Assembly: GCF_000739615.1 (NCBI RefSeq)
Contig: NZ_BATP01000004.1
Coordinates: forward strand, 1 to 64,000
DNA length: 64,000 nt
DNA from: Haloferula sp. BvORR071
GTDB lineage: Bacteria; Verrucomicrobiota; Verrucomicrobiia; Verrucomicrobiales; Akkermansiaceae
Direction of reading: 5' to 3'
The notes under the pieces are model-generated. The model did no database searches, was not told where the DNA came from, and saw only the letters and a list, made by a program, of their open reading frames with translations. The position numbers and the translations under genes were made by a program. Positions 1 to 64,000 of this stretch are shown piece by piece; positions within the stretch are counted from its first letter, which is position 1; every line of letters starts with the position of its first letter.

Positions 1-1345
1 CCTTGGCAAGGCGTTCCTGTTCGGCACGTTCCTTGGCAACCCGCTCTTGTTCGGCACGTTCCTTGGCAATCCGCTCTTGCTCGGCACGCTCCTTGGCAAG
101 GCGTTCTTGCTCGGCGCGTTCCTTGGCAATCCGTTCCTGTTCGGCACGCTCCTTGGCAACCCGCTCTTGCTCGGCACGCTCCTTGGCAACCCGCTCTTGT
201 TCGGCACGCTCCTTGGCAACCCGCTCTTGTTCGGCACGTTCCTTGGCAATCCGCTCTTGCTCGGCACGCTCCTTGGCAAGGCGTTCCTGTTCGGCACGCT
301 CCTTGGCAACCCGCTCCTGCTCGGCGCGCTCCTTGGCAAGGCGCTCTTGCTCTTTCGCAAGGCGCTCCTGTTCGGCGCGTTCCTTGGCAAGGCGCTCTTG
401 CTCTTTCGCAAGGCGCTCCTGTTCGGCGCGTTCCTTGGCAAGGCGCTCCTGCTCGGCACGCTGCTCCTTTACGATCCGTTCGTGTTCAGCACGCTCTTTT
501 TCGAGACGTTCCTGCTCGGCGCGCAGCTCTTTTGCAATCCGCTCCTGTTCGGCGCGTTCCTTCGAAATCCGCTCTTGCTCCTTTGCAAGGCGCTCCTGCT
601 CGGCGCGTTCCTTCGAAATCCGTTCTTGCTCGGCGCGCTCCCTTTCGAGGCGCTCTTTCTCGGCACGTTCCTTGGCGAGACGCTCGTGCTCGGCACGTTC
701 CTTTTCAAGACGCTCCTGCTCGGCGCGCTGCTCCTTGGCAATCCGCTCCTGTTCAGCACGCTCCTTGGCAAGGCGCTCTTGCTCTTTTGCGAGGCGTTCC
801 TGTTCGGCGCGTTCCTTCGAAATCCGTTCCTGCTCGGCGCGCTCCCTCTCGAGGCGCTCTTGCTTGGCACGTTCCTTGGCGAGACGTTCGTGTTCGGCTC
901 GTTCCTTTTCGAGACGCTCCAACTCGGCGCGCTGCTCTTTGGCGATCCGTTCGTGTTCGGCACGGTCCTTTTCGAGACGCTCTTGCTCGGCCCGCAGCTC
1001 CTTGGCGATCCGTTCCTGCTCGGCGCGGTCCTTCGCGAGTCGCTCTTGCTCGACGCGCTCCCTCTCGAGGCGCTCTTGCTCGGCACGTTCCTTGGCAAGA
1101 CGCTCCTGTTCGGCGCGCTCCTTTTCGAGGCGCTCCAACTCAGCGCGGTGCTCCTTCGCGACCCGCTCGTGTTCGGCACGCTCCTTCTCAAGACGCTCCT
1201 GCTCGGCGCGCAGTTCCTTGGCGATCCGCTCCTGCTCGGCACGCTCCTTTTCGAGACGCTCTTGCTCGGCGCCTTCCCTGGTAATCCGTTCCTGTTCGGC
1301 GCGCTCCTTCGCCAAGCGCTCTTGCTCGGCACGCTCCCTCTCGGC
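1..1345. repeat. 30-bp tandem repeat array inside the coding sequence
   Basis: A 30-bp unit is repeated about 44 times, encoding ten residues per unit on the minus strand. Units in 1-350 are nearly identical. Units in 350-1345 are more varied and show a second level of repetition, with blocks near 540-720 and 770-930 resembling each other. The period is an exact multiple of three, so gain or loss of a unit keeps the frame. Confidence 0.9.
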
Positions 1346-1990
1346 GATCGAAGGCCCGGCCACCGACTGCGGATTCCGTAAATCCAAGCCCCCCCCGGGA
1401 ACCGGCGGAGGAATCGTCACCCCGGAAAGCTCCACGCCCCCCAAGGACTCCACACGGATCGCTCCCGGGCTCGCCGGATAGGGCAAGTGGCGGGCCGCAA
1501 ACCCCACATCCACCGGTTCAACCCGGATCGGGACAATCGGCGGCGGAGTCTCCCACGCCGGTGATACCATCCGCGCTTCGACCGGAGCAGCAGCAGAAGG
1601 TGGAGCGGCAGCTGCAGCGGGCGGCGGAGCAAAAGGCGAATGCGCCACGGCTAACCCAATCTCGACCATCGGTGGCGGAGCCACTGGCGGTGGTGGTGGT
1701 GGCGGAGACGAGTGAGGGGGCGCTGGCGGATTTTCAGACGCCCGGGCGTGTGGCGGCAGCGGCGGTGGCCCCCCTGCGGAGGGCCCGGCGGCAATGGCCA
1801 TCGCCGCGGGTTCCTCGACTATCCCTCTGAAGGTCAGCCTCGCTTCCTCATCGGTCGTCGGCGATGTAATCGTACTCCCGCAATGCGGGCACGGTCCTGT
1901 CATCGGCGGCAGATCCTTGGGGACAAGGATCTTGCCACTGCAATGGGTGCATCTGAATTCTCTCTGGTCCTGGAAGGCGACTCCGGCCAT
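1..1990 (-). CDS. Zinc-ribbon protein with proline-rich linker and very long charged 10-residue repeat helix (partial, C-terminus outside window)
   Basis: The reading frame is open from an ATG at 1990 to the left edge, about 663 codons, with a purine-rich GAGGGA just before the start. Residues 14-37 form a CxxC...CxxC zinc ribbon (Cys14, 17, 34, 37). Residues about 60-200 are rich in Pro and Ala. From about residue 215 onward the protein is an almost perfect repeat of AKERAEQERL-type decapeptides with I, L or V at the variable place and occasional EQ, EH or EL variants. The E/K/R spacing favours a continuous coiled coil or single alpha-helix rod. No catalytic domain is visible in the part present. 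Function unknown; it may be a structural or scaffolding protein whose C-terminal domain lies outside the window. The plus-strand reading of the same DNA is a low-complexity shadow. Confidence 0.8.
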   Translation of the reverse strand, partial: MAGVAFQDQREFRCTHCSGKILVPKDLPPMTGPCPHCGSTITSPTTDEEARLTFRGIVEEPAAMAIAAGPSAGGPPPLPPHARASENPPAPPHSSPPPPPPPVAPPPMVEIGLAVAHSPFAPPPAAAAAPPSAAAPVEARMVSPAWETPPPIVPIRVEPVDVGFAARHLPYPASPGAIRVESLGGVELSGVTIPPPVPGGGLDLRNPQSVAGPSIAERERAEQERLAKERAEQERITREGAEQERLEKERAEQERIAKELRAEQERLEKERAEHERVAKEHRAELERLEKERAEQERLAKERAEQERLERERVEQERLAKDRAEQERIAKELRAEQERLEKDRAEHERIAKEQRAELERLEKERAEHERLAKERAKQERLERERAEQERISKERAEQERLAKEQERLAKERAEQERIAKEQRAEQERLEKERAEHERLAKERAEKERLERERAEQERISKERAEQERLAKEQERISKERAEQERIAKELRAEQERLEKERAEHERIVKEQRAEQERLAKERAEQERLAKEQERLAKERAEQERLAKEQERLAKERAEQERVAKERAEQERLAKERAEQERIAKERAEQERVAKERAEQERVAKERAEQERVAKERAEQERIAKERAEQERLAKERAEQERIAKERAEQERVAKERAEQERLAK

Positions 1991-2062
1991 AGCTTCCCTC
2001 TCTATCCGCGCATAGAAATAGGGATCTAGGGGTAAACTGTCAAACTAAGTGAAACATTATCT

Positions 2063-3166
2063 TCAAACAGCGGCCGGGCTCAGGACCGAATCCAGCACCT
2101 CCAGGCAGCGCCGGTTCTGGGCCGGCGTGCCGATCGAGATACGCACCCAGTCGGGCAATTTGTAGCCGCTCATGGCGCGGATAATCACCCCCTGCTTGAG
2201 CATATCGCGGAACACCCGGTCCCCTTCGCCGACCTTCACGAGGATGAAGTTCGCCACGCTGGGCACGAATTCCAGGCCACGCTCCTTGAAGGCGGCTTCA
2301 TAGAAGGCTAGGCCCTCCTTGTTGATCGCCTTCGTCTTCGCGACGTGATCGGCGTCTTCCAGCGCCGCCAGGGCACCGGCTTGGGCGATCGCGTTCGTAT
2401 TGAAAGGCTGGCGTGCCTTCTGGAGAATCTCCGCCACACCCTTCGAGCACAGGCCGTAGCCGATCCGCAGCGCGGCCAGGCCGTGGATCTTCGAGCAGGT
2501 CCGCAGCACCGCCACATTGCGGCCTTCGCGGACGTATTTCAGTACGTCCGGAGCCTCGTCGAGGAATTCGTGATAGGCCTCGTCGAAGCAGACCACCACA
2601 TGATCCGGCACCTTCGCCATGAAGCGGTCGAGCGCCTCCTGCCCGACCACGGTTCCGGTCGGGTTGTTGGGATTGGCGATGAACACTAGGCGGGTGTCCG
2701 GCGTGATCGCCGCGGCCATCGCATCGAGGTCGTGGATGAAATTCGGGTCCGGCACCTCCACATATTTGGCGCCGAAGAGCGTCGCCATCAGCTTGTAGAC
2801 CACGAAGGCGTGGTCGGAGGCGATGAGCTCGGCCTTCCCGTTCAGGAAGCTGTGGCAGAGCAACTCGATGATCTCGTTCGAGCCGTTGCCCAGCACCACG
2901 TTCGAAATGTCCATCCCGAAGCGCTGCGCGATCGCCGTCCGCAGCTTCCAGCCGCCGCCGTCCGGGTAAATGTGGGACTCGTCGAGCGCCTTGGCCATGG
3001 CCTCCTTCGCCAGCGGCGAGGGCCCGAGCGGGTTCTCGTTCGAGGCGACCTTCACGATATCGGCCGGATCCAGCCCCAGCTCGCGGGCGGTCTCCTCAAT
3101 GGGCTTCCCGGGCTCGTAGGCGACCAGATCGCAGACGAAGCGGTTGGCAAAAGCGTCGATGGGCAT
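2063..3166 (-). CDS. hisC: Histidinol-phosphate aminotransferase
   Basis: A PLP-dependent class II aminotransferase of 367 residues that converts imidazole-acetol phosphate and glutamate to L-histidinol phosphate and 2-oxoglutarate, in the cytoplasm. Visible motifs are ASNENPLGPS (41-50), the substrate-binding ANPNNPTG (164-171), the PLP-anchoring FDEAYHEF (194-201) and SKIHGLAALRIGYG, with the Schiff-base lysine at about 226. The length is normal for the family. It stands alone here; hisI lies 7 kb away on the other strand, so histidine genes are scattered. No clear Shine-Dalgarno precedes the ATG. A related aromatic or phenylalanine aminotransferase activity cannot be excluded from sequence alone. 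Confidence 0.9.
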   Translation of the reverse strand: MPIDAFANRFVCDLVAYEPGKPIEETARELGLDPADIVKVASNENPLGPSPLAKEAMAKALDESHIYPDGGGWKLRTAIAQRFGMDISNVVLGNGSNEIIELLCHSFLNGKAELIASDHAFVVYKLMATLFGAKYVEVPDPNFIHDLDAMAAAITPDTRLVFIANPNNPTGTVVGQEALDRFMAKVPDHVVVCFDEAYHEFLDEAPDVLKYVREGRNVAVLRTCSKIHGLAALRIGYGLCSKGVAEILQKARQPFNTNAIAQAGALAALEDADHVAKTKAINKEGLAFYEAAFKERGLEFVPSVANFILVKVGEGDRVFRDMLKQGVIIRAMSGYKLPDWVRISIGTPAQNRRCLEVLDSVLSPAAV

Positions 3167-3446
3167 GCCGGGAGGCTAAGAGGCCATCCGCCGGGAGGCA
3201 ATAGCAAGGTCTGGACAGATACCGATACCGCGCTTTGAACGCAAAACCGATCCCCGCATGACTCGGTGAAGATTCTCCCGCCAAGGCTTCTTCTTGCCCT
3301 CAAAAACGCAAATCACGCCAGCAAACTCCGGAGGGGCAACTGGCGGACTCATTTCTGTCGGCAAGCGGCGCAAAAAGCATCGCCAAAGCGCCAATCTAAC
3401 AGCAAGTTCCGCGTTAGATACCACTGCGGGAGAACATCATCGGGAT
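3167..3446. other. Intergenic region between divergent genes
   Basis: About 280 bp separate hisC from the next plus-strand gene. An open plus frame runs through most of it and would extend the downstream protein to 227 residues, but that extension is basic and low in complexity and I do not support it. One TCTAACA copy lies at 3395-3401. No terminator or clear promoter is visible. Confidence 0.4.
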
Positions 3447-3977
3447 ATGGGTAACTTCTACACGCAACTCTGGATCGCGGACTCCGATGCTGAAACCTGT
3501 GTAGCCCTCATGAAGGACTTGGGCCGCCGCTCGGTGGTTGGCCCCAGCCACCGGCATCTGACCCCGATCTTCGATGGGCAGTGCGAGAAGCAAGACCCGG
3601 GGGAGTTGGATAGCCTCGGACTCACCGCTTCAGCCCGGCTCGGCTCATGGGCGATTGGATTCTTGAACCACGATGACGATCTCTTCCTGGCCCGGATCTT
3701 CTATCGAGGTGAGGAGCGGAAGCACATCTCGGCGGGCATGATGGGAAGTTTCGATACCTCGGGCGCCCGGGACCTCTGCTCGGCACTTCATCCGCGCACC
3801 GCCACCTTCTTGGTCGCGCTCGCGCTGATCCGTCCACGGCTCTTCCAAATCGGCCGACACAAGCGCTTGGCCAAGTTGCTTGACCTGCCCGAGTGGACCG
3901 TCGGTGCCGGCTACCGCTACATCATGAAGGGTGAATTCAACGATTACCCCGAATCCGAAGCTTTCGTCCGCACTTAG
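3447..3977 (+). CDS. Hypothetical protein (176 aa)
   Basis: I do not recognise this family. The start is placed at ATG 3447 because the protein from there (MGNFYTQLWIADSD...) looks normal, while the upstream frame looks like intergenic DNA. It is predicted soluble and cytoplasmic with no signal peptide. One short hydrophobic stretch (TFLVALALIRP) is probably buried rather than a membrane helix. It lies alone between divergent hisC and a secreted oxidoreductase, so context gives no hint. The base composition matches its neighbours, which argues that it is a real gene. Confidence 0.6.
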   Translation: MGNFYTQLWIADSDAETCVALMKDLGRRSVVGPSHRHLTPIFDGQCEKQDPGELDSLGLTASARLGSWAIGFLNHDDDLFLARIFYRGEERKHISAGMMGSFDTSGARDLCSALHPRTATFLVALALIRPRLFQIGRHKRLAKLLDLPEWTVGAGYRYIMKGEFNDYPESEAFVRT

Positions 3978-4044
3978 AAGGCCGCCGAGACCCTGCGCAT
4001 TTAAGAAATTATATTGAAATTCATCACCGTTGAATGCAGTAGCC

Positions 4045-5934
4045 ATGGCACCCGTTATGGCCGCGTTCCGCTCTCTCTTCTCCCTCGCCTGCCTCGCGCT
4101 ACCCTGCCTGGCCGCCGATCAAGTCTTCATCGAAGCCGAGCAATTCACGGCCACCGGCGGCTGGGATACCGACCAGCAGTCGATGGAGCAGATGGGCTCG
4201 CCTTACCTGCTCGCGCATGGCCTGGGCGTGCCGGTGAAGGACGCCGAAACCAGCGTCAGCTTCCCGAAGCCCGGCGACTACCGCGTCTGGGTACGCACCC
4301 GCGACTGGGTCGCCCCGTGGAAAGTCCCGGGCGCGCCGGGGAAATTCCAGCTCCTCGTCGATGGCAAGCCGCTGTCCACAACCTTCGGCACTGAGGGCGC
4401 AGACTGGCATTGGCAGGACGGTGGCAGCGTCAGCGTGGGCAGTTCCGCCAAGCTGGCCCTGCACGATCTAACAGGCTTCGAAGGCCGCTGCGACGCCATC
4501 CTCTTCACCGCTGATAAATCCTATCAGCCTCCCCACGGCGGAGCCGAACTGGCCAAGCTGCGCCGCGAATGGCTGGGCCTACCCGACAAGCCTGAAGAGG
4601 CCGGCAGTTTCGATCTCGTCATCTCCGGCGGGGGTATCGCCGGCACCGCTGCCGCCGTCTCCGCCGCGCGCAATGGCCTGAAGGTGGCCCTGATCCAGGA
4701 TCGCCCCGTGCTCGGCGGCAACGGCTCTTCCGAAGTCCGCGTCTGGCCGGAAGGCCATACCCGCCAGCAGCCTTATCCAAACGTCGGCGAGATCGTGGAT
4801 GAACTCGTGCCGCAGCGGGACAAGAGCTCCGGAAATGCCAAGGGCGGCGATATCTATGCCGACGAGCGCAAGCTGAAGCTCGTGCGCGCCGAGCCGAACA
4901 TCACCCTGCTCATCGGCCAGCGGGTGCTGTCGGTCGAGACCACCGATCACCGCATCCGCGCCGTCATCGCCCAGGACATCCGCAGCGCCCGCCGTATCCG
5001 CGTCTCAGGCAAGCTCTTCGCCGATTGCACTGGCGATGCCACCATCGGCGTGCTGGCCGGAGCCGACTACGAGGTGGCCAAGGAGAAGCAGATGGGCACC
5101 AGCAATCTCTGGAACGTCCTCGATACCGCCAATCCTGCCGAGGTCCTGAAGTGCGAATGCAAGGACAAGGACGCGCTCTCGCTGGCCGTCTCGCAGGGCG
5201 CCGTCCCCGCCCCCTTCCCGCGCTGCCCTTGGGCCATCGATCTCAGCGCCAAACCCTTCCCCGGCCGCAAGACCTCAAAAGGCCAGTGGGGCGGCAACCC
5301 ACTCGCCAATCTCGGGGGCTGGTTCTGGGAAAGCGGCTTCGACCGCGATCAGGTCAATGAGATCGAATACATTCGCGATCTCAACTTCCGCGCGATGTAT
5401 GGCGCTTGGGACACGCTCAAGAACGTCGACAAGATGTATCCGAATCATCGCCTCGGCTGGGCCGCCTTCATCGCCGGCAAGCGCGAGTCGCGTCGCCTGC
5501 TAGGTGACATCGTTCTAACAGGAAGCGATTTCCGCAATGGTACCAGCTTCCCCGACGGCTGCTTCCCCTGCTCCTGGCACATCGATGTCCACTTGCCCGA
5601 TCCTACCTTCGCCAAGGGCAACGAGGGCGACGAGTTCATCTCCCGCGCCACCGAGGGCAGCCAGTATCAATACAAGGGCCCCTATTGGGCGCCCTACCGC
5701 AGCCTCTACAGCCGCAACATCACCAATCTCTTCATGGCCGGCCGCAACATCAGCGTCGACCGCGAAGCCCTCGGCCCCGTACGCGTAATGCGAACCACCG
5801 GCATGATGGGCGAGATCGTCGGCAAGGCCGCAGCCATCGCCGTGAAGAACGACACGAGCCCCCGCGGCGTTTACGAACAGTCCCTGGAAGAACTAAAAAC
5901 CTCGATGCTGCGCTCCTCGAAGGCAGCCCCTTGA
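4045..5934 (+). CDS. Secreted FAD-dependent oxidoreductase with N-terminal carbohydrate-binding-like domain
   Basis: About 629 residues. The N-terminus has a signal peptide (AAFRSLFSLACLALPCLA). Residues about 28-165 start with VFIEAEQF and resemble the CBM-like beta-sandwich found ahead of secreted sugar enzymes. From about residue 188 a Rossmann FAD-binding site follows (FDLVISGGGIAGTAAAVSAA), with a GGNGSSEVRVW motif typical of the FAD-dependent oxidoreductase family Pfam FAD_oxidored. The conserved C-terminus includes FMAGRNISVDREALGPVRVM. It probably oxidises a sugar or other small substrate outside the cytoplasm; the substrate is not known. The start could also be ATG 4057 or TTG 4030, as no good ribosome site separates them. 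Downstream is the convergent protease-FHA gene. Confidence 0.75.
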   Translation: MAPVMAAFRSLFSLACLALPCLAADQVFIEAEQFTATGGWDTDQQSMEQMGSPYLLAHGLGVPVKDAETSVSFPKPGDYRVWVRTRDWVAPWKVPGAPGKFQLLVDGKPLSTTFGTEGADWHWQDGGSVSVGSSAKLALHDLTGFEGRCDAILFTADKSYQPPHGGAELAKLRREWLGLPDKPEEAGSFDLVISGGGIAGTAAAVSAARNGLKVALIQDRPVLGGNGSSEVRVWPEGHTRQQPYPNVGEIVDELVPQRDKSSGNAKGGDIYADERKLKLVRAEPNITLLIGQRVLSVETTDHRIRAVIAQDIRSARRIRVSGKLFADCTGDATIGVLAGADYEVAKEKQMGTSNLWNVLDTANPAEVLKCECKDKDALSLAVSQGAVPAPFPRCPWAIDLSAKPFPGRKTSKGQWGGNPLANLGGWFWESGFDRDQVNEIEYIRDLNFRAMYGAWDTLKNVDKMYPNHRLGWAAFIAGKRESRRLLGDIVLTGSDFRNGTSFPDGCFPCSWHIDVHLPDPTFAKGNEGDEFISRATEGSQYQYKGPYWAPYRSLYSRNITNLFMAGRNISVDREALGPVRVMRTTGMMGEIVGKAAAIAVKNDTSPRGVYEQSLEELKTSMLRSSKAAP

Positions 5935-5944
5935 GCCCGCTGCG

Positions 5945-7312
5945 TCACGCGGCGGCAAACACCAGGTGAATCCCGCCCAAGCCTAGCATCGTCCCATCCC
6001 GCAGCGGTCCGCGCCGCTCACCCGCGGAGAGCCGCTCACCATTCACCAGCGTCCCATTGATCGATCCACAGTCCTCAATCATCACCCCCTGGTTGCAGAG
6101 AATGAACAAGGCATGCCGCTTGCTGATCGACTCGGAAGGAAGCTGGATGTCCACCTCTTCCGACTCACGCCCCACCTGAATCACTCCCGCCCTCAACGCA
6201 AAGTCGGTCTCGTGTAGCAGCAGCTCAAAGGGCCCGCTCTCCTCCCCATCGCCGCTCAAGCTCCACGCCCGCCCCAGTCGTCGCGACGGCGCGCTCCGCG
6301 AAGGGGCGACACTCAGCTCTAACAAGGGGGCCGATAGCGGCGCTATACCAAGAGCCTGCGCCGGCACATGCACCGGCACGGGGAAATCCGTCCGTCCCCG
6401 CTGTCGCCAGATCCGCCATTGCCAGACTCCGAGAAAAGTCACCATCAGCCCGGCCGGAAGCAGGAAGACCGCAACTCCAAAGCCCTGCCACAACGACGGC
6501 TTGCGGTAGGCGATCCGGTTCTTCTGCAGGAACGCCAGCAGCTCCGAGCAGTGCGAAGCCTTGCAAATCTTCCCACTGGCAGTCTGCCAGCCTGCGGTAT
6601 TCACCCCCACCACCTCACCTTGGTCGTTGAAAAGCGGACCACCGCTGCTGCCCGGCGAGATCTCGGCGTCGTGATCGATCACCCGCGCATGGTAGCTCTT
6701 GGCGGTACCCCACTCCTGCAGCTTGATGTCGTTGATGCTACCGGTGGTGAAGCGGACGCTCGCCACACTGGCAAGTTGTCCGGCGTTCTCGATGTCCTCG
6801 TCGCCGCTCGCCTGCAAGCGCCCGACCAGATGAACAAGATCCTCCTGGCTGTCCGCAATCCCCGGAAAACCTGCCGCCCTCACATACCCAGCCTTGGGCG
6901 GCGTGTCCTCCGCGATCGGTAGCGCCTCCGCCTTCAGGCCAACCGCTTCCAGAAGGACCAGATCCCGGTCACGGTCACGGACCACCTCACGCGTCGAATA
7001 GACCGCGACCCGATCCCGCCCCGCGAATAGAAGATAGGTCTTCCAACCTGACGGCACACCCTCCAAGACATGGCAATTGGTGATGAACTGCCCGCCATCG
7101 TTGATGACGAATGCCGAGCCCGCATAGTAGTCGAAACCCGTCGGCGGTACCGCAATGACCCGCCCCACGCTCTTCTCCAACTCCGCCGTCCGCTCGGAAA
7201 AGGCCTTCTCCGATCGGCAGGAAGCCAACAAGGCCGCCGCCACCACCGCAACCACGCCGCTGGTACATTGGCACAAGCGGCAGGCATTGCGGGCAGCATC
7301 CGGGAGACTCAT
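5945..7312 (-). CDS. Trypsin-like serine protease with transmembrane helix and C-terminal FHA domain
   Basis: About 455 residues from ATG 7312. The N-terminus has a hydrophobic segment ending in LLASC, a plausible lipobox with Cys32. The S1-type protease domain shows His81 (ITNCHVLEG), Asp115 or Asp117 (DRDRDLVLLEA) and Ser223 (ISPGSSGGPLF). A transmembrane helix follows at about 278-298. The C-terminal FHA domain at about 375-450 has VGRES, SISKRHA and SINGTLVNGERL, the usual phosphothreonine-binding motifs. The order suggests a protease outside the inner membrane and an FHA sensor in the cytoplasm. No Ser/Thr kinase is present in the window. A GTG at 7372 would add 20 residues, but the ATG places the lipobox at a normal distance. 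It follows proA on the same strand. Confidence 0.75.
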   Translation of the reverse strand: MSLPDAARNACRLCQCTSGVVAVVAAALLASCRSEKAFSERTAELEKSVGRVIAVPPTGFDYYAGSAFVINDGGQFITNCHVLEGVPSGWKTYLLFAGRDRVAVYSTREVVRDRDRDLVLLEAVGLKAEALPIAEDTPPKAGYVRAAGFPGIADSQEDLVHLVGRLQASGDEDIENAGQLASVASVRFTTGSINDIKLQEWGTAKSYHARVIDHDAEISPGSSGGPLFNDQGEVVGVNTAGWQTASGKICKASHCSELLAFLQKNRIAYRKPSLWQGFGVAVFLLPAGLMVTFLGVWQWRIWRQRGRTDFPVPVHVPAQALGIAPLSAPLLELSVAPSRSAPSRRLGRAWSLSGDGEESGPFELLLHETDFALRAGVIQVGRESEEVDIQLPSESISKRHALFILCNQGVMIEDCGSINGTLVNGERLSAGERRGPLRDGTMLGLGGIHLVFAAA

Positions 7313-7387
7313 CAGGGCTGCAATTCCCCTAGATGCTGGAGATGAGGCTTTCGAGCTTTTTGCGGATGTCACCGCAGATTGCGGCCG

Positions 7388-8650
7388 CTACCACTTCGCC
7401 TGCCCGTTCCCGCGCACGCGATACTGGTAGCTCGTCAGCTCGCGCAAGCCCATCGGTCCGCGCGCATGCAGCTTGTCGGTGGAAATCCCGATCTCTGCAC
7501 CGAAACCGAACTCCTCGCCATCCGCAAGCCGCGTCGAGACGTTGTGGAAGACACAGGCAGAATCACAGCCGGACAGGAAAGCATCCGCCGCCGCTTGATC
7601 CGCAGTGACGATACTATCTGTGTGGTGCGAGCCATGGGTGTTGATGTGATCAATCGCCTCTTGGAGCGAATCGACAACCTTCACCGACAGGATCAGGTCG
7701 AGATACTCCGTCTCCCAATCTTCCTCCGTGGCCGGCACCGCCTCGATGATCACCCGCGTCCTTTCGCAGCCGCGGATCTCCACGCCCTTTTCCACCAGCA
7801 CCTCCGCGATCACAGGCAAGTGGCTCGCTGCGACTGAGGAATGCACCAGCAGGGTCTCCAGCGCATTGCACACGCCGGTCTTCTGGGTCTTCGAGTTGAC
7901 CGCCAGCTTGACCGACATGTCGAGGTCCGCCGCGGCATCCACATACAGATGACAGATCCCGTCGTAGTGCTTGATCACTGGCATCCGCGCTTGAGAAACG
8001 ACCGCTTCAATCAACCCTTTGCCACCACGCGGGATGATCAGGTCCAGCCACTTGTCCATCTTGCACAGCGCGCTCACGCTGGAGCGGTCAGTGAAGGGAA
8101 TCAGCTGGATCGAGTGCGGCGGCAGCCCCTCCGCCTCACCGCCCGCCTGGAGCGCTTCGGCGATGGCGGTGTTACTATGAAAAGCTTCCGAGCCACCACG
8201 CAGAATCGTCGCGTTGCCAGCCTTGAAGCACAGCACGGCCGCATCGCTGGTCACATTCGGGCGACTCTCGTAAATGATCGCGATCGTGCCGATCGGCACT
8301 CGGGTCTGGTGGATGTGCATCCCGTTCGGGCGAGTCCACTTCTCCATGATCTGCCCCACCGGATCCGGCAGATCCACCACTTGGTCGATCCCATGGGCAA
8401 TCGCTTCTACCTTGCCCGCATCCAGCTTCAGACGCTCGAGCATCGGCTTGGTCAGCCCCTTCTCCTCACCCGCGGCCAGATCCTTGGCATTGGCTGCCAC
8501 GATCTCCGCGCTGCGGGCCCGCAGTTCCGCGGCCATCGCGCGTAGGATGGCGTTCTTTTGGTCGGTCGAGAGCTGGGAAAGCTTATACGAAGCCGCCCGC
8601 GCATTGCGGGCGAGCACTTCGACAGCGGACAAGACTTCGGCTTCGGTCAT
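7388..8650 (-). CDS. proA: Glutamate-5-semialdehyde dehydrogenase (gamma-glutamyl phosphate reductase)
   Basis: 420 residues, the normal length of ProA. It reduces gamma-glutamyl phosphate to glutamate-5-semialdehyde with NADPH, the second step of proline synthesis in the cytoplasm. The aldehyde-dehydrogenase fold is shown by IYESRPNVTSDAAVLCFKAGN, the catalytic cysteine in KTGVCNALETLLVH, and the conserved NVSTRLADGEEFGFGAEIGIST and HARGPMGLRELTSY near the C-terminus. The gene proB lies 121 bp upstream on the same strand, so the two are probably transcribed together as proB-proA. The protease-FHA gene follows. Confidence 0.95.
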   Translation of the reverse strand: MTEAEVLSAVEVLARNARAASYKLSQLSTDQKNAILRAMAAELRARSAEIVAANAKDLAAGEEKGLTKPMLERLKLDAGKVEAIAHGIDQVVDLPDPVGQIMEKWTRPNGMHIHQTRVPIGTIAIIYESRPNVTSDAAVLCFKAGNATILRGGSEAFHSNTAIAEALQAGGEAEGLPPHSIQLIPFTDRSSVSALCKMDKWLDLIIPRGGKGLIEAVVSQARMPVIKHYDGICHLYVDAAADLDMSVKLAVNSKTQKTGVCNALETLLVHSSVAASHLPVIAEVLVEKGVEIRGCERTRVIIEAVPATEEDWETEYLDLILSVKVVDSLQEAIDHINTHGSHHTDSIVTADQAAADAFLSGCDSACVFHNVSTRLADGEEFGFGAEIGISTDKLHARGPMGLRELTSYQYRVRGNGQAKW

Positions 8651-8771
8651 TGGCGAGGGACTAAAGGCGGTTCGGTCGCGAAATCACGCGAAACGATCCG
8701 GAATTTTAACAGTCGGAAAAACTTCGATTGGCAAGGACTGCCCGGAACTCATTGAGCCTTTGCGCTCATCC

Positions 8772-9542
8772 TCACTTCCCAAGCCGCGCCGCAAAGCGCG
8801 TCGAAAGTCCCTTTTCTCCAGCCAGAATTCCAGAAAGGCGCTCCGGCTTGCGGCCATGGGCAATGTGCACGGTGATTCCGGAATCCACCGAGTTCTTCAC
8901 CGCCTGAAGCTTGGAGGCCATCCCGCCGATCGAGAAGCGGCCACGCTCGTCCTTCGCAAAGCCGAGCACCGCATCCACGTCGGGCACTTCTTGGACCAGC
9001 TCGCCGCTGCCCGGTGCCAGCAGACCGTCCACCGAGGTCAGCAGCACCAAGGTTTTGGCACCCAGCAGGATTGCCACTTGGGAAGAGAGCATGTCATTGT
9101 CCCCCACCCGCAGTTCCTCCACCGCCACGGAATCGTTCTCATTGATGATCGGCACGATCCGTGGCGAGGCCAGCAGGCGCTGCAGTGTATTGGAAACGTT
9201 CTGGCGCCGCTCCGGCGTCTGCAGGTCAGAGGCCGTCAGGAGCACCTGCGCCACCGCCAGATCGAAGTTCCGGAACAGATTCTCGTAGGTGTGCATCAGC
9301 CGCGCTTGGCCCACTGCGGCACAGGCCTGACGGGTGGTCAGGTCATTCGGATACCCGTCCAGATTGAAGGCAGAGACGCCCGCTCCCACCGCTCCGGAGC
9401 TCACCAGCAGGCAGCGGTGGCCGTTCTCCACGAGCCCGGCAATGGCGGTGACGAGACGGACCAGCGAGGCTCCGTCGAGGGTGCCGTCACTGGCACGGGT
9501 GAGCACTCCAGTACCGGCCTTGATGATAGTCAGGGATTCCAT
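8772..9542 (-). CDS. proB: Glutamate 5-kinase, short form without PUA domain
   Basis: 256 residues from ATG 9542 (MESLTIIKAGTGVL). It phosphorylates glutamate, the first step of proline synthesis. The amino-acid kinase fold is seen in LLVSSGAVGAG, INENDSVAVEELRVGDNDMLSSQVA and the C-terminal GGMASKLQAVKNSVDSGI. The protein ends after the kinase domain, about 110 residues shorter than the E. coli enzyme, which carries a C-terminal PUA domain. Kinase-only forms are known, so this need not be a truncation. The frame continues upstream to 9623, but that part (MAGPFWCHALRW...) looks like intergenic translation. It lies directly upstream of proA. Confidence 0.9.
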   Translation of the reverse strand: MESLTIIKAGTGVLTRASDGTLDGASLVRLVTAIAGLVENGHRCLLVSSGAVGAGVSAFNLDGYPNDLTTRQACAAVGQARLMHTYENLFRNFDLAVAQVLLTASDLQTPERRQNVSNTLQRLLASPRIVPIINENDSVAVEELRVGDNDMLSSQVAILLGAKTLVLLTSVDGLLAPGSGELVQEVPDVDAVLGFAKDERGRFSIGGMASKLQAVKNSVDSGITVHIAHGRKPERLSGILAGEKGLSTRFAARLGK

Positions 9543-9632
9543 GGCGGGAAAAGCGGGCGCGGCTATGGCCCCAAAGCTCGCGGGATGCCATCGCAAAGCG
9601 TGGCACCAAAAAGGTCCGGCCACAGGTACTCC

Positions 9633-10118
9633 TCACTCGCCCTTCTTTTCGGAAGCAGGCTTCGCCGCTTTCTTGTTGGCGGTGATCGCCTGCTGCTCCC
9701 TCTGGATCGCCTTGTAGAGCTTGGTCACCTGATCCCACTGGATATCGATCTGATCGCCCACATCAGTCCCGAACTGGAAGGAGACCGAGCCCTGACTGAG
9801 GAAGAGCGTAAGGTCCGATCCCCACGGCACGCGGACGTTGCCATATTCGATATTCCAGTCGCCGGCCTTGCTCATCTGGCAAAGCAACTTGCCCAGCTCG
9901 GTAATGTCCTGATCGAGGATCTTCTCCTCCCGCTTGGTTCCGCCTGGATCAGGGCTCCAACGGAGGGCCACCTTTTGCTCCGCGGGCCCTTCACCCGAGC
10001 GGACCACACACATGTATCCATTGCCACCGGTCCAGCGCTCCTGCTCGGCCGCAGCCACCAGCGGAAACAAAAGGAAGAGAACAGCCAGCAGTTTGGAGAA
10101 TCCTCGGATCACGAGCAA
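9633..10118 (-). CDS. Hypothetical secreted protein (161 aa)
   Basis: Family not recognised. The N-terminus is a clear signal peptide (FSKLLAVLFLLFPLVAAAEQ), so the product is exported. The mature part is about 135 residues, mixed hydrophilic, with a lysine-rich C-terminus (ITANKKAAKPASEKKGE). The start is uncertain: TTG at 10118 or GTG at 10112, with no ATG available. It is upstream of proB on the same strand with a 90 bp gap, so it may be in the same transcript, but nothing links it to proline synthesis. Confidence 0.65.
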   Translation of the reverse strand: MLVIRGFSKLLAVLFLLFPLVAAAEQERWTGGNGYMCVVRSGEGPAEQKVALRWSPDPGGTKREEKILDQDITELGKLLCQMSKAGDWNIEYGNVRVPWGSDLTLFLSQGSVSFQFGTDVGDQIDIQWDQVTKLYKAIQREQQAITANKKAAKPASEKKGE

Positions 10119-10262
10119 AGACTCGCAGGACTGACCGTCAGGTAGAATCCGGAAATCGAAGGCTTGGCTTCAGCGCTTTCGCAAGGACTCGACGATATCC
10201 CCGGCAGGAAGCGGAAACGCGGGTCTTGCCCTAAGTCCGGATGCTGCTTACAGCCCCCGCCC

Positions 10263-10673
10263 ATGAACGCGTTTCCGCCGCCCGGTGATAAGAAGCAGCT
10301 CGAAGAGGGTCTCGTTTTCACTCCCAAGTTCGACGCGGACGGCTTGGTCCCGGCGATGGCGATCGACGCGACGACGAAGGAGCCGCTGATGCTGGCTTAC
10401 ATGAATGCCGAGTCTCTCAAGCTCACCTTGGAGCTTGGCGAGGCGGTCTATTGGTCCCGTAGCCGCAAGGAGTTGTGGCACAAGGGCAAGACTTCCGGAC
10501 AGGTCCAGAAGGTGGTGGAGATCCGCACCGATTGCGACCAGGACGCGCTGGTGGTATACGTCGAGCAGATGGGCGGCGGCTGCTGCCACACCGGCCGGAA
10601 CGACTGTTTCTACCGCAAGGTCGCAGGCCGCACGCCGGAAGGAGGAGCGCTTTTGGCCTTCAAGGAGGCATAA
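10263..10673 (+). CDS. hisI: Phosphoribosyl-AMP cyclohydrolase
   Basis: 136 residues from ATG 10263. It opens the purine ring of phosphoribosyl-AMP, the third step of histidine synthesis, and is a cytoplasmic Zn and Mg enzyme. Diagnostic motifs are [41 protein letters not shown] with the metal-binding Asp/Cys cluster, and [15 protein letters not shown]. There is no HisE pyrophosphohydrolase domain fused to it. The longer frame from 10164 is rejected because the added residues are not conserved in type. It lies 137 bp upstream of rplS on the same strand, with a promoter-like element between. Confidence 0.92.
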
Positions 10674-10688
10674 GCGTTGTCGGGAGAG

Positions 10689-10760
10689 CTTGAATTTCCT
10701 CGAAATTCTGTGAATTTCGCGGTTGCAATCGGAAGATCGTTCCCCTAGTTCTCCCGCCCC
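10689..10760 (+). promoter_or_regulatory. Promoter-like region upstream of rplS with three 10-bp-phased GAATTTC/GAAATTC boxes
   Basis: Three 7-mers, GAATTTC, GAAATTC and GAATTTC, sit exactly 10 bp apart, the middle one being the reverse complement of the others. They are followed by a TTGCAA and, 16 bp on, CTAGTT, which could be -35 and -10 type elements. A similar arrangement is seen upstream of the EF-G gene at 43231-43290. The role as a growth-related promoter or UP-type element is inferred. Confidence 0.4.
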
Positions 10761-10810
10761 TCGCGCCGCCGGGCGCGAATTATTCACTTTCCCGAAGCAA
10801 GGAGGACGCC

Positions 10811-11161
10811 ATGGACATCATCAAGAAGATCGAGCAAGAGCAACTGAAGGCCGACGTCGCGGATTTCCGCGTTGGCGATTCCGTGAAGGTCCACACCCGG
10901 GTGGTGGAAGGTGGCAAGGAGCGCGTCCAGATCTTCGCTGGCATCGTGATCGCCCGCCGTGGCACCAGCGTGAATGCCTCCTTCACCGTGCGGAAGATTT
11001 CCTACGGCGAAGGCGTGGAGCGCGTGTTCCCGCTGCACACCCCGCGTATCTCCAAGATCGAAGTGGTCAGCAAGGGCAAGGTCCGCCGCGCCAAGCTGCA
11101 CTACTTGCGCCAGCGCGTCGGCAAGAAGGCCATGCAGGTCAAGGCTGCTGAAGCCAAGTAA
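10811..11161 (+). CDS. rplS: 50S ribosomal protein L19
   Basis: 116 residues, the normal length for bL19, a protein at the interface of the two ribosomal subunits. The sequence shows the usual features: an N-terminal helix ([19 protein letters not shown]), the SH3-like core with [30 protein letters not shown], and [26 protein letters not shown] strong Shine-Dalgarno AAGGAGG precedes the ATG by 6 bases, one of the few in the window and in keeping with high expression. Unlike many bacteria, trmD and rpsP are not adjacent. A clear terminator follows. Confidence 0.97.
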
Positions 11162-11186
11162 GCCACTTCCGGCTAGTTCCAATTTC

Positions 11187-11224
11187 AAAAACGCGCCGCG
11201 GCCACCAGCCCGGCGCGTTTTTCG
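11187..11224 (+). terminator. Rho-independent terminator after rplS
   Basis: The inverted repeat AAAAACGCGCCG (11187-11198) and CGGCGCGTTTTT (11211-11222) forms a 12-bp stem with a 12-base loop and a T run, 26 bp after the rplS stop codon. Confidence 0.85.
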
Positions 11225-11270
11225 TGCCTGCCACTGGATTGAATTCTTGGCGGCTGCTGACAGATAACGG

Positions 11271-12209
11271 ATGCTCTGGCGCGTGAAGCGGGTTCCGATT
11301 CCGGTGGTCATAGTCTTGAGCCTGGCGGCGATCGGGATTCCTTGGGTGCAAGGCACCAAGGACATGGACTTCATGACCCCGCCGAATGAGGCGACCTTGG
11401 CCCATATCCGCTCCAAGACCGAGCTGCTCCACCGCGAGAAATCGCGCCTGTTCTCGATCCGCCCGGAGCCGAAGGACACCGCACTGATCGAAGGCCCGAT
11501 CCGCGCCGCGCCGGCGATTGATCCCGGTGACCCGAAATCCCCGGCCCTTCTGAATGAATACGCCGCGCACGCGGCGGAGGGGGCCGGAGCCTTCATCACC
11601 CTAGCAGTTCACTTGGAAGAGCAGGGCGCGAATGCCCGAGCCCTCTTGGCATGGGAGCGGGTCCTTGATTCCTGCCCGGAAGCCAGCGAGGACCAGCGGA
11701 AGACAGCACTCGCGGGTGTCCAACGTCTCCGTCCAATGGTCGCCCAGTGGAACATCGAGCCCTCGGCCGCGAAGCAAGTGGTGCTGGAAGCCACCCTGCC
11801 CGCAAATATCCAAGCCGACGCCCTGGAAGAGGTCGTGACCAAGTGCGCCAATGAATTGAGCCGCTACTCCTCAGGTCTGCTGCACTTCGAACCACGGGTG
11901 GAGCGCCCCGAGCGGAAAGGCACGCCAGCGGCGGTCCTGTCCCTCCAGCTTATTGACGAAAGCGTCGGCGCGGCGTCCACAGGTTTGCTTGATTTCCCGA
12001 TACCCTCGGATCCTGACCAACTGAAGCGGGAGATCCTCGCCGCCTGCTACCGGCTGGTGGCCTCGCAGTTGGTTGCGGTTTACGACCAGTATACCGCCTT
12101 GGCCCCGCTGGCCGAAACGGACAATCCCACTCAAGCACTCGAAACACGCATCACGCGGCTGTGCTGGGACGAGTTCGGAAAATCGCTGATGCCGCGAAAT
12201 TCCCGCTAA
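11271..12209 (+). CDS. Hypothetical membrane-anchored protein (312 aa)
   Basis: Family not recognised. One N-terminal hydrophobic segment (PIPVVIVLSLAAIGIPWV, about residues 9-26) should act as a signal anchor, placing the rest outside the cytoplasm. The middle part (ALLNEYAAHAAEGAGAFITLAVHLEEQGANARAL) looks like a TPR-like helical pair. A C-terminal region with LPANIQADALEEVVTKCANELSRYSSG could be a mixed alpha/beta domain. It follows the rplS terminator and precedes the YdjY-type gene by 43 bp on the same strand, so it may begin the 11.3-14.2 kb transcript. Confidence 0.65.
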   Translation: MLWRVKRVPIPVVIVLSLAAIGIPWVQGTKDMDFMTPPNEATLAHIRSKTELLHREKSRLFSIRPEPKDTALIEGPIRAAPAIDPGDPKSPALLNEYAAHAAEGAGAFITLAVHLEEQGANARALLAWERVLDSCPEASEDQRKTALAGVQRLRPMVAQWNIEPSAAKQVVLEATLPANIQADALEEVVTKCANELSRYSSGLLHFEPRVERPERKGTPAAVLSLQLIDESVGAASTGLLDFPIPSDPDQLKREILAACYRLVASQLVAVYDQYTALAPLAETDNPTQALETRITRLCWDEFGKSLMPRNSR

Positions 12210-12252
12210 GAGAACGCTGGACCTAGCCGTTTCCCGGGAGAAGTTTGACCGC

Positions 12253-13029
12253 ATGTCACGCGGAATCCTCCTACTCTTGGCCCTCACCAGTACCGGTCTG
12301 CTGTCTGCGGAACCCGGCGAAAAAGACCGTGCCCCGGTCGAACCCAAGACCCTCCCCGCCCCGGAGCAGAAGGTCACGGAGACCCAGCCGGCGGCAAAGG
12401 AACTCGACGGCGACCGCCTCCAGGTCGGCGAAGTCATCTTCAATCGCAAAACCCGCGAAATCCGCTTTCCCGCCGCCGTCAACATGACCGATGGCGAGAT
12501 CCTGGAGTTCGCCATCGTCCACTCCACAGGCAAGGTCCACGAGTCGTTGCTGATCACCGAAGTGCCGGCAATCGAGCTGAATGTCGCCTTCAAGCTCCTG
12601 CGCTACCCCGAGTCGCCCGAATTCTACGCCGAGCGCGAAGCCGACGGCACCCCCTCGAACCGCTTCCCGGAAGTGAAGCAGGAGACCAAGGAAGGCTCCC
12701 GCATCGACATCGGCGTGGAATGGAAGGAGGGCGACAAGACCCGCACCGCCAAGATCAACGAGTGGATCGCCCACGGTACCACCGGCGAGTCGATGCCCGC
12801 CGATCCTTGGGTCTATGGCGGCTCGATGATCTACAAGGGCAACTACCTCGCCCAAGCCACCGGCGATACCGCCGCCATCTACCTCAGCAATTCCGCGCTG
12901 ATCAATTACTCCGGGAAGGACAACAACTCCGACGAGGTGTGGTTCCCTTTCCCCAAGCGCGTGCCGCCGGAGGGAACCAAAGTCACCGTCATCATTACGC
13001 CCCACAAGAAAACCGCTGAAAAGCCATGA
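12253..13029 (+). CDS. YdjY-domain secreted protein
   Basis: 258 residues with a signal peptide (MSRGILLLLALTSTGLLSA). Residues about 55-120 show VGEVIFNRKTREIRFPAAVNM, EILEFAIVHSTGKVHESLL and AIELNVAFKLL, which match the YdjY domain, a small exported domain of unknown function common in Planctomycetes and Verrucomicrobia. The stop codon overlaps the next start (ATGA at 13026-13029), so the two products are translationally coupled and probably work together. Function unknown. Confidence 0.75.
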   Translation: MSRGILLLLALTSTGLLSAEPGEKDRAPVEPKTLPAPEQKVTETQPAAKELDGDRLQVGEVIFNRKTREIRFPAAVNMTDGEILEFAIVHSTGKVHESLLITEVPAIELNVAFKLLRYPESPEFYAEREADGTPSNRFPEVKQETKEGSRIDIGVEWKEGDKTRTAKINEWIAHGTTGESMPADPWVYGGSMIYKGNYLAQATGDTAAIYLSNSALINYSGKDNNSDEVWFPFPKRVPPEGTKVTVIITPHKKTAEKP

Positions 13030-14180
13030 AGTCCGCCATCAGCCTCGCATTTGCAGCCACCCTGGCCGTCTCCCAGGGACAGGCTACCAAGAACCCCTAC
13101 CTCTCACTACAGGTCGAGATCAAGGAAGCCATCGCTCGTGGCAACGCCTACCTCGCCAAGCAACAGAAGGATGGCGGTTACTGGGGTGACAACGAAGAGC
13201 TCCCCGCCTTCACCGCGCTGGCCTTGAACGCCGCCGTGCGCGACCCCGCCGTGGACCGCAAGAAGGACTTGCCACCGCACATTTCCAAGGGCTTCGAGTG
13301 GCTGCTCAAGCAGCAGAAGGAAGATGGCGGCATCTACAACAAGGGCTTGGGTGTCTACAACACCGCCACCGCAGTCACCGCCTTGACCGCCGCCGAGCAG
13401 GCAGCCTACACGCCCGCGATTGTGAAGGGCCGCGGCTATCTGGTCGGCCAGCAGTGGGACATCGGCCAGAAGAAGGAGACCGACAACAAGAACGACGGCG
13501 GCATCGGCTACGGCTCGAAGAACGACCGCTCCGACATGTCAAACACCTACCTCGCGATTGAGGCCATCGCGCTGTCGGAAAAGGTCGTCGAAGACGGTCA
13601 GGGCGACCAGCCGAAGCTCGATTGGAAGGCTGCGATCACCTTCCTCTCGCGCTGCCAGAACCTGAAGGCGACCAACGACCAGGACTACGCCTCGGACGAT
13701 GAGCAGAACAAGGGCGGCTTCCTCTACGGCCCCGGCGAAAGCAAGGCCGAGCCGACCCAACTTCCCGACGGCAAGACCGCGCTGCGTTCCTACGGCTCGA
13801 TCTCCTATGCCGGTCTGCTCTCGCTGATCTACGCAAAGCTGACTCCGGACGATCCCCGCGTGAAGGCGGTTAAAGAGTGGCTCGGCAAGAACTACACGGT
13901 TTCCGAGAACCCGGCCATGGGCAGCCAAGGCCTCTTCTACTACTATCAGACCATGTCCAAGGCGCTCTCCGCCGGTGGCATCAACAAGCTGCAACTGGCA
14001 GACGGCAAGGAAGCCGATTGGCGCAAGGACCTGGCTGGCGCGATCCTGAGCAAGCAGAAGGCCGACGGCTCCTGGATCAACGAGAACGCCCGCTGGATGG
14101 AAGGCAACCCGGTGCTCACCACCGCCTACACCGTGGCCTCGCTCGAGCAGATCTACTACTCGATCCCGGACGCGCCCTGA
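13026..14180 (+). CDS. Secreted squalene-cyclase/prenyltransferase-repeat protein
   Basis: 384 residues with a signal peptide (AISLAFAATLAVSQGQA). It contains repeated alpha-alpha barrel units of the terpenoid cyclase superfamily: LAKQQKDGGYWGDNEELPAFTALAL, LLKQQKEDGGIYNKGLGVYNTATAVTAL, GGFLYGP...LRSYGSISYAGLLSLIYA and LSKQKADGSWINEN. There is no DxDD cyclase motif, so it is unlikely to be a true squalene cyclase; exported members of this group are of unknown function. It overlaps the YdjY-domain gene by 4 bp and is followed by a terminator. Confidence 0.8.
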   Translation: MKSAISLAFAATLAVSQGQATKNPYLSLQVEIKEAIARGNAYLAKQQKDGGYWGDNEELPAFTALALNAAVRDPAVDRKKDLPPHISKGFEWLLKQQKEDGGIYNKGLGVYNTATAVTALTAAEQAAYTPAIVKGRGYLVGQQWDIGQKKETDNKNDGGIGYGSKNDRSDMSNTYLAIEAIALSEKVVEDGQGDQPKLDWKAAITFLSRCQNLKATNDQDYASDDEQNKGGFLYGPGESKAEPTQLPDGKTALRSYGSISYAGLLSLIYAKLTPDDPRVKAVKEWLGKNYTVSENPAMGSQGLFYYYQTMSKALSAGGINKLQLADGKEADWRKDLAGAILSKQKADGSWINENARWMEGNPVLTTAYTVASLEQIYYSIPDAP

Positions 14181-14207
14181 TCGGGACGCAACACCGAGAC
14201 TGATTTC

Positions 14208-14241
14208 AAAAGAGGGGCGGATTGAAAGGTCCGCCCCTTTT
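14208..14241 (+). terminator. Rho-independent terminator
   Basis: GGGGCGGA and TCCGCCCC form an 8-bp stem with an 8-base loop. The flanking AAAAGA and TTTT tracts extend it. It lies about 30 bp after the cyclase-repeat gene. Confidence 0.8.
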
Positions 14242-14283
14242 GCTTTCCGGAGGAAGCAGCGATCCTTCTTCCCAGGAAAGCCG

Positions 14284-14709
14284 ATGCTGACTAGACCTCA
14301 CCAAGGAATGAGCCCCGACTTCGACGCCGGAGACCTTGCCCAAGGAGCGGGCGAGGTGGCACAGCATTTCGTGCCTAGCAAGATCCTGAGATACCTGCTG
14401 CTCCTGCCGGCATTGGCAGGAGCCGGGATTTGCGAGTTGATCTCTTCAGTTGCGACGAAGGGACTGCCGAAGTGGGACGAGGCCGGGTTCGCGCTCGGTG
14501 TCCTCCTGCTCAATATCCTGTGGGTGATTCCGCCGCTGGTCGTGCGTCGCAGGGCCCTTGCCCAATGGCAACCGGGACAGCAGCGTAGCAGTCTCCAAGC
14601 GACTTTCCTGAGCTTCTCCTTTGGTGCCGGGATGCTGCTGTGGATCGCCGCTTACCTCATCGGCATCGCATTTGTTCTCTGCTATCCCCTGATCTATCCT
14701 TACTTGTAG
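14284..14709 (+). CDS. Hypothetical integral membrane protein (141 aa)
   Basis: Family not recognised. A cytoplasmic N-terminus of about 30 residues is followed by three hydrophobic segments: LLLLPALAGAGICELISSV, FALGVLLLNILWVIPPLVV and the C-terminal GMLLWIAAYLIGIAFVLCY. A good Shine-Dalgarno (AGGAAAG) precedes the ATG by 4 bases. Its 3' end overlaps the convergent chloride-channel gene by 10 bp. It could be a small channel accessory protein, but nothing proves it. Confidence 0.6.
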   Translation: MLTRPHQGMSPDFDAGDLAQGAGEVAQHFVPSKILRYLLLLPALAGAGICELISSVATKGLPKWDEAGFALGVLLLNILWVIPPLVVRRRALAQWQPGQQRSSLQATFLSFSFGAGMLLWIAAYLIGIAFVLCYPLIYPYL

Positions 14710-15962
14710 GGCTTGCGGAGCAGCATGCGCTGCGAGCGGTAGATGCCCGCGTGCCCACTGCCGAGGAACGCGAGGAAGCAGGCCAAGCCGAGCGGCAGAC
14801 CGTAGCGGATGCCGAAGAGTTCCATACCCATGATCAGGCAGGCGACGGGGGTATTGGCGGCACCTGCAAAGACCGCGACAAAGCCGAGCGCGGCGAAGAG
14901 TCCCGGCGGAGCTCCCATGACTCCAGCCAAGGCATTGCCAAGGGCGGCACCGATGAAGAACAGCGGTGTGACTTCTCCGCCCTTGAAGCCGGAACTCACG
15001 GTCGCGGCGGTGAAGACGAACTTCCAGAACCATGCCCACGGATGGATCTCGGGGCTGTCAAAAAGGGACACCAGAGTGACCGCATGGGGATCCGGGGACC
15101 AAACGCCGAGGCCCAGGAAATCGGCGCGGCCGATGGCGTGATAGAGTCCGATCACGAGCAAGCCACCCACCGCGGGTCGTAGCCAGGCCGGGCGAATCCG
15201 TGCCGATAAGGTCCGATTCAGGCCGTGACAGGCTTGGGAAAAGGCCCGGGCGACCAGCCCGAATGCCAGTCCGGCCACCGCCACCTTCCCCAACAGTAGG
15301 GGGGTGAACGCCAGGGCATCGGGAGTCCCCACCACCTCTTGGATATGGTAGTGGGTGTGCCCGGCACCCCAGGCGCGGCAGACCCAATCCCCGCCATAGG
15401 AAGCGCAGAGGCAGAGCGGCAGAGCTGCCAGCTTGGGACGGCCGACGACCGCGACTTCCACCGCAAAGATCGCCCCCGCCAAGGGAGTCCCGAAGACCGC
15501 GCCGAAACCCGCGGCGATCCCCGCAATGAGCAGGGCGGACAGCTGCTTGGCGTCCAACTGGAAATGTCGGCTCATCGCACTCGCGATACTGCCGCCCATC
15601 TGGACCGCAGTCCCCTCGCGACCTGCCGAGCCGCCGCAGAGATGGGTGGCAAGGGTCCCTAGCAGGACAAGCGGAGCCATCCGACGCGGGACGCCGCCAC
15701 CGGGATCGTGGATGCGGTCGAGGATCAGATTGTTGCCTCCGTCCGAGGTTCCGCCATGGCGCTGGTAGAGCCATGCGACCGCCATGCCAGACAAGGGCAG
15801 CAGGTAGAGCAGCCAGAAATGATCGAAGCGAATGCGGGTGACAGCGTCCAAGCTCCACAGGAAGAAGGCGCAGGCAGTGCCGGTGGCCGCCGCGATCAGC
15901 AATACCAAGGCCCAGGGCTTCAGCACTGAGGCCGCGGTTTTTGCCTGTGGTTCGTCTGGCAT
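14700..15962 (-). CDS. ClC-family voltage-gated chloride channel or chloride/proton antiporter
   Basis: About 420 residues from ATG 15962, with some 10-12 hydrophobic segments. It has the ClC signatures: HDPGGGVPRRM in place of the GSGIP selectivity loop, GGSAGREGTAVQMG with the gating glutamate, and GFGAVFGTPLAGAIFAVEV. It lies in the inner membrane and moves chloride, possibly coupled to protons. There are no CBS domains. ATG 15962 (MPDEPQAKT) is preferred over 15992 because the extra ten residues look non-coding. It converges on a small membrane protein gene. Confidence 0.85.
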   Translation of the reverse strand: MPDEPQAKTAASVLKPWALVLLIAAATGTACAFFLWSLDAVTRIRFDHFWLLYLLPLSGMAVAWLYQRHGGTSDGGNNLILDRIHDPGGGVPRRMAPLVLLGTLATHLCGGSAGREGTAVQMGGSIASAMSRHFQLDAKQLSALLIAGIAAGFGAVFGTPLAGAIFAVEVAVVGRPKLAALPLCLCASYGGDWVCRAWGAGHTHYHIQEVVGTPDALAFTPLLLGKVAVAGLAFGLVARAFSQACHGLNRTLSARIRPAWLRPAVGGLLVIGLYHAIGRADFLGLGVWSPDPHAVTLVSLFDSPEIHPWAWFWKFVFTAATVSSGFKGGEVTPLFFIGAALGNALAGVMGAPPGLFAALGFVAVFAGAANTPVACLIMGMELFGIRYGLPLGLACFLAFLGSGHAGIYRSQRMLLRKPYK

Positions 15963-16258
15963 CGTTGGTCCCGGGACAGAGGCAATAGGCACGGGGACAG
16001 CGCGTCAAGGAAGGCTACGGGGTGCCAATCGGGCAACATGCAATTCAACTTCATGCACATGTTAGATCAAAGTCTTGCTTCTATTATCTCGGCTTGACGA
16101 AGCAGGCGACAGGCTGCCCATGATTCCGCCGTAGCAAGGGCCATAGCCGTCCGCATCGCTTCCCTCCCCACCCCCCTTCCCCGAAAATTGGAATGGTCGG
16201 ATGGTGTCGTCGCGAAGCAGCCGCCCCGGTCCGCCGGAAGGAGTCCAGCCCGCCGTCC

Positions 16259-16759
16259 ATGTCCAGCAGCATTGCCACCTTCTACCTGCTCCGGGAGAGT
16301 GCCCGGGGTGAATTCGCCGAGGCCAAGCGCACGGAGAAGAAGATCACTTACAAGCACGGTCTGTTCCGGACGAAGGAGATCGTGACCGGGGAGCGCTTCC
16401 TATGGGAGTATCTGGATGAAGCGGCGGAGGAGCGGATCGAGTTCCCCCACTCCGGCTTCGTGCTGATCGACTATCTGTTCACTTTCCTGGAGGGTGCGGA
16501 GCGTATCCAAACGGAATTCGCGGCCGCGGCAATCGATGCGAATTACTACTCGATCCCTGGTGAGATGGCGGAGCGTGTGGCGCGCTTCCTGGAAGACAAT
16601 CCGCCGGACGACAAGGCGCTGGAGAGCTTCGCGGACCAGCACGGGGCACAGTCACCGCGGCAGCATGCGAAGCTGCTGAAGGACACGCACGAGACGCTGA
16701 GATCTTGGTTCAGGCGCGTAAATGGGGACAAGTTCGGGGTACTGCAGTTGACGTTTTGA
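16259..16759 (+). CDS. Hypothetical cytoplasmic protein (166 aa)
   Basis: I do not recognise the family. The start is set at ATG 16259 with GAAGGAG 13 bases upstream. The protein is soluble and acidic. A beta-rich N-terminal part (ATFYLLRESARGEFAEAK) precedes a helical C-terminal part (EMAERVARFLEDNPPDDKALESFADQHG). It is isolated between the divergent ClC gene and the convergent GH5 gene. The frame runs on upstream to 16193, but that stretch is not convincing. Confidence 0.6.
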   Translation: MSSSIATFYLLRESARGEFAEAKRTEKKITYKHGLFRTKEIVTGERFLWEYLDEAAEERIEFPHSGFVLIDYLFTFLEGAERIQTEFAAAAIDANYYSIPGEMAERVARFLEDNPPDDKALESFADQHGAQSPRQHAKLLKDTHETLRSWFRRVNGDKFGVLQLTF

Positions 16760-16831
16760 AGGCGAGGCAGAGTTGTTAGACGACCCCCGACTGTCCTGGC
16801 AGATCTGAAGACCCGCGTCCCCCGGCAAGCC

Positions 16832-17917
16832 TTAGAACTTGGGCGCCTTGGATCGGAAGTGCTTCAACCAATCGGCGATGAGGGTGCCCTTGATGCCACC
16901 CGCCGCTTCGCTTTCCGCGATGGTCTTGCCCCAGTAGAAGCTGAGCCAGCCATCGCAGTGCGGGCGGGAGGCTTCGATGAACGCTTCGGTTTCGGGGATG
17001 CTGGCGTGAAGGGGAAAGATCTCTTCGATAACCAAGGGCTTGCCGATGTCGTAAACCTTGAGAGCTTCGAGAGTGGCGTCCCGTTCACCGGACTTAGGAT
17101 AGAAATGAACGCTGACGAAGTCGAGGGGGCCGTGGACCTGGGGTGCATAGAAGATCGGCTTGGCACCTTTGAAGAATTGGGCCCAAGGGATCACACCGAC
17201 GGTGAGCAGATGGCGCTGGTCGACCTCGCGGATGGCGGCGCTGAGCTTGGCAACCCACTGACGGGCGACTTCCTCACGACCACGACCAGCGAGGTCGAGG
17301 GTGATGCGCTGGACGTAGGACTTGCCATCGAGTTCGCCGCCGAGCCACTCGCTCTCCTTGGCCTCCCCGCCCGGGAGGATGGGCTCGTTCATGAGATCGT
17401 AGCAGAAGACTGCGGGAGACTCCTTCGCGACCTTGGCAATGGCTTGCCAGAAGCGCGCCTGCACTTCCCAGCGGGCAGATTCTGTTAGAGAGTCGTACCA
17501 AGCGGGGACCTCGTGCTTGAGGTAGCAGCCGAGGCCGGTGAGATCGAGGTAGAGGCCGTTTTCCTCCGCGAGCTGGAGCAGCTTCTCAAGGCGCTGGAGG
17601 TTGGCGGCATTGGGGGTCTCGGGGCCAGCCATGAACTTCGGGAGTTGCAGGTGGATGCGGACGAGGTTGGCACCGAGTTCTTTCATCTCGGCGAAGTCGG
17701 CTGCGACGGTATCCCAGTCTTTGTCCCGGTAGTCTTCGAGCAAGCGGCCGGAATCGTCGCGGTCGTAGTTGAAGCCCCAAGCGATGAAGCGTTGTTGGGA
17801 CTTCTCTCTAACAAAGTCTTTGCCCTCCTTGGAGACTTGGATCCATTCCATGGGATCAGCAGCGGCGATGTGGAGCAGGCCCATCGCGATCGCCCAGAGC
17901 CCAAGCCATGATCTCAT
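16832..17917 (-). CDS. Secreted glycoside hydrolase family 5 (cellulase/mannanase-like)
   Basis: 361 residues from ATG 17917, with a signal peptide (SWLGLWAIAMGLLHIAAA). The TIM-barrel family 5 features are visible: IAWGFNYD, GANLVRIHLQLPKFM, the acid/base glutamate 178 in YDLMNEPILPG, and the nucleophile at 298 or 299 in PLVIEEIFPLHAS; DFVSVHFYPK gives the conserved histidine-tyrosine region. It should cut beta-1,4 mannan or glucan outside the cytoplasm; the exact substrate is not predictable. The frame stays open to 18325, but that part covers a repeat-like non-coding region. It has no obvious operon partner. Confidence 0.82.
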   Translation of the reverse strand: MRSWLGLWAIAMGLLHIAAADPMEWIQVSKEGKDFVREKSQQRFIAWGFNYDRDDSGRLLEDYRDKDWDTVAADFAEMKELGANLVRIHLQLPKFMAGPETPNAANLQRLEKLLQLAEENGLYLDLTGLGCYLKHEVPAWYDSLTESARWEVQARFWQAIAKVAKESPAVFCYDLMNEPILPGGEAKESEWLGGELDGKSYVQRITLDLAGRGREEVARQWVAKLSAAIREVDQRHLLTVGVIPWAQFFKGAKPIFYAPQVHGPLDFVSVHFYPKSGERDATLEALKVYDIGKPLVIEEIFPLHASIPETEAFIEASRPHCDGWLSFYWGKTIAESEAAGGIKGTLIADWLKHFRSKAPKF

Positions 17918-18468
17918 GATGTGAGTGTTCACGAAGGCGGCCGTGATGGCGAGCGGTTCCGTGATTGTGCACAGTCGCGTCAACCTCAAAAGCGGAGTGA
18001 AAAACATTCGAAGTTTAGAACGCGATGAGGGCGTGAAATGGGTTGCATGCAGCGGGTAGCAGCCTAGGATCTCCCCCGACTGCTGTGTTCGTCCGTCAAG
18101 GTAGCGTGCCCGGACCGATGTATTAAAACGGGGAGAAAAAACCGAGTTCGTAATAACGGCCACGCCTTTACAGGACGGCCCTACAGAACCGGCACTCCCA
18201 CTTGTTGAGCAACTGGAACGTGGCTCACAGCGCCTAGGACGGCACAGCGGTTTTTCTTGTACGGATGGCAAGGGTAAGGCGGAGCCTTGCTGCGATCCCT
18301 TCGGGATCGAGTGATGGCGCGGCACGATTCCGGCGGTGTCGCTCGTTCCTCGCTCAACCGCCAGCTACTGTGGCTGTGATCCCTATCGGGATCGGGAGAC
18401 CTGCGGGTGCTGGACGAGGGGTGAAGCGGGGATCCACTATGCGGCTTGTGGCCGCCGAAGTGCGACGG
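17918..18468. other. Non-coding region with hairpin-rich repeat-like DNA
   Basis: About 550 bp between GH5 and the 3' end of mnmA without a convincing gene. The first part is the likely GH5 promoter region. Around 18145-18200 a segment with GGCC...GGCC inverted repeats has a mobile-repeat look. A three-hairpin element lies at 18291-18393 and is listed separately. Open frames crossing this region are low-complexity and without neighbours of the same type. Confidence 0.6.
18291..18393. repeat. REP-like element of three hairpins
   Basis: Two short palindromes with a GATCCC/GGGATC core, at 18293-18309 (loop TTC) and 18378-18393 (loop TATC), flank a third hairpin whose arms are GGCGGT (18332-18337) and ACCGCC (18357-18362). 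The inverted palindromes around a central stem-loop resemble bacterial REP/BIME elements. Only one complete copy is visible in this window, so family membership is inferred. Confidence 0.5.
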
Positions 18469-19557
18469 TCATAGACGCGCCGCTACCGACTCGAAGACGC
18501 CGCCGCCAAGAAGCCGACCGCCTTCGTAAAAGCCACAGATCTGGCCGGGGGCGACAGCACGTTGCGGACTGAGGAAACGGAGGTGGAGCTTGCCGTCTTC
18601 GAGCGGAGTGATGTGAGCGCGCTCGGCCCGGGCGCGGTAGCGGGGCTGGGCCTCAAGGTTCCGGGGGGAGTCGAAGCTGACGCCGAGAGTGGAAACGCTG
18701 CCGATGACGCACTCGCTGGCGTAGAGGCCGGGGGTGTCGCTCTCATCCCAGCCGACGACGAGGCGGTTGTTTTCCAGATCCTTGGCGACGACCACGTAGG
18801 CCATGCCCTCGCGTGGAGAGGCGACGCCGTGCCCCTTGCGCTGGCCCAAGGTGTAAAGGTGCAGGCCACGGTGTTCGCCCATGACCCGGCCATTCAGGTC
18901 AACGATCTGGCCGGGCTTGTCGGGGATGTAGTGGCGGATGAAGTCACTCATCTTGATATCGCCGATGAAGCAGATGCCCTGGCTATCCTTCTTGCCAGCG
19001 GTAGGGAGGTCGAAGTGGCGGGCGACTTCGCGGACTTCCGGCTTGAGCAATTCGCCGGCGGGAAAGAGCGCGTGGTCCGCTTGGAAGGCAGTCATGAGCG
19101 CCAGGAAGTAGCTCTGATCCTTGTTCGGGTCGGCGCCGCGGAGGATCGCGGAGTGGCCATCGGAGAGCGTGCGCTTGCGGGCGTAGTGGCCGGTGGCGAC
19201 GGTTTCGAAGCCCTGCTCGAGGGCGTAGTCGAGGAAGACGCCGAACTTCATCTCGCGGTTGCACCAGACGTCGGGATTCGGGGTGATGCCCTGGCGGTAG
19301 CCTTCGACGAGGTAGTCGACGATGCGCTCCTTGTATTGGTCGATCAGGTCGACGACACGGAATTCGATGCCGAGTTTGCGGGCGACGGCAAGGGCGTCTT
19401 CCAAGTCCTGCTCCCAAGGGCAATCGCCAGGAAGTCCCTCGGCGTTGATCCAGTTTTTCATGAAGGCACCGTAGACTTCGTGGCCCTGCTCAATCAACAG
19501 GGCCGCGGCGGCGGAGCTGTCCACCCCGCCGGAGAGGCCAACCAGCACCTTCGACAT
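18469..19557 (-). CDS. mnmA: tRNA-specific 2-thiouridylase
   Basis: 362 residues from ATG 19557. It thiolates U34 in the tRNAs for Lys, Glu and Gln using ATP and a sulfur relay. The PP-loop SGGVDSS is at 9-15. Catalytic cysteines are in NPDVWCNREMKFG (about residue 103) and QGICFIGD (about 200). The C-terminal beta-barrel ends with LRFLSPQRAVAPGQICGFYEGGRLLGGG. The length is normal for MnmA. The frame stays open upstream to 20199, but that part includes the heptamer repeat and antisense of the next gene. A divergent aldo/keto reductase lies beyond. Confidence 0.95.
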   Translation of the reverse strand: MSKVLVGLSGGVDSSAAAALLIEQGHEVYGAFMKNWINAEGLPGDCPWEQDLEDALAVARKLGIEFRVVDLIDQYKERIVDYLVEGYRQGITPNPDVWCNREMKFGVFLDYALEQGFETVATGHYARKRTLSDGHSAILRGADPNKDQSYFLALMTAFQADHALFPAGELLKPEVREVARHFDLPTAGKKDSQGICFIGDIKMSDFIRHYIPDKPGQIVDLNGRVMGEHRGLHLYTLGQRKGHGVASPREGMAYVVVAKDLENNRLVVGWDESDTPGLYASECVIGSVSTLGVSFDSPRNLEAQPRYRARAERAHITPLEDGKLHLRFLSPQRAVAPGQICGFYEGGRLLGGGVFESVAARL

Positions 19558-19602
19558 GCGGGGAGTGAGCCTCGAAAGTGGGCCGGTGCCAAGAGGGAGT
19601 AA

Positions 19603-19634
19603 GAGATTTGAAATCTGAAATTTGAGATTCGAAA
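19603..19634. repeat. Heptamer tandem repeat (ATTTCAA type)
   Basis: On the minus strand about four degenerate 7-bp units follow one another (AATCTC, AAATTTC, AGATTTC, AAATCTC). The AT-rich tract sits in the divergent gap between mnmA and the aldo/keto reductase and resembles the five-unit copy at 36182-36216. Confidence 0.6.
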
Positions 19635-19714
19635 CCGGGGACTTGGAATCCGGGGGCTCAAAAAAGGGCACGATTTGGACAGGCTGGAAGTTCGACAAGC
19701 GGGAGCGGCGTGGC

Positions 19715-20653
19715 ATGCTTGCCGGAATGACGCGTCGAGACAGCTTGCGGATTCTGGCTGCTGGGGCCGGCTGCGGTGGGTTCGCCGCGGGGGATGAATC
19801 CCCTGCTCCTGTTCCAGCCCCTGACCTTGCCGCGATGATTACCCGAGCGATTCCTTCCAGCGGCGAGAAGCTGCCGGTGATTGGCATGGGGACTTGGCAA
19901 AGCTTCGACGTGGCACCGGGCAAGACGGGACCGGTGGAGGAGGTGCTGCGGACTTTCGTGGAGCTGGGGGGCAAGCTGCTGGATTCTTCGCCCATGTACG
20001 GGCGCTCCGAGGAGGTGGCCGGAAATTTGATCAAGAGGCTCGGCCTCCGGGAGAAGGTCTTCGTGGCGACGAAGGTGTGGATCGAGGGCAAGGAGAAGGG
20101 CATCGAGCAGATGCAGGCTTCGATGAAGAAGCTGAAGGCCAGCCCGATCGATCTGATGCAGGTGCACAACCTGAAAGACGTAGCGGTGCATCTGGACACC
20201 CTGCGCGGCTGGAAGAAGGACGGCCTGGCGCGCTACCTGGGGGTCACGCATTATCTGGCTAGCGAGCACGCCGCGGTGGAGAAGCTGATGGCGGCGGAGG
20301 CGCTGGATTTCGTGCAGATCAATTATTCGGCTGCCGAACGGGAGGCGGAAAAGTCGCTGCTGCCATTGGCAAAGGATCGCGGCGTGGCGGTGATCGCCAA
20401 CCGGCCCTTTGCCGGCGGGGATGCGTTCAAGCGGCTGGCACCGACTCCCCTACCCGACTGGGCGAAGGACATCCAGTGCACGAGCTGGGCGCAACTGCTG
20501 CTGAAGTTCGTGGTCTCCCATCCGGCGGTCACTTGCACGATCCCGGCGACGACGAAGGTCCAGCATCTGCAGGACAATATGAAGGCCGGTGTGGGGACGC
20601 TACCGGACCAAGCTCTGCGGCAGAAGATCGCGGAGCTGATCCGGCCGGCGTAG
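19715..20653 (+). CDS. Tat-exported aldo/keto reductase
   Basis: About 312 residues. ATG 19715 has GGGAG 9 bases upstream; ATG 19727 (MTRRDSLRILAAGAG) is an alternative. The N-terminus carries a twin-arginine signal (TRRDSLRIL). The reductase barrel begins with LPVIGMGTW and shows the catalytic tetrad: Asp and Tyr in LLDSSPMYGRSEEV, Lys in VATKVW and His in LMQVHNL, followed by a degenerate NADP site near PATTKVQHLQDNM. Export by the Tat system would fit folding with bound NADP in the cytoplasm. The substrate is unknown; an aldose or ketose is likely given the sugar-rich setting. Confidence 0.8.
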   Translation: MLAGMTRRDSLRILAAGAGCGGFAAGDESPAPVPAPDLAAMITRAIPSSGEKLPVIGMGTWQSFDVAPGKTGPVEEVLRTFVELGGKLLDSSPMYGRSEEVAGNLIKRLGLREKVFVATKVWIEGKEKGIEQMQASMKKLKASPIDLMQVHNLKDVAVHLDTLRGWKKDGLARYLGVTHYLASEHAAVEKLMAAEALDFVQINYSAAEREAEKSLLPLAKDRGVAVIANRPFAGGDAFKRLAPTPLPDWAKDIQCTSWAQLLLKFVVSHPAVTCTIPATTKVQHLQDNMKAGVGTLPDQALRQKIAELIRPA

Positions 20654-20679
20654 GAGGCACTTGGCTATCGGGGACCTGA

Positions 20680-21480
20680 TCAGGAGGCGCTGGTCTTCAC
20701 CAGCAAGCCCTTGTCGCGGGCGGTGCGGAGGACGCTGGAGAAAAGCCAGCCTGCGAGGCCGAGGTAGACGGCATTCAGGGCGAGGGCGATGGAGAAATGG
20801 CTGAAGTCGAAGCCGCCGTTTTTGATCGCGCCGCGCATGCCTTCGAAGACGTGGGAGGGAGGCAAGCAGAGGGCGATATAGCGCATCCACTGCGGCAGGG
20901 CGCTCATGGGATAGAAGACGCAGGAGAAGGGCTGCACCATGAAGGGCAGCGCCCATGCGAGGGACTCCGCGCCATGACCCCAGCGCAGGATCAGCGCGAT
21001 GGAGGCGATGCCAAGAGCCCAACCGAAGAGCATGAGATTCGCATAGTAGGCGATGACGCCGAACTGGAGCTGGAAGAAATTGAAGTGATAGGCCAAGTAG
21101 GCGACGATGAAGAGCATGACCGCAGTAATGGCGACTCGCGCCAGCCCGACACCGAAGGTGGCGGCGATGTAATCGGTCATTCGCACCGGGGCGGCGAAGA
21201 TATTGAGGAGATTGCGGGTCCAGACGTCTTCCAGGAACGAAATCGAGACTCCCTGTTGGGAACGGAAGAGGGCATCCCAGAGGATGATGGAGGCGATCAG
21301 GAAGGAGATCTCACGGGCGAAGCCTCCGCTGCCCTGGGTCTGGAGGTAGACGGTGACAAAGCCCCAGACGAGCAACTGGACCAAGGGCCAGAAGAAGAGC
21401 TCGAAGGTCCGCATTGGGTTCTTCGCGTAGAGCAGCATGTAGCGGGTAAGCAGCGCGCGGATGACGGAGGGCTTGAACAT
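20680..21480 (-). CDS. ABC-2 type transporter permease
   Basis: 266 residues from ATG 21480 with about six hydrophobic segments, including ELFFWPLVQLLVWGFVTVYL, VAITAVMLFIVAYLAYHF and the C-terminal ALALNAVYLGLAGWLFSSVL. ALPFMVQPFSCVFYPMSALPQWMRYIALCLPPSHVFEGMR matches the conserved C-terminal motif of NodJ/ABC-2 export permeases. No ATPase gene is adjacent; the nearest ABC-2-type ATPase is at 38824-39570 and could be its partner. The frame stays open to 22227, but that is antisense to the next gene. Confidence 0.8.
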   Translation of the reverse strand: MFKPSVIRALLTRYMLLYAKNPMRTFELFFWPLVQLLVWGFVTVYLQTQGSGGFAREISFLIASIILWDALFRSQQGVSISFLEDVWTRNLLNIFAAPVRMTDYIAATFGVGLARVAITAVMLFIVAYLAYHFNFFQLQFGVIAYYANLMLFGWALGIASIALILRWGHGAESLAWALPFMVQPFSCVFYPMSALPQWMRYIALCLPPSHVFEGMRGAIKNGGFDFSHFSIALALNAVYLGLAGWLFSSVLRTARDKGLLVKTSAS

Positions 21481-21663
21481 GGCTGGAGGCGGGCAGGCGG
21501 ACCGGCGCTGAGATGAGCAGCGGGCGTGGGGGGAATCCAGCGCGGATCGGCGCGGGGGCAAGGAGAAAGAGCAGGCGGCGGGCGGTCTACCGCGGGGCCA
21601 CACCGGGCGGTACTTTTCTGGACGGATGGGCGGTGGGGCGGCGATAGTCCGGGTAAGGAACTT

Positions 21664-22509
21664 ATGAAGACTCCCCTTGCCTTCTTGGCCGGTGCCGCTG
21701 TGGGTGCCATCGCGATGTGGCTGGCTCAGCCGAAAGGACATGAGGCCGCCGCGGAAAAGGTCCCGGGCAAGGTCGAGGTGCCGCAGGTAACCCATACCAA
21801 CAGCAAACCGACCGAGGACGCACAGGATGGATTGCCGACGAAGACCAAGCGCCCGGCCGGCAAGGAGGAGGAAGAGCCCGACGCCGTGGTGCTGGACGAC
21901 AACGACATGAATTCCGCGGAAATGAGCGGGCTGCGGGAGGCGATGGCGAAGGAGCTGGGCGAGCGCAAGCAGCGTCGTATCGATGAGCGGCTTTCGGCGC
22001 TCAAGTCCCGCCTGAATTTGGATGATGCCACGGCGGCGAAGGTCAAGGCGCTGCTGGAAGCGGGCGATGAGGAGGAAGATCTGCTGCAGAAAGTGGCGGC
22101 CGGTGATGATCTGGAGCCGCCGCAGCCGGGCGAGGAGGCGCGGAAGCGTGCCGCTACCGAGCAGGAGATCGCGAAGCTGCTGACGCCGGAGCAGGCCAGC
22201 GCTTTTACACAATTCACGGCGGAGCAAAGGGAGAACCGGATCGAGGTGGCGACAGGTCGCGAGATGACACGCCTACAGCAGGAGCTCACGCTGACGCCGG
22301 ATCAGAAGGACAAGGTCTTCCAAGCCCTGAACCAAGTGGCGGCGAAGGAAGATGAGAGCGGCGGTCTATCGATCACCGCAGACGTGGAGGAGATGAAGGC
22401 GCGGCGACAGAGCCGACTGGACGCCCTGAAGCCGATCCTGACGGCGGAGCAGTATCAGGCGTATGAGCGGAGTTCGCAGTGGATGATCCAGATCCAAGAA
22501 GTGAAGTGA
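21664..22509 (+). CDS. Hypothetical membrane-anchored helical protein (281 aa)
   Basis: ATG 21664 with AAGGA 5 bases upstream. A short N-terminal hydrophobic segment (PLAFLAGAAVGAIAMWLA) serves as an anchor or signal. The rest is highly charged and helical: a Glu/Lys-rich linker (KRPAGKEEEEPDAVVLDDND), then repeated helix pairs with LNLDDATAAKVKALLEAG, LLTPEQASAFTQF and LTLTPDQKDKVFQALNQV. The pattern L(T/D)x(E/D)Q...LT.EQ resembles CpxP/Spy-like or LTXXQ-motif periplasmic proteins. That assignment is tentative; a periplasmic stress or scaffolding role would follow from it. Confidence 0.65.
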   Translation: MKTPLAFLAGAAVGAIAMWLAQPKGHEAAAEKVPGKVEVPQVTHTNSKPTEDAQDGLPTKTKRPAGKEEEEPDAVVLDDNDMNSAEMSGLREAMAKELGERKQRRIDERLSALKSRLNLDDATAAKVKALLEAGDEEEDLLQKVAAGDDLEPPQPGEEARKRAATEQEIAKLLTPEQASAFTQFTAEQRENRIEVATGREMTRLQQELTLTPDQKDKVFQALNQVAAKEDESGGLSITADVEEMKARRQSRLDALKPILTAEQYQAYERSSQWMIQIQEVK

Positions 22510-22580
22510 GATCTGGCGGGGCTGGAGTTATACCGAGCATCACGCATTTTTCACACTTCCAGGGTTTACGCCACGGCACG

Positions 22581-22601
22581 CGTGATCACAAAGTGATTAC
22601 G
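22581..22601. promoter_or_regulatory. Inverted repeat, possible operator
   Basis: CGTGATCAC (22581-22589), AAA, GTGATTACG (22593-22601) form a near-perfect dyad with one mismatch, directly at the GTG start of the di-haem peroxidase gene. The arm length and spacing fit a dimeric regulator. No regulator gene is adjacent. Confidence 0.35.
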
Positions 22602-23891
22602 TGAAAACCCATTCACTAATCCCCCCTTGCTGCGGTTCTTCTGGGAATCGCCAGCGGAAATGCGGCCACGCCGCCGAGACTGGAGATCGCCAGCCAAGGG
22701 CCCGAGATCGGGCTGACCGCCATGGACCGCGCGAACGGTTCATGGATCCTCCAATCCTCCCCCGATCTGATAACTTGGACCGATGTGGGGAATCCCTTCT
22801 TCATCCGGAACAGCTTTCAGCCGCTGGCAGAGCGTCCCAAGGCGGGACTCAAGCTCTACTACCGGCTGAGCGAGACGTCCTTCATGGCCTATCACAGCAC
22901 CGCATTCATGCTGGATCTGCCCCCCGCTCCTTACCCCTATGCCACGAAGTCGTCGGCATCGATGAAGATGGCAGGGGCGGGACTGAATGTGACCCTAAGC
23001 GACAAGACGGTCTTGCTGGGCCGGGTGCTCTTCTACGATCGCCGCCTATCGAAGGACAACTCGATATCCTGCTCGTCCTGCCACCTGCAGGAAAACGCCT
23101 TTGCCGACAAGGTGGCCTTCAGCCGCGGTCATCTGGGTGGCCTTACGGCGCGCAACGCGGCGCCACCCACCGACCTGCCTAGTTATAGCACCACGGACGG
23201 GCGGGTCTTCTGGGATGGCCGCAGTCGTTCGCTGTCATCGGCGGTGCTGGAGCCGATCTCTCATGCGGTGGAGATGGGGCTGAGCCAAGAGGAGTTGGTG
23301 GCAAAGCTGAGCCTGGAGCCCTACTACACGGAACTCTTCACCTCGGCCTATGGCACGGCGGACGTAACGGCCGCCAAGATCGGGACGGCACTGGCGCAAT
23401 TCTGCAACGCGATCCCGCGCTTCGACGCCAAGTATGACCAAGCTCGCTTGGGAACCGCGACCCTCACCGCCTCCGAGCAGGAGGGAAGCACACTTTTCTC
23501 TTCCAAGTGCATGACCTGCCATACCCTGACCGGAGCGCCGCGAACGCCCTTTGCGAACAACGGGCTGGACCTCGTCTATGCGGACCAAGGAGTGGCAATC
23601 CAGACCGGCCTCACCGCCGACCGGGGCAAGTTCAAGATCCCGAACCTGCGACAGGTGAGCCAAACCGGTCCTTATATGCATGACGGGCGCTTCAAGACCC
23701 TGCGGCAAGTCATCGACCACTACTCGGAAGGGATCAAGAACCACCCGAATCTCAGCTCTCCGCTGAGATCCACCGGGCCGATGCATTTTACGGAAGAGCA
23801 AAAGCAGGCGCTGGAGGACTTCCTCAAGACCCTGACCGATCCTGAGATCGCGACGAATCCTGCGTTTGCGGATCCGTTCCGGAAGAACTGA
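22601..23891 (+). CDS. Secreted di-haem cytochrome c peroxidase/MauG family, frameshifted at a C6 tract
   Basis: The main frame 22722-23891 has two CxxCH haem sites, SCSSCHLQENAF and KCMTCHTLTGAP, and the family end motif GPYMHDGRFKTLRQVIDHY. It lacks a signal peptide in its open part and is closed upstream by TAA at 22617-22619. The frame starting at GTG 22601 begins MKTHSLIP; removing one base from the C6 run at 22621-22626 joins it to a good signal peptide (MKTHSLIPLAAVLLGIA) and the main frame. So the gene is shifted by one base, by mutation, phase variation or sequence error. Between signal and enzyme lies a small domain with SWILQSSPDLITWTDVG, a pattern of exported verrucomicrobial proteins. 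Peroxidase function is periplasmic. Confidence 0.8.
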
Positions 23892-23910
23892 CTCGAGAAA
23901 TGGCCGGTCT

Positions 23911-23939
23911 CCCCTACCCCCGGACACGCGGGGGCGGGG
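23911..23939 (+). terminator. Possible GC-rich terminator hairpin
   Basis: CCCC..CCCCCG and CGGGGG.CGGGG form a stable hairpin 20 bp after the peroxidase stop. There is no proper T run, so termination is only a guess. It sits between convergent genes. Confidence 0.4.
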
Positions 23940-23993
23940 CTTCCGTAAGAGTCATGTGACGATCCAGAGGAAGGCCTGTCAGAACCGGCGCTG

Positions 23994-24929
23994 TTAGCGG
24001 CGGCGGCGAAGGACCAACAAGGTCAAGGTGGCCACGGAAAGCAGCGGGACCGAGGGCTCGGGGACGGAGACCGGACTCGGCAGGGAGCCGGTGAAGAGGT
24101 AGTTGTGAGCCTCGCCGTTGCCGTAGAGATTGCCCGCGATGAGGTTGCCCTCGACGTTGCCATTGCCGAAATTGACGGTGGCTTTCGGGGCAAGGATGCT
24201 TCCCTGGACACTGATACCATTGATCTCCAGCGAGGTGGCCTCGTAGAAATTGTAGAGCACGTTTTGGCGATTTGCCACACCAGTGCCGTCTCCATTGAGG
24301 TCCTGAAATTGGATGCCCATGTAGCGGAAGAGGTCTGTGGTGCCGCTGACATTCACGAGTATGGTGGAGCCCGCGGGAGCATCAATCGTTACACCCCACG
24401 AACTCGACAGCATGGAGCCGGAAAGGGTGAAGACATTGAGGTTTGGATCCGTGCCGATCAACTGAATGCCACCGTAGTTGTTGATGGTGGAACCGGTGCT
24501 GGTCAGATTGCTCCAGTAGGAAGAGGCGGTGAGCAGGTAGTTGTTCGTGGCGGTAAAGTCGACGGGGCTACCGTGGGTGATGCTGCCATTCGGCACCCCG
24601 AAGTTACCGGAGAGAGTGCCGCCATAGACAATATTGCCGTAGTGGACCTCGCCACCGTTGTAGGCAAGATTGCCGCCGACCACGAGGGAGTTGCCCGCGC
24701 TGGAAGGACTAGCTTGAAATTTACTACCAACGCCGTAGTTCGTGAGGGTGGCATTGCCGGCGACGGCAACGCGGCCCTCGGAGTCGACATTCGACTCCTG
24801 CATGGTGCCGAGGACATAGACGTTGTACGATGAGGCCGAGGAAAAGACGGTGGTGGCGTGAAGGCCAGTGCTGGTCGCAGCGAAAAAACAGACGAGCAAC
24901 GAGGGCACGAGGGTGCGATGCGTTTTCAA
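23994..24929 (-). CDS. Choice-of-anchor A family protein with PEP-CTERM-like sorting tail
   Basis: About 311 residues if it starts at TTG 24929 (KTHRTLVPSLLVCFFAATSTGLHA signal peptide); there is no ATG nearby and the frame runs to 25037. The mature protein is rich in Asn, Gly, Ser and Thr with beta-helix-like text (VVGGNLAYNGGEVHYGNIVY, VNFGNGNVEGNLIAGNLYG), typical of the choice-of-anchor A domain. The C-terminus has VPEPSVPLL, a hydrophobic segment and RRRR, a PEP-CTERM-type signal for exosortase sorting. It is probably a surface or matrix protein. No exosortase is in the window. Confidence 0.75.
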   Translation of the reverse strand: MKTHRTLVPSLLVCFFAATSTGLHATTVFSSASSYNVYVLGTMQESNVDSEGRVAVAGNATLTNYGVGSKFQASPSSAGNSLVVGGNLAYNGGEVHYGNIVYGGTLSGNFGVPNGSITHGSPVDFTATNNYLLTASSYWSNLTSTGSTINNYGGIQLIGTDPNLNVFTLSGSMLSSSWGVTIDAPAGSTILVNVSGTTDLFRYMGIQFQDLNGDGTGVANRQNVLYNFYEATSLEINGISVQGSILAPKATVNFGNGNVEGNLIAGNLYGNGEAHNYLFTGSLPSPVSVPEPSVPLLSVATLTLLVLRRRR

Positions 24930-25201
24930 GGGGTGGAACAGTTGGTCTGGGGTGAAGACCGAACGGGAAAGGAGACCGGCCGGGGGCGCTAGTCGAGCGG
25001 CAGGAGCCGCCGGGCTGCGGCGGAGGAGTAGTCGCAAAATCGGACATCTGCCAAGTGATTAAGATCAGCTAAGGATCAAAATCGGCCAAAATCAAAAAAA
25101 TGCAGAAGTGACTGCGTTTCAATCGCTACGCGATCGCGTGGGTTTTCCCGAATCCCGTCGCCTTGGCATGGCAAATGACCTTAAATGTCATCCTCTCTCC
25201 C

Positions 25202-25564
25202 ATGAAATCCGCCCCGAATGCGAAACGCTCGAAGCTCCTCTACGCGGGTCTTGCTCTGCTCATTCTTACGGCTGCGGCGGGAGTGCCGCTGGCGCTCAAA
25301 TGGAAGGAGGGCAACGATCGAGCGGCGTGCATCATGAACCAGCGAAATGTCCAGCAAGCCTATCGGGCTTACTCCTGCGTGAACGGGACGATCGGGGAGC
25401 CTGTCGACAAGTCAGAGATCATTGGCAAATATCTGAATGAGCCACACTGTCCTTCGGGAGGCACCTATCTTTGGTGTTCGAAGATGCCACCGCTGGGGAC
25501 ATTGGCCGCGCCCTGCTCCGATCCGAAACATGCGCTGCCACCGGAAGTCATCAAGGACTGGTAA
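25202..25564 (+). CDS. Hypothetical small membrane-anchored protein, pseudopilin-like (120 aa)
   Basis: From ATG 25202: a basic N-terminus (MKSAPNAKRSK), one hydrophobic helix (LLYAGLALLILTAAAGVPLAL), then a short exported domain with five cysteines. The region IMNQRNVQQAYRAYSCVNG and the C-terminal CPSGGTYLW resemble the globular part of verrucomicrobial type II secretion pseudopilins, where CPxGG recurs, but the usual prepilin peptidase site (G/A before FTLxE) is absent. Function unknown. It stands between a PEP-CTERM gene and GH16. Confidence 0.65.
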   Translation: MKSAPNAKRSKLLYAGLALLILTAAAGVPLALKWKEGNDRAACIMNQRNVQQAYRAYSCVNGTIGEPVDKSEIIGKYLNEPHCPSGGTYLWCSKMPPLGTLAAPCSDPKHALPPEVIKDW

Positions 25565-25634
25565 GCTCGCCGCGCATGCGCGCGCGTAGATCAGGCTCGC
25601 GGTGAATGTCTCCCGCTGATAGGGCTGCGACTCC

Positions 25635-27485
25635 ATGTCACGACCCTTCTTCCTTCGCGCGCTCGCGCTGTGCTGTTTGTCGCTGGCCGCGGCCGATGCT
25701 GCACCCGCCGAGCCTTTGCTAGGTAGCGCGGCCGCGAAGAGCGAGTCCGCCCAAGTCAGCTTTGAAACGTCGGACAAAGGCCTCGCCATCAAGATCCTTC
25801 CCGGCGGTGACGGCTACCCCGGCCTGTCCCTGGTTCCCGCGAATGGCAAAGTCTTCGACCTTTCGGCCCACGGCCATGTGGATGCCACCTTCACCAACAC
25901 GGGCAAGGTGCCGGTCGATATCGCATTGCGGGTGGACAACGCCGGGGACTGGCAGAATGAGCCTTGGAACACCGAAAACCTATCGGTCGCACCCGGACAA
26001 CAGGCGACGCTGCATTTGGTGTTCGGGCATTCCTACGGGCGGAAGAAGGGCTATGCGCTGAATCCAAAGGAGGTGGTGCGCCTATTGATCTTCACGGGGA
26101 AGACGGAGCAGGAGAAGGCCTTCCGGATTGATTCGATCATTGCAGGCGGTGAGCGGGGAGAGAAGCCGGAAGAGTCACCGGAGCAGGTGCGGTTACTGCC
26201 GGAGAAGGGAGCGATTTTTCCGGCTCCGCTGCACATCGAGGGACGGGATGGGGGCAATGGCGCGATGGACTCGATCACCAGCGTCAGGGCCAGTTTCCCG
26301 AACGCTGAGTCGCAGGTAGCACTGAGACCGGAGGAAGGGCGTTGGGATCTCTCGCAGTGCATGCAAGTGGTGGTGACGCTGCGAAACGAAGGCGGGAAGC
26401 CGGTGCGGCCGCGCTTAGGACTGGAGAGCAACGGCGGCCCGACGGATACGGTGCAGGGTGAGGAACTGGCAGCCCGGAAGAGCAAGGAGTATGCAGTGTC
26501 CTTCATTCCGAAGAAACCTTGGCTGGGACGACCGGACTATGCGGGCAAGGGTGAGACAGCAGTCGAGGGAAGGGGCTCGCGCTTCACGAGTGATGCGGTG
26601 GCGGCAGTGGTGATCTCGGCGGGAGTGGCGGACGCCAAGTTAGCGATCACTTCGATCACAGCGGATGCCCCGGCGGCCAAGCTGCCGGAGTGGCTGGGGA
26701 AACGCCCGCCGGTGGAGGGCGAATGGGTACAGACCTTTGCGGAGGAGTTCGACGGAAATGCGGTCAATGAGAAGCAGTGGAACGTGCATGCGGCGAACTA
26801 CTGGGACAAGGTGAGCTGGTTCAGCCGGGACAACGTGATCGTGGGCGGAGGGGCGGCGAAGCTGCGCTACGAGAAGCGAACGGGGCATCACAATGATGAT
26901 CCGAAAGAGAAGGAGTTCCACTACGCGACCGGTTTCCTGGACACCTTTGGCAAGTGGACTCAGCGCTATGGCTACTATGAAGTGCGGGTGAAGCTGCCGA
27001 CGGCACCGGGGTTGTGGCCGGCCTTCTGGTTGATGCCGGAGCGCGGCAAGGATGTGGGCGAGCAATGGCAGCGTCAGGATACGGGAAATGGCGGGATGGA
27101 GTTTGACGTGATCGAGCACCTCACGCGCTGGGGGCCATGCCGGAACAACATCGCGATGCACTGGGATGGCTACGGGGAAGAGCACAAGCAGCTTGGCACA
27201 GACCGGATCTACATGCAGCCGGACAAGGATGGCTACGTGACCGGCGGGCTGCTGTGGCTGCCCGGCCAGGCGATCTACTACGTGAACGGCAGTGAGACAG
27301 CCCGCTGGGAGAGCCCGCGGATTTCAAGCGTGCCGTCGTGTTTGCTATTCACTTTGCCACAGGGCGGCTGGGACAATAGCGCGATGGACGATAGCAAGCT
27401 GCCGGATGTTTTCACCATCGACTACGTGAGGATCTGGCAGCGGAAGGATCTGGCATCCCAGGCCGATGGGCCCAAGAATCCGTGA
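25635..27485 (+). CDS. Secreted glycoside hydrolase family 16 (agarase/carrageenase/laminarinase-like)
   Basis: 616 residues with a signal peptide (PFFLRALALCCLSLAAADA). Residues about 40-350 form two beta-sandwich-like modules resembling those preceding agarases. The GH16 domain runs from about 365 (EGEWVQTFAEEFDG) to the end, with the catalytic ExDxxE in GGMEFDVIEH at about 487-493, and LWPAFWLMPE and FTIDYVRIWQ typical of the family. It should hydrolyse a beta-1,3 or beta-1,4 galactan or glucan outside the cell. The methyltransferase gene overlaps its stop codon. Confidence 0.85.
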   Translation: MSRPFFLRALALCCLSLAAADAAPAEPLLGSAAAKSESAQVSFETSDKGLAIKILPGGDGYPGLSLVPANGKVFDLSAHGHVDATFTNTGKVPVDIALRVDNAGDWQNEPWNTENLSVAPGQQATLHLVFGHSYGRKKGYALNPKEVVRLLIFTGKTEQEKAFRIDSIIAGGERGEKPEESPEQVRLLPEKGAIFPAPLHIEGRDGGNGAMDSITSVRASFPNAESQVALRPEEGRWDLSQCMQVVVTLRNEGGKPVRPRLGLESNGGPTDTVQGEELAARKSKEYAVSFIPKKPWLGRPDYAGKGETAVEGRGSRFTSDAVAAVVISAGVADAKLAITSITADAPAAKLPEWLGKRPPVEGEWVQTFAEEFDGNAVNEKQWNVHAANYWDKVSWFSRDNVIVGGGAAKLRYEKRTGHHNDDPKEKEFHYATGFLDTFGKWTQRYGYYEVRVKLPTAPGLWPAFWLMPERGKDVGEQWQRQDTGNGGMEFDVIEHLTRWGPCRNNIAMHWDGYGEEHKQLGTDRIYMQPDKDGYVTGGLLWLPGQAIYYVNGSETARWESPRISSVPSCLLFTLPQGGWDNSAMDDSKLPDVFTIDYVRIWQRKDLASQADGPKNP

Positions 27486-28087
27486 GCATGGAGCCTTCCG
27501 AGACAGCCGACCACTACGATCAAATCGCCCGTTGGTGGCAGGGCAACGTTCCACCTACGTATGGGCTGGCAGCACTGGAGCGGGCGCTGCGCTTTGCGAA
27601 GAAGGAAGGTGCCTCGCTGGATGTCGGCTGTGGTAGCGAGGGGCGCTTCATGAAGGTGCAGCGGGCACACGGTTTTGCGCCGGAGGGGCTGGATGTCTCA
27701 CCGGCGATGGTCGAGTTGGCGCGCGAGCGCGATCCTGAGGCGGTCTTTTATACGGCGGATGTCAGCACTTGGGAGGTGCCGCGGAAGTATGTCTTCATCT
27801 CGGCGTGGGATAGCACCTTTCATTTGCCCTTGGATTTGCAGGAGCCGGTTCTGCGGAAGCTATGCGCGGCCTTGGGGCCGGCGGGAGTGATTCTCTTCAC
27901 CTGCGGTGGAGGGGAGGCGGGTGAGATCAAGGGCTCCTTCCAGGGGCAGGATTTCGAGTATAGCACGCTGGGGGTGGAGGCCTTTGTGCGGATCCTCGAT
28001 GAGTGCGGCTGCTTCTGCCGTCATTTGGAGTATGACCAGTATCCCGAGGGACATGTGGTCATCATCGGCGCGAGGAAGGCGAACTGA
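27482..28087 (+). CDS. Class I SAM-dependent methyltransferase
   Basis: About 201 residues from GTG 27482, whose codon overlaps the GH16 stop (GTGA); ATG 27488 is an alternative. The Rossmann methyltransferase motif I is LDVGCGSEGRF (about 45-55), motif II includes GLDVSPAMVELAR, and a strand-4 motif is in YVFISAWDSTFHLP. The substrate is unknown. The overlap with GH16 suggests shared expression, but a cytoplasmic methyltransferase and a secreted glycosidase have no evident common substrate. Confidence 0.82.
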   Translation: MSMEPSETADHYDQIARWWQGNVPPTYGLAALERALRFAKKEGASLDVGCGSEGRFMKVQRAHGFAPEGLDVSPAMVELARERDPEAVFYTADVSTWEVPRKYVFISAWDSTFHLPLDLQEPVLRKLCAALGPAGVILFTCGGGEAGEIKGSFQGQDFEYSTLGVEAFVRILDECGCFCRHLEYDQYPEGHVVIIGARKAN

Positions 28088-28117
28088 CCTCAACGCGCCC
28101 CCTCGAAATTTAGCAGG

Positions 28118-28987
28118 CTACTTGTCTTCCCCCTTCGCCGGGATGGCAGGCTTCAGGTTCACCATCCATTCATTGAAGCGATCCAGCCAACCGTAGACCG
28201 GGCCGGTCTTGCCCTTGCGGTAACCAAAGCCGTGGCCGCCATCCGTGTAGAGGTGAAGCTCCACCGGCACACCTGCGTGTTTGAAGTCCAGATAGACCTT
28301 GGTGAGACCTTCGGAGATATCGGGCCGATCATTGATCGAAGCGCACAGGAAGGCTGGCGGTGAGTCCTTCGAGGGCACGATGCGGCTGGTGCCGCCCGGA
28401 TAGATCAGCGCTTGGAACGCAGGCCGATCGCTGAAGCGATCCAAGGGATCGGCGGCATCCGGCTTTCCGGCATCATAGTTCATGCTTGCGGCTGAACAAA
28501 GCTCACCGCCTGCGGAAAAGCCCATCACTCCGAGCGTGTCGGGATTCACGTTCCACTCGCTCGCGCGGCTACGAACTAAACGGATGGCGCGCTGGAGGTC
28601 CGGCACTGCATCCCCATCAATACTGTAGGTCGAGCCGGTCTCCCGGGCCAAGCGGTACTTCACGACGAAGGCGGCGATGCCGTGCTCCGAAAGCCACTCG
28701 CCGATATTCTTGCCTTCGAAGGTGACCTGCAACTCGCGATGCCCGCCGCCGGGTGCGACGACGACAGCCGCCCCGGTGGCCTTATCCTTCGCCGGAAGAT
28801 AAGGCGTAATACTCGGCTTGTGGACGGTGGTGACTTTCTGATCGCCATTCGCGGAGGTGATCACGACCTCGGGATCGGTCTTCCCCTCCGATCCGGGGGC
28901 CCCGTCGGGCCAGATCAGGATGGGGTCAGAGGCATCGGCGGCATGGAGCGGGGCAGCCAACAGGAACAAGGAGAGGAGAGCTTTCAT
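28118..28987 (-). CDS. Secreted alpha/beta-hydrolase, acetylxylan-esterase-like
   Basis: 289 residues with a signal peptide (MKALLSLFLLAAPLHAADA). The alpha/beta-hydrolase fold is shown by AAVVVAPGGGHRELQ (oxyanion region), the nucleophile in GVMGFSAGGELCS and the histidine in YTDGGHGFGYRKG near the end, with an acid around DRPDISEGL. It resembles the BD-FAE/Axe-type esterases which strip acetyl or acyl groups from polysaccharides. It precedes nothing on its own strand and follows the DUF1552 gene by 29 bp, so the transcripts may be joined. Confidence 0.8.
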   Translation of the reverse strand: MKALLSLFLLAAPLHAADASDPILIWPDGAPGSEGKTDPEVVITSANGDQKVTTVHKPSITPYLPAKDKATGAAVVVAPGGGHRELQVTFEGKNIGEWLSEHGIAAFVVKYRLARETGSTYSIDGDAVPDLQRAIRLVRSRASEWNVNPDTLGVMGFSAGGELCSAASMNYDAGKPDAADPLDRFSDRPAFQALIYPGGTSRIVPSKDSPPAFLCASINDRPDISEGLTKVYLDFKHAGVPVELHLYTDGGHGFGYRKGKTGPVYGWLDRFNEWMVNLKPAIPAKGEDK

Positions 28988-29016
28988 GATATTGGGATGA
29001 AGATGAGAGATAGGGA

Positions 29017-30381
29017 TCAGATTCCAGAGAGGCGGGCGGTGCTGTCGCCAAAGCGGTCGAGGGCAGGCACGCCGGCATGGTCGAGCATGTTAAGGTAGAG
29101 GTTGCACATCGGCTTGGAGCCGGCCTCCACATGGCGTCCCGGATGAAGCATCCCTCCCCCATTCCCCGCGAGGACCACGGGCAAATCGGTATGAGTATGA
29201 CGGTTGCCATCCGAATTGCCGCAGCCGTAAACGATCATGGAATTGTGCAGCAGCGATTGCCCGTCTGCGTCTTTCTTGGACTCCAGCATGCCGAGAAACT
29301 CGGCAAAGCGTTCGGCGTAGAAACGATCGATCAGTGCCACCTTGGCAATCATCTCGGCATTGTCGCGATGGTGGGAAAGCGAGTGGTGGCCCTCGGAGAC
29401 TTCGATCTCCGGGAAGGAGCGGTTGCTGCCATCGTGAGCCAGCAATAGCGACGCAACCCGAGTGGCATCCGTCTCAAAGGACAGCGCCATCATCTCGAAC
29501 ATCAGACGGATGTAGTCATCGTAGCGGGCGGGTATACCCTCCGGCGTGACGGTCTCCGGATCCGGGATGGCGGAGAATTTCTCCGCCGTGACGATGCGCT
29601 GTTCGATTTCCCGCAGGCCGGTCAGATACTCATCCAGCTTGTCCTGGTCGCGGCGGCCCAACTCGGCCTGCACCGCCTTCGCGTCGTCCATCACGAAATC
29701 GAGAATGGAGTGCTGTTGGGCACGGCGCAGCGCGAGATTGTCGTTGCGCTCGCCATGCGCACCCGCGCCGAAAAGCCGCTCGAAGATAAGACGCGGGTTG
29801 GACTCCGGGGACAACGGTGAGCTCGGCGAGCGCCAGGAGATATTCGACTCGTAGGCGCAGGAGTAGCCTGAGTCGCAGCCACCGGACTTCCGGTGGGGAT
29901 CGGTCGAGAATTCCAGGGAGGCGAAGCGGGTGCGGGTGCCGATGTGATTCGCGGCGACCTGGTCGATCGAGATACCGGCATGGATGTCACTCCCGGAGGT
30001 CTTCTTGACACGGACCCCGGTGAGAAAGGTGCCATTCGCTCGGGCGTGGTCACCGCCACCGTCCGCTCCGGCTTCAGCGTTCTTGTGATCAAGGCCCGAG
30101 ATGACCTGTACCCGGTGGCGCAGCGACTCCAAGGGCGCGAGGGTCTTGCCGAAGCTGAAGTCCGCCCCGCTACCAAGCGGCTTCCAATCCTTCTGGATCG
30201 CACCATTCGGGAAATAGATGAAGGCCATGCGCAGCGGCATGCCGCTGGCAGTGGTGGCTACGGCCGGAGCGGCCCCGGCGGCGGCAAGCGCGCGACCGCC
30301 CAGGGTCGACTCAAATGCGGGAAGAGCGATGCAGGCTCCGATTCCGCGGAGGAAATTGCGGCGACTGGATTCAAGCTTCAT
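29017..30381 (-). CDS. DUF1552 domain secreted protein
   Basis: 454 residues with a twin-arginine-like N-terminus (SSRRNFLRGIGACIALPAFE). The sequence matches DUF1552: RMAFIYFPNGAIQKDW, HRVQVISGLDHKNAE, DQVAANHIGTRTRFASLEF, SCAYESNISWRSP and LHNSMIVYGCGNSDGNRH. It belongs to a sulfatase/phosphatase-like exported group of unknown function. Its ATG overlaps the stop of the DUF1587/1592-type cytochrome (ATGA 30378-30381), the usual gene pair in Verrucomicrobia and Planctomycetes, so the two very likely act together. Confidence 0.85.
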   Translation of the reverse strand: MKLESSRRNFLRGIGACIALPAFESTLGGRALAAAGAAPAVATTASGMPLRMAFIYFPNGAIQKDWKPLGSGADFSFGKTLAPLESLRHRVQVISGLDHKNAEAGADGGGDHARANGTFLTGVRVKKTSGSDIHAGISIDQVAANHIGTRTRFASLEFSTDPHRKSGGCDSGYSCAYESNISWRSPSSPLSPESNPRLIFERLFGAGAHGERNDNLALRRAQQHSILDFVMDDAKAVQAELGRRDQDKLDEYLTGLREIEQRIVTAEKFSAIPDPETVTPEGIPARYDDYIRLMFEMMALSFETDATRVASLLLAHDGSNRSFPEIEVSEGHHSLSHHRDNAEMIAKVALIDRFYAERFAEFLGMLESKKDADGQSLLHNSMIVYGCGNSDGNRHTHTDLPVVLAGNGGGMLHPGRHVEAGSKPMCNLYLNMLDHAGVPALDRFGDSTARLSGI

Positions 30382-32918
30382 GGGTTGCGGCGTTGGCTTC
30401 TCTGGAATGGCGTGGACTCGACGATTCCGGTGATGAGATCTGAGAATTCCCCGTTGGATTGGCGCAGCTTCTCCACCAGCGCATCCACCGTGAGGATGTC
30501 GCAGGCTTCGGGCCCGCGACCCAGCGAGTAGGTCAGCAGCTTCTCCGTCAGGCAGCGGTAGAAGTCGTCCCGCCGGAAAGTGACGAGCACATGTTTGAGC
30601 TCTTTCACGTCCGCGAAGGTTTCGCCGGTGATCAGTTTACCGGCAGGTGGTCCAAGGTCGGCCCCGAGTTCACGGTCGCGCCAGCGGCCCATCGCGTTGA
30701 AGTTTTCGAAGGCAAGGCCAAGCGGGTCCATCCGGTCATGGCAGGACGAGCACAGCGGCTTCTCGCGATGCAAGGCCAAGGCTTCGCGCAAGGAGCGCTC
30801 GGTCCCGTCGTGGCCCTTCCCGGAGGCCTCAAGCGAAGGAATGTTAGGCGGCGGCGGCGGTGGCGGGCTGCCCAGGATATTGTCGAGGATGAAGAGCCCC
30901 CGCTTCACGGGTGAGGTGCGGGTCGGATTAGAAGTCACCGCAAGCACGGTGCCCATGGTCAGCACACCGCCGCGCAGGCTCTCCGGCGGCAGCTTCACCA
31001 GGCGCATCTCATCACCGCGGACGCCGGGTACCCCGTAGTATTCGGCGAGTTCCTGGTTCAAGAAGGTGGAGTCGTTTTCCACCAGGCTCAGGACGCTGCC
31101 ATTGGTCTTCAGCAGATGGCTGAAAAGCATCTCCGCTTCGCGGCGCATGGCACTTCGCAGCGAGCCCTTGAACTCCGCTTTGTTATTGTTGTTGCCGGAC
31201 TTCGCCCGCAGTTCGGCGAGTTCCTGGCGCAGCCGTTCCACTTCGGCCTCATCGTGGCTCGCTTCGGCCTGATCGATCGCGAGATTGATCCGCTGCTTGG
31301 CCGCATTGTTTTCACGGATTTGCTTCTCCACGCCGTTGTCACGGGCCTGCACGACCCGCGCATCAATGCTGACGCCTTCCACGTCCCGCGTTTGCAACCA
31401 CTGCCCGGCGAAGTTCTTCACGAACTCGGCGGACTTCTCGTCCTGAATCATCCTAGAGATCTGCCCGCGCAGTCCCTTCCTCAGCTCTCCGCGCTCGGCG
31501 AGCTGGAGCAGAGTCTCGTCCGGCATGGTGGACCAGAGGAAGTAAGAGAGGCGGGATGCCAGCGCCCACTCGTCGATCAAGGGATGAGACGCCGGATCCG
31601 CCTCTGGTAGTGTTTTCTCGATCCGGAAGAGGAAGCGTGGCGAAGCAATCACCGCCGTCATCGCCCGGGCAATACCCTTCTCGAAACTGCCGCCGGGCGC
31701 GGATGCAGACTCCATGGCCAGCCCCGCGAGCTTCCCGATCGTGCGTTCATCCACCGGGCAGCGGAAGGCGCGACCGGCGAAGCTGCCCAGGATTTCCCGG
31801 GCATAGGCCAAGCGCTCCGCCTCGTCGGCGGGCGGCTCGGGCCGCGGGAAGAACTTGCTGTAATCTTTTGGCGGAATGGAGAACTCCGGTTCCAGTGGCC
31901 CGACCAAGGTCACGCCTTGAAAACCCAGGTCCACGCTGGTCCTCCCCTCAGGCGAGCTGTGGGAGACCTCGTCGTATTTCACCAGTGGCTTGATGGTGAG
32001 GCGCAAGGCATGCTTGCCTGCTTCCCATTTCACCGCGGTAGCGCAGTCGAGCTTACTACCCTGCACCCACTTGAGTTCCTTCTTCAGCTCGCTCTTGCCA
32101 TCCACGAGCCACTCCACGTCCGCCCGGCCTGGATCGAAGGCATAGGAGCGGCGGACCGGGGAATTCAGCACGACGCGGTAAGTCCCGGCCTGAGCTATGT
32201 CCACCGTCGCCATGATGTCCGCGGACTCATAGAGAGAAACATTCAGCTCGCCGTAGGAGCCATCCCGGGCTCCTTGCCCATTGAAGTAGTGGGCCTCCAC
32301 CTGCCTCTCGGGGGCAACCCTCCGCTCCGTGGGGACAGCCCGTGTGACGATTGTCTCCGCAGCCTGCAGGTATTTCTCCAACAGCATCGGCGAGGTGGAC
32401 AGGACATCACCGATCGTGTCGAAGCCGTAGCCGGTATCGTCGGCGGGAAACTCCTCGTCGGTCCGGAAGTCGATGCCAATCAGGTCGCGGACGGTGTTCC
32501 GGTATTCCACTCGGTTCAGGCGTCGTAGCGTTACCCGGCCGGGATCGGGATGATCAGGATCGAGTTTCAGCGCGTCCCGTTTGATCCAGTTCTCCAGCTT
32601 TGAAAATTCGTCGGCGGGAATCCTCGGCTTCTTCGCCGGCGGCATGGTCCCGCTGCGAATATTCTTCAAGGCGCGCACCCACAGATCGGTCTGCTTCAAC
32701 AGCTCCCGGGTAGACCCGAAGGCATCAAAGGCCACCTTCCCCTTGTCCTCGCCTTCCCCATGACACTGATAGCAGTGATCCTCAAGGATCGGCAGGATAT
32801 CCCGTTCAAATTCCCCGGCCTGTTCCTCCTCTGCAGCGGCCTGCAAGCAGCCCGCGCCTAGCATCGCAGCGAAGGCCGATCTTTTTTGGAGCAAGGATCC
32901 AAGGACCAAAAACAACAT
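30378..32918 (-). CDS. Large exported cytochrome with DUF1587/DUF1592/DUF1588/DUF1585 domains
   Basis: 846 residues from ATG 32918 with a hydrophobic leader. The first haem-type site is HCYQCHGEG (about 45-51). Then come DUF1587 (LRRLNRVEYRNTVRDLIGID), DUF1592 (LASRLSYFLWSTMPDETLL), DUF1588 (SNPTRTSPVKRGLFILDNILG plus the second site CSSCHDRMDPLGLAFENF) and DUF1585 near the end (LTYSLGRGPEACD). A charged coiled-coil insert with AIDQAEASHDEAEVERLRQE and GNNNN lies around 570-620 and is not usual. It is coupled to the DUF1552 gene. Role unknown; an electron-transfer or sugar-oxidation role is a common guess. Confidence 0.85.
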   Translation of the reverse strand: MLFLVLGSLLQKRSAFAAMLGAGCLQAAAEEEQAGEFERDILPILEDHCYQCHGEGEDKGKVAFDAFGSTRELLKQTDLWVRALKNIRSGTMPPAKKPRIPADEFSKLENWIKRDALKLDPDHPDPGRVTLRRLNRVEYRNTVRDLIGIDFRTDEEFPADDTGYGFDTIGDVLSTSPMLLEKYLQAAETIVTRAVPTERRVAPERQVEAHYFNGQGARDGSYGELNVSLYESADIMATVDIAQAGTYRVVLNSPVRRSYAFDPGRADVEWLVDGKSELKKELKWVQGSKLDCATAVKWEAGKHALRLTIKPLVKYDEVSHSSPEGRTSVDLGFQGVTLVGPLEPEFSIPPKDYSKFFPRPEPPADEAERLAYAREILGSFAGRAFRCPVDERTIGKLAGLAMESASAPGGSFEKGIARAMTAVIASPRFLFRIEKTLPEADPASHPLIDEWALASRLSYFLWSTMPDETLLQLAERGELRKGLRGQISRMIQDEKSAEFVKNFAGQWLQTRDVEGVSIDARVVQARDNGVEKQIRENNAAKQRINLAIDQAEASHDEAEVERLRQELAELRAKSGNNNNKAEFKGSLRSAMRREAEMLFSHLLKTNGSVLSLVENDSTFLNQELAEYYGVPGVRGDEMRLVKLPPESLRGGVLTMGTVLAVTSNPTRTSPVKRGLFILDNILGSPPPPPPPNIPSLEASGKGHDGTERSLREALALHREKPLCSSCHDRMDPLGLAFENFNAMGRWRDRELGADLGPPAGKLITGETFADVKELKHVLVTFRRDDFYRCLTEKLLTYSLGRGPEACDILTVDALVEKLRQSNGEFSDLITGIVESTPFQRSQRRNP

Positions 32919-33010
32919 GGATTCCAAATAAACGCAGATATGGACAAACGAGCTTACGGCGATCCTACATTTCGCTGCATGTCCACCCATCCGGGTAGTC
33001 ACACACAAAC

Positions 33011-33046
33011 ACAAAAGGGCGGCCCCTGCGAAGGAGCCGCCCTTGT
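33011..33046 (-). terminator. Terminator after the rhamnulose-phosphate aldolase gene
   Basis: AAGGGCGGC (33015-33023) and GCCGCCCTT (33036-33044) form a 9-bp stem. Read on the minus strand it ends in TTTTGTGTTT, as expected for the gene ending at 33085. Confidence 0.75.
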
Positions 33047-33084
33047 TATGAGTGCCTTGCGCTCAATCCGCCGCTCTGGATCGC

Positions 33085-35280
33085 CTAGCGCAGGAAGGCC
33101 TCGTGCAGGCCACCATCGACGGTGATGACCTGGCCGGTGGTCTTGCTGAGGCGGTTGGTGACGAGGAGGAAGTAGGCTTCCGCCTGGTCGGCCGGGGTGA
33201 TCGGGGCCTTGGTCAGGGTGCGGTCGGCGTAGAATTGCGCGAGCTTGCTGACGAGAGACTCGGTGGCTTCGTCCTCGGTGTAGGCGATGTTGTATTTCGC
33301 CAGCGAACCAATGACGCGGTCGCGCGGGAACATGGCCGAACCTTGGACTACGGTGGCCGGAGCGACGCCATTGACGCGGACCAGCGGGGCAAGCTCGATG
33401 GCGAGCTCGCGGACGAGGTGGTTCGCGGCGGCCTTGGAGGTGTCGTAGGCGAGGCTACCCTTCTTCGCGACGGCAGCGTTGGCGCTGGTGGTGAGGACGA
33501 GGTTGCCCTTGAGGCCTTGTTCCTTCCAGGTCTTCGCGGCTTCGTCGGCGACGTAGTAGGAACCGCTGACGTTGATGGCGAAGGTAAGCGCCCACTTGTC
33601 ATCCGGGATGTGGCCGGAGGTGTCGCTTGGCACGAAGATACCGGCGGTAACGCAGATGTGATCGAAGCCACCGTAAGCGAGCGAGACTTGGTCGAGCATC
33701 GCGCGGATGCTGGCGCGATCGGTGATGTTCGCGGCGAGGCCGATGGCCGGGCCGCAGCCAGAGATGCCGGTGCCGGCTACGCCGATGCCCAAGCCATACT
33801 TGTCGGTGATCTCCTTGGCGGTGGCCTCAGCGGCTTCCTTGTTGAGGTCGACGCAGACGATGTGCGCGCCTTCCTTCACAAGGCGATGAGCGGTTTCCTT
33901 GCCGATGCCGGAGCCGGCGCCGATGACGATGACCACCTGGCGGGCGAGCTCCTTCTCGGCGGGCATGCGCTGAAGCTTCGCTTCTTCAAGCAGCCAGTAT
34001 TCAATATCGAAGGCTTCCTGCTGCGGCAGCGAGATGTATTTGTCGATGGCCTCGGCGCCTCGCATCACTTCAACCGCACAGTTGTAGAACTCGGCGGTGA
34101 CGCGGGATTCAGACTTGTCCTTGCCCCAAGCCACCATGCCGAGACCTGGGATGAGGACCACGGTCGGATTCGGGTCGCGCATCGCCGGGCTGTTGGAGTG
34201 CTTGCAGGCGTTGTAGTAGGAGGCGTAGTCCTTGCGGTACTGCTCCAAACCAGCGCTGAGCTTGGCCTTGAGCGCGGCGGCGTCTTCGGTCTGCGGATTC
34301 CAGTCGACGTAGAGCGGCTTGATCTTGGTGCGCAGGAAGTGGTCCGGGCAGGAGGTGCCGAGCTCGGCGAGACGCGGGGCATCGGCGGAGTTGACGAAGC
34401 GCAGGATCTTGTCGTCGTCCTGCACGGTGCCGATGAAGCGCTTCTGCTGGGACACTTGGCCGCGGAGCCATGGCAAGATCGCGGCGAGGGTGGCCTGGCG
34501 TTGGGCTTCCGGGAGCGTCTGGTATTTCGCACCGCCGAAGGCTTTGGCGTCGCCGCCTTTGGCTTGGTACTTCTCGTCGATGTAGGCGGCAGCCTTCTCG
34601 ATGAACTCGAGGGTGCGGGTGTAGCAGACGACATCGTCATCATCCCAGGAGATGAAGCCGTGCTGACCCATCATGATCGCCTTCACCTTGGGATTGTTCT
34701 TCGCGATCTCCTGCATCGCGAGGCCGAGCTCGAAGCCCGGGCGCATCCACGGCACGTAGTCCATTTCGCCGCCGAAGATCTCCTGCGTGAGCTTCTGGCA
34801 ATTCGCCGAGGCAGCGATGGCGATGATCGCATTCGGATGCATGTGATCGACGTGTGCGCCGGGCAGGAAGCTGTGCAGCGGCGTGTCGATCGAGGAAGCA
34901 CGCGGGTTCAGGTTGAAGGTGGTGTGGAAGTACATCGCCACCATCTCGTCCTCGGCCTGCGACTTGAGGCCCTTGTCCGGGCGTGCGGCGTAGAGGCCCT
35001 GCATGGCGATCAGCTTGTCCTGATACAGCGAGGAGAAGTTGTCGCGCTTGCTGGTCCGGAGGTCGCCGCCAGAGCCCTTCACCCAAAGCACGGTGGTCTC
35101 TTCGCCTGTAAGCGGATCTCTCTCGGTGACCTTTGAAGAAGTGTTGCCGCCACCGGTGTTGGTGATGCGCTGGTCGGCTCCGAGAATGTTGGAACGGTAA
35201 ACCAAGCGACCGACGGGATCGAGCGCAGCGGCTTCGGGACCATTCCAGGAGAAATTGACGTGCTTAAAGTCAGCGGACAT
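33085..35280 (-). CDS. Bifunctional rhamnulose-1-phosphate aldolase / short-chain (lactaldehyde) dehydrogenase
   Basis: 731 residues. The N-terminal class II aldolase (about 1-440) shows ITNTGGGNTSSK, LWVKGSGGDL, HVDHMHPNAIIAIAAS with zinc-type histidines, and PGLGMVAWGKDKSE. The C-terminal short-chain dehydrogenase (about 465-731) shows VVIVIGAGSGIGKETAHRL (NAD site), a serine in LTTSANAAV and the YxxxK motif YDTSKAA. The usual product of this fusion splits L-rhamnulose 1-phosphate to DHAP and lactaldehyde and oxidises the latter. Divergent from a DeoR regulator and 0.9 kb from rhaB, so it belongs to a rhamnose locus. No rhamnose isomerase gene is visible here. Confidence 0.88.
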   Translation of the reverse strand: MSADFKHVNFSWNGPEAAALDPVGRLVYRSNILGADQRITNTGGGNTSSKVTERDPLTGEETTVLWVKGSGGDLRTSKRDNFSSLYQDKLIAMQGLYAARPDKGLKSQAEDEMVAMYFHTTFNLNPRASSIDTPLHSFLPGAHVDHMHPNAIIAIAASANCQKLTQEIFGGEMDYVPWMRPGFELGLAMQEIAKNNPKVKAIMMGQHGFISWDDDDVVCYTRTLEFIEKAAAYIDEKYQAKGGDAKAFGGAKYQTLPEAQRQATLAAILPWLRGQVSQQKRFIGTVQDDDKILRFVNSADAPRLAELGTSCPDHFLRTKIKPLYVDWNPQTEDAAALKAKLSAGLEQYRKDYASYYNACKHSNSPAMRDPNPTVVLIPGLGMVAWGKDKSESRVTAEFYNCAVEVMRGAEAIDKYISLPQQEAFDIEYWLLEEAKLQRMPAEKELARQVVIVIGAGSGIGKETAHRLVKEGAHIVCVDLNKEAAEATAKEITDKYGLGIGVAGTGISGCGPAIGLAANITDRASIRAMLDQVSLAYGGFDHICVTAGIFVPSDTSGHIPDDKWALTFAINVSGSYYVADEAAKTWKEQGLKGNLVLTTSANAAVAKKGSLAYDTSKAAANHLVRELAIELAPLVRVNGVAPATVVQGSAMFPRDRVIGSLAKYNIAYTEDEATESLVSKLAQFYADRTLTKAPITPADQAEAYFLLVTNRLSKTTGQVITVDGGLHEAFLR

Positions 35281-35365
35281 GGAGTGCTATTGAGTTTGCG
35301 ATTGACTGGAGCCGGGGATGCGGGACAAAACCCACGAAAGCAAGCAATTTCCCACAGAATCCCAC
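35281..35365. promoter_or_regulatory. Divergent regulatory region of the rhamnose locus
   Basis: An 85-bp gap between the aldolase-dehydrogenase gene and the DeoR regulator. It has three CCCAC-containing words (AAACCCACGAA, TTTCCCACAGA and TCCCACATG) that could be repeated DeoR sites. Autoregulation from this shared region would be normal for the family. The site assignment is inferred. Confidence 0.35.
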
Positions 35366-36133
35366 ATGCTCGCCGCAGAACGACAACGCCAGATCCTGGA
35401 GAAGGTGCGCCGGCATGGAACGGTTCGTACCACAGACTTGGCAAAAGGTTTCTCCGTCACCGAGGAGACCATCCGCCGCGATCTCGACCTTTTGGGCCGA
35501 CGCGGACACCTCCGCCGGACCCACGGCGGGGCGATGAATGCGACCGCACCGCTGGGCGAACTCTCTCAGCAGGAACGCGAGGAAAGGCAGCTCGATGAGA
35601 AGCAGGCAATCGCCCGTGAAGCGGTGCGGCTACTGCTGCCCGGAGAGACCGTTTTGCTGGATGCCTCCACCACGGCTCTGGAATTTGCCAGCAACCTGCC
35701 GGAAGGATTGCCACTACGGGTGGTGACCTATTCGCTGGCGGTGGTCGAGCGGCTGGCAACGCGGGACGAAGATATCGAGCTGGTCCAGCTTGGCGGCATG
35801 TATGAGCAGCGCGGCCGGCGTTTCTCCGGGATCATCACGGAGAACTCGCTGCGTTCGCTGCGGATCGACCGCTTCATTTTCTCCGGCGGCGGGCTGCATC
35901 CGACATTGGGTGTGAGCGAGCCGAATCCCGAGCAGGCGCGCTTGAAGCGAATGATGCTGGAGCATTGCACCTGGCGCTGTGCGCTGCTGGACCACACGAA
36001 GTTCGGGGTGAAGACGGACTACTTCTTCGCCGCGCCGAATGAGCTGGAGGTGATCGTCACCGATCGTGAGTCGCGGGCCTACGCCAAGAGTCACTTGAAA
36101 GAGCAGCCCTACGATTTGCGCTTCGCGAGGTAA
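35366..36133 (+). CDS. DeoR-family transcriptional regulator of rhamnose genes
   Basis: 255 residues from ATG 35366. The N-terminal winged helix is classical DeoR (AERQRQILEKVRRHGTVRT, FSVTEETIRRDLDLLGRRGHL, RRTHGGA). The C-terminal sugar-phosphate-binding domain has LLLPGETVLLDASTTALEFA, DEDIELVQLGGMYEQR and RCALLDHTKFG. Such regulators usually respond to a phosphorylated sugar intermediate and repress a sugar operon. Its position between divergent aldolase and downstream rhamnulokinase makes rhamnulose phosphate the likely signal, an inference from context. A longer frame from 35318 is less likely. Confidence 0.85.
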   Translation: MLAAERQRQILEKVRRHGTVRTTDLAKGFSVTEETIRRDLDLLGRRGHLRRTHGGAMNATAPLGELSQQEREERQLDEKQAIAREAVRLLLPGETVLLDASTTALEFASNLPEGLPLRVVTYSLAVVERLATRDEDIELVQLGGMYEQRGRRFSGIITENSLRSLRIDRFIFSGGGLHPTLGVSEPNPEQARLKRMMLEHCTWRCALLDHTKFGVKTDYFFAAPNELEVIVTDRESRAYAKSHLKEQPYDLRFAR

Positions 36134-36181
36134 GCGGCGGCGCTGGCAGGCTCGTCGAGCAGCCCCTGCCTTCTCTAGCAG

Positions 36182-36216
36182 ATTTCAAATTTCATATCTC
36201 AAATTTCAAATTTCAT
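36182..36216. repeat. Heptamer tandem repeat (ATTTCAA)5
   Basis: Five 7-bp units in line (ATTTCAA, ATTTCAT, ATCTCAA, ATTTCAA, ATTTCAT) lie in the 92-bp gap between the DeoR regulator and rhaB, ending 10 bp before the rhaB start. They are AT-rich in a GC-rich genome. Confidence 0.75.
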
Positions 36217-36225
36217 CGATCGTCC

Positions 36226-37698
36226 ATGCCCGTTTTCCTTGCTATTGACCTGGGTGCCGGTAGCGGCCGCGTGATTGCTGGCATCGCGGATGACGCGAAG
36301 CTGGAACTCCAGGAAATCCACCGCTTCGACAATCCCGGCACTGACCTGCCCGGTGGCTCGTATTGGAACATCATCGGGCTCTTCCGCGACATCGTGGAGG
36401 GCCTGCGCCGCGGCGTGGAGAAATATGGCAAGGAGATCGTGGCGATGGGGATCGATACCTGGGGCTGCGACTTTGGCCTCTTGGATGGCCACGGGCGCTT
36501 GCTTGGCAATCCGCACCAGTATCGTGACGCCCGCCACGAGGGGATGCCGGCGGTGATGCATGCCCGCCTGTCCGAGGCGGAGATCTATGCGCAGACCGGG
36601 ATCACCACGAATTTCTACAACTCCTCGCTGCACCTGATGGCGGAGGAGCAGGCCTGCTCCCCTGCCCTCGCGAGCGCGAACCAACTGCTCTTCATCCCCG
36701 ACCTGCTGGCCTACTGGCTGAGCGGCAAGAAGGTGGTGGAACGCACCATTGCTTCGACCTCGCAATTGCTCGATGCCTCCACCGGCGATTGGGCATGGGG
36801 AGTGATTGAGACTCTGGGACTGCCCTCGCGGATCTTCGGGAAGATCGTGCCTCCTGGCACGGTGCTGGGACCGATCCTTCCGGAAGTCGCGCGCTTGATC
36901 GGGATGGAAGGCATTCCGGTGGTGGCCAGTGCCTCGCATGATACGGCATCCGCCGTGGCTGGCATTCCGATGGAAGGCGAAGATGCGCTGTGGCTATCCT
37001 CCGGCACTTGGTCGATCATGGGGCTTGAGACCCGCGAGCCGATCCGCACGCCCGCAGCCTTTGCCGCGCGCTGCTGCAATGAGCTGGGCGTGGAGGGCAC
37101 GGTGCGCTTCCTGAAGAACATTGCCGGCCTCTGGCTGATCCAGGAATGCAAGCGCCAGTGGGCTCTGGATGGTGAGGCGCTCTCCTATGGCGAGATGGCG
37201 AAGCTGGCTGCGGATGCTCCGGCCTTCTCCGCTTTCATCGATCCGGATGATGCGATCTTCGCAGCGCCCGGGGAGATGCCGAACAAGATCCGCGCGTGGT
37301 GCGAGCGCACCGGCCAAGCGGTGCCGCAGGACAAGGGCACGATCCTCCGGATCGCCTCCGAATCCCTGGCTCTGAAGTACCGGGTGGTCTTCGAGAATTT
37401 CTGCGCGCTCTCGGGCAAGCGTTTCGAGCGGCTCTACGCCGGTGGCGGCGGCATCCAGAATGCTTTCTTAGCGCAAGCGACTTCGAACGCGCTGGGGATC
37501 GAGGTCGTCGCCGGACCGATCGAGGCCACCTCCTGCGGGAATATCGTGGTGCAGATGATCGCAACCGGAGCTTTGCCGGATCTCGCGGCGGGCCGGGCCC
37601 TGATCCGGCGCTCCTTCGATTTCCAGACTTATCAGCCACAGCAGCAGGACGATTGGCAGGCCGCATACCAGCGATTCAAAAGCGTCATCGCGAGCTGA
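36226..37698 (+). CDS. rhaB: Rhamnulokinase
   Basis: 490 residues, the normal length for RhaB. It phosphorylates L-rhamnulose with ATP in the cytoplasm. FGGY-kinase features are present: the phosphate-1 motif FLAIDLGAGSGRVIAG, MGIDTWGCDFGLLDG, SASHDTASAVAGIPM, LWLSSGTWSIMG and the adenosine motif YAGGGGIQNAFLAQATSNALG. The product is the substrate of the aldolase encoded divergently. The gene follows the DeoR regulator on the same strand, with an AT-rich heptamer repeat in the leader. Confidence 0.93.
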   Translation: MPVFLAIDLGAGSGRVIAGIADDAKLELQEIHRFDNPGTDLPGGSYWNIIGLFRDIVEGLRRGVEKYGKEIVAMGIDTWGCDFGLLDGHGRLLGNPHQYRDARHEGMPAVMHARLSEAEIYAQTGITTNFYNSSLHLMAEEQACSPALASANQLLFIPDLLAYWLSGKKVVERTIASTSQLLDASTGDWAWGVIETLGLPSRIFGKIVPPGTVLGPILPEVARLIGMEGIPVVASASHDTASAVAGIPMEGEDALWLSSGTWSIMGLETREPIRTPAAFAARCCNELGVEGTVRFLKNIAGLWLIQECKRQWALDGEALSYGEMAKLAADAPAFSAFIDPDDAIFAAPGEMPNKIRAWCERTGQAVPQDKGTILRIASESLALKYRVVFENFCALSGKRFERLYAGGGGIQNAFLAQATSNALGIEVVAGPIEATSCGNIVVQMIATGALPDLAAGRALIRRSFDFQTYQPQQQDDWQAAYQRFKSVIAS

Positions 37699-37746
37699 GG
37701 TGATTTGCCCTGTCCCAGCCAAGAAATTGCTTACTCCTCCCTCCCC

Positions 37747-38796
37747 ATGATCGACGCTGAACGTATCTTTGAAATGGACTTCCTCCGTGCCACGGAGGGA
37801 GCCGCCATCGTGGCCCACCGCTGGATGGGCCGCGGCGAAAAGGAGGCTGCCGATGCGGCTGCCTGTGATGCCATCCGCGGCATGTTCGACCTGATGGACA
37901 TGCGTGGCGAAGTGGTGATCGGCGAAGGCATCAAGGACGAGGCTCCCGGCATTTTCAAAGGCGAGAAGGTCGGCACATGGGAAGAAGGCGCACCGCAATT
38001 CCACATCGCGCTGGATCCGGTGGACGGCACCACCAATGTCTCGAAGGGCATGGCGAACTCCGTCTCCTGCATTGCCGCCGCGATCCCGGTGGATGGTGAG
38101 GCGAGTGCGCTGGAGGACATCCCGGCCTTCTATCTCGAAAAGCTCTCCTATCCGGAGAAGGTGCGGAAGGCCTTCATCGCCGATCCCAAGCTGCCGATCA
38201 GCGTGGAGGCTCCGACCGAGGAGGTGATCAAGCTCACCGCGAAGATTCTTGAGAAGGACATCCGGGATATCGTCGTGATGATCCTCGATCGTCCCCGCAA
38301 CCAGCCTTACATCGACGCGGTGCGGCGGATGGGGGCCAAGCTGCGGATGATCTCGGACGGCGACATCGCCGCGGCGATCGCGCCGGCCCTGCCGGAGAGC
38401 AATGTCGATCTCTACGTGGGTATCGGAGGTGCGCCGGAGGGTGTTCTTTCTGCAGCTGGCCTGCGTTGCCTAGGCGGAGGCTTGCAGGCGAAGATCTGGC
38501 CGAAGGATGGCTTGGAGAGACGCGTGCTGATCGCCGAGGGCCACGAAAAACTGCTGGACCGGGTGTATCTGTCGAAGGACCTGGCGAAGGGGGACCGGAT
38601 CCTCTTCAGCGCCACAGGCATCTCCGACAGTTCGCTGCTCCGCGGCGTGCGGGTGGACGGCAAGATCGCGCGCACACATTCCGTGCTGATGCGGGTGAAG
38701 AGCCGCACGGTGAGGTCGATCAAGGCCTCGCATGACCTTTCGGCGAAGACCTTCCGCCTGCGGTCGGCGAACGCGGAGGTCTTGTTGGTGGATTGA
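37747..38796 (+). CDS. glpX: Class II fructose-1,6-bisphosphatase
   Basis: 349 residues from ATG 37747. The GlpX family dephosphorylates fructose 1,6-bisphosphate in gluconeogenesis using divalent metal. Motifs are GEVVIGEGIKDEAPG, the metal site LDPVDGTTNVSKGM, RMISDGDIAAAIAP and VDLYVGIGGAPEGVLSAAGLRCLGG. A frame from 37705 adds 14 residues but has no sign of being used. It lies 48 bp after rhaB on the same strand. Rhamnose cleavage yields DHAP, so a gluconeogenic enzyme next door makes metabolic sense. Confidence 0.93.
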   Translation: MIDAERIFEMDFLRATEGAAIVAHRWMGRGEKEAADAAACDAIRGMFDLMDMRGEVVIGEGIKDEAPGIFKGEKVGTWEEGAPQFHIALDPVDGTTNVSKGMANSVSCIAAAIPVDGEASALEDIPAFYLEKLSYPEKVRKAFIADPKLPISVEAPTEEVIKLTAKILEKDIRDIVVMILDRPRNQPYIDAVRRMGAKLRMISDGDIAAAIAPALPESNVDLYVGIGGAPEGVLSAAGLRCLGGGLQAKIWPKDGLERRVLIAEGHEKLLDRVYLSKDLAKGDRILFSATGISDSSLLRGVRVDGKIARTHSVLMRVKSRTVRSIKASHDLSAKTFRLRSANAEVLLVD

Positions 38797-38823
38797 AGCC
38801 CCTCCGCCCGGACTGCGTGCAGA

Positions 38824-39570
38824 CTACTTCAAAGCCCCTTGATCCGAGCGCGCGATCTTGATGAAGACATCTTCGAGATCGTCTTCCTGGAAGTGCTTGG
38901 TGATCTCGTCGGGCGTTCCCTGCGCGAGGATCTTGCCGGCATGGAGGAAGAGCACGCGGTCGCAGACCTCCTCGATGTCGCGCATGTTGTGCGAGGTGTA
39001 GAGGATTGCGGGATGTCGCTCCCGCTGGACGTGACGGACGAGCTTGCGAACCTTGTCGGCGATATCCGGGTCGAGCGAGGCGGTTGGCTCATCAAGCAGG
39101 AGTAGCTCGGGATCGTTGAGCAGGGCCTTGGCGAGATTAACACGGGTCGATTCACCGGCGCTGAGCTGGCCGGTGGATTTCTCCGCGAGCTTGCTGATCT
39201 CCAGCAGCTCCAAAAGCTCGGCAACCTTTTGCTTCGGCTTGGGGACCGAGTAGAGGCGAGCAAAGATTTCGAGATTGTGGCGAACGCCGATGTTCCCCGG
39301 GAGGGTGGCGTAGGTGGTGCAGAAGTTCGCGCGCTGAAGGATTTCCAGGCGGTGCTTCTGGAGGTCCATGCCAAAGGCGCGGATCGCCCCGCCGCTGGGC
39401 GTGGTCAGGCCCAGGATCATGTTCATCAGCGTGGTCTTGCCTGCGCCGTTCACCCCCAAGAGGCCGACAGTCTCTCCGGCGCAGACCTTGAGTGAAACGC
39501 CGTCCACCGCGGTGAAGTCATCGAACTTCTTCACCACGTTATCGATTTCGAGGATGACTTGCGGGGTCAC
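38824..39570 (-). CDS. ABC transporter ATP-binding protein (ABC-2 export type)
   Basis: About 248 residues from GTG 39570 (VTPQVILEIDNVVKKF); the frame is open to 39657. Walker A is GVNGAGKTTL, the signature is QLSAGESTRVNLAKALL and Walker B is ELLLLDEPTASLDP; the H-loop is in LYTSHNMRD. The signature carries SAGE instead of SGGQ, as in some export-type ATPases. No permease is adjacent; the ABC-2 permease at 20680-21480 is a possible partner. Substrate unknown. Confidence 0.85.
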   Translation of the reverse strand: MTPQVILEIDNVVKKFDDFTAVDGVSLKVCAGETVGLLGVNGAGKTTLMNMILGLTTPSGGAIRAFGMDLQKHRLEILQRANFCTTYATLPGNIGVRHNLEIFARLYSVPKPKQKVAELLELLEISKLAEKSTGQLSAGESTRVNLAKALLNDPELLLLDEPTASLDPDIADKVRKLVRHVQRERHPAILYTSHNMRDIEEVCDRVLFLHAGKILAQGTPDEITKHFQEDDLEDVFIKIARSDQGALK

Positions 39571-39716
39571 GCGCGGAGCATCGGACGGATTTTCGCGGCG
39601 TCCAGCATTCTTCCCGCAGGCAGGGAGGAAGGAAATGCGGCCTTCCGAGCGCTGCAAAAAGATGCAACACTTTAAGGAAAGGCATTCGTCATGAAGCGCG
39701 TTTCCAGTGATCGGAC

Positions 39717-40553
39717 ATGAAACCCAAGATGATCCTCACAGCCGTGCTGACACTCGCGGCGGCATTTCCCTTTTCCCTCCGCGCGGAGGAAGCCCCGAAG
39801 CCCTTCAAGGTCGCGGCCTTCTACACCGGCAAGGAGGACCAAGCGCACATCAGCTTCATGAAGGAGGCAAACGAGTGGTTCCCGGCGATGGCCAAGGAAC
39901 ACGGGTTTACCTATGAAACGACGAATGACTGGAAGAAGCTGAACGCGACTTATCTGGCGGACTGCCAGGTGGTGGTCTTCCTCGATACCCGGCCCGAGGG
40001 TCCAGAACAGCGGCAGGCATTCCAAGAATACATGGAGAAGGGTGGTGCGTGGATGGGCTTCCACTTCGCGGCCTTTGCGCTGAAGGACTCCTCGGTGAAG
40101 CCTGACTGGGCCTGGTATCACGATACCTTTCTTGGCTCCGGCGAGTATGGGAGCAACACGTGGCGACCGACTTCGGCAGTGCTGAAGGTGGAAGTGCCGG
40201 ACCATCCCGCGCTGAGGGGACTACCCGCGACCTTCAAGTCCGCGCCGAACGAGTGGTACCGCTGGAAGAATAACCTGCGGGAAAATCCGGACATCACGGT
40301 GCTGCTCTCAATCGATCCCTCCAGCTTCCCACTCGGCACCGGACCGAAGCCGCATGAGATCTGGCACAGTGGCGACTACCCGGTGGTGTGGACGAACAAG
40401 AAGTATCACATGGTCTATTTCAACATGGGCCACAACGACATCGACTACGAAGGGAAGACCAACAAGGAACTATCCTTCACCTTCAAGAACGAGATCGAAA
40501 GCCAACTCATCCTGAACAGCCTGCTCTGGCTCGGTGGGAGGAACGAAAAGTGA
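39717..40553 (+). CDS. ThuA-domain secreted protein (first copy)
   Basis: 278 residues with a signal peptide (MILTAVLTLAAAFPFSLRA). The ThuA (trehalose-utilisation) fold, a class I glutamine amidotransferase-like flavodoxin variant, shows FKVAAFYTGKEDQAHISF, CQVVVFLDTRPEG, GGAWMGFHFAAFAL, the conserved VPDHPALRGLPATF and PVVWTNKKYHMVYFNMGHND. The role is unknown; the family occurs with sugar-oxidising enzymes. It lies 11 bp ahead of GH9, in a ThuA-GH9-ThuA operon. Confidence 0.82.
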   Translation: MKPKMILTAVLTLAAAFPFSLRAEEAPKPFKVAAFYTGKEDQAHISFMKEANEWFPAMAKEHGFTYETTNDWKKLNATYLADCQVVVFLDTRPEGPEQRQAFQEYMEKGGAWMGFHFAAFALKDSSVKPDWAWYHDTFLGSGEYGSNTWRPTSAVLKVEVPDHPALRGLPATFKSAPNEWYRWKNNLRENPDITVLLSIDPSSFPLGTGPKPHEIWHSGDYPVVWTNKKYHMVYFNMGHNDIDYEGKTNKELSFTFKNEIESQLILNSLLWLGGRNEK

Positions 40554-40564
40554 GATCGCGATCC

Positions 40565-42349
40565 ATGTCCCCTTCCCGACTTCAATTCATCTCTTTTCTG
40601 GGGATTCTGACGAGTTCCCATGCGCCTGCCGCGGAGGAAAAGGAACCGAGATCCAGCGTGGCAGCGGTGGTGATCCACGCGAACCAAGTGGTGTATGATT
40701 TAAAGGCACCGAAGGTCGCGGTGGTGGAAACGGCCGAGCCTCTGACGGAGAGCGTGCGCTTTCGGATTGCCGGGGACAAGGGGAAGGTCTTCGAAGCACC
40801 GCTTGCGAGTGGGACGAAGTGCGAGGACTGGTTTCCCGGGCGGAACTTTTACCGGATGGATTTCTCGGGGCTCGCGGAGGCGGGGAAGTTCCACTTGGAA
40901 ATCGAGGACAAGGGGAAGACCTGGAGCTCCACGGATTTCGAGATCGGCGAGCAGGCACTGCCTAAGCTCGCGATCCCTGCGATCACCGGCTTCTACAAGC
41001 ACCAGCGGGCGGACTCAAAGGAGGAGCTGGAGGCGGACCGACAACTACTGCTTCATGGCAGCGACAAGCGCGTGGATCTGCGCGGCGGCTGGTGCGATGC
41101 CTCGGGCGATGTCAGCAAGTATTTCTCCCACCTGGCCTACACGCGCTACATGTGCCCGCAGCAGACCCCGCTGGTGGTGTGGTCGATGGTGAACACGCTG
41201 GAGACGGCCGGTCCCTTGTTAGAGAAGATGGGTGCCAAGGCGGCTTTACAGGATGAGGCACTCTATGGCGCGGAGTATCTGCTGCGCTCGCTCTCGGACG
41301 AGGGCTACTTCTACATGACCGTCTTCAGCTACTTTAAGAAGGATCCATCGGAGCGTCGCGTGGTGGGGCTGCTGGCGGATAGCAAGACGACGGACGACTA
41401 CCAATGCGCCTTCCGTGACGGAGGAGGAATGGGCATCGCCGCGCTGGCCCGGATTTCCAAGTGGAAGAAGGATGCCGGCTATCTGGAAGCGGCGGAAAGG
41501 GCCTTTGCCCACCTGCAGGTGAACAACCTGAAGTATGCCGACGATCACAAGGAGAACATCATCGATGACCACTGCGCGCTGCTGGCCGCCACCGAGCTGT
41601 GGATTGCCACAGAGAAGCCAGAGTATCGCGATGCGGCAAGGGATCGCGCAGCCAAGCTGATCAAGCGCCAGAGCCCGGAAGGCTACTTCATTGCCGACGG
41701 GGGCAAGCGCCCCTACTGGCATGCCTCGGATGCGGGCCTTCCGGTGCTCGCACTGGCGCGCTATCTGGACAAGGAAGCGGAGAGCGTGGCGCGAGAACCA
41801 GCGCTAGCTGCAATCCGCGCTTTCCTCGACTACCAGCTCCGTGTGACGGCTAAGGCGACGAATCCCTTCGGCTATGCGCGGCAGTCCTTTCTGTTCCGTG
41901 GAGAGGTGAAGGATGGCTTTTTCATCCCGCACGAGAATGAGAGCGGCTGGTGGTGGCAGGGCGAGAATGCGCGGCTCGGCTCGCTCGCGGCGGCGGCGAT
42001 TGTCGGCGGGCGGCTGGTGTATCCGGACAAGGCAGCGCCCTATGGGGTGAAGGCGGAACTCGGCCGCTTCGCCGCGGATCAGGTGGCATGGATTCTGGGA
42101 GGCAATCCCTATGACGTCTGTTTCATGTATGAGCATGGGAAGACAAACGTGCCCTACATGAAATCGATGTTCGGCCATGGCTCAGGCCGCGGTGGGATCT
42201 CGAACGGGATCACCGGCAAGAATGCCGACGGGTCCGGGATCGACTTCCACTTTCACGCGAATGGCAACGAGTGGCGCTGGACCGAGCAGTGGATTCCCCA
42301 CTCCGCCTGGTTCCTCCAAGCCGTCACGGCGATGTCCTCATCCAACTGA
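40565..42349 (+). CDS. Secreted glycoside hydrolase family 9 (endoglucanase-like)
   Basis: 594 residues from ATG 40565 with a signal peptide (LQFISFLGILTSSHAPAA). Residues about 40-130 form the N-terminal Ig-like CelD_N domain (IHANQVVYDLKAPKVAVVET). The (alpha/alpha)6 catalytic domain follows with RGGWCDASGDVSKYFSH (catalytic base region, about 170-185), ARISKWKKDAGYLEAAERAF, ILGGNPYDVCFMYEHG and the C-terminal NEWRWTEQWIPHSAWFLQAV holding the likely acid glutamate. It should cut beta-1,4-glucan or a related glycan outside the cytoplasm. It is flanked closely by two ThuA genes in the same direction. Confidence 0.85.
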   Translation: MSPSRLQFISFLGILTSSHAPAAEEKEPRSSVAAVVIHANQVVYDLKAPKVAVVETAEPLTESVRFRIAGDKGKVFEAPLASGTKCEDWFPGRNFYRMDFSGLAEAGKFHLEIEDKGKTWSSTDFEIGEQALPKLAIPAITGFYKHQRADSKEELEADRQLLLHGSDKRVDLRGGWCDASGDVSKYFSHLAYTRYMCPQQTPLVVWSMVNTLETAGPLLEKMGAKAALQDEALYGAEYLLRSLSDEGYFYMTVFSYFKKDPSERRVVGLLADSKTTDDYQCAFRDGGGMGIAALARISKWKKDAGYLEAAERAFAHLQVNNLKYADDHKENIIDDHCALLAATELWIATEKPEYRDAARDRAAKLIKRQSPEGYFIADGGKRPYWHASDAGLPVLALARYLDKEAESVAREPALAAIRAFLDYQLRVTAKATNPFGYARQSFLFRGEVKDGFFIPHENESGWWWQGENARLGSLAAAAIVGGRLVYPDKAAPYGVKAELGRFAADQVAWILGGNPYDVCFMYEHGKTNVPYMKSMFGHGSGRGGISNGITGKNADGSGIDFHFHANGNEWRWTEQWIPHSAWFLQAVTAMSSSN

Positions 42350-42357
42350 TCTACCCC

Positions 42358-43152
42358 ATGAAAACCCTGCTTGCCACTGCCGCTCTATTGATCACCGCCC
42401 TGCTTTCGGTCGCGCGGGCTGAAGATCCCCCGCCCCGCTTCCGGGCGGTGGTGCTGGCGGAGAAGGACGATAACCATGGCCCTTTCGTAACTGCGGCGCT
42501 GGATTGGCTGAAAACCACCGCGGCGAAGGAAAACTTCGCCTACGATGTCTTCGAGGAGCCGAAGGGTTTCAATAAAGGGCTCTTCGCCAAATATCAGCTC
42601 GTCATCCAGCTCAACTACCCGCCCTACCGCTGGAGCGATGAGGCTAAGGCCGCCTTCGAGGACTACATCGAGAACGGCCGGGGCGGCTGGGTGGGTCTGC
42701 ACCACGCCACTCTGCTCGGTGAGTTCGACGGCTACCCGATGTGGCCGTGGTTCTCCGACTTCATGGGCGGGATCCGCTTCAAGTCCTACATCGCCAAGCG
42801 CGCCTCCGGCACGGTCGAGGTGGAGGCCGCGGATCACCCCTGCTTCAAGGGGCTCCCCAAGACCTTCACGATCGACGAGGAGGAATGGTATACTTACGAC
42901 AAGAATCCCCGGCCGAAGGTCCTAGTCCTGGCCAAGGTGGACGAGGCCTCCTACAAGCCGGATTCCGAGGTCAAGATGGGCGACCACCCGGTGGTCTGGT
43001 CGAACCCGAAAATGAAGGCCAGGAACGTCTATATCCAGATGGGCCACCACCCGAGCCTGATCCAGAATGAAAACTATACCGCCCTGCTAAGGAATTCGAT
43101 CCTGTGGGCGGCGACAGGTGCGGAAAAGGCGGCTGAGCATAGCGGTTCCTGA
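42358..43152 (+). CDS. ThuA-domain secreted protein (second copy)
   Basis: 264 residues from ATG 42358 with a signal peptide (MKTLLATAALLITALLSVARA). ThuA features are RAVVLAEKDDNHGPFV, YQLVIQLNYPPYRWSDEA, GGWVGLHHATLLGEF, VEAADHPCFKGLPKTFTI and HPVVWSNPKMKARNVYIQMGHHP. It is a distant paralogue of the protein at 39717-40553. The gap after GH9 is only 8 bp, so the three genes form an operon. The upstream frame from 42271 overlaps GH9 and is not used. Confidence 0.82.
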   Translation: MKTLLATAALLITALLSVARAEDPPPRFRAVVLAEKDDNHGPFVTAALDWLKTTAAKENFAYDVFEEPKGFNKGLFAKYQLVIQLNYPPYRWSDEAKAAFEDYIENGRGGWVGLHHATLLGEFDGYPMWPWFSDFMGGIRFKSYIAKRASGTVEVEAADHPCFKGLPKTFTIDEEEWYTYDKNPRPKVLVLAKVDEASYKPDSEVKMGDHPVVWSNPKMKARNVYIQMGHHPSLIQNENYTALLRNSILWAATGAEKAAEHSGS

Positions 43153-43230
43153 GGCGGGGGAATCTTGAGCACAGGACGTCCTGAATTGCGCTCCAGCGGG
43201 TCTGCTCTGGCCCTTTGTCCCAAGCCTCTG

Positions 43231-43290
43231 ATTTTACCTGAAATTCCGTGAGTCCGGGATTGCCATTTGCCGGAAGCCGACTAAGGAAGT
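43231..43290 (+). promoter_or_regulatory. Promoter-like region upstream of the EF-G gene resembling that of rplS
   Basis: GATTTTA, GAAATTC and GAGTCCG lie 10 bp apart and are followed 13 bp later by TTGCCA, then 15 bp to CTAAGG. The central GAAATTCyGTGA block, the TTGCnAT and a CGGAAG match the rplS upstream region (10689-10760) in order and spacing. Function is inferred. Confidence 0.4.
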
Positions 43291-43336
43291 CGCCCCGGCG
43301 CATCCCGCCGGTGCCCAACGCATTACACCTAAGAGC

Positions 43337-45427
<2,091 letters not shown>

Positions 45428-45458
45428 GCTTCCTGCTGGCAGTTTGATTGATTTATTG

Positions 45459-45490
45459 ACCCCGTCGTCCGCAAGGGCGACGGGGTTTTT
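45459..45490 (+). terminator. Rho-independent terminator after the EF-G gene
   Basis: ACCCCGTCG (45459-45467) and CGACGGGGT (45478-45486) form a 9-bp stem with a 10-base loop, then TTTTT. It lies 31 bp after the stop. Confidence 0.9.
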
Positions 45491-45609
45491 CATTTCGGCG
45501 GAAGGTTACCCGTTACAGGTCCGTGAAGCTGCGAGGACAACATTTGCAGCGCGGGCTCACAAGTTCCTGTTCTCAGCTTGCCAAGCCCGCCAGAGATTCG
45601 CCGGAACCG

Positions 45610-47685
45610 ATGAAACTCCTCCGTTTCGCCTCAGCTGCCCTGATCCTCGCTGGAAGCGTCCGTGCCGAGACCGCAGCACCGGTCACACTTGCCAGCTTGA
45701 TCGCGGAGATGACGGACTACGATTCCGTCGCGAGATGGCCGGAGCCCGCCTACACATGCCTGCAGGCGAGCAGCTATGACCGACGCACGGTGGCCGCGGA
45801 TCGCGACGGCTGGTTCGCCAATGACGACCACACCCAGTTCATCCGCGACGAGGTTACCGAAAGCCGCAAGGAACGCGTGATGATGGATGCGGAGGGGCCG
45901 GGGTGCTTGGTGCGCTTCTGGCTCACCACGGTGAAGAACAAGCACGGGGTGATCCGCATCTACCTCGATGGTGCAGCTGCCCCTTCGCTCACCTTTCCCG
46001 CCTATGATCTCATGAGCGGAACACTCGGCCTGAAGGAGCCTATGGTCATCCCCCACCCCGGCTACACGGCGGACGGCAATGGCGGCAACACGCTGATGCT
46101 GCCCATCCCCTACGCGGAGCACTGCAAGGTCACTTGGGAGGAGAAAGGCGAAGGCCCGCGCTACTATCAGATCAACTATCGGAAGTATGCGGCTGGCACG
46201 AAGGTGGAGACCTTCATGACTGAGAAGCTGGAAGCGGCACGCAGCGCGATCGAGAAGGCGGGTAAGACCTTGCTTTCACCACCGGAGCCGGAGGGCATGC
46301 CGCCGGAATTTACCGGCGGCATCGAGACTTCCAGCCCGCTGGGGGTCCACGGCTTCCAGGCGGGTGGCGTGGAGAGTTCCCTCGACCTGCCCGCGGGAGC
46401 AGCGGCCGTGCGCCAGATCCGGCTTCGCATCAAGCCGGACAAGGGCGAGAACCCTGCCACACTGCTGCGAGCCATGATCGTGAAGATCAGCTTCGACGGG
46501 GAGGAGACGGTGTGGTGTCCAGCCAGCGATTTCTTCGGCAGCGGTGCCGGGCTCAATGAACTCCAGAGCTGGTACCGGAGTGTGTCCGCGGATGGCTGGA
46601 TGACATGCCGATGGGTGATGCCCTACGCACGCTCGGGCCGGATCACGCTGCTGAATGCCGGACGGACTCCCATCATGAGCGAGTTGGAGTGCATCCTCGG
46701 CCCCTGGACTTGGGACCAGCGCTCAATGCACTTCCACACCGCGTGGCATTATGAAGGCAATCTTCGCACGCCGCCGGCGCGCGACTGGAACTTCATCAAG
46801 CTCGGCGGTCGCGGCGTCTATGTCGGCGATACCCTCTCCCTCTACAATGAAGTCCCCACCTGGTATGGCGAGGGTGACGAGAAGATCCGCCTGGATGGCG
46901 AGACCCTGCCCTCCCATCTCGGCACCGGCACGGAGGATTACTACGGCTACTCCTTCGCCCCACGCGGGATCATGCAGACGCCCTTCGCCAACCAGATCCG
47001 GGTCGATGAGCCGCGGACGCAGGGGCACAACGTCCTGACCCGCACGCGCAACCTTGATAGTATTCCCTTCACGCGCTCTTTGGACTTCGATATCGAGCTG
47101 ATCTCCTGGGCACCCACCAGGATGATCTATGCCGCCACCACGCATTGGTATGCCTTCCCCGGCGGGTCATCGAATCGCCAGCCGGAAGTGGCGAATGCGA
47201 CAGCTCCCATCCCGACCTTGCAGGACGCCCAAAAGCCGCCCGCGGCCTTCCCCGGTGTAGTGGAGGCAGAAGGACTGAGGATCTCATCCTCCACCGCCGG
47301 CATGGTTCGGGAAACGCAGGACATGCAGCTCTTCGGCATCGGCATGTGGAGCAGTGGCAAGCAGCTTCTGGTTCGTGGCACGGCAGAGGAAAACCAGGTG
47401 ACACTCGAGCTTCCTGCTCCGGATGCGAGGCCGAAGAAGCTGATCGTGGGAGCCACACGTGCGGCGGACTATGCCACCCTGTCCTTCACCGTGAACGACA
47501 AGCCGGCGGCAGTGAGATTCGATGGCTATGCCAAGTCCGTGAGCCACTCCGGAGACATCGAGCTTGGCACCTTCACGCCGGTGGATGGGAAATTTGAGAT
47601 CCGGGTGGAAGTCACCGGGACGAATCCCGCAACGACCGGGCCGCGCTATTATTTCGGGCTCGATTACTTCCGGCTCCAGGAGTGA
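45610..47685 (+). CDS. Secreted DUF2961 (GH172-type) protein with C-terminal extension
   Basis: 691 residues from ATG 45610 with a signal peptide (MKLLRFASAALILAGSVRA). DUF2961 features include LASLIAEMTDYDSVARWP, YLDGAAAPSLTFPAYDLMSG, GEGDEKIRLDGETLPSHLGTG, the hallmark TEDYYGYSF and ELISWAPTRMIYAATTHWYAFPG. DUF2961 members are classed in glycoside hydrolase family 172, acting on fructosides or arabinofuranosides, so an exported glycosidase is likely. The last 140 residues are a separate beta-rich region (QLLVRGTAEENQVTLELPAP). A longer frame from 45523 is rejected. Confidence 0.85.
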   Translation: MKLLRFASAALILAGSVRAETAAPVTLASLIAEMTDYDSVARWPEPAYTCLQASSYDRRTVAADRDGWFANDDHTQFIRDEVTESRKERVMMDAEGPGCLVRFWLTTVKNKHGVIRIYLDGAAAPSLTFPAYDLMSGTLGLKEPMVIPHPGYTADGNGGNTLMLPIPYAEHCKVTWEEKGEGPRYYQINYRKYAAGTKVETFMTEKLEAARSAIEKAGKTLLSPPEPEGMPPEFTGGIETSSPLGVHGFQAGGVESSLDLPAGAAAVRQIRLRIKPDKGENPATLLRAMIVKISFDGEETVWCPASDFFGSGAGLNELQSWYRSVSADGWMTCRWVMPYARSGRITLLNAGRTPIMSELECILGPWTWDQRSMHFHTAWHYEGNLRTPPARDWNFIKLGGRGVYVGDTLSLYNEVPTWYGEGDEKIRLDGETLPSHLGTGTEDYYGYSFAPRGIMQTPFANQIRVDEPRTQGHNVLTRTRNLDSIPFTRSLDFDIELISWAPTRMIYAATTHWYAFPGGSSNRQPEVANATAPIPTLQDAQKPPAAFPGVVEAEGLRISSSTAGMVRETQDMQLFGIGMWSSGKQLLVRGTAEENQVTLELPAPDARPKKLIVGATRAADYATLSFTVNDKPAAVRFDGYAKSVSHSGDIELGTFTPVDGKFEIRVEVTGTNPATTGPRYYFGLDYFRLQE

Positions 47686-47741
47686 CAAAAGCCGCGAGGG
47701 CATTGGCTTGAGCGCCTTCGATCTTCTGCAAAGCTCCGCTC

Positions 47742-48077
47742 ATGTCTACCGCCTTCGGCCCGCTCGATGAATTGATGGGGCGCTTGCTCGAAACATGGGA
47801 GCAGCGCTACGACTTCGAGTTTGATCGGAAAAAGCGAGTTGCCAGCTTCTCACGAGACGGAATGCAGGTGCAGGTCGACGAATTACCAAGCGGCGAACTC
47901 TCGGTCGTGTATGAGCACGCTCTCCACGAGACCGCCACGGAAGTTTGTGGACCTGCGGAGGCGGCCTCACTCATCGAAGCGATTTTGTCGCGGCGGAACC
48001 TCTGCCGCGTTCCGATGCCAAAATGTGGATCCGTCGCAGTTCAGCGACCTTGGTGGAAGCGGATCTTCGGGAGTTAG
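47742..48077 (+). CDS. Hypothetical small cytoplasmic protein (111 aa)
   Basis: Family not recognised. From ATG 47742 (MSTAFGPLDELMG) to a stop at 48077. The protein is soluble with no signal peptide; an alpha/beta core is suggested by FEFDRKKRVASFSRDGMQVQVDELPSG and EAASLIEAILSRRN. It is followed by a hairpin-containing gap. Lower GC in its third part than its neighbours may hint at recent arrival, but the gene is too short to judge. Confidence 0.5.
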   Translation: MSTAFGPLDELMGRLLETWEQRYDFEFDRKKRVASFSRDGMQVQVDELPSGELSVVYEHALHETATEVCGPAEAASLIEAILSRRNLCRVPMPKCGSVAVQRPWWKRIFGS

Positions 48078-48246
48078 AGCATTTCATAAAAGACGATACC
48101 CCGGGTAGCCGACTGTTGCCATCTTCGCCCTTCGGGCTAGGACGGCCGCGGCCGGCAACCTTGGGCCATATGATGGAGCGGCATAGCCGTTCTCGGAAGG
48201 GATTTCCCCAAAGGACGGCCACGACCCTTCTTCGAATGCTCTAACC
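48078..48246. other. Hairpin-containing intergenic region
   Basis: Between a small gene and the 3' end of an EEP gene. It has GCCC-TTC-GGGC at 48127-48137 and the 10-base palindrome GGCCGCGGCC at 48144-48153. The small hairpin core CCCTTCGGG is shared with the REP-like element at 18.3 kb. No gene is visible. Confidence 0.4.
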
Positions 48247-49194
48247 TCACCATGCGATCTCCGCCACCACCGGCCGGTGGTCGGAACCGAGATCCGGGCC
48301 TACCCAATGCTTCCAGCACTTTGCGGCAAGCGGTTTCCCCGGCGGTCCCCGGTAGAGCAAGTGATCGATCGGAATCGCGAATACCAAGCTTCCGCGTTGC
48401 CACGTTGGGGAGACCGCAGTACCTCTCAATCCTGCGACAAAAAGAGGCTTCATCGCGCTGCTCCATGGAGTCGCATTGAAATCCCCCGCCACTACCACGG
48501 CTCCAGGCTCCTGAGCCATATCGTCGGCGACGGCCTTCAGATAGCTATCACGTTCGTCGGTGTGAGCGGCGCCGCCGGGTGGATTCGGATGAACGCCGTA
48601 GCAGGTCATCACTCCCGCAGGAGCTTGCAGGTGCACCTTCAGGCAAGGCAGCCGGCGCTTGCCTTGAGACTCTATCTCACGATCCAGAATCGGCAGCTTC
48701 GAGTAGAAGACGAAGCCAAAGTTGCCCCGGCCTGCATACTCGACGGAGTAAGGGTAACTCGCCGATAGCAGCCTCAATTCGTTGGCCCAAGTCTCATCTG
48801 CCTCGGGAAAGAAGACCACATCGGGAGCCGTTTCCCGAACCCAGGAAACGGCCTCCGCATACCGCGTGTTTGAAGTCTCCACATTGAATGAAGCGAAACG
48901 CAAAGCGGTTCCTCCCGCTTGTTCGCTTGGGACCACCCAACAAGGGATTACGCGGGCTGCCGGCACCAACAAGAGAGCCACGACAAGAGCAGTCTGCCGC
49001 CAAGCCCTCCGGCAAAGGACAAAAATTAGAACCGCTAGCAGGAAGGCGGCGTACTGAAGTTGGAAATGGTTGAAGAGATCGAAGAACCAGAAACGTCCCC
49101 CGATCCATCCCAGAACCGGCAGAAGCCCCACAACTACAGCAAGGCCGACAAACAAGTTCATGGGCCCAGGTGGGAACAAACGTGGACACTTCAT
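48247..49194 (-). CDS. Membrane-anchored endonuclease/exonuclease/phosphatase family protein (copy A)
   Basis: About 315 residues from ATG 49194 (GTG 49215 overlaps the next gene). Two or three N-terminal hydrophobic segments (FVGLAVVVGLLPVLGWIG, FLLAVLIFVLC) precede the EEP domain. Metal and phosphate-binding motifs are LRFASFNVETSN, VVFFPEADETWAN, VVAGDFNATPWSSAMKPL and the C-terminal GSDHRPVVAEIAW. EEP enzymes cut phosphodiesters in nucleic acids or lipids; here the domain should lie outside the inner membrane. It is the third gene of a tandem triplet, downstream of the two copies at higher coordinates. Confidence 0.8.
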   Translation of the reverse strand: MKCPRLFPPGPMNLFVGLAVVVGLLPVLGWIGGRFWFFDLFNHFQLQYAAFLLAVLIFVLCRRAWRQTALVVALLLVPAARVIPCWVVPSEQAGGTALRFASFNVETSNTRYAEAVSWVRETAPDVVFFPEADETWANELRLLSASYPYSVEYAGRGNFGFVFYSKLPILDREIESQGKRRLPCLKVHLQAPAGVMTCYGVHPNPPGGAAHTDERDSYLKAVADDMAQEPGAVVVAGDFNATPWSSAMKPLFVAGLRGTAVSPTWQRGSLVFAIPIDHLLYRGPPGKPLAAKCWKHWVGPDLGSDHRPVVAEIAW

Positions 49195-49208
49195 CACTCC
49201 AAGAAAAT

Positions 49209-50159
49209 TCACCACGCGATCTCCGCCACCACCGGCCGGTGGTCCGATCCCAGATCGGGGCCGACCCAGCGGCGTTTGAGGCCATCGGACTGAGGCTTAT
49301 CCAATGGACCGCGGTAGAGCAGGTGGTCGATGGGGGTAGCCAAGAGCGGGTTGCCGCGTTCCCAGGTCGGCGAGACCGAGCGCCCCTGCAATCCCGCAGC
49401 GAAGAGCGGCTTCATCGCACGACTCCAGATCGTCGCGTTCAGATCTCCTGCCAGCACCACCGCTCCAGGTTCGGCCTTCACTTGCTCGGCAATAATCAGA
49501 AGGAAGGCATCGCGTTCATTCGCCCAAAACTCGGTGGCGGGCGGCACCGGATGCGCGCCGAAGAAGGTGAACTCTCCTTGCGGACCTTGAAGGCGGAGCT
49601 TCAATAGAGGCAGCTCCATTTCGCCACAGGGAATGATCTCTTGTTTCAGGATGGGTAGCTTCGAGTAGCAGGCAAAGCCGAAGTTTCCTTCCACGATGTG
49701 CTCCACCGCATGCGGATGGCTGGCGAGCAGCGGCTTCAGGTGCTCCGCCCACACTTCATCCACCTCGGGCAGGAAGATCACATCCGGATCGGTCTCGCGG
49801 ATCCACGAAACGGCATCCGCGTAACGCTCGTTTGCGGTCAGCACATTGAAGGAAGCGAAGCGCAGGGACGCGCCGATCGCCGGCTTGTGCAACGAAGGCA
49901 GGGATGGCTCCGCTAGCCTAACAAGTGGCACCGCCAGGAACAGCGCAGTCAGCAAGGCCAGCCGCCATGCCTTCCAGCAGCCGAGACAGATAACCGCAAT
50001 CGCAAGGGCGCCTGCATACTGCCATTGGAAATGATTGAAGAGGTCCAGCAGCCAGTAGCTGCCGCCCAGCCAGCCAACGATCGGCAAGATGCCTGCAATC
50101 ACTGCCAAGCGCGCGATGAATGGCTTGGGCTTGGGCATGAGGACGGATCGCCAGGTCAT
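49209..50159 (-). CDS. Membrane-anchored endonuclease/exonuclease/phosphatase family protein (copy B)
   Basis: About 316 residues from ATG 50159. N-terminal membrane segments (LAVIAGILPIVGWLGGSYWLL, AGALAIAVICLG) are followed by the EEP domain with LRFASFNVLTANERY, VIFLPEVDEVWAEHL, VVLAGDLNATIWSRAMKPLF and the same C-terminal GSDHRPVVAEIAW. Protein and DNA are close to copy A: the last 36 bp before the stop (CACCACGCGATCTCC... on the plus strand) differ at one base. The gene lies 14 bp after copy C and 14 bp before copy A, so the three form an operon. Confidence 0.82.
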   Translation of the reverse strand: MTWRSVLMPKPKPFIARLAVIAGILPIVGWLGGSYWLLDLFNHFQWQYAGALAIAVICLGCWKAWRLALLTALFLAVPLVRLAEPSLPSLHKPAIGASLRFASFNVLTANERYADAVSWIRETDPDVIFLPEVDEVWAEHLKPLLASHPHAVEHIVEGNFGFACYSKLPILKQEIIPCGEMELPLLKLRLQGPQGEFTFFGAHPVPPATEFWANERDAFLLIIAEQVKAEPGAVVLAGDLNATIWSRAMKPLFAAGLQGRSVSPTWERGNPLLATPIDHLLYRGPLDKPQSDGLKRRWVGPDLGSDHRPVVAEIAW

Positions 50160-50172
50160 CTCTTACTCAAGG

Positions 50173-51114
50173 TTACCACGATAGCTCCGCGACCACTGGC
50201 CGGTGGTCTGATCCGATATCCGGGCCGATCAAGAAGCTCTTGCAACTCATCCCCTCACCGCGAAACAGGATGTGGTCGATGGGGATGCCGAGCACCGGAT
50301 TGCCGCGGCTCCAGGTGGGCCCGGGAGCCTTGCCCTTCGAGGCATCCTGCAGGCCAAGCTTGTAGAGGTCCTTGGTCTTCGCACTCCAGCGCGTGGCATT
50401 GAAATCCCCGACCAAAACCACCCTGCCCTGCTCTTGTGAGACCTCCTGCTCCGCTGCGGCCATGAAGTCGTCCAATGCTTTCGCCCAGTCCGGGGTAAGC
50501 GGCGGCAGCGGATGCCCGGCAAAGAAAACCAGCGGCCCGCCCGGGGTCGCCAGCCGCGCTTCCAGCAGGCGAAACTCGATCTTGCTCACCCGGTGCATCT
50601 CGAAGCTAGAGATAGGGAACTTGGAGAAGAAGGCCATGTCCGGGCCATCATTGATGAAGTGCGGGTACACGCCCTCCAGCGCCTTCAATGCCTCCGTCCA
50701 TTCTTCGCTCACCTCCGTGAAGAAAATCGCATCAGGCAGCGTTTCCTTCACCCAAGCGATGGTCCGCGCATGCTTTTGATTTGAGGCCAGCACATTGAAG
50801 GATGCGATCTTCACGACCGTCGAACCCTGCGCCACCGCCGGCGCCGGTAGATAGCCCGGGACGACCCGCGATAACGGGATGAGTGAGAGCAGCGCTGCCA
50901 CCATCGCCATTCGCCGCGACTGCAGCCTCAGAAGCAGGATCGCGCATAGCAGGAGGAACCAAGCGTATTGATACTGGAAGTGATTGCAGAGATCGAGGAG
51001 CCAGAAGCTCCCGCCGCCGATCCAGCCCAGCAAGGGCAGCAGACCTGTCACCACGGCAAGGAAACCGATCAGGCGCGTAAGCCACTTCGTAATGCCGTCG
51101 CTGGGTTTGCTCAT
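50173..51114 (-). CDS. Membrane-anchored endonuclease/exonuclease/phosphatase family protein (copy C)
   Basis: About 313 residues from ATG 51114 (MSKPSDG); ATG 51132 is an alternative. It has the same plan: two N-terminal hydrophobic helices (LIGFLAVVTGLLPLLGWIGG, AWFLLLCAILLL) and an EEP domain with VKIASFNVLASNQKH, AIFFTEVSEEWTEAL, VVLVGDFNATRWSAKTKDL and GPDIGSDHRPVVAELSW. It is the most divergent of the triplet and lies first in the operon, with the sigma-factor gene divergent upstream. The expected site is the periplasm. Confidence 0.82.
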   Translation of the reverse strand: MSKPSDGITKWLTRLIGFLAVVTGLLPLLGWIGGGSFWLLDLCNHFQYQYAWFLLLCAILLLRLQSRRMAMVAALLSLIPLSRVVPGYLPAPAVAQGSTVVKIASFNVLASNQKHARTIAWVKETLPDAIFFTEVSEEWTEALKALEGVYPHFINDGPDMAFFSKFPISSFEMHRVSKIEFRLLEARLATPGGPLVFFAGHPLPPLTPDWAKALDDFMAAAEQEVSQEQGRVVLVGDFNATRWSAKTKDLYKLGLQDASKGKAPGPTWSRGNPVLGIPIDHILFRGEGMSCKSFLIGPDIGSDHRPVVAELSW

Positions 51115-51230
51115 CGTTCGTCGTCGGCACATCCTTCCTGCTTCCAGCAGCCACGGCAAGAACCCCGGCTTACGGCGCATGAAGGAGAGGTGAATTTTTC
51201 TGTCTCATCCCGGGTGGCTGCGGTGTCTTG

Positions 51231-53282
51231 ATGGAAACGATGGCGGACAATCCATTCGAACTTCTGCAACGCTTCAACCGTGACCGCTCCGAAGCGGCCT
51301 TCCGCGAACTGGTCCGGCAGCACTCGCCGCTGGTCTTTGCCACCGCCCTGCGCCGCCTGAATGGCGATCGCAGTGCCGCGCAGGATGTGATGCAGGAGGT
51401 CTTCACCCTGCTGGTGCGGAAATCCTCCGGACTGGATCCAGCGCAGCTTTCCGCGTGGCTCTACCGCCAGACCTGCCGCCGGGCAGCCAACCACGTCCGC
51501 AGCGAAAGCCGGCGGCGCCAGCGCGAACTCGTCTCCATGGAAGCCATGAACCACCCTCCCACCCCTGATGAGTCCGACCGCGAACTGCTGGCCCGCGAAC
51601 TCGACTCCGCGATGCTCAGCCTGCCTTCGTCCGACCGGAGCGCGCTGGTCATGCGCTATTTCGAGGATCGAGATTTCCGCAGCGTGGCGGGAACCCTTGG
51701 CTTGAGCGAGGTCGCCGCCCGCAAGCGTGTCTCGCGGGCCTTGGAGAAGCTCGCAGCCGTCCTCAAGCGGCGCGGCATCACAACCGGTAGCGCCTTACTC
51801 GGCAGCACGATGAGCAGCATGGGGCGAAGCATTCCACCAGATTCCATGGTGGCGAAGGTTTCACTGCAGGCCATGAAGTCTCTACCCGCAGCGGGATCAC
51901 CATCGCTCTCCGGGCTCATGAAGCCTGCGCTCGCGGGTGTCGCCTTGGTGTCCCTCATCTCTGCTGGCCTCCTCGCGAAGTCCCGCCCGACACCAGTGCC
52001 TCCGGTGCCCATGGCAAGCACTCCCACATCCGCCCGAGAATCCGGACTCGCCTATCTGCTGCGACCGGTGACGGATACCTCGATCGAAAACCTGATCGCG
52101 GAGATCAAACGCAACCAGGCGGGTCCCGGACATTCACTGGTGACGCTGCGGCTGAGGGCAATTCTCGATCGCGTCGCCATCGCGGATATCCCTGCATTCG
52201 TCGTGCTGGCCGGGGAAAAGCTCACGGTGGCCGAGCAGACTGCCTGCTACGCCCCCCTGTTTGAGCGCTGGCTCGACCAAGATCCGGCGGCAGCGCTGAG
52301 CTACGTCCTCCTCAACAAGCCAGGGGAGAAGGTCGATGCCGAGACATCCACCTACATGTTAGGCAATCTCTTCCGGGCTTGGGTGGAGAAGGACCTGAAG
52401 CAAGCGGATGCCTGGCTACGTGAGCATTGGGGCGACGAGGGATTCAAGGAGCATCGCTGGAACGGCAGCGTGGGCGAAGGATTCGCGATGGAGGTGGCGA
52501 ACGACTATGTCTTGCGCGGCAACGTAAGCGACGCCTTCGAGTTCATCCGAGCTCTGCCGAATGCCGATGCGCGACGCCGTTGCTTGCGCGGACTCGCTGG
52601 CGAAGATCCCTATGGCAACGCTTGGCACAATATCGATCCGGATCGCCTGTTAGAGGTCCTCCGGGCCTTATCGGGATTTCCCGAAACAGAGCCGGCGGGA
52701 GAGGCACGCGTGCTCTTGTGGCAAAGCCTCAACCGAAGCCGGCCGGAAGACGCCGCGAAGGTGCTAGCAGCCCTGAGCCCGCAGGAACACTTCGAAGCCG
52801 CCCTCGCCAAGACCGGTCACTACAGCAAGCTCGCCTCGCGGACCAAAACAGCCGGCGGCGGAACGATTTCTCATTTCGACCAGATCACGGATACCACCGC
52901 AGGTGAAGCCGACGCGATGGCCGCAGGTCTTGCCGCCGGGCTTTCGCGCCAAGAGATCTTGAAGGCCATCGGTGCTGCACTGGTATCCAAGGGCAATCCC
53001 GCAGTGGCAGTGCCGTGGCTGGCGGGACACCGCGAGGAAGTCGAAGTCGACGCGGTTTTACTCGGGGCGATCCGGGATGCTGCGCGGCGGGAGGATCACA
53101 GCAATCTTATCCTCTGGGCTGCGTGCCTGAGGGATCCTGATCTGCGCATGAGTATCGCGCGAGCTGGATTCCGCCAGATCCTCGCTCAACCGGGCGATAC
53201 CGCGAAGAACCTATTGGCCGATCCCAGCTTGGATGCCGGGTTGCGGGAAGAACTCGTGGAAATCCGTGATGCCAAGCCATGA
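51231..53282 (+). CDS. ECF sigma factor fused by a membrane helix to a large C-terminal repeat domain
   Basis: 683 residues from ATG 51231 (TTG 51228 also possible). Residues 20-95 are sigma region 2 (FRELVRQHSPLVFATALRRL, AAQDVMQEVFTLL, LYRQTCRRAANHVR). Residues 125-178 are region 4 (SLPSSDRSALVMRYFED, FRSVAGTLGLSEVAARKRVSRAL). A single membrane helix lies at 231-249 (KPALAGVALVSLISAGLLA). The C-terminal 430 residues have W..xDPxAA repeats such as RWLDQDPAAALSY and AWVEKDLKQADAW. The sigma part would be in the cytoplasm and the repeat part outside, or the membrane segment may be a tether. It overlaps the next gene by 4 bp. Confidence 0.82.
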   Translation: METMADNPFELLQRFNRDRSEAAFRELVRQHSPLVFATALRRLNGDRSAAQDVMQEVFTLLVRKSSGLDPAQLSAWLYRQTCRRAANHVRSESRRRQRELVSMEAMNHPPTPDESDRELLARELDSAMLSLPSSDRSALVMRYFEDRDFRSVAGTLGLSEVAARKRVSRALEKLAAVLKRRGITTGSALLGSTMSSMGRSIPPDSMVAKVSLQAMKSLPAAGSPSLSGLMKPALAGVALVSLISAGLLAKSRPTPVPPVPMASTPTSARESGLAYLLRPVTDTSIENLIAEIKRNQAGPGHSLVTLRLRAILDRVAIADIPAFVVLAGEKLTVAEQTACYAPLFERWLDQDPAAALSYVLLNKPGEKVDAETSTYMLGNLFRAWVEKDLKQADAWLREHWGDEGFKEHRWNGSVGEGFAMEVANDYVLRGNVSDAFEFIRALPNADARRRCLRGLAGEDPYGNAWHNIDPDRLLEVLRALSGFPETEPAGEARVLLWQSLNRSRPEDAAKVLAALSPQEHFEAALAKTGHYSKLASRTKTAGGGTISHFDQITDTTAGEADAMAAGLAAGLSRQEILKAIGAALVSKGNPAVAVPWLAGHREEVEVDAVLLGAIRDAARREDHSNLILWAACLRDPDLRMSIARAGFRQILAQPGDTAKNLLADPSLDAGLREELVEIRDAKP

Positions 53283-54556
53283 ATGCTTTCCTCCAGCGCC
53301 AAGTCCTCAGCTTCGGGTGTGCCGCTTTGCTCACTGCGGCAGTTTGGTATGCCTGCTGGCCGCAGAGGCTGCCGGTGGCAAGTGCCCGATCTCATGCCGA
53401 GCCTTCACCACAGGAGCCAAAGTCCAAGAACTGGCAGGAGGCCGTGGCCCAAACTGCAAGCGCGGAAGGCAATGAGGCGCGCCTGGCCGCGGCCGTTCGA
53501 CTGGGTGAGGTGCCCACAGCCGAGATCCCGGCGCTTCTCGATTCGATCGAGTTGGTCAAGGACCGGCAGCTGACTCTTGCGGCCAAAACCTTGCTGATCC
53601 GCTGGGCCTCCGAGGATGGCAAGGCAGCCGCGGAGTGGTCGTGGCTCAAGTTCCGGGCGGATGGCATGTGGTATTTCGTGCTCCTGGAGATCGCGGGGGC
53701 ATGGGCATGGCGAGACCCGGAGGGCCTTGCCAAGTGGACGATGGAGATCGTGGCGCAGCAAGGCCCCGGCTTTCAAGACAGCCTGTCAGTTGAGGAAGTC
53801 TTGAAGCGCGATGTGCCGGTGATCGAAAGGGGGCGGGGCGCGAAGATCTGCGAGCTGCTGATCCGACAATCGCCGCGCTGGGCCTTCGAGCTCTTCCTGA
53901 AGCTTCCGGGATGGTCCACCGGAGATGGCTTCATGACCTCCTCGCTGCAGAGTCCCGAGCAGATCCAAGATGCTCTGCTGGCCTTCGACCTTGAGTCTAT
54001 GAATCTGGATGCGACTCGCGGAATCAGCGGCCCTGCCATCTACGCCCACAGCCTGCTCACCGATTGGCGGAAATTGGATCCGCAGGGCTTTGCATCCTCG
54101 CCTTATGCCAAGTATCTCAAGCTGGGGATTTCGAATGAGGAGATTGGCCAATACCAACGCTGGACGACCCTGCCGAAGGAAGAGCGCGGCACAGCCGCCG
54201 CGAAGATGCTGGAGGCTGGAACTAACCAAGCGCGGTCCGGCTTGGTGCTTTCGATGACGGAGGATTGGGCCAAGGAAGACCCCGCGGCTTGCCGCGAGTG
54301 GCTGGCTTCATTGCCAGCGGAATTGGCCGAGGCCGGAGCCCGGCCCTTCGCGATGGCAGCGGGCGGGAGCTACGTCGAATCGATCTGGAAGGAGAGTGAG
54401 TCATTTGACACCTCGCTCCGTGAAGGATGCCGGATCGACTCCCACAAGGCCTGGCGGAAAGACCATCCGGAGGGCAATCCGGACATGAATGGCTGGAGTG
54501 AGGAGGCGAAGCAGGCGTGGAGCGATCTGGATGCGCTGTGGCGGGTGGAGAGATGA
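53279..54556 (+). CDS. Membrane-anchored W-x3-DPxAA repeat protein coupled to the sigma factor
   Basis: 425 residues. The N-terminus has one hydrophobic helix (QVLSFGCAALLTAAVWYACW). The rest is helical and contains repeats of the same type as in the sigma factor: RWASEDGKAAAEWSWL, AWAWRDPEGLAKWTM, DWAKEDPAACREWLASLP and others, spaced irregularly. Such repeats are common in verrucomicrobial exported proteins and have no known function. The start overlaps the sigma-factor stop (ATGA 53279-53282), so translation is coupled. It may bind or regulate the sigma factor, as an anti-sigma partner would, but there is no direct evidence. Confidence 0.72.
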   Translation: MNAFLQRQVLSFGCAALLTAAVWYACWPQRLPVASARSHAEPSPQEPKSKNWQEAVAQTASAEGNEARLAAAVRLGEVPTAEIPALLDSIELVKDRQLTLAAKTLLIRWASEDGKAAAEWSWLKFRADGMWYFVLLEIAGAWAWRDPEGLAKWTMEIVAQQGPGFQDSLSVEEVLKRDVPVIERGRGAKICELLIRQSPRWAFELFLKLPGWSTGDGFMTSSLQSPEQIQDALLAFDLESMNLDATRGISGPAIYAHSLLTDWRKLDPQGFASSPYAKYLKLGISNEEIGQYQRWTTLPKEERGTAAAKMLEAGTNQARSGLVLSMTEDWAKEDPAACREWLASLPAELAEAGARPFAMAAGGSYVESIWKESESFDTSLREGCRIDSHKAWRKDHPEGNPDMNGWSEEAKQAWSDLDALWRVER

Positions 54557-54790
54557 GGAGAGTTCGGGCGGCTCTTCCCGAAACTCGCCATGGGGCATTT
54601 GCCTCATTTGATTGCGGCGGTGAAGCCCTGAATCTGGCCATGGCGCAACCTGAGAAGGCGCCCGCGAAGTGGCGCCCGGCAGGCACAACAAATTCTCCGA
54701 TGCGGGATAGGACGGGTCCCGCGCCACGCTTCCTGCCGGCATACCGGTCACATCAATGTTGTCCGGGCTGAAGACGAGGCCCGCTGCCCG

Positions 54791-55297
54791 TCAAGCCACA
54801 TGAACCGCCTGTTTCCGCGGCCGCCACGCTCCAACTACCATCCCCAATCCGCCCACGACGAAAATCCCCGGGAACCACAGCGAGTAGCCGGGGGCCTTTG
54901 ATTCTTTTTCCAGCACCGCTGTCTGTGGATTCTCCGGGTTCACGTGGCACTCCTGCTGCGAGCCCTCCGGGTAGCGTTTGACGTAGGCATCGCTGATCGC
55001 CGTGCCCGAACTCCAGCCGCTGCCCCACAGCTTCACCAAGTTGCCTTTATAGGGCTGTTTCTCCCACTCGTAGCCGTAGCTGACCTTGAAGCGGTATTCC
55101 GGAGAGCTGTTCGGGTCGATCTGGCGGTCCTCCACCCCGGACTCCAGGATCACGCAGGGCACCACCGGCCAGTGTTCCACGGCCCGGGCACGCTGGAAGC
55201 TCCGCCACATCAGGGCGAAAAAGAGCCCGCCGGCCAAGGCGAGGCCCAAGCCGATGAAGGAAAGATAGACTCGGGAAGCGGTAGATGGGCCAGCCAC
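54791..55297 (-). CDS. DUF3592 membrane protein
   Basis: About 168 residues from GTG 55297, with GGGAGG 13 bases upstream; the frame is open to GTG 55366. Two membrane helices, VYLSFIGLGLALAGGLFFALM and LWFPGIFVVGGLGMVVGAW, flank an exported domain with WPVVPCVILESGVEDRQ, YRFKVSYGYEWEKQPYKG and YPEGSQQECHVNPENPQTAVLE, the hallmark of DUF3592. Function unknown. It is divergent from the GatB/YqeY gene. Confidence 0.7.
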   Translation of the reverse strand: MAGPSTASRVYLSFIGLGLALAGGLFFALMWRSFQRARAVEHWPVVPCVILESGVEDRQIDPNSSPEYRFKVSYGYEWEKQPYKGNLVKLWGSGWSSGTAISDAYVKRYPEGSQQECHVNPENPQTAVLEKESKAPGYSLWFPGIFVVGGLGMVVGAWRPRKQAVHVA

Positions 55298-55404
55298 GGG
55301 CTTGGCATAGCCTCCCCCCGGGCAACGCGCCACCGCTTTTCCGGGGTGGCGGGGCGTGGATTCCACTTTCCCGCGAGGGGCGGCCCGGCTACCAAGTCCC
55401 TCCC

Positions 55405-55866
55405 ATGAGCGACTTGGCTACCCGAATCCCCGAAGACCTGAAGGCCGCGATGAAGGCGAAGGACACCGTCGCCCTGGCCGTGATCCGCGCCCTGAAGACC
55501 GCGATGATGAACGTGATGACCTCGGCCGAGCGCAGCCAATCAGGCAAGCCGCTCGACGATGAAGAAATCACCGCGCTGATCCGCAAGCAGATCAAGCAGC
55601 GTCAGGATTCAATCGCGCAGTTCACCGCCGCCGGTCGCACCGAACTGGCCGCCACCGAACAAGCCGAAATCGTGGTGCTGGAGAAATATCTTCCCGCCGC
55701 CCTTTCCGCTGAGGAGATCACCGCGATCGTGGACGCGGCAGTCGCCGAGCTCGGTGCGAGTTCCAAGGCCGACATGGGCAAGGTCATGAGGCTGGTGCAG
55801 GAGCGCACCGCCGGCCGGGCCGATGGCAAGACGCTCTCGCAGGAGGTCGCCAAGCGCCTGTCCTGA
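55405..55866 (+). CDS. GatB/YqeY domain protein
   Basis: 153 residues from ATG 55405, the normal size for YqeY. Motifs are RIPEDLKAAMKAKDTVALAVIRALK, LIRKQIKQRQDSIAQFTAAGR and ADMGKVMRLVQERTAGRADGKTLSQEVAKRL, matching the tRNA-binding tail domain of GatB. Stand-alone YqeY proteins are of uncertain function, perhaps in tRNA-dependent amidation. The ispD start follows the stop by one base, so these two and the M16 gene form an operon. Confidence 0.88.
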   Translation: MSDLATRIPEDLKAAMKAKDTVALAVIRALKTAMMNVMTSAERSQSGKPLDDEEITALIRKQIKQRQDSIAQFTAAGRTELAATEQAEIVVLEKYLPAALSAEEITAIVDAAVAELGASSKADMGKVMRLVQERTAGRADGKTLSQEVAKRLS

Positions 55867-55867
55867 G

Positions 55868-56518
55868 ATGCGCTGCGCCGCCGTCATCGTCGCTGCGGGC
55901 AGCAGCCGCCGCATGGGCTTCGACAAGCTCGCGGCGGAAATCCGCGGTGTCTCCGTGTTGCGCCGCAGCGTGGATGCCTTCATGGCCACGCCGGAGGTGA
56001 CCCGCGTGATCGTGGTCGCGCCGCAAGAGCGTTTCGCGGCGCTGGGAACGGGTCTCCCCAAGCCGCTGCTGCGTGCTGATGGTGGCAAGGAGCGGCAGAA
56101 CTCCGTCGAGAATGGTTTGGCCTTGGTGGAGGAAGAACTGGTGGCGGTGCACGATGGGGCCCGCCCTTTGGTCACTCCGCAGGCCATTTCCACCTGCATC
56201 TCGGAAGCCGGTGACACGGGAGCCGCCACCTTGGCGCGACAGGTCACGGAGACGATCAAGCGAGCCGATGCCGATGACTTCGCCCGCGAGAGCGTGAGCC
56301 GCGAGCTGCTGTGGTTCATGGAAACCCCGCAGATCTTCCGCACAGCGCTGCTGCGGCAGGCCTATGCCACGGTGCGTGAAAAGGGCCTGATCGTGACCGA
56401 TGAAGTTTCCGCCATGGAAGCCATCGGCGTGTTTACGAAGCTGGTCGCCTCCCCTTCCCCGAATCTCAAAATCACGGTGCCTGCGGATATCGAACTCGCC
56501 ACCGCCCTGCTGCGATGA
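55868..56518 (+). CDS. ispD: 2-C-methyl-D-erythritol 4-phosphate cytidylyltransferase
   Basis: 216 residues from ATG 55868. It makes CDP-methylerythritol in the MEP isoprenoid pathway. The nucleotidyltransferase motif AAVIVAAGSSRRMGFDK is at 4-20, the second motif KERQNSVENGLALVEE follows, and VAVHDGARPLVTPQAI and VTDEVSAMEAIG and the C-terminal NLKITVPADIELATALL are present. It is linked to YqeY upstream and overlaps the M16 peptidase start (ATGA 56515-56518). The product feeds the polyprenyl synthase 5 kb away. Confidence 0.92.
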   Translation: MRCAAVIVAAGSSRRMGFDKLAAEIRGVSVLRRSVDAFMATPEVTRVIVVAPQERFAALGTGLPKPLLRADGGKERQNSVENGLALVEEELVAVHDGARPLVTPQAISTCISEAGDTGAATLARQVTETIKRADADDFARESVSRELLWFMETPQIFRTALLRQAYATVREKGLIVTDEVSAMEAIGVFTKLVASPSPNLKITVPADIELATALLR

Positions 56519-57738
56519 ATCTGGCCACCTACGAATCTCTGGTCCTGCCTTCCGGTTTCCGCCTCGCGGTATCCACCCTGCCGTGGAGCGAGTGCGCCGC
56601 CTTCTCGATCCACGTCGCCGCCGGTAGCCGGGATGACTTGGCGGGGCTGGCGGGCACGGCTCACTTCGTGGAGCACATGGTGTTCAAGGGCACCCAGCGC
56701 CGCGATGCGCGGGCAATCAGCCTGGACGCCGAGGACGCCGGTGGCTCGCTGAATGCCTGCACCACCGAGGACCAAGTGGTTTACGAAGCCCGCGGCGATG
56801 CAGACTCCCTGCCGCTGCTGGCGGACATCACCGCGGACATCGTCTGGAACGCAACCTTTCCGACCAAGGAGATCCCCTTGGAGCGCGAGGTGATTGCCGA
56901 GGAGATCGTGATGTATCGTGAGTCGCCGGGCGACCACATCGGCGATCTGATTTCCGCGGCGCTGTGGTCGCCGCATCCCTTGGGCGAATCCGTCTCCGGC
57001 AGTGAGGAAAGCATCGCCCGCATCAAGAAGGCGGAGCTATCGGCCTTCCGCGACCGCCACCACTTCCGCAACGACACCGTCATCTCGGTCGCCGGGCCTT
57101 TCAGTCCGCAAGCGGTGGCGGAGATTCTAGCAGCACACTTGCCGGCTTCCCGGGAAGCGGTGGAACTCGTGCCGATCGGCAGCCTGCCCAAGCCCGGGCA
57201 TGTGATCGACGAGCGCGACACCGACCAACTCCAGCTTGCACTCGCATGGCGCACGCCCGGTCGCACCGACCAGCGCCGCCATGCGCTGCGACTGCTCTCG
57301 ATGATCCTCGGCGAGAGCGCGGGCTCCCGGCTCTTCCAGGAGCTGCGCGAGAAGCGCGGGCTCTGCTATCATGTGTCCTGCGATGCGAGCTTCTTTGCGG
57401 AGGTTGGCTCCTTCGAAATCCACAGCGGCCTCGCGCCGAAAGGCCGTGCGGAAGCCTTGGGCTGCATTGAGCGTGAGATCGAGGACCTGGCCAAGAACGG
57501 CCCGCGTCCGGAGGAACTCGCCCGCGCCAAGCGCCTGGCGGCAAGCCAGATGAAGATGGCGATGGAGAGCACCGGTGCCCATGCCTCGTGGGCAGGAGAC
57601 AGCATGCTACAGTATGGCGTGATCATCACGCCTGCCGATGCACTTGCCACTTGGCAAGCGGTGACGGCCGAGGAGATCCGTGAGGTCGCCGCAGCCTTTC
57701 TAACAGGTGACCGCGCGATGGCGGAGATCCGGCCTTAA
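56515..57738 (+). CDS. M16 family zinc metallopeptidase (insulinase/processing peptidase-like)
   Basis: 407 residues. The inverted zinc-binding motif HXXEH is HFVEH at about 50-54, in AHFVEHMVFKGTQRR; the third ligand is the glutamate in AEEIVMYRESPGDHIG. The C-terminal half has the second M16 domain (LQLALAWRTPGRTDQRRHAL, GESAGSRLFQELREKRGLCY). It resembles the single-chain cytoplasmic processing peptidases of bacteria. It overlaps ispD by 4 bp and ends before a bidirectional terminator. No signal peptide is seen. Confidence 0.88.
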   Translation: MNLATYESLVLPSGFRLAVSTLPWSECAAFSIHVAAGSRDDLAGLAGTAHFVEHMVFKGTQRRDARAISLDAEDAGGSLNACTTEDQVVYEARGDADSLPLLADITADIVWNATFPTKEIPLEREVIAEEIVMYRESPGDHIGDLISAALWSPHPLGESVSGSEESIARIKKAELSAFRDRHHFRNDTVISVAGPFSPQAVAEILAAHLPASREAVELVPIGSLPKPGHVIDERDTDQLQLALAWRTPGRTDQRRHALRLLSMILGESAGSRLFQELREKRGLCYHVSCDASFFAEVGSFEIHSGLAPKGRAEALGCIEREIEDLAKNGPRPEELARAKRLAASQMKMAMESTGAHASWAGDSMLQYGVIITPADALATWQAVTAEEIREVAAAFLTGDRAMAEIRP

Positions 57739-57764
57739 CAACGGTCCTCTTCGCCTGGCCGATT

Positions 57765-57798
57765 AAAAAAGCCGGGCCCCTCGCGGAGCCCGGCTTGA
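57765..57798 (-). terminator. Terminator (both directions)
   Basis: AAGCCGGGC (57769-57777) and GCCCGGCTT (57788-57796) form a 9-bp stem; read on the minus strand it ends in TTTTTT. It serves the lipoprotein gene (stop at 57826) and perhaps the M16 gene on the other side. Confidence 0.8.
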
Positions 57799-57825
57799 GA
57801 TGATCTACCGATCGGCAGTCCGCGC

Positions 57826-60024
57826 TTAGCGCACCTTGAAGTGCACCGTGGTGCGGAGCGTGCTGCCTTCGATGCGCTGGTTGATGCCCATGCTGTCGAA
57901 TTCGCCGAAGGCCTCGAGGCCCTTCTTGATGCGCGGCAGCTCGGCCTTGAACTCCTCGAAGTTCGGGCCCATCACGCCTTCGCCGTTCTTCTCGAGCAGC
58001 GCCACCCAGTCGGTGGTGAAGCTGCGCAGGGCGTCGAAGTCCAACTCGAACCAAGCGCCCGTGCGGTCATCCCCGGCACTGTCCGCAGCGGCGGCCAGAT
58101 CGAGCGCGTGGACCTTGGAGGTCGAGAGCACGAACCACTTGTCGCCCACCGTCACAGACGGCAGGAAGTCGTCATTGAAGAACGGGAACGAGAAGGACCA
58201 AGTGGTCAGGCCGTTGCGCTCGGAGCTCATCGGCTTCTGCATCGGGATCTCGGTGCCAGACATCTCGCTGACGGACTTGAGGACATTGCGCAGCGAGCCA
58301 TCGAGCTTCTTCCACGAATCCTTGAGCTTGGCGCGGTCGGTCACCGGCGAGATCGAGGAGATGCGGATGAACTTGCCGGCATCCACCAGCTCCTGCGGGA
58401 TCTGCGGAATGGCCGGCATGGAACCCTTCAAGTCGATGACGAAGGCATGCTCGGTGCCCAAGCCGCTCTGCATGGTCTGCAGCGAGTCCCACATCCCGAT
58501 CGTGTCGGTGCGGAATTTCTCGTTGAAGAGCCCGAAGCCCTGCTGGAACTGCTGCAAGTCCGAGTCGTCCACCTTGAGGCCGGCGATCTTCTCCGCCATG
58601 GAATAGGCGGTCTCGATCAGGGCTTCGCCATACTCGTTGGCGCGCTTGGTGTATTCCGGGCTGTTGATCCAGTTGCCGAAGAGCAAGGTGCCCTCGCCGC
58701 CACCGAGCTTGGAGAGCTTGTGCTTGGCGGTGAGATCGAAAGCCCCGCGGTCCACGCCGCCGAAGAACTCGAACTTCACGCCTTGATCCAGCACGGCGAC
58801 CATGCCGCCGGCCTCCGCCTTGCAGAGACCGACCAGGGCATCTTCCTTCTCACCCAGGACATCCAGCAGTTGCGCCAGATCGCGGGTATCGCCGAAGGCA
58901 GTGGTCGCGCCGAGGCCATCGCGGATGCCGAGGGCCATATCCTTGAGGCTGCCGGAGATCGTGGCCTTGCCGACTTCCTTGTCAGCATAGACGAAGCCGA
59001 CGACCTTCTTGCCCTTGAAGCCATCCACATAAGAGATCGCGTCGTTCGCGGCGAGCGAGTCCTCGACCTTCTCGACCAGCGGCACGTTCTCCTCGTTGTC
59101 GCCAAGATAGAGCATCAGGTAATTGTCCAAGGCGCCCTGAGCGATGACGATGTCCTTCTTCTTGATCGAGGCAATCACCTTGTCGGCATCTGCCGGAGCC
59201 AGCATCTGGTCCAAGCTTTCGCGATTCTGCTCAAGCTGCGCACCGAGGAAGCTGCCGAGGATCTTGACGCCCTTGAAAGCGACACCGCCCTTGGTGAATT
59301 CCAGCGGCTTGGCTCCCTCGCCGAGATTGGCGGCGACCATGTCGAGACCAGAGACCAGCTGCTGCTGCGCCATCTCCAGGCTCTCCTTGTCGACAGCCTT
59401 GATCCCCGTCAGCACGGGCGGGATAGAGAGCCGATCGATGAGGTCGAGCTCCTTGCCAATGTCCTTGGCCATGGCCGACAGGACATCCGGATTGGTCGCA
59501 CCCGGATTGAATTCGCCGTTCTTGATCCCTTCCCCGAAGGACTGGGTAAGCATGCGGAACTGATAGTAGTTCGTGCGGCGGCTGAGGTTCATCAGATTCG
59601 CCAGTTGCGGGGCGCTGCCCTTGCCGGTCGCGATGAACATTTCCTGGCCAATGAACTTGCCGGCTTCCTCCATGCCCTCGGCGATTTCCGCTTCGGGATC
59701 CTCGCCTTCGGCTGCCGCCGTTTCGCGGATGAAGCCCCAAGTTTTCAGGCTGCGCAGGCGCTTCACGATCTCCTTGCCGTCGTAGATTCCCAGCACGCTT
59801 TCGGTGTCCTTGGAGAGCCGGCCGACGATGCCGAGCATGGCAGCGCGGTCAGCAGCACTCATGGCGCTAACTGCGGGAGCGGGCGCGCCAGGCGCCGGAG
59901 CAACCGCTGCGGAAGGAGTCGGGGAGGGAGCGGGAGGTGCCGACGCTTCCTTCTTGTTATCACAAGCGCCTAGGACCAGCGCGGATGCGGGGAGGACGGA
60001 CCACCATGTACGGAACGATTTCAT
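57826..60024 (-). CDS. Large hypothetical lipoprotein (732 aa)
   Basis: Family not recognised. The N-terminus has a lipoprotein signal with lipobox LVLGAC at residues about 16-21 (FRTWWSVLPASALVLGACDN), followed by a Pro/Ala linker (APPAPSPTPSAAVAPAPGAP). The mature part is a long alpha/beta protein with an internal duplication-like pattern: IGQEMFIATGKGSAPQ and GVKFEFFGGVDRGAFDL. It should sit on the periplasmic side of a membrane. A minus-strand terminator follows. Nothing in the neighbourhood suggests its role. Confidence 0.7.
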   Translation of the reverse strand: MKSFRTWWSVLPASALVLGACDNKKEASAPPAPSPTPSAAVAPAPGAPAPAVSAMSAADRAAMLGIVGRLSKDTESVLGIYDGKEIVKRLRSLKTWGFIRETAAAEGEDPEAEIAEGMEEAGKFIGQEMFIATGKGSAPQLANLMNLSRRTNYYQFRMLTQSFGEGIKNGEFNPGATNPDVLSAMAKDIGKELDLIDRLSIPPVLTGIKAVDKESLEMAQQQLVSGLDMVAANLGEGAKPLEFTKGGVAFKGVKILGSFLGAQLEQNRESLDQMLAPADADKVIASIKKKDIVIAQGALDNYLMLYLGDNEENVPLVEKVEDSLAANDAISYVDGFKGKKVVGFVYADKEVGKATISGSLKDMALGIRDGLGATTAFGDTRDLAQLLDVLGEKEDALVGLCKAEAGGMVAVLDQGVKFEFFGGVDRGAFDLTAKHKLSKLGGGEGTLLFGNWINSPEYTKRANEYGEALIETAYSMAEKIAGLKVDDSDLQQFQQGFGLFNEKFRTDTIGMWDSLQTMQSGLGTEHAFVIDLKGSMPAIPQIPQELVDAGKFIRISSISPVTDRAKLKDSWKKLDGSLRNVLKSVSEMSGTEIPMQKPMSSERNGLTTWSFSFPFFNDDFLPSVTVGDKWFVLSTSKVHALDLAAAADSAGDDRTGAWFELDFDALRSFTTDWVALLEKNGEGVMGPNFEEFKAELPRIKKGLEAFGEFDSMGINQRIEGSTLRTTVHFKVR

Positions 60025-60090
60025 TACCCACCCAACCTACGGGAATCCACGAAGCTAGGGCAATTCCAAAGCAGAACCGATTTCACATGC

Positions 60091-60123
60091 GAAAAAAGAG
60101 CCGGGACAGCGCGTCCCGGCTCA
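60091..60123 (-). terminator. Terminator after the DUF1080 gene
   Basis: GAGCCGGGAC (60098-60107) and GTCCCGGCTC (60113-60122) form a 10-bp stem with a 5-base loop; read on the minus strand it ends in TTTTTT, 28 bp after the stop at 60151. Confidence 0.88.
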
Positions 60124-60150
60124 GAAAATCCAGTCTGATAGCCCCAAGCC

Positions 60151-60936
60151 CTAGTTCGGCGCGGCAATCGGGCGGACCCAGATATTCCGGAACTCGATCG
60201 GGTCGCCGTGGAATTGCAGGGCGATCGGACCGGTTTCCGGGTGATTGTCCGGATACTTGGCCAGTTGGCGATACTGGGTGGGGCCGATCAGCTTGCGGGC
60301 ATTCTGGACCACGATCCCATTCACCAGCACGGTCGCCACGGCGGGTTCGGTGACCTTGCCGCCGTCCAGCTTGGGCGGGGTGAAGAGGATCTCGTAGCTC
60401 TGCCATTCCCCCTGTGGGCGGATGGCATTCACCAGGGGCGGGCTCTGGCCATAGAGCGCGCCGGCGGTGCCGTCCGCATAGGTCGGGTTATCGTGGCTTT
60501 GGAGGATCTGCACCTCGTAGAGGCCCATCAGGAAGATCCCGCTGTTGCCGCCGCCTTGGCCCTTGACCGGGCGCCCCGGGGGCACGCGCCACTCGATGTG
60601 AACTTGCACCGGACCGAATTTGTCCTTGGTGGTTAGCATCCCGGGAGACGCCGTGAAACCGCCGTCCTTGACCGGCCACATGGGCTTGCCCTCGCTGTTG
60701 ACCCACGCATCCAGCGACTTGCCGTCAAAGAGCACCTTGGCGTCCGCTGGCGGCTTGACCTCCACGGCCCCGGCATTTTCCACCACCGGCGGCTGGGGAC
60801 GGCTGCCGTCATGCACTTTCCACGGCGTACCGGGGATTTGCGGGGTGCCGGGATCAATTCCCGGACCTTCCGCTGCCATTGCCATACCCCCGGCTGCAAA
60901 GCAGCCGGCCATCGCCGTCCATCGGAGTGCGCGCAT
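60151..60936 (-). CDS. Secreted DUF1080 (3-keto-disaccharide hydrolase-like) protein
   Basis: 261 residues from ATG 60936 with a signal peptide (LRWTAMAGCFAAGGMAMAA). The DUF1080 beta-jelly-roll is shown by VLFDGKSLDAWVNSEGKP, VHIEWRVPPG, GNSGIFLMGLYEVQILQSH, WQSYEILFTPPKLDGG, ATVLVNGIVVQNAR and ALQFHGDPIEFRNIWVRPI. The family cleaves 3-keto-glycosides after oxidation, consistent with other sugar-degradation genes here. The longer frame (to 61968) is antisense to the polyprenyl synthase. It is divergent from that gene. Confidence 0.85.
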   Translation of the reverse strand: MRALRWTAMAGCFAAGGMAMAAEGPGIDPGTPQIPGTPWKVHDGSRPQPPVVENAGAVEVKPPADAKVLFDGKSLDAWVNSEGKPMWPVKDGGFTASPGMLTTKDKFGPVQVHIEWRVPPGRPVKGQGGGNSGIFLMGLYEVQILQSHDNPTYADGTAGALYGQSPPLVNAIRPQGEWQSYEILFTPPKLDGGKVTEPAVATVLVNGIVVQNARKLIGPTQYRQLAKYPDNHPETGPIALQFHGDPIEFRNIWVRPIAAPN

Positions 60937-61023
60937 GTTGTGAGAGATCAGGTGGCAGAACGTCTGGAATGGCGCAATCTTTCGCTGTGTCCGTGACATC
61001 GGAGTTGCGGACCGGAAGAGATT

Positions 61024-61037
61024 GTGAAAAATTTCAC
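61024..61037. promoter_or_regulatory. Palindrome, possible operator
   Basis: GTGAAA-AA-TTTCAC is a perfect 6-bp dyad lying 14 bp before the polyprenyl synthase ATG and between it and the divergent DUF1080 gene. It could bind a dimeric repressor. The GTG inside could also be a start codon, which would make the palindrome part of the coding sequence. Confidence 0.35.
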
Positions 61038-61050
61038 AAGCGTCCGCGCC

Positions 61051-62058
61051 ATGAGTAACACCACCCTTCCACAGGGCCGCAGCGAGCGGTTCCCATTCGA
61101 GCTTGTCCGGCCCCAGTTGGAACGTGTGGAAGCCTCCATCCGCGACCAAATCCGGGCCTTCGACCCGGCGGTGGAGCCCTACGTCAGTTACGTCTGCAAT
61201 ACCTCGGGCAAGCGCATCCGCCCTGCCCTTTCGATTCTGGCCGGCGGGGCCCTCGGCAACGTCGAGGACGGCCACGTGAAGCTCGGGGTGATCCTGGAGC
61301 TGATCCACATGGCAACGCTGGTGCACGATGATATCATCGACGGCGCCACCACCCGCCGGATGGTGCCGACCGCGAATGCCAAGTGGGGTGCCGGCCTCTC
61401 GGTGCTTCTTGGCGATGCGCTCTTCTCGCACTCGCTGGCCTTGGCCACCGAGTTCAATGACATCGGGATTTGCCGCAAGGTGGGCCTCGCCTCGAAGGAA
61501 GTCTGCGAAGGCGAGATCATCCAGACCCAGCGCCGCTTCGACCTGACCCTGACCAAGGCCGACTATTTCCGGATCATCGAGATGAAGACCGGCGCACTCT
61601 TCGCCGCCGCTACCGGCATCGCCGCCGCGATCTCGGGTGCCGATGAGCAGACCGAGGCCAAGCTTTATGACTACGGTCTGAAGCTCGGCACCGCCTATCA
61701 GATTTACGATGACTGCCTGGATCTCGTCGGCAGCGAGGAGACCGTCGGCAAGACGCTCCGCACTGACCTGGAGAAGGGCAAGCTGACCCTGCCAATCCTC
61801 AACCTGCTCGAAAGCGCCAGCGAATCGCAGCGCTCGAAGTTGACCAAGCGGATCGTGGCCCAAGAGCCGCTCGACCTGCCGGTGCTCGTCGGCATCGCCG
61901 AGTATGAGGGTGCCGTGGAGTCTGCCGTGGATACCGCGCAGGACATGCTCGCGACTTGCCGGAACCACCTAGTGGGTCTGCCGGGAAGCGAGTATGCCGA
62001 GGCGCTCGGGCAGATTACCCGTTTCCTCGGGGCCTTGTTGGAGAAGTGCCGGAAGTAA
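61051..62058 (+). CDS. Polyprenyl diphosphate synthase (octaprenyl/heptaprenyl type)
   Basis: 335 residues from ATG 61051. A trans-prenyl transferase that elongates isoprenoid chains for the quinone tail. The two aspartate-rich motifs are LVHDDIID (first, about 97-101) and YDDCLD (second, about 220); GKRIRPALSILAGGALG and GEIIQTQRRFDLTL and KTGALFAAATGIAA are present. The chain length cannot be told exactly. Convergent with UbiE/MenG 126 bp downstream, both in menaquinone or ubiquinone synthesis. Confidence 0.9.
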   Translation: MSNTTLPQGRSERFPFELVRPQLERVEASIRDQIRAFDPAVEPYVSYVCNTSGKRIRPALSILAGGALGNVEDGHVKLGVILELIHMATLVHDDIIDGATTRRMVPTANAKWGAGLSVLLGDALFSHSLALATEFNDIGICRKVGLASKEVCEGEIIQTQRRFDLTLTKADYFRIIEMKTGALFAAATGIAAAISGADEQTEAKLYDYGLKLGTAYQIYDDCLDLVGSEETVGKTLRTDLEKGKLTLPILNLLESASESQRSKLTKRIVAQEPLDLPVLVGIAEYEGAVESAVDTAQDMLATCRNHLVGLPGSEYAEALGQITRFLGALLEKCRK

Positions 62059-62183
62059 AACGCAGAATCATCAATCACCCATCTTCCGATCATCAAGCGG
62101 AGTGATTGGGAGAGTGAGGCTGTGGCATTTGAACGGCAGCTTCCTCTTGGAGGCGACCCGTGGGCTGCAAAGCCAGATCTCTA

Positions 62184-62873
62184 TCAGACCGCCTCCGCCG
62201 TGTAAATGGAGGCCACGCCGCAGCTCAGCGGCTTCGCTTCAGCATCCTTGAAGCCTTGGGCTTCGATCAGATCGCACATGGCCTTGCCCATCGGGAACTC
62301 CTCGATCGAGCCGCCGAGGTATTCGTAGGCATCCTTCTGGCCGGTGAGCAGGCCAGCCATCTTCGGCAGGACGTTGTGGAGATACCAGCGGTAGGGCTTT
62401 TTCAAGATGCCTTCCGGTAGGGAGAAATCCAGGACCAGCAGGTGGCCACCGGGCTTGAGCACGCGGCGCATCTCGCGGATGGCCTCGCCGTAGTTCACCA
62501 TGTTGCGCAGGCCGAAGGCAACAGTGACGACGTCGAATTCGGCGTCCTTGAATGGCAAGGCCATCGCATCGGCCACGAGGGTGCGGGACAGGCCGCGGCG
62601 GCTGGCGTGGGCCAGCATCTCCGCGCAGAAGTCGCTACCGGTGACTTCCGCTTGCGGGCAGACGTCCTGCATCTCCAAGGCGAGATCACCGGTGCCGGTG
62701 GCGACGTCGAGGATGCGCTGCGGCTTCCATGCCTTGACGATCCGGGCGACCTTGCGCCGCCAGAGGATGTCCGTGCCCATGCTGAGCACGTGGTTGGTGG
62801 TCACGTAGCGGTCGGCGATGCGGGCGAAGGCATCGCGGACGTAAGAAGGGTCTTGGATTGTTCCGGCTCCCAT
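62184..62873 (-). CDS. ubiE: Demethylmenaquinone/2-methoxy-6-polyprenyl-1,4-benzoquinol methyltransferase
   Basis: 229 residues, the normal length for UbiE/MenG. It methylates the ring of demethylmenaquinone using SAM. Motifs are YVRDAFARIADRYVTTNHVLS at the N-terminus, ILDVATGTGDLALEM (SAM motif I), VTGSDFCAEMLAHA, ALPFKDAEFDVVTVAFGLRNM and VLKPGGHLLVLDFSLPEG. It is 12 bp downstream of a GNAT gene on the same strand, so the two are co-transcribed. Whether the substrate is menaquinone or ubiquinone is not shown. Confidence 0.92.
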   Translation of the reverse strand: MGAGTIQDPSYVRDAFARIADRYVTTNHVLSMGTDILWRRKVARIVKAWKPQRILDVATGTGDLALEMQDVCPQAEVTGSDFCAEMLAHASRRGLSRTLVADAMALPFKDAEFDVVTVAFGLRNMVNYGEAIREMRRVLKPGGHLLVLDFSLPEGILKKPYRWYLHNVLPKMAGLLTGQKDAYEYLGGSIEEFPMGKAMCDLIEAQGFKDAEAKPLSCGVASIYTAEAV

Positions 62874-62885
62874 CGTCTCGCTTGG

Positions 62886-63356
62886 TCAGGGAAGAATGTC
62901 GCCGTAGATGCCGGGATCACTGCCGGGAACCTCAATGGCTCCGCAGGCCTTTTCATAAAACTCGCGCGGGCCGACACCGCCGATGAAGGCGTAGGCGTAG
63001 CCCTGCTCGCGGAGGGCTTCAAGCGACTTGAAGAGCAGGGCCTTGCCGATGCCAGTGCCGCGGGCAGCTTCCGAGACACCGGTGGGGCCGAAGAAGCCGC
63101 GGGCGGTGGTGTCGTAGCAGGCGAAGCCGAGGACCGCCTTGTCCTTGGTGGCGATGAAGCAGGCGATCGGCTGGCGGCTGAGGGCGACGCCGACCTCGCT
63201 GACCCACTTCGGGGAGAAGTGCGTGCGGGCGAAGTCCTCGACGGTGTGCTTCTCGAAGGCCCGCGCCCGGCGCAACACGATCCCCTGCTCTTCCACCTTC
63301 CGGTAGATTTCCCCGCTCTCCGGCAGGTCGTAGAGCCGCACCAGCATGTCGATCAT
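62886..63356 (-). CDS. GNAT-family acetyltransferase
   Basis: 156 residues from ATG 63356 (MIDMLVRLYDLPESG). The acetyl-CoA binding loop is SEAARGTGIGKALLF, matching the R/Q-x-x-G-x-G/A motif, followed by LEALREQGYAYAFIGGVGPREFYEKACGA, typical of GNAT C-termini. The substrate is unknown. It lies just upstream of ubiE in the same direction, but a link to quinone synthesis is not evident. The longer frame to 63557 is antisense to the ABC ATPase. Confidence 0.85.
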   Translation of the reverse strand: MIDMLVRLYDLPESGEIYRKVEEQGIVLRRARAFEKHTVEDFARTHFSPKWVSEVGVALSRQPIACFIATKDKAVLGFACYDTTARGFFGPTGVSEAARGTGIGKALLFKSLEALREQGYAYAFIGGVGPREFYEKACGAIEVPGSDPGIYGDILP

Positions 63357-63470
63357 TGCGCTCTCCCTAGCGCATGGGGACCAGCGGGCAACCCGAAAAG
63401 CCGGGCAGACCATCGTGGGGCCATTTCCCATGGACATTTCCCAGCTGATGGCTGTTGATAGATAGCGGAA

Positions 63471-64000
63471 ATGGCTTCCTATCTGCGCTTCGAGAACGTC
63501 ACCCGGCGCTTCGGCTCCTTTACTGCCGTCAACAATGTCACGCTCGACATCGAGCATGGCGAGACCTTCTCCCTGCTCGGGCCCTCCGGTTGCGGGAAAA
63601 CCACCCTACTGCGGATGGCTGCGGGCTTCGACAAGCCGGACGAGGGCCGGGTGCTTTTGGACGGCAAGGACATCACGCCCCTGCCACCCGAGCAACGGCC
63701 GGTAAACACGGTCTTCCAGAGCTACGCGCTCTTTCCACACCTCTCCATCCGCGACAACATTGCTTTCGGCCCGAAGATCGCCAAGTGGGCGCCGGAAAAG
63801 ATCTCCCGCGGCGTGGACGAGATGTTGGAACTGGTGGACCTCAAGGCCCATGCTGACAAGAAGCCATCGCAGCTCTCCGGCGGCCAGAAACAGCGCGTGG
63901 CTCTTGCCCGTGCCCTGGTCAACAAGCCGAAAGTCCTACTGCTCGACGAACCGCTGGCCGCGCTGGACCTGAAGCTTCGCCAGCGTCTTCTGGTGGAGCT
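63471..64000 (+). CDS. potA: Spermidine/putrescine-type ABC transporter ATP-binding protein (partial, runs off the right edge)
   Basis: From ATG 63471 (MASYLRFENVTRRFGSF), with GCGGAA just before it; 176 codons are in the window. Walker A is GPSGCGKTTLL, Q-loop VFQSYALFPH, signature QLSGGQKQRVALARAL and Walker B VLLLDEPLAALDLK. The layout matches PotA-type importers for polyamines, iron or sugars; the C-terminal TOBE domain and the other subunits lie outside the window. Divergent from the GNAT gene. Confidence 0.82.
   Translation, partial: MASYLRFENVTRRFGSFTAVNNVTLDIEHGETFSLLGPSGCGKTTLLRMAAGFDKPDEGRVLLDGKDITPLPPEQRPVNTVFQSYALFPHLSIRDNIAFGPKIAKWAPEKISRGVDEMLELVDLKAHADKKPSQLSGGQKQRVALARALVNKPKVLLLDEPLAALDLKLRQRLLVE

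Follow-up and report, generated by a model that had tools for sequence, protein, structure and literature searches.

VanJ is laid out as a membrane protein that carries an EEP domain, and this domain is extracytoplasmic. EEP domains are also found in TDP2, a DNA repair enzyme that has no membrane anchor of the type described below, in neutral sphingomyelinase, and in proteins matching the PRK05421 models NF003839-NF003842, which we take to be of the E. coli YafD type and which are annotated just as members of the endonuclease/exonuclease/phosphatase family. In the literature that we searched, VanJ is the only membrane-anchored EEP protein with a phenotype. The passages of PMC4790382 and PMC6001138 that deal with VanJ describe it as a membrane protein (PMC4790382) that raises resistance to teicoplanin by a mechanism not yet understood (PMC4790382, PMC6001138), and in PMC7325946 the S. 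toyocaensis VanJ orthologues are said not to have been investigated for their roles.

The stretch of DNA that we analysed (64,000 nucleotides, hereafter the window) contains three adjacent genes, A, B and C, whose products share a plan of N-terminal hydrophobic segments followed by an EEP domain. The VanJ/StaP model derived from Streptomyces (NCBIfam NF000373) is the top-scoring NCBIfam model for both B and C, but the window comes from a different phylum and contains three tandem paralogues. NF003842 matches 22 of 39 members of the family, but A, B and C score below its cut-off (19.6-25.7 against 144 bits). The EEP domains of TDP2 and neutral sphingomyelinase have the same fold as the window proteins (Z 25-26 across ~210-220 residues), and the catalytic E, H and GD.N of TDP2 align with them. 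Sequence identity to these two enzymes is ~20%, however, and their substrates are not transferable to the window proteins.

Gene layout, EEP domains and membrane segments

The three genes lie in the order C-B-A on the minus strand (48247-51114). They are separated by gaps of 13 nt (C/B) and 14 nt (B/A, with A counted from ATG 49194), and are likely to form an operon. The original prediction of three adjacent EEP genes of one plan was borne out, with helices and then an EEP domain encoded by each. The features of the locus are:

50173..51114, minus strand: EEP gene C, 313 aa, first gene of the probable operon; three TM helices and an EEP domain
49209..50159, minus strand: EEP gene B, 316 aa, second gene; three TM helices and an EEP domain
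48247..49194, minus strand: EEP gene A, 315 aa counted from ATG 49194, third gene
48247..48306, minus strand: 3' end of A, encoding the SDHRPVVAE catalytic motif
51240..53282, plus strand: ECF sigma factor gene, divergent from C; predicted TM segment and long C-terminal part
53279..54556, plus strand: gene for a 425-aa protein with a hydrophobic segment at the N-terminus and no Pfam match

The listed open reading frame of A starts at GTG 49215 and overlaps the stop codon of B; a start at ATG 49194 gives an N-terminal length equal to that of B. An in-frame ATG at 51180 would lengthen C by 22 residues. The likely next gene downstream of A (47742-48077) is convergent. Promoter and terminator scans returned no promoter-like or terminator-like site. 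A horizontal gain of A, which we also considered, seems unlikely: GC content around the genes is 0.59-0.60, compared with 0.58-0.66 between 40 and 60 kb of the window, an unremarkable composition.

PF03372 matches all three proteins over its entire length (profile positions 1-225 of 225), with E-values of 1.1e-24 (A), 2.1e-23 (B) and 3.7e-27 (C) and scores of 83.6-95.9 bits against a cut-off of 24.5. The motifs GDFNAT and SDHRPV had been predicted for each protein. SDHRPVV is indeed present in all three and GDFNAT in A and C, but B has GDLNAT instead. In an alignment of 41 homologues, which contains A, B and C and omits a split gene of genome G010 (see below), the residues N105, D126, E132, S166, H203, P207, G238, D239, N241, D278, G304, S305, D306 and H307 (B numbering) are invariant. 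A 39-row alignment (A2), which drops three of the 42 unique proteins (the split fragment, L027 and L038), yields the identical set. Among these invariant residues, N105, E132, H203, D239, N241, D278, D306 and H307 are presumably the catalytic positions, and a phmmer alignment to TDP2 places E132, H203 and GD.N opposite the corresponding TDP2 motifs. As the catalytic residues are invariant across the 41 homologues, A, B and C included, none of the three proteins has lost an active-site residue, a loss that would have counted against the earlier interpretation.

Three hydrophobic segments precede the EEP domain in A, B and C, which supports the predicted membrane anchoring. Positive residues occur ahead of TM1 and between TM2 and TM3, a pattern from which the EEP domain is predicted to face outward. 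From hydropathy and charge, we infer a cytoplasmic N terminus and a periplasmic EEP domain. Two residues of the TM1-TM2 segment, outside the catalytic domain, are each conserved in 37 of the 41 rows (W36 and H43); their conservation would fit a function at the surface of the membrane.

Divergence of the copies and the shared 3' end

A, B and C are old, diverged paralogues. Protein identity over the three pairs ranges from 43 to 54% (A/B 54%, A/C 43%) and DNA identity is 61% (A/B), 53% (A/C) and 56% (B/C). The corresponding pS values are 0.68, 0.73 and 0.62, with synonymous sites near saturation, and this degree of synonymous divergence speaks against a recent duplication. The A-B value equals the pS between B and its G003 orthologue (0.68), both being near saturation. 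Estimates of dN/dS for the pairs are 0.19-0.41, all below 1, and are rough because dS is near saturation.

A recent duplication or gene conversion had been proposed for A and B on account of almost identical DNA at their 3' ends, with pairwise DNA alignment and synonymous divergence as the check. The alignment does not support the proposal, as divergence is high throughout except for ~60 bp at the A/B 3' ends. The near identity itself is genuine over these ~60 bp, which encode a nearly invariant peptide with a catalytic motif. The 60 nt at the 3' end of A, stop codon included (48247-48306), are 90% identical to the 3' end of B (49209-49268) and 78% identical to that of C (50173-50232). Over the last 20 codons, A and B have 87% identical DNA and 19 of 20 residues in common.

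Could a recent tandem duplication or gene conversion nevertheless have homogenised A and B? The longest uninterrupted match, 29 nt, exceeds what is expected when the proteins are fixed and the codons redrawn (P = 0.003), the last 12 codons agree at 34 of 36 nt (P = 0.014 by synonymous-codon redraw), and a tree with A as sister to window B is not rejected (p-AU 0.418; see below). However, the overall A/B pS is 0.68, and codons for shared residues are not significantly more often identical at the 3' end than elsewhere (11 of 17 versus 64 of 143, P = 0.13). With synonymous codons redrawn, P lies between 0.014 and 0.11 for the A/B 3' end and is 0.037 for its last 20 codons. B and C, although more distant from each other, have a bigger excess over 20 codons at the 3' end (P = 0.0026 versus 0.037), and thus a codon preference shared at the motif fits equally well. 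In a shuffle of codon columns, a test that ignores protein constraint, the best 20-codon window was reached in 51 of 10,000 trials. We consider homogenisation of A and B quite improbable, and attribute most of the 3' similarity to protein constraint together with shared codon preference; a tiny conversion patch, of ~60 bp at most, is possible at the A/B 3' end. By eye, the HRPV codons of the motif, CACCGGCCGGTG, are perfectly palindromic in A as well as in B (within 48247-48306 and 49209-49268), probably as a side effect of a choice of GC-rich codons.

Relatives and genomic neighbourhoods

At an E-value of 1e-10, B is matched in 28 of 57 genomes, its own included; distant unlinked paralogues also appear at this threshold in several genomes, among them C64 of the window's own genome (31% identity). 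Within the genus, four relatives have a tandem C+B pair (G003, G007, G009 and G010) and one has B alone (G012). Related EEP genes occur in other Verrucomicrobiota: at an E-value of 1e-25, a survey of the order finds A matched in 101 of 386 genomes and a survey of the phylum finds B matched in 47 of 387, with the window's own genome counted in both. Unlike the window triplet, they nearly always come as one match per genome. With at most five candidates scored per genome, so that extra weak copies may be missed, more than one match was found in the order only in the window's own genome (G000, three), in G003, G007, G009 and G010 (a tandem pair each) and in G052 (two, on separate contigs), and in the phylum only in G000, G003, G009 and G010; the two samples overlap, and G007 is not among the listed phylum genomes. 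Since multiples elsewhere in these surveys are pairs at most, a triplet was seen in the window's own genome alone. The local expansion that had been postulated is real but small, a triplet in place of a pair within a single genus. In total, the genome has 20 PF03372 matches, which is high yet unexceptional given the range of 6 to 21 across the 18 genomes that represent the genus, its own among them.

We built two trees, the first leaving out the split G010 fragment and the distant rows L056-L058, the second comprising 22 of the earlier rows and five new ones (L117-L120 and L122). Window C groups with the C genes of the relatives (support 100/97 in the first tree, 100/98 in the second) and window B with the B gene of G003 (98/92 and 87/82). 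The best tree in the AU analysis places A with the C group (55/41), and neither A as sister to window B (p-AU 0.418) nor A with all B genes (p-AU 0.443) is rejected. The second tree puts A next to two rows on long branches, a weakly supported position (68/27). No clear orthologue of A was found among the rows placed in either tree, and its closest match outside its own genome in the order survey is the B gene of G007 (47%). The window's genome has either added A or is alone in having kept it.

C-type genes are present in another genus of the family, including contigs titled as Akkermansia muciniphila MAGs, and G388, a genome from a further genus, carries a gene that shares 55% identity with B. 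Judging from these sequences, C and B may have separated before the genus arose, though the B group is not firmly supported. On two of the contigs titled Akkermansia muciniphila MAG (L051 and L052), the C-type EEP genes are identical to genes of genus g10. Genus g3, which we guess to be Akkermansia, contributes no genome to the 101 matches in the order. The titles of these two contigs may be mislabelled. The single C-type genes of L051-L053 come after a 1159-aa ORF. In G010, a one-contig genome, the B orthologue (L104) is split over overlapping frames (G010:C1:5014463-5015098 and 5015086-5015406), and is either a broken gene or the result of a sequencing error.

The EEP genes had been described as divergent from a membrane sigma factor, and this description is correct. 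The divergent gene starts at 51228 or 51240 and encodes an ECF-type protein (TIGR02937, 72.7 bits against a cut-off of 42.9) with a predicted TM segment (residues 234-252), a second hydrophobic stretch (residues 311-329) and a C-terminal part of ~430 residues. It overlaps the gene for the 425-aa protein by 4 nt. Its architecture is of a known kind, as PMC8999054 describes ECF sigma factors whose C-terminal extensions are bound to the membrane, with proteolysis activating some of these factors. In both G003 and G010, a homologue of the 425-aa protein gene is flanked by two sigma copies.

The sigma gene adjoins the EEP genes in three of the six genus genomes that have B (G000, G003 and G010). 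The pairs of G003 and G010 resemble the window triplet in lying beside the sigma gene and near an ORF whose sequence looks like that of elongation factor G. Neither neighbour is present in the stretches fetched around the G007 and G009 pairs and the G012 B gene, and the closest sigma homologue of G007 (44% identical) is on a different contig from the EEP pair. The divergent sigma factor may control the triplet, but the pair (or B alone) is located elsewhere in G007, G009 and G012. The three sigma-adjacent genomes have GTTCTTGCC upstream of C (window 51060-51180, L100 and L104), possibly a promoter element. As a clue to the substrate we discarded the neighbourhood: the neighbours vary between genomes and name no substrate.

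Predicted structure and candidate substrates

Of the three proteins, B alone was folded. The AlphaFold2 model, computed from the 39-row alignment, has a mean pLDDT of 93.9 and a pTM of 0.91. It consists of a helix (residues 11-33), a short helix (36-43) and two further helices (45-61 and 65-86), followed by an EEP domain of mixed strands and helices that conforms to the four-layer EEP fold (Z up to 25.9 against solved EEP domains). The best matches among solved structures are TDP2 (Z 25.9), the bacterial EEP protein 4ruw (Z 25.5) and human neutral sphingomyelinase (Z 25.2). Because these top matches are tied within 1 Z, the fold cannot tell DNA from lipid or small-molecule substrates.

One reading is that A, B and C are membrane-tethered periplasmic nucleases, which would degrade incoming or extracellular DNA and so scavenge phosphate or nucleotides. 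Foldseek and VIA both give TDP2 chains as their best matches, exodeoxyribonucleases lead a profile search of PDB sequences (best E 2.5e-11) with sphingomyelinases lower, and there are weak matches to exodeoxyribonuclease III models (A at 1.3e-4; 11 of 39 members match TIGR00633). Yet A misses the TIGR00633 (xth) cut-off by far (21.6 against 99.05 bits) and B and C have no match at 1e-3, so that membership of the exodeoxyribonuclease III family was rejected. The invariant H203, moreover, aligns with the TDP2 His; to our knowledge, ExoIII-type enzymes lack a His at this position. The EEP domains are acidic (pI 5.4-6.3), although the same is true of DNase I, and a Pfam scan of five window neighbours identified sigma regions, DUF2961, DUF3592 or nothing. 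Taken together, we regard DNA degradation as an unlikely function. The exported nucleases for nutrient scavenging of the original prediction find no support in acidic domains with a predicted membrane anchor rather than export, nor does its suggestion of defence, as PADLOC families gave no match for six proteins at E 0.01.

The VanJ model offers another possibility, namely that these are enzymes of tolerance to glycopeptides or other cell-wall antibiotics. Its E-value is 1.6e-8 for C, with a match that spans positions 52-330 of 330, and 2.1e-6 for B, and 15 of the 39 family members match it at E 1e-3. The scores of C (34.3 bits) and B (27.4 bits), however, are far from the curated cut-off of 700, which led us to reject VanJ (NF000373) membership; A has no match at 1e-3, and none of 19 genomes has a protein above the cut-off. 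In addition, Gram-negative outer membranes already keep out large glycopeptides, according to a passage in PMC4790382. A VanJ-like role thus seems very unlikely.

Our best explanation, to which we give roughly even credence, is that A, B and C are membrane-anchored, periplasm-facing phosphoesterases with a membrane-proximal, probably lipid-linked substrate, and that their specificities have diverged. Transcription of C would probably start from the short divergent region beside the sigma gene. The EEP domain would then cut, in a Mg2+-dependent manner, a phosphodiester or a phosphomonoester/pyrophosphate bond of an envelope substrate close to the membrane, probably one linked to lipid, and A, B and C would each have a different specificity. 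A far more speculative proposal, which we think has little chance of being correct, is an envelope-stress circuit, in which the membrane-tethered ECF sigma factor senses damage through its large outer domain and induces the three periplasmic EEP enzymes, each acting on different polyprenyl- or glycerol-phosphate lipids by dephosphorylating or remodelling them. The literature that we searched describes no such system for the recycling or remodelling of lipid carriers.

The triplet is a new tandem arrangement of a known kind of enzyme, and otherwise an ordinary paralogue expansion. Membrane-anchored EEP proteins occur widely, and a natural operon of three diverged copies that all appear intact would provide a compact set for asking what these proteins cut and how paralogues split specificities between them.
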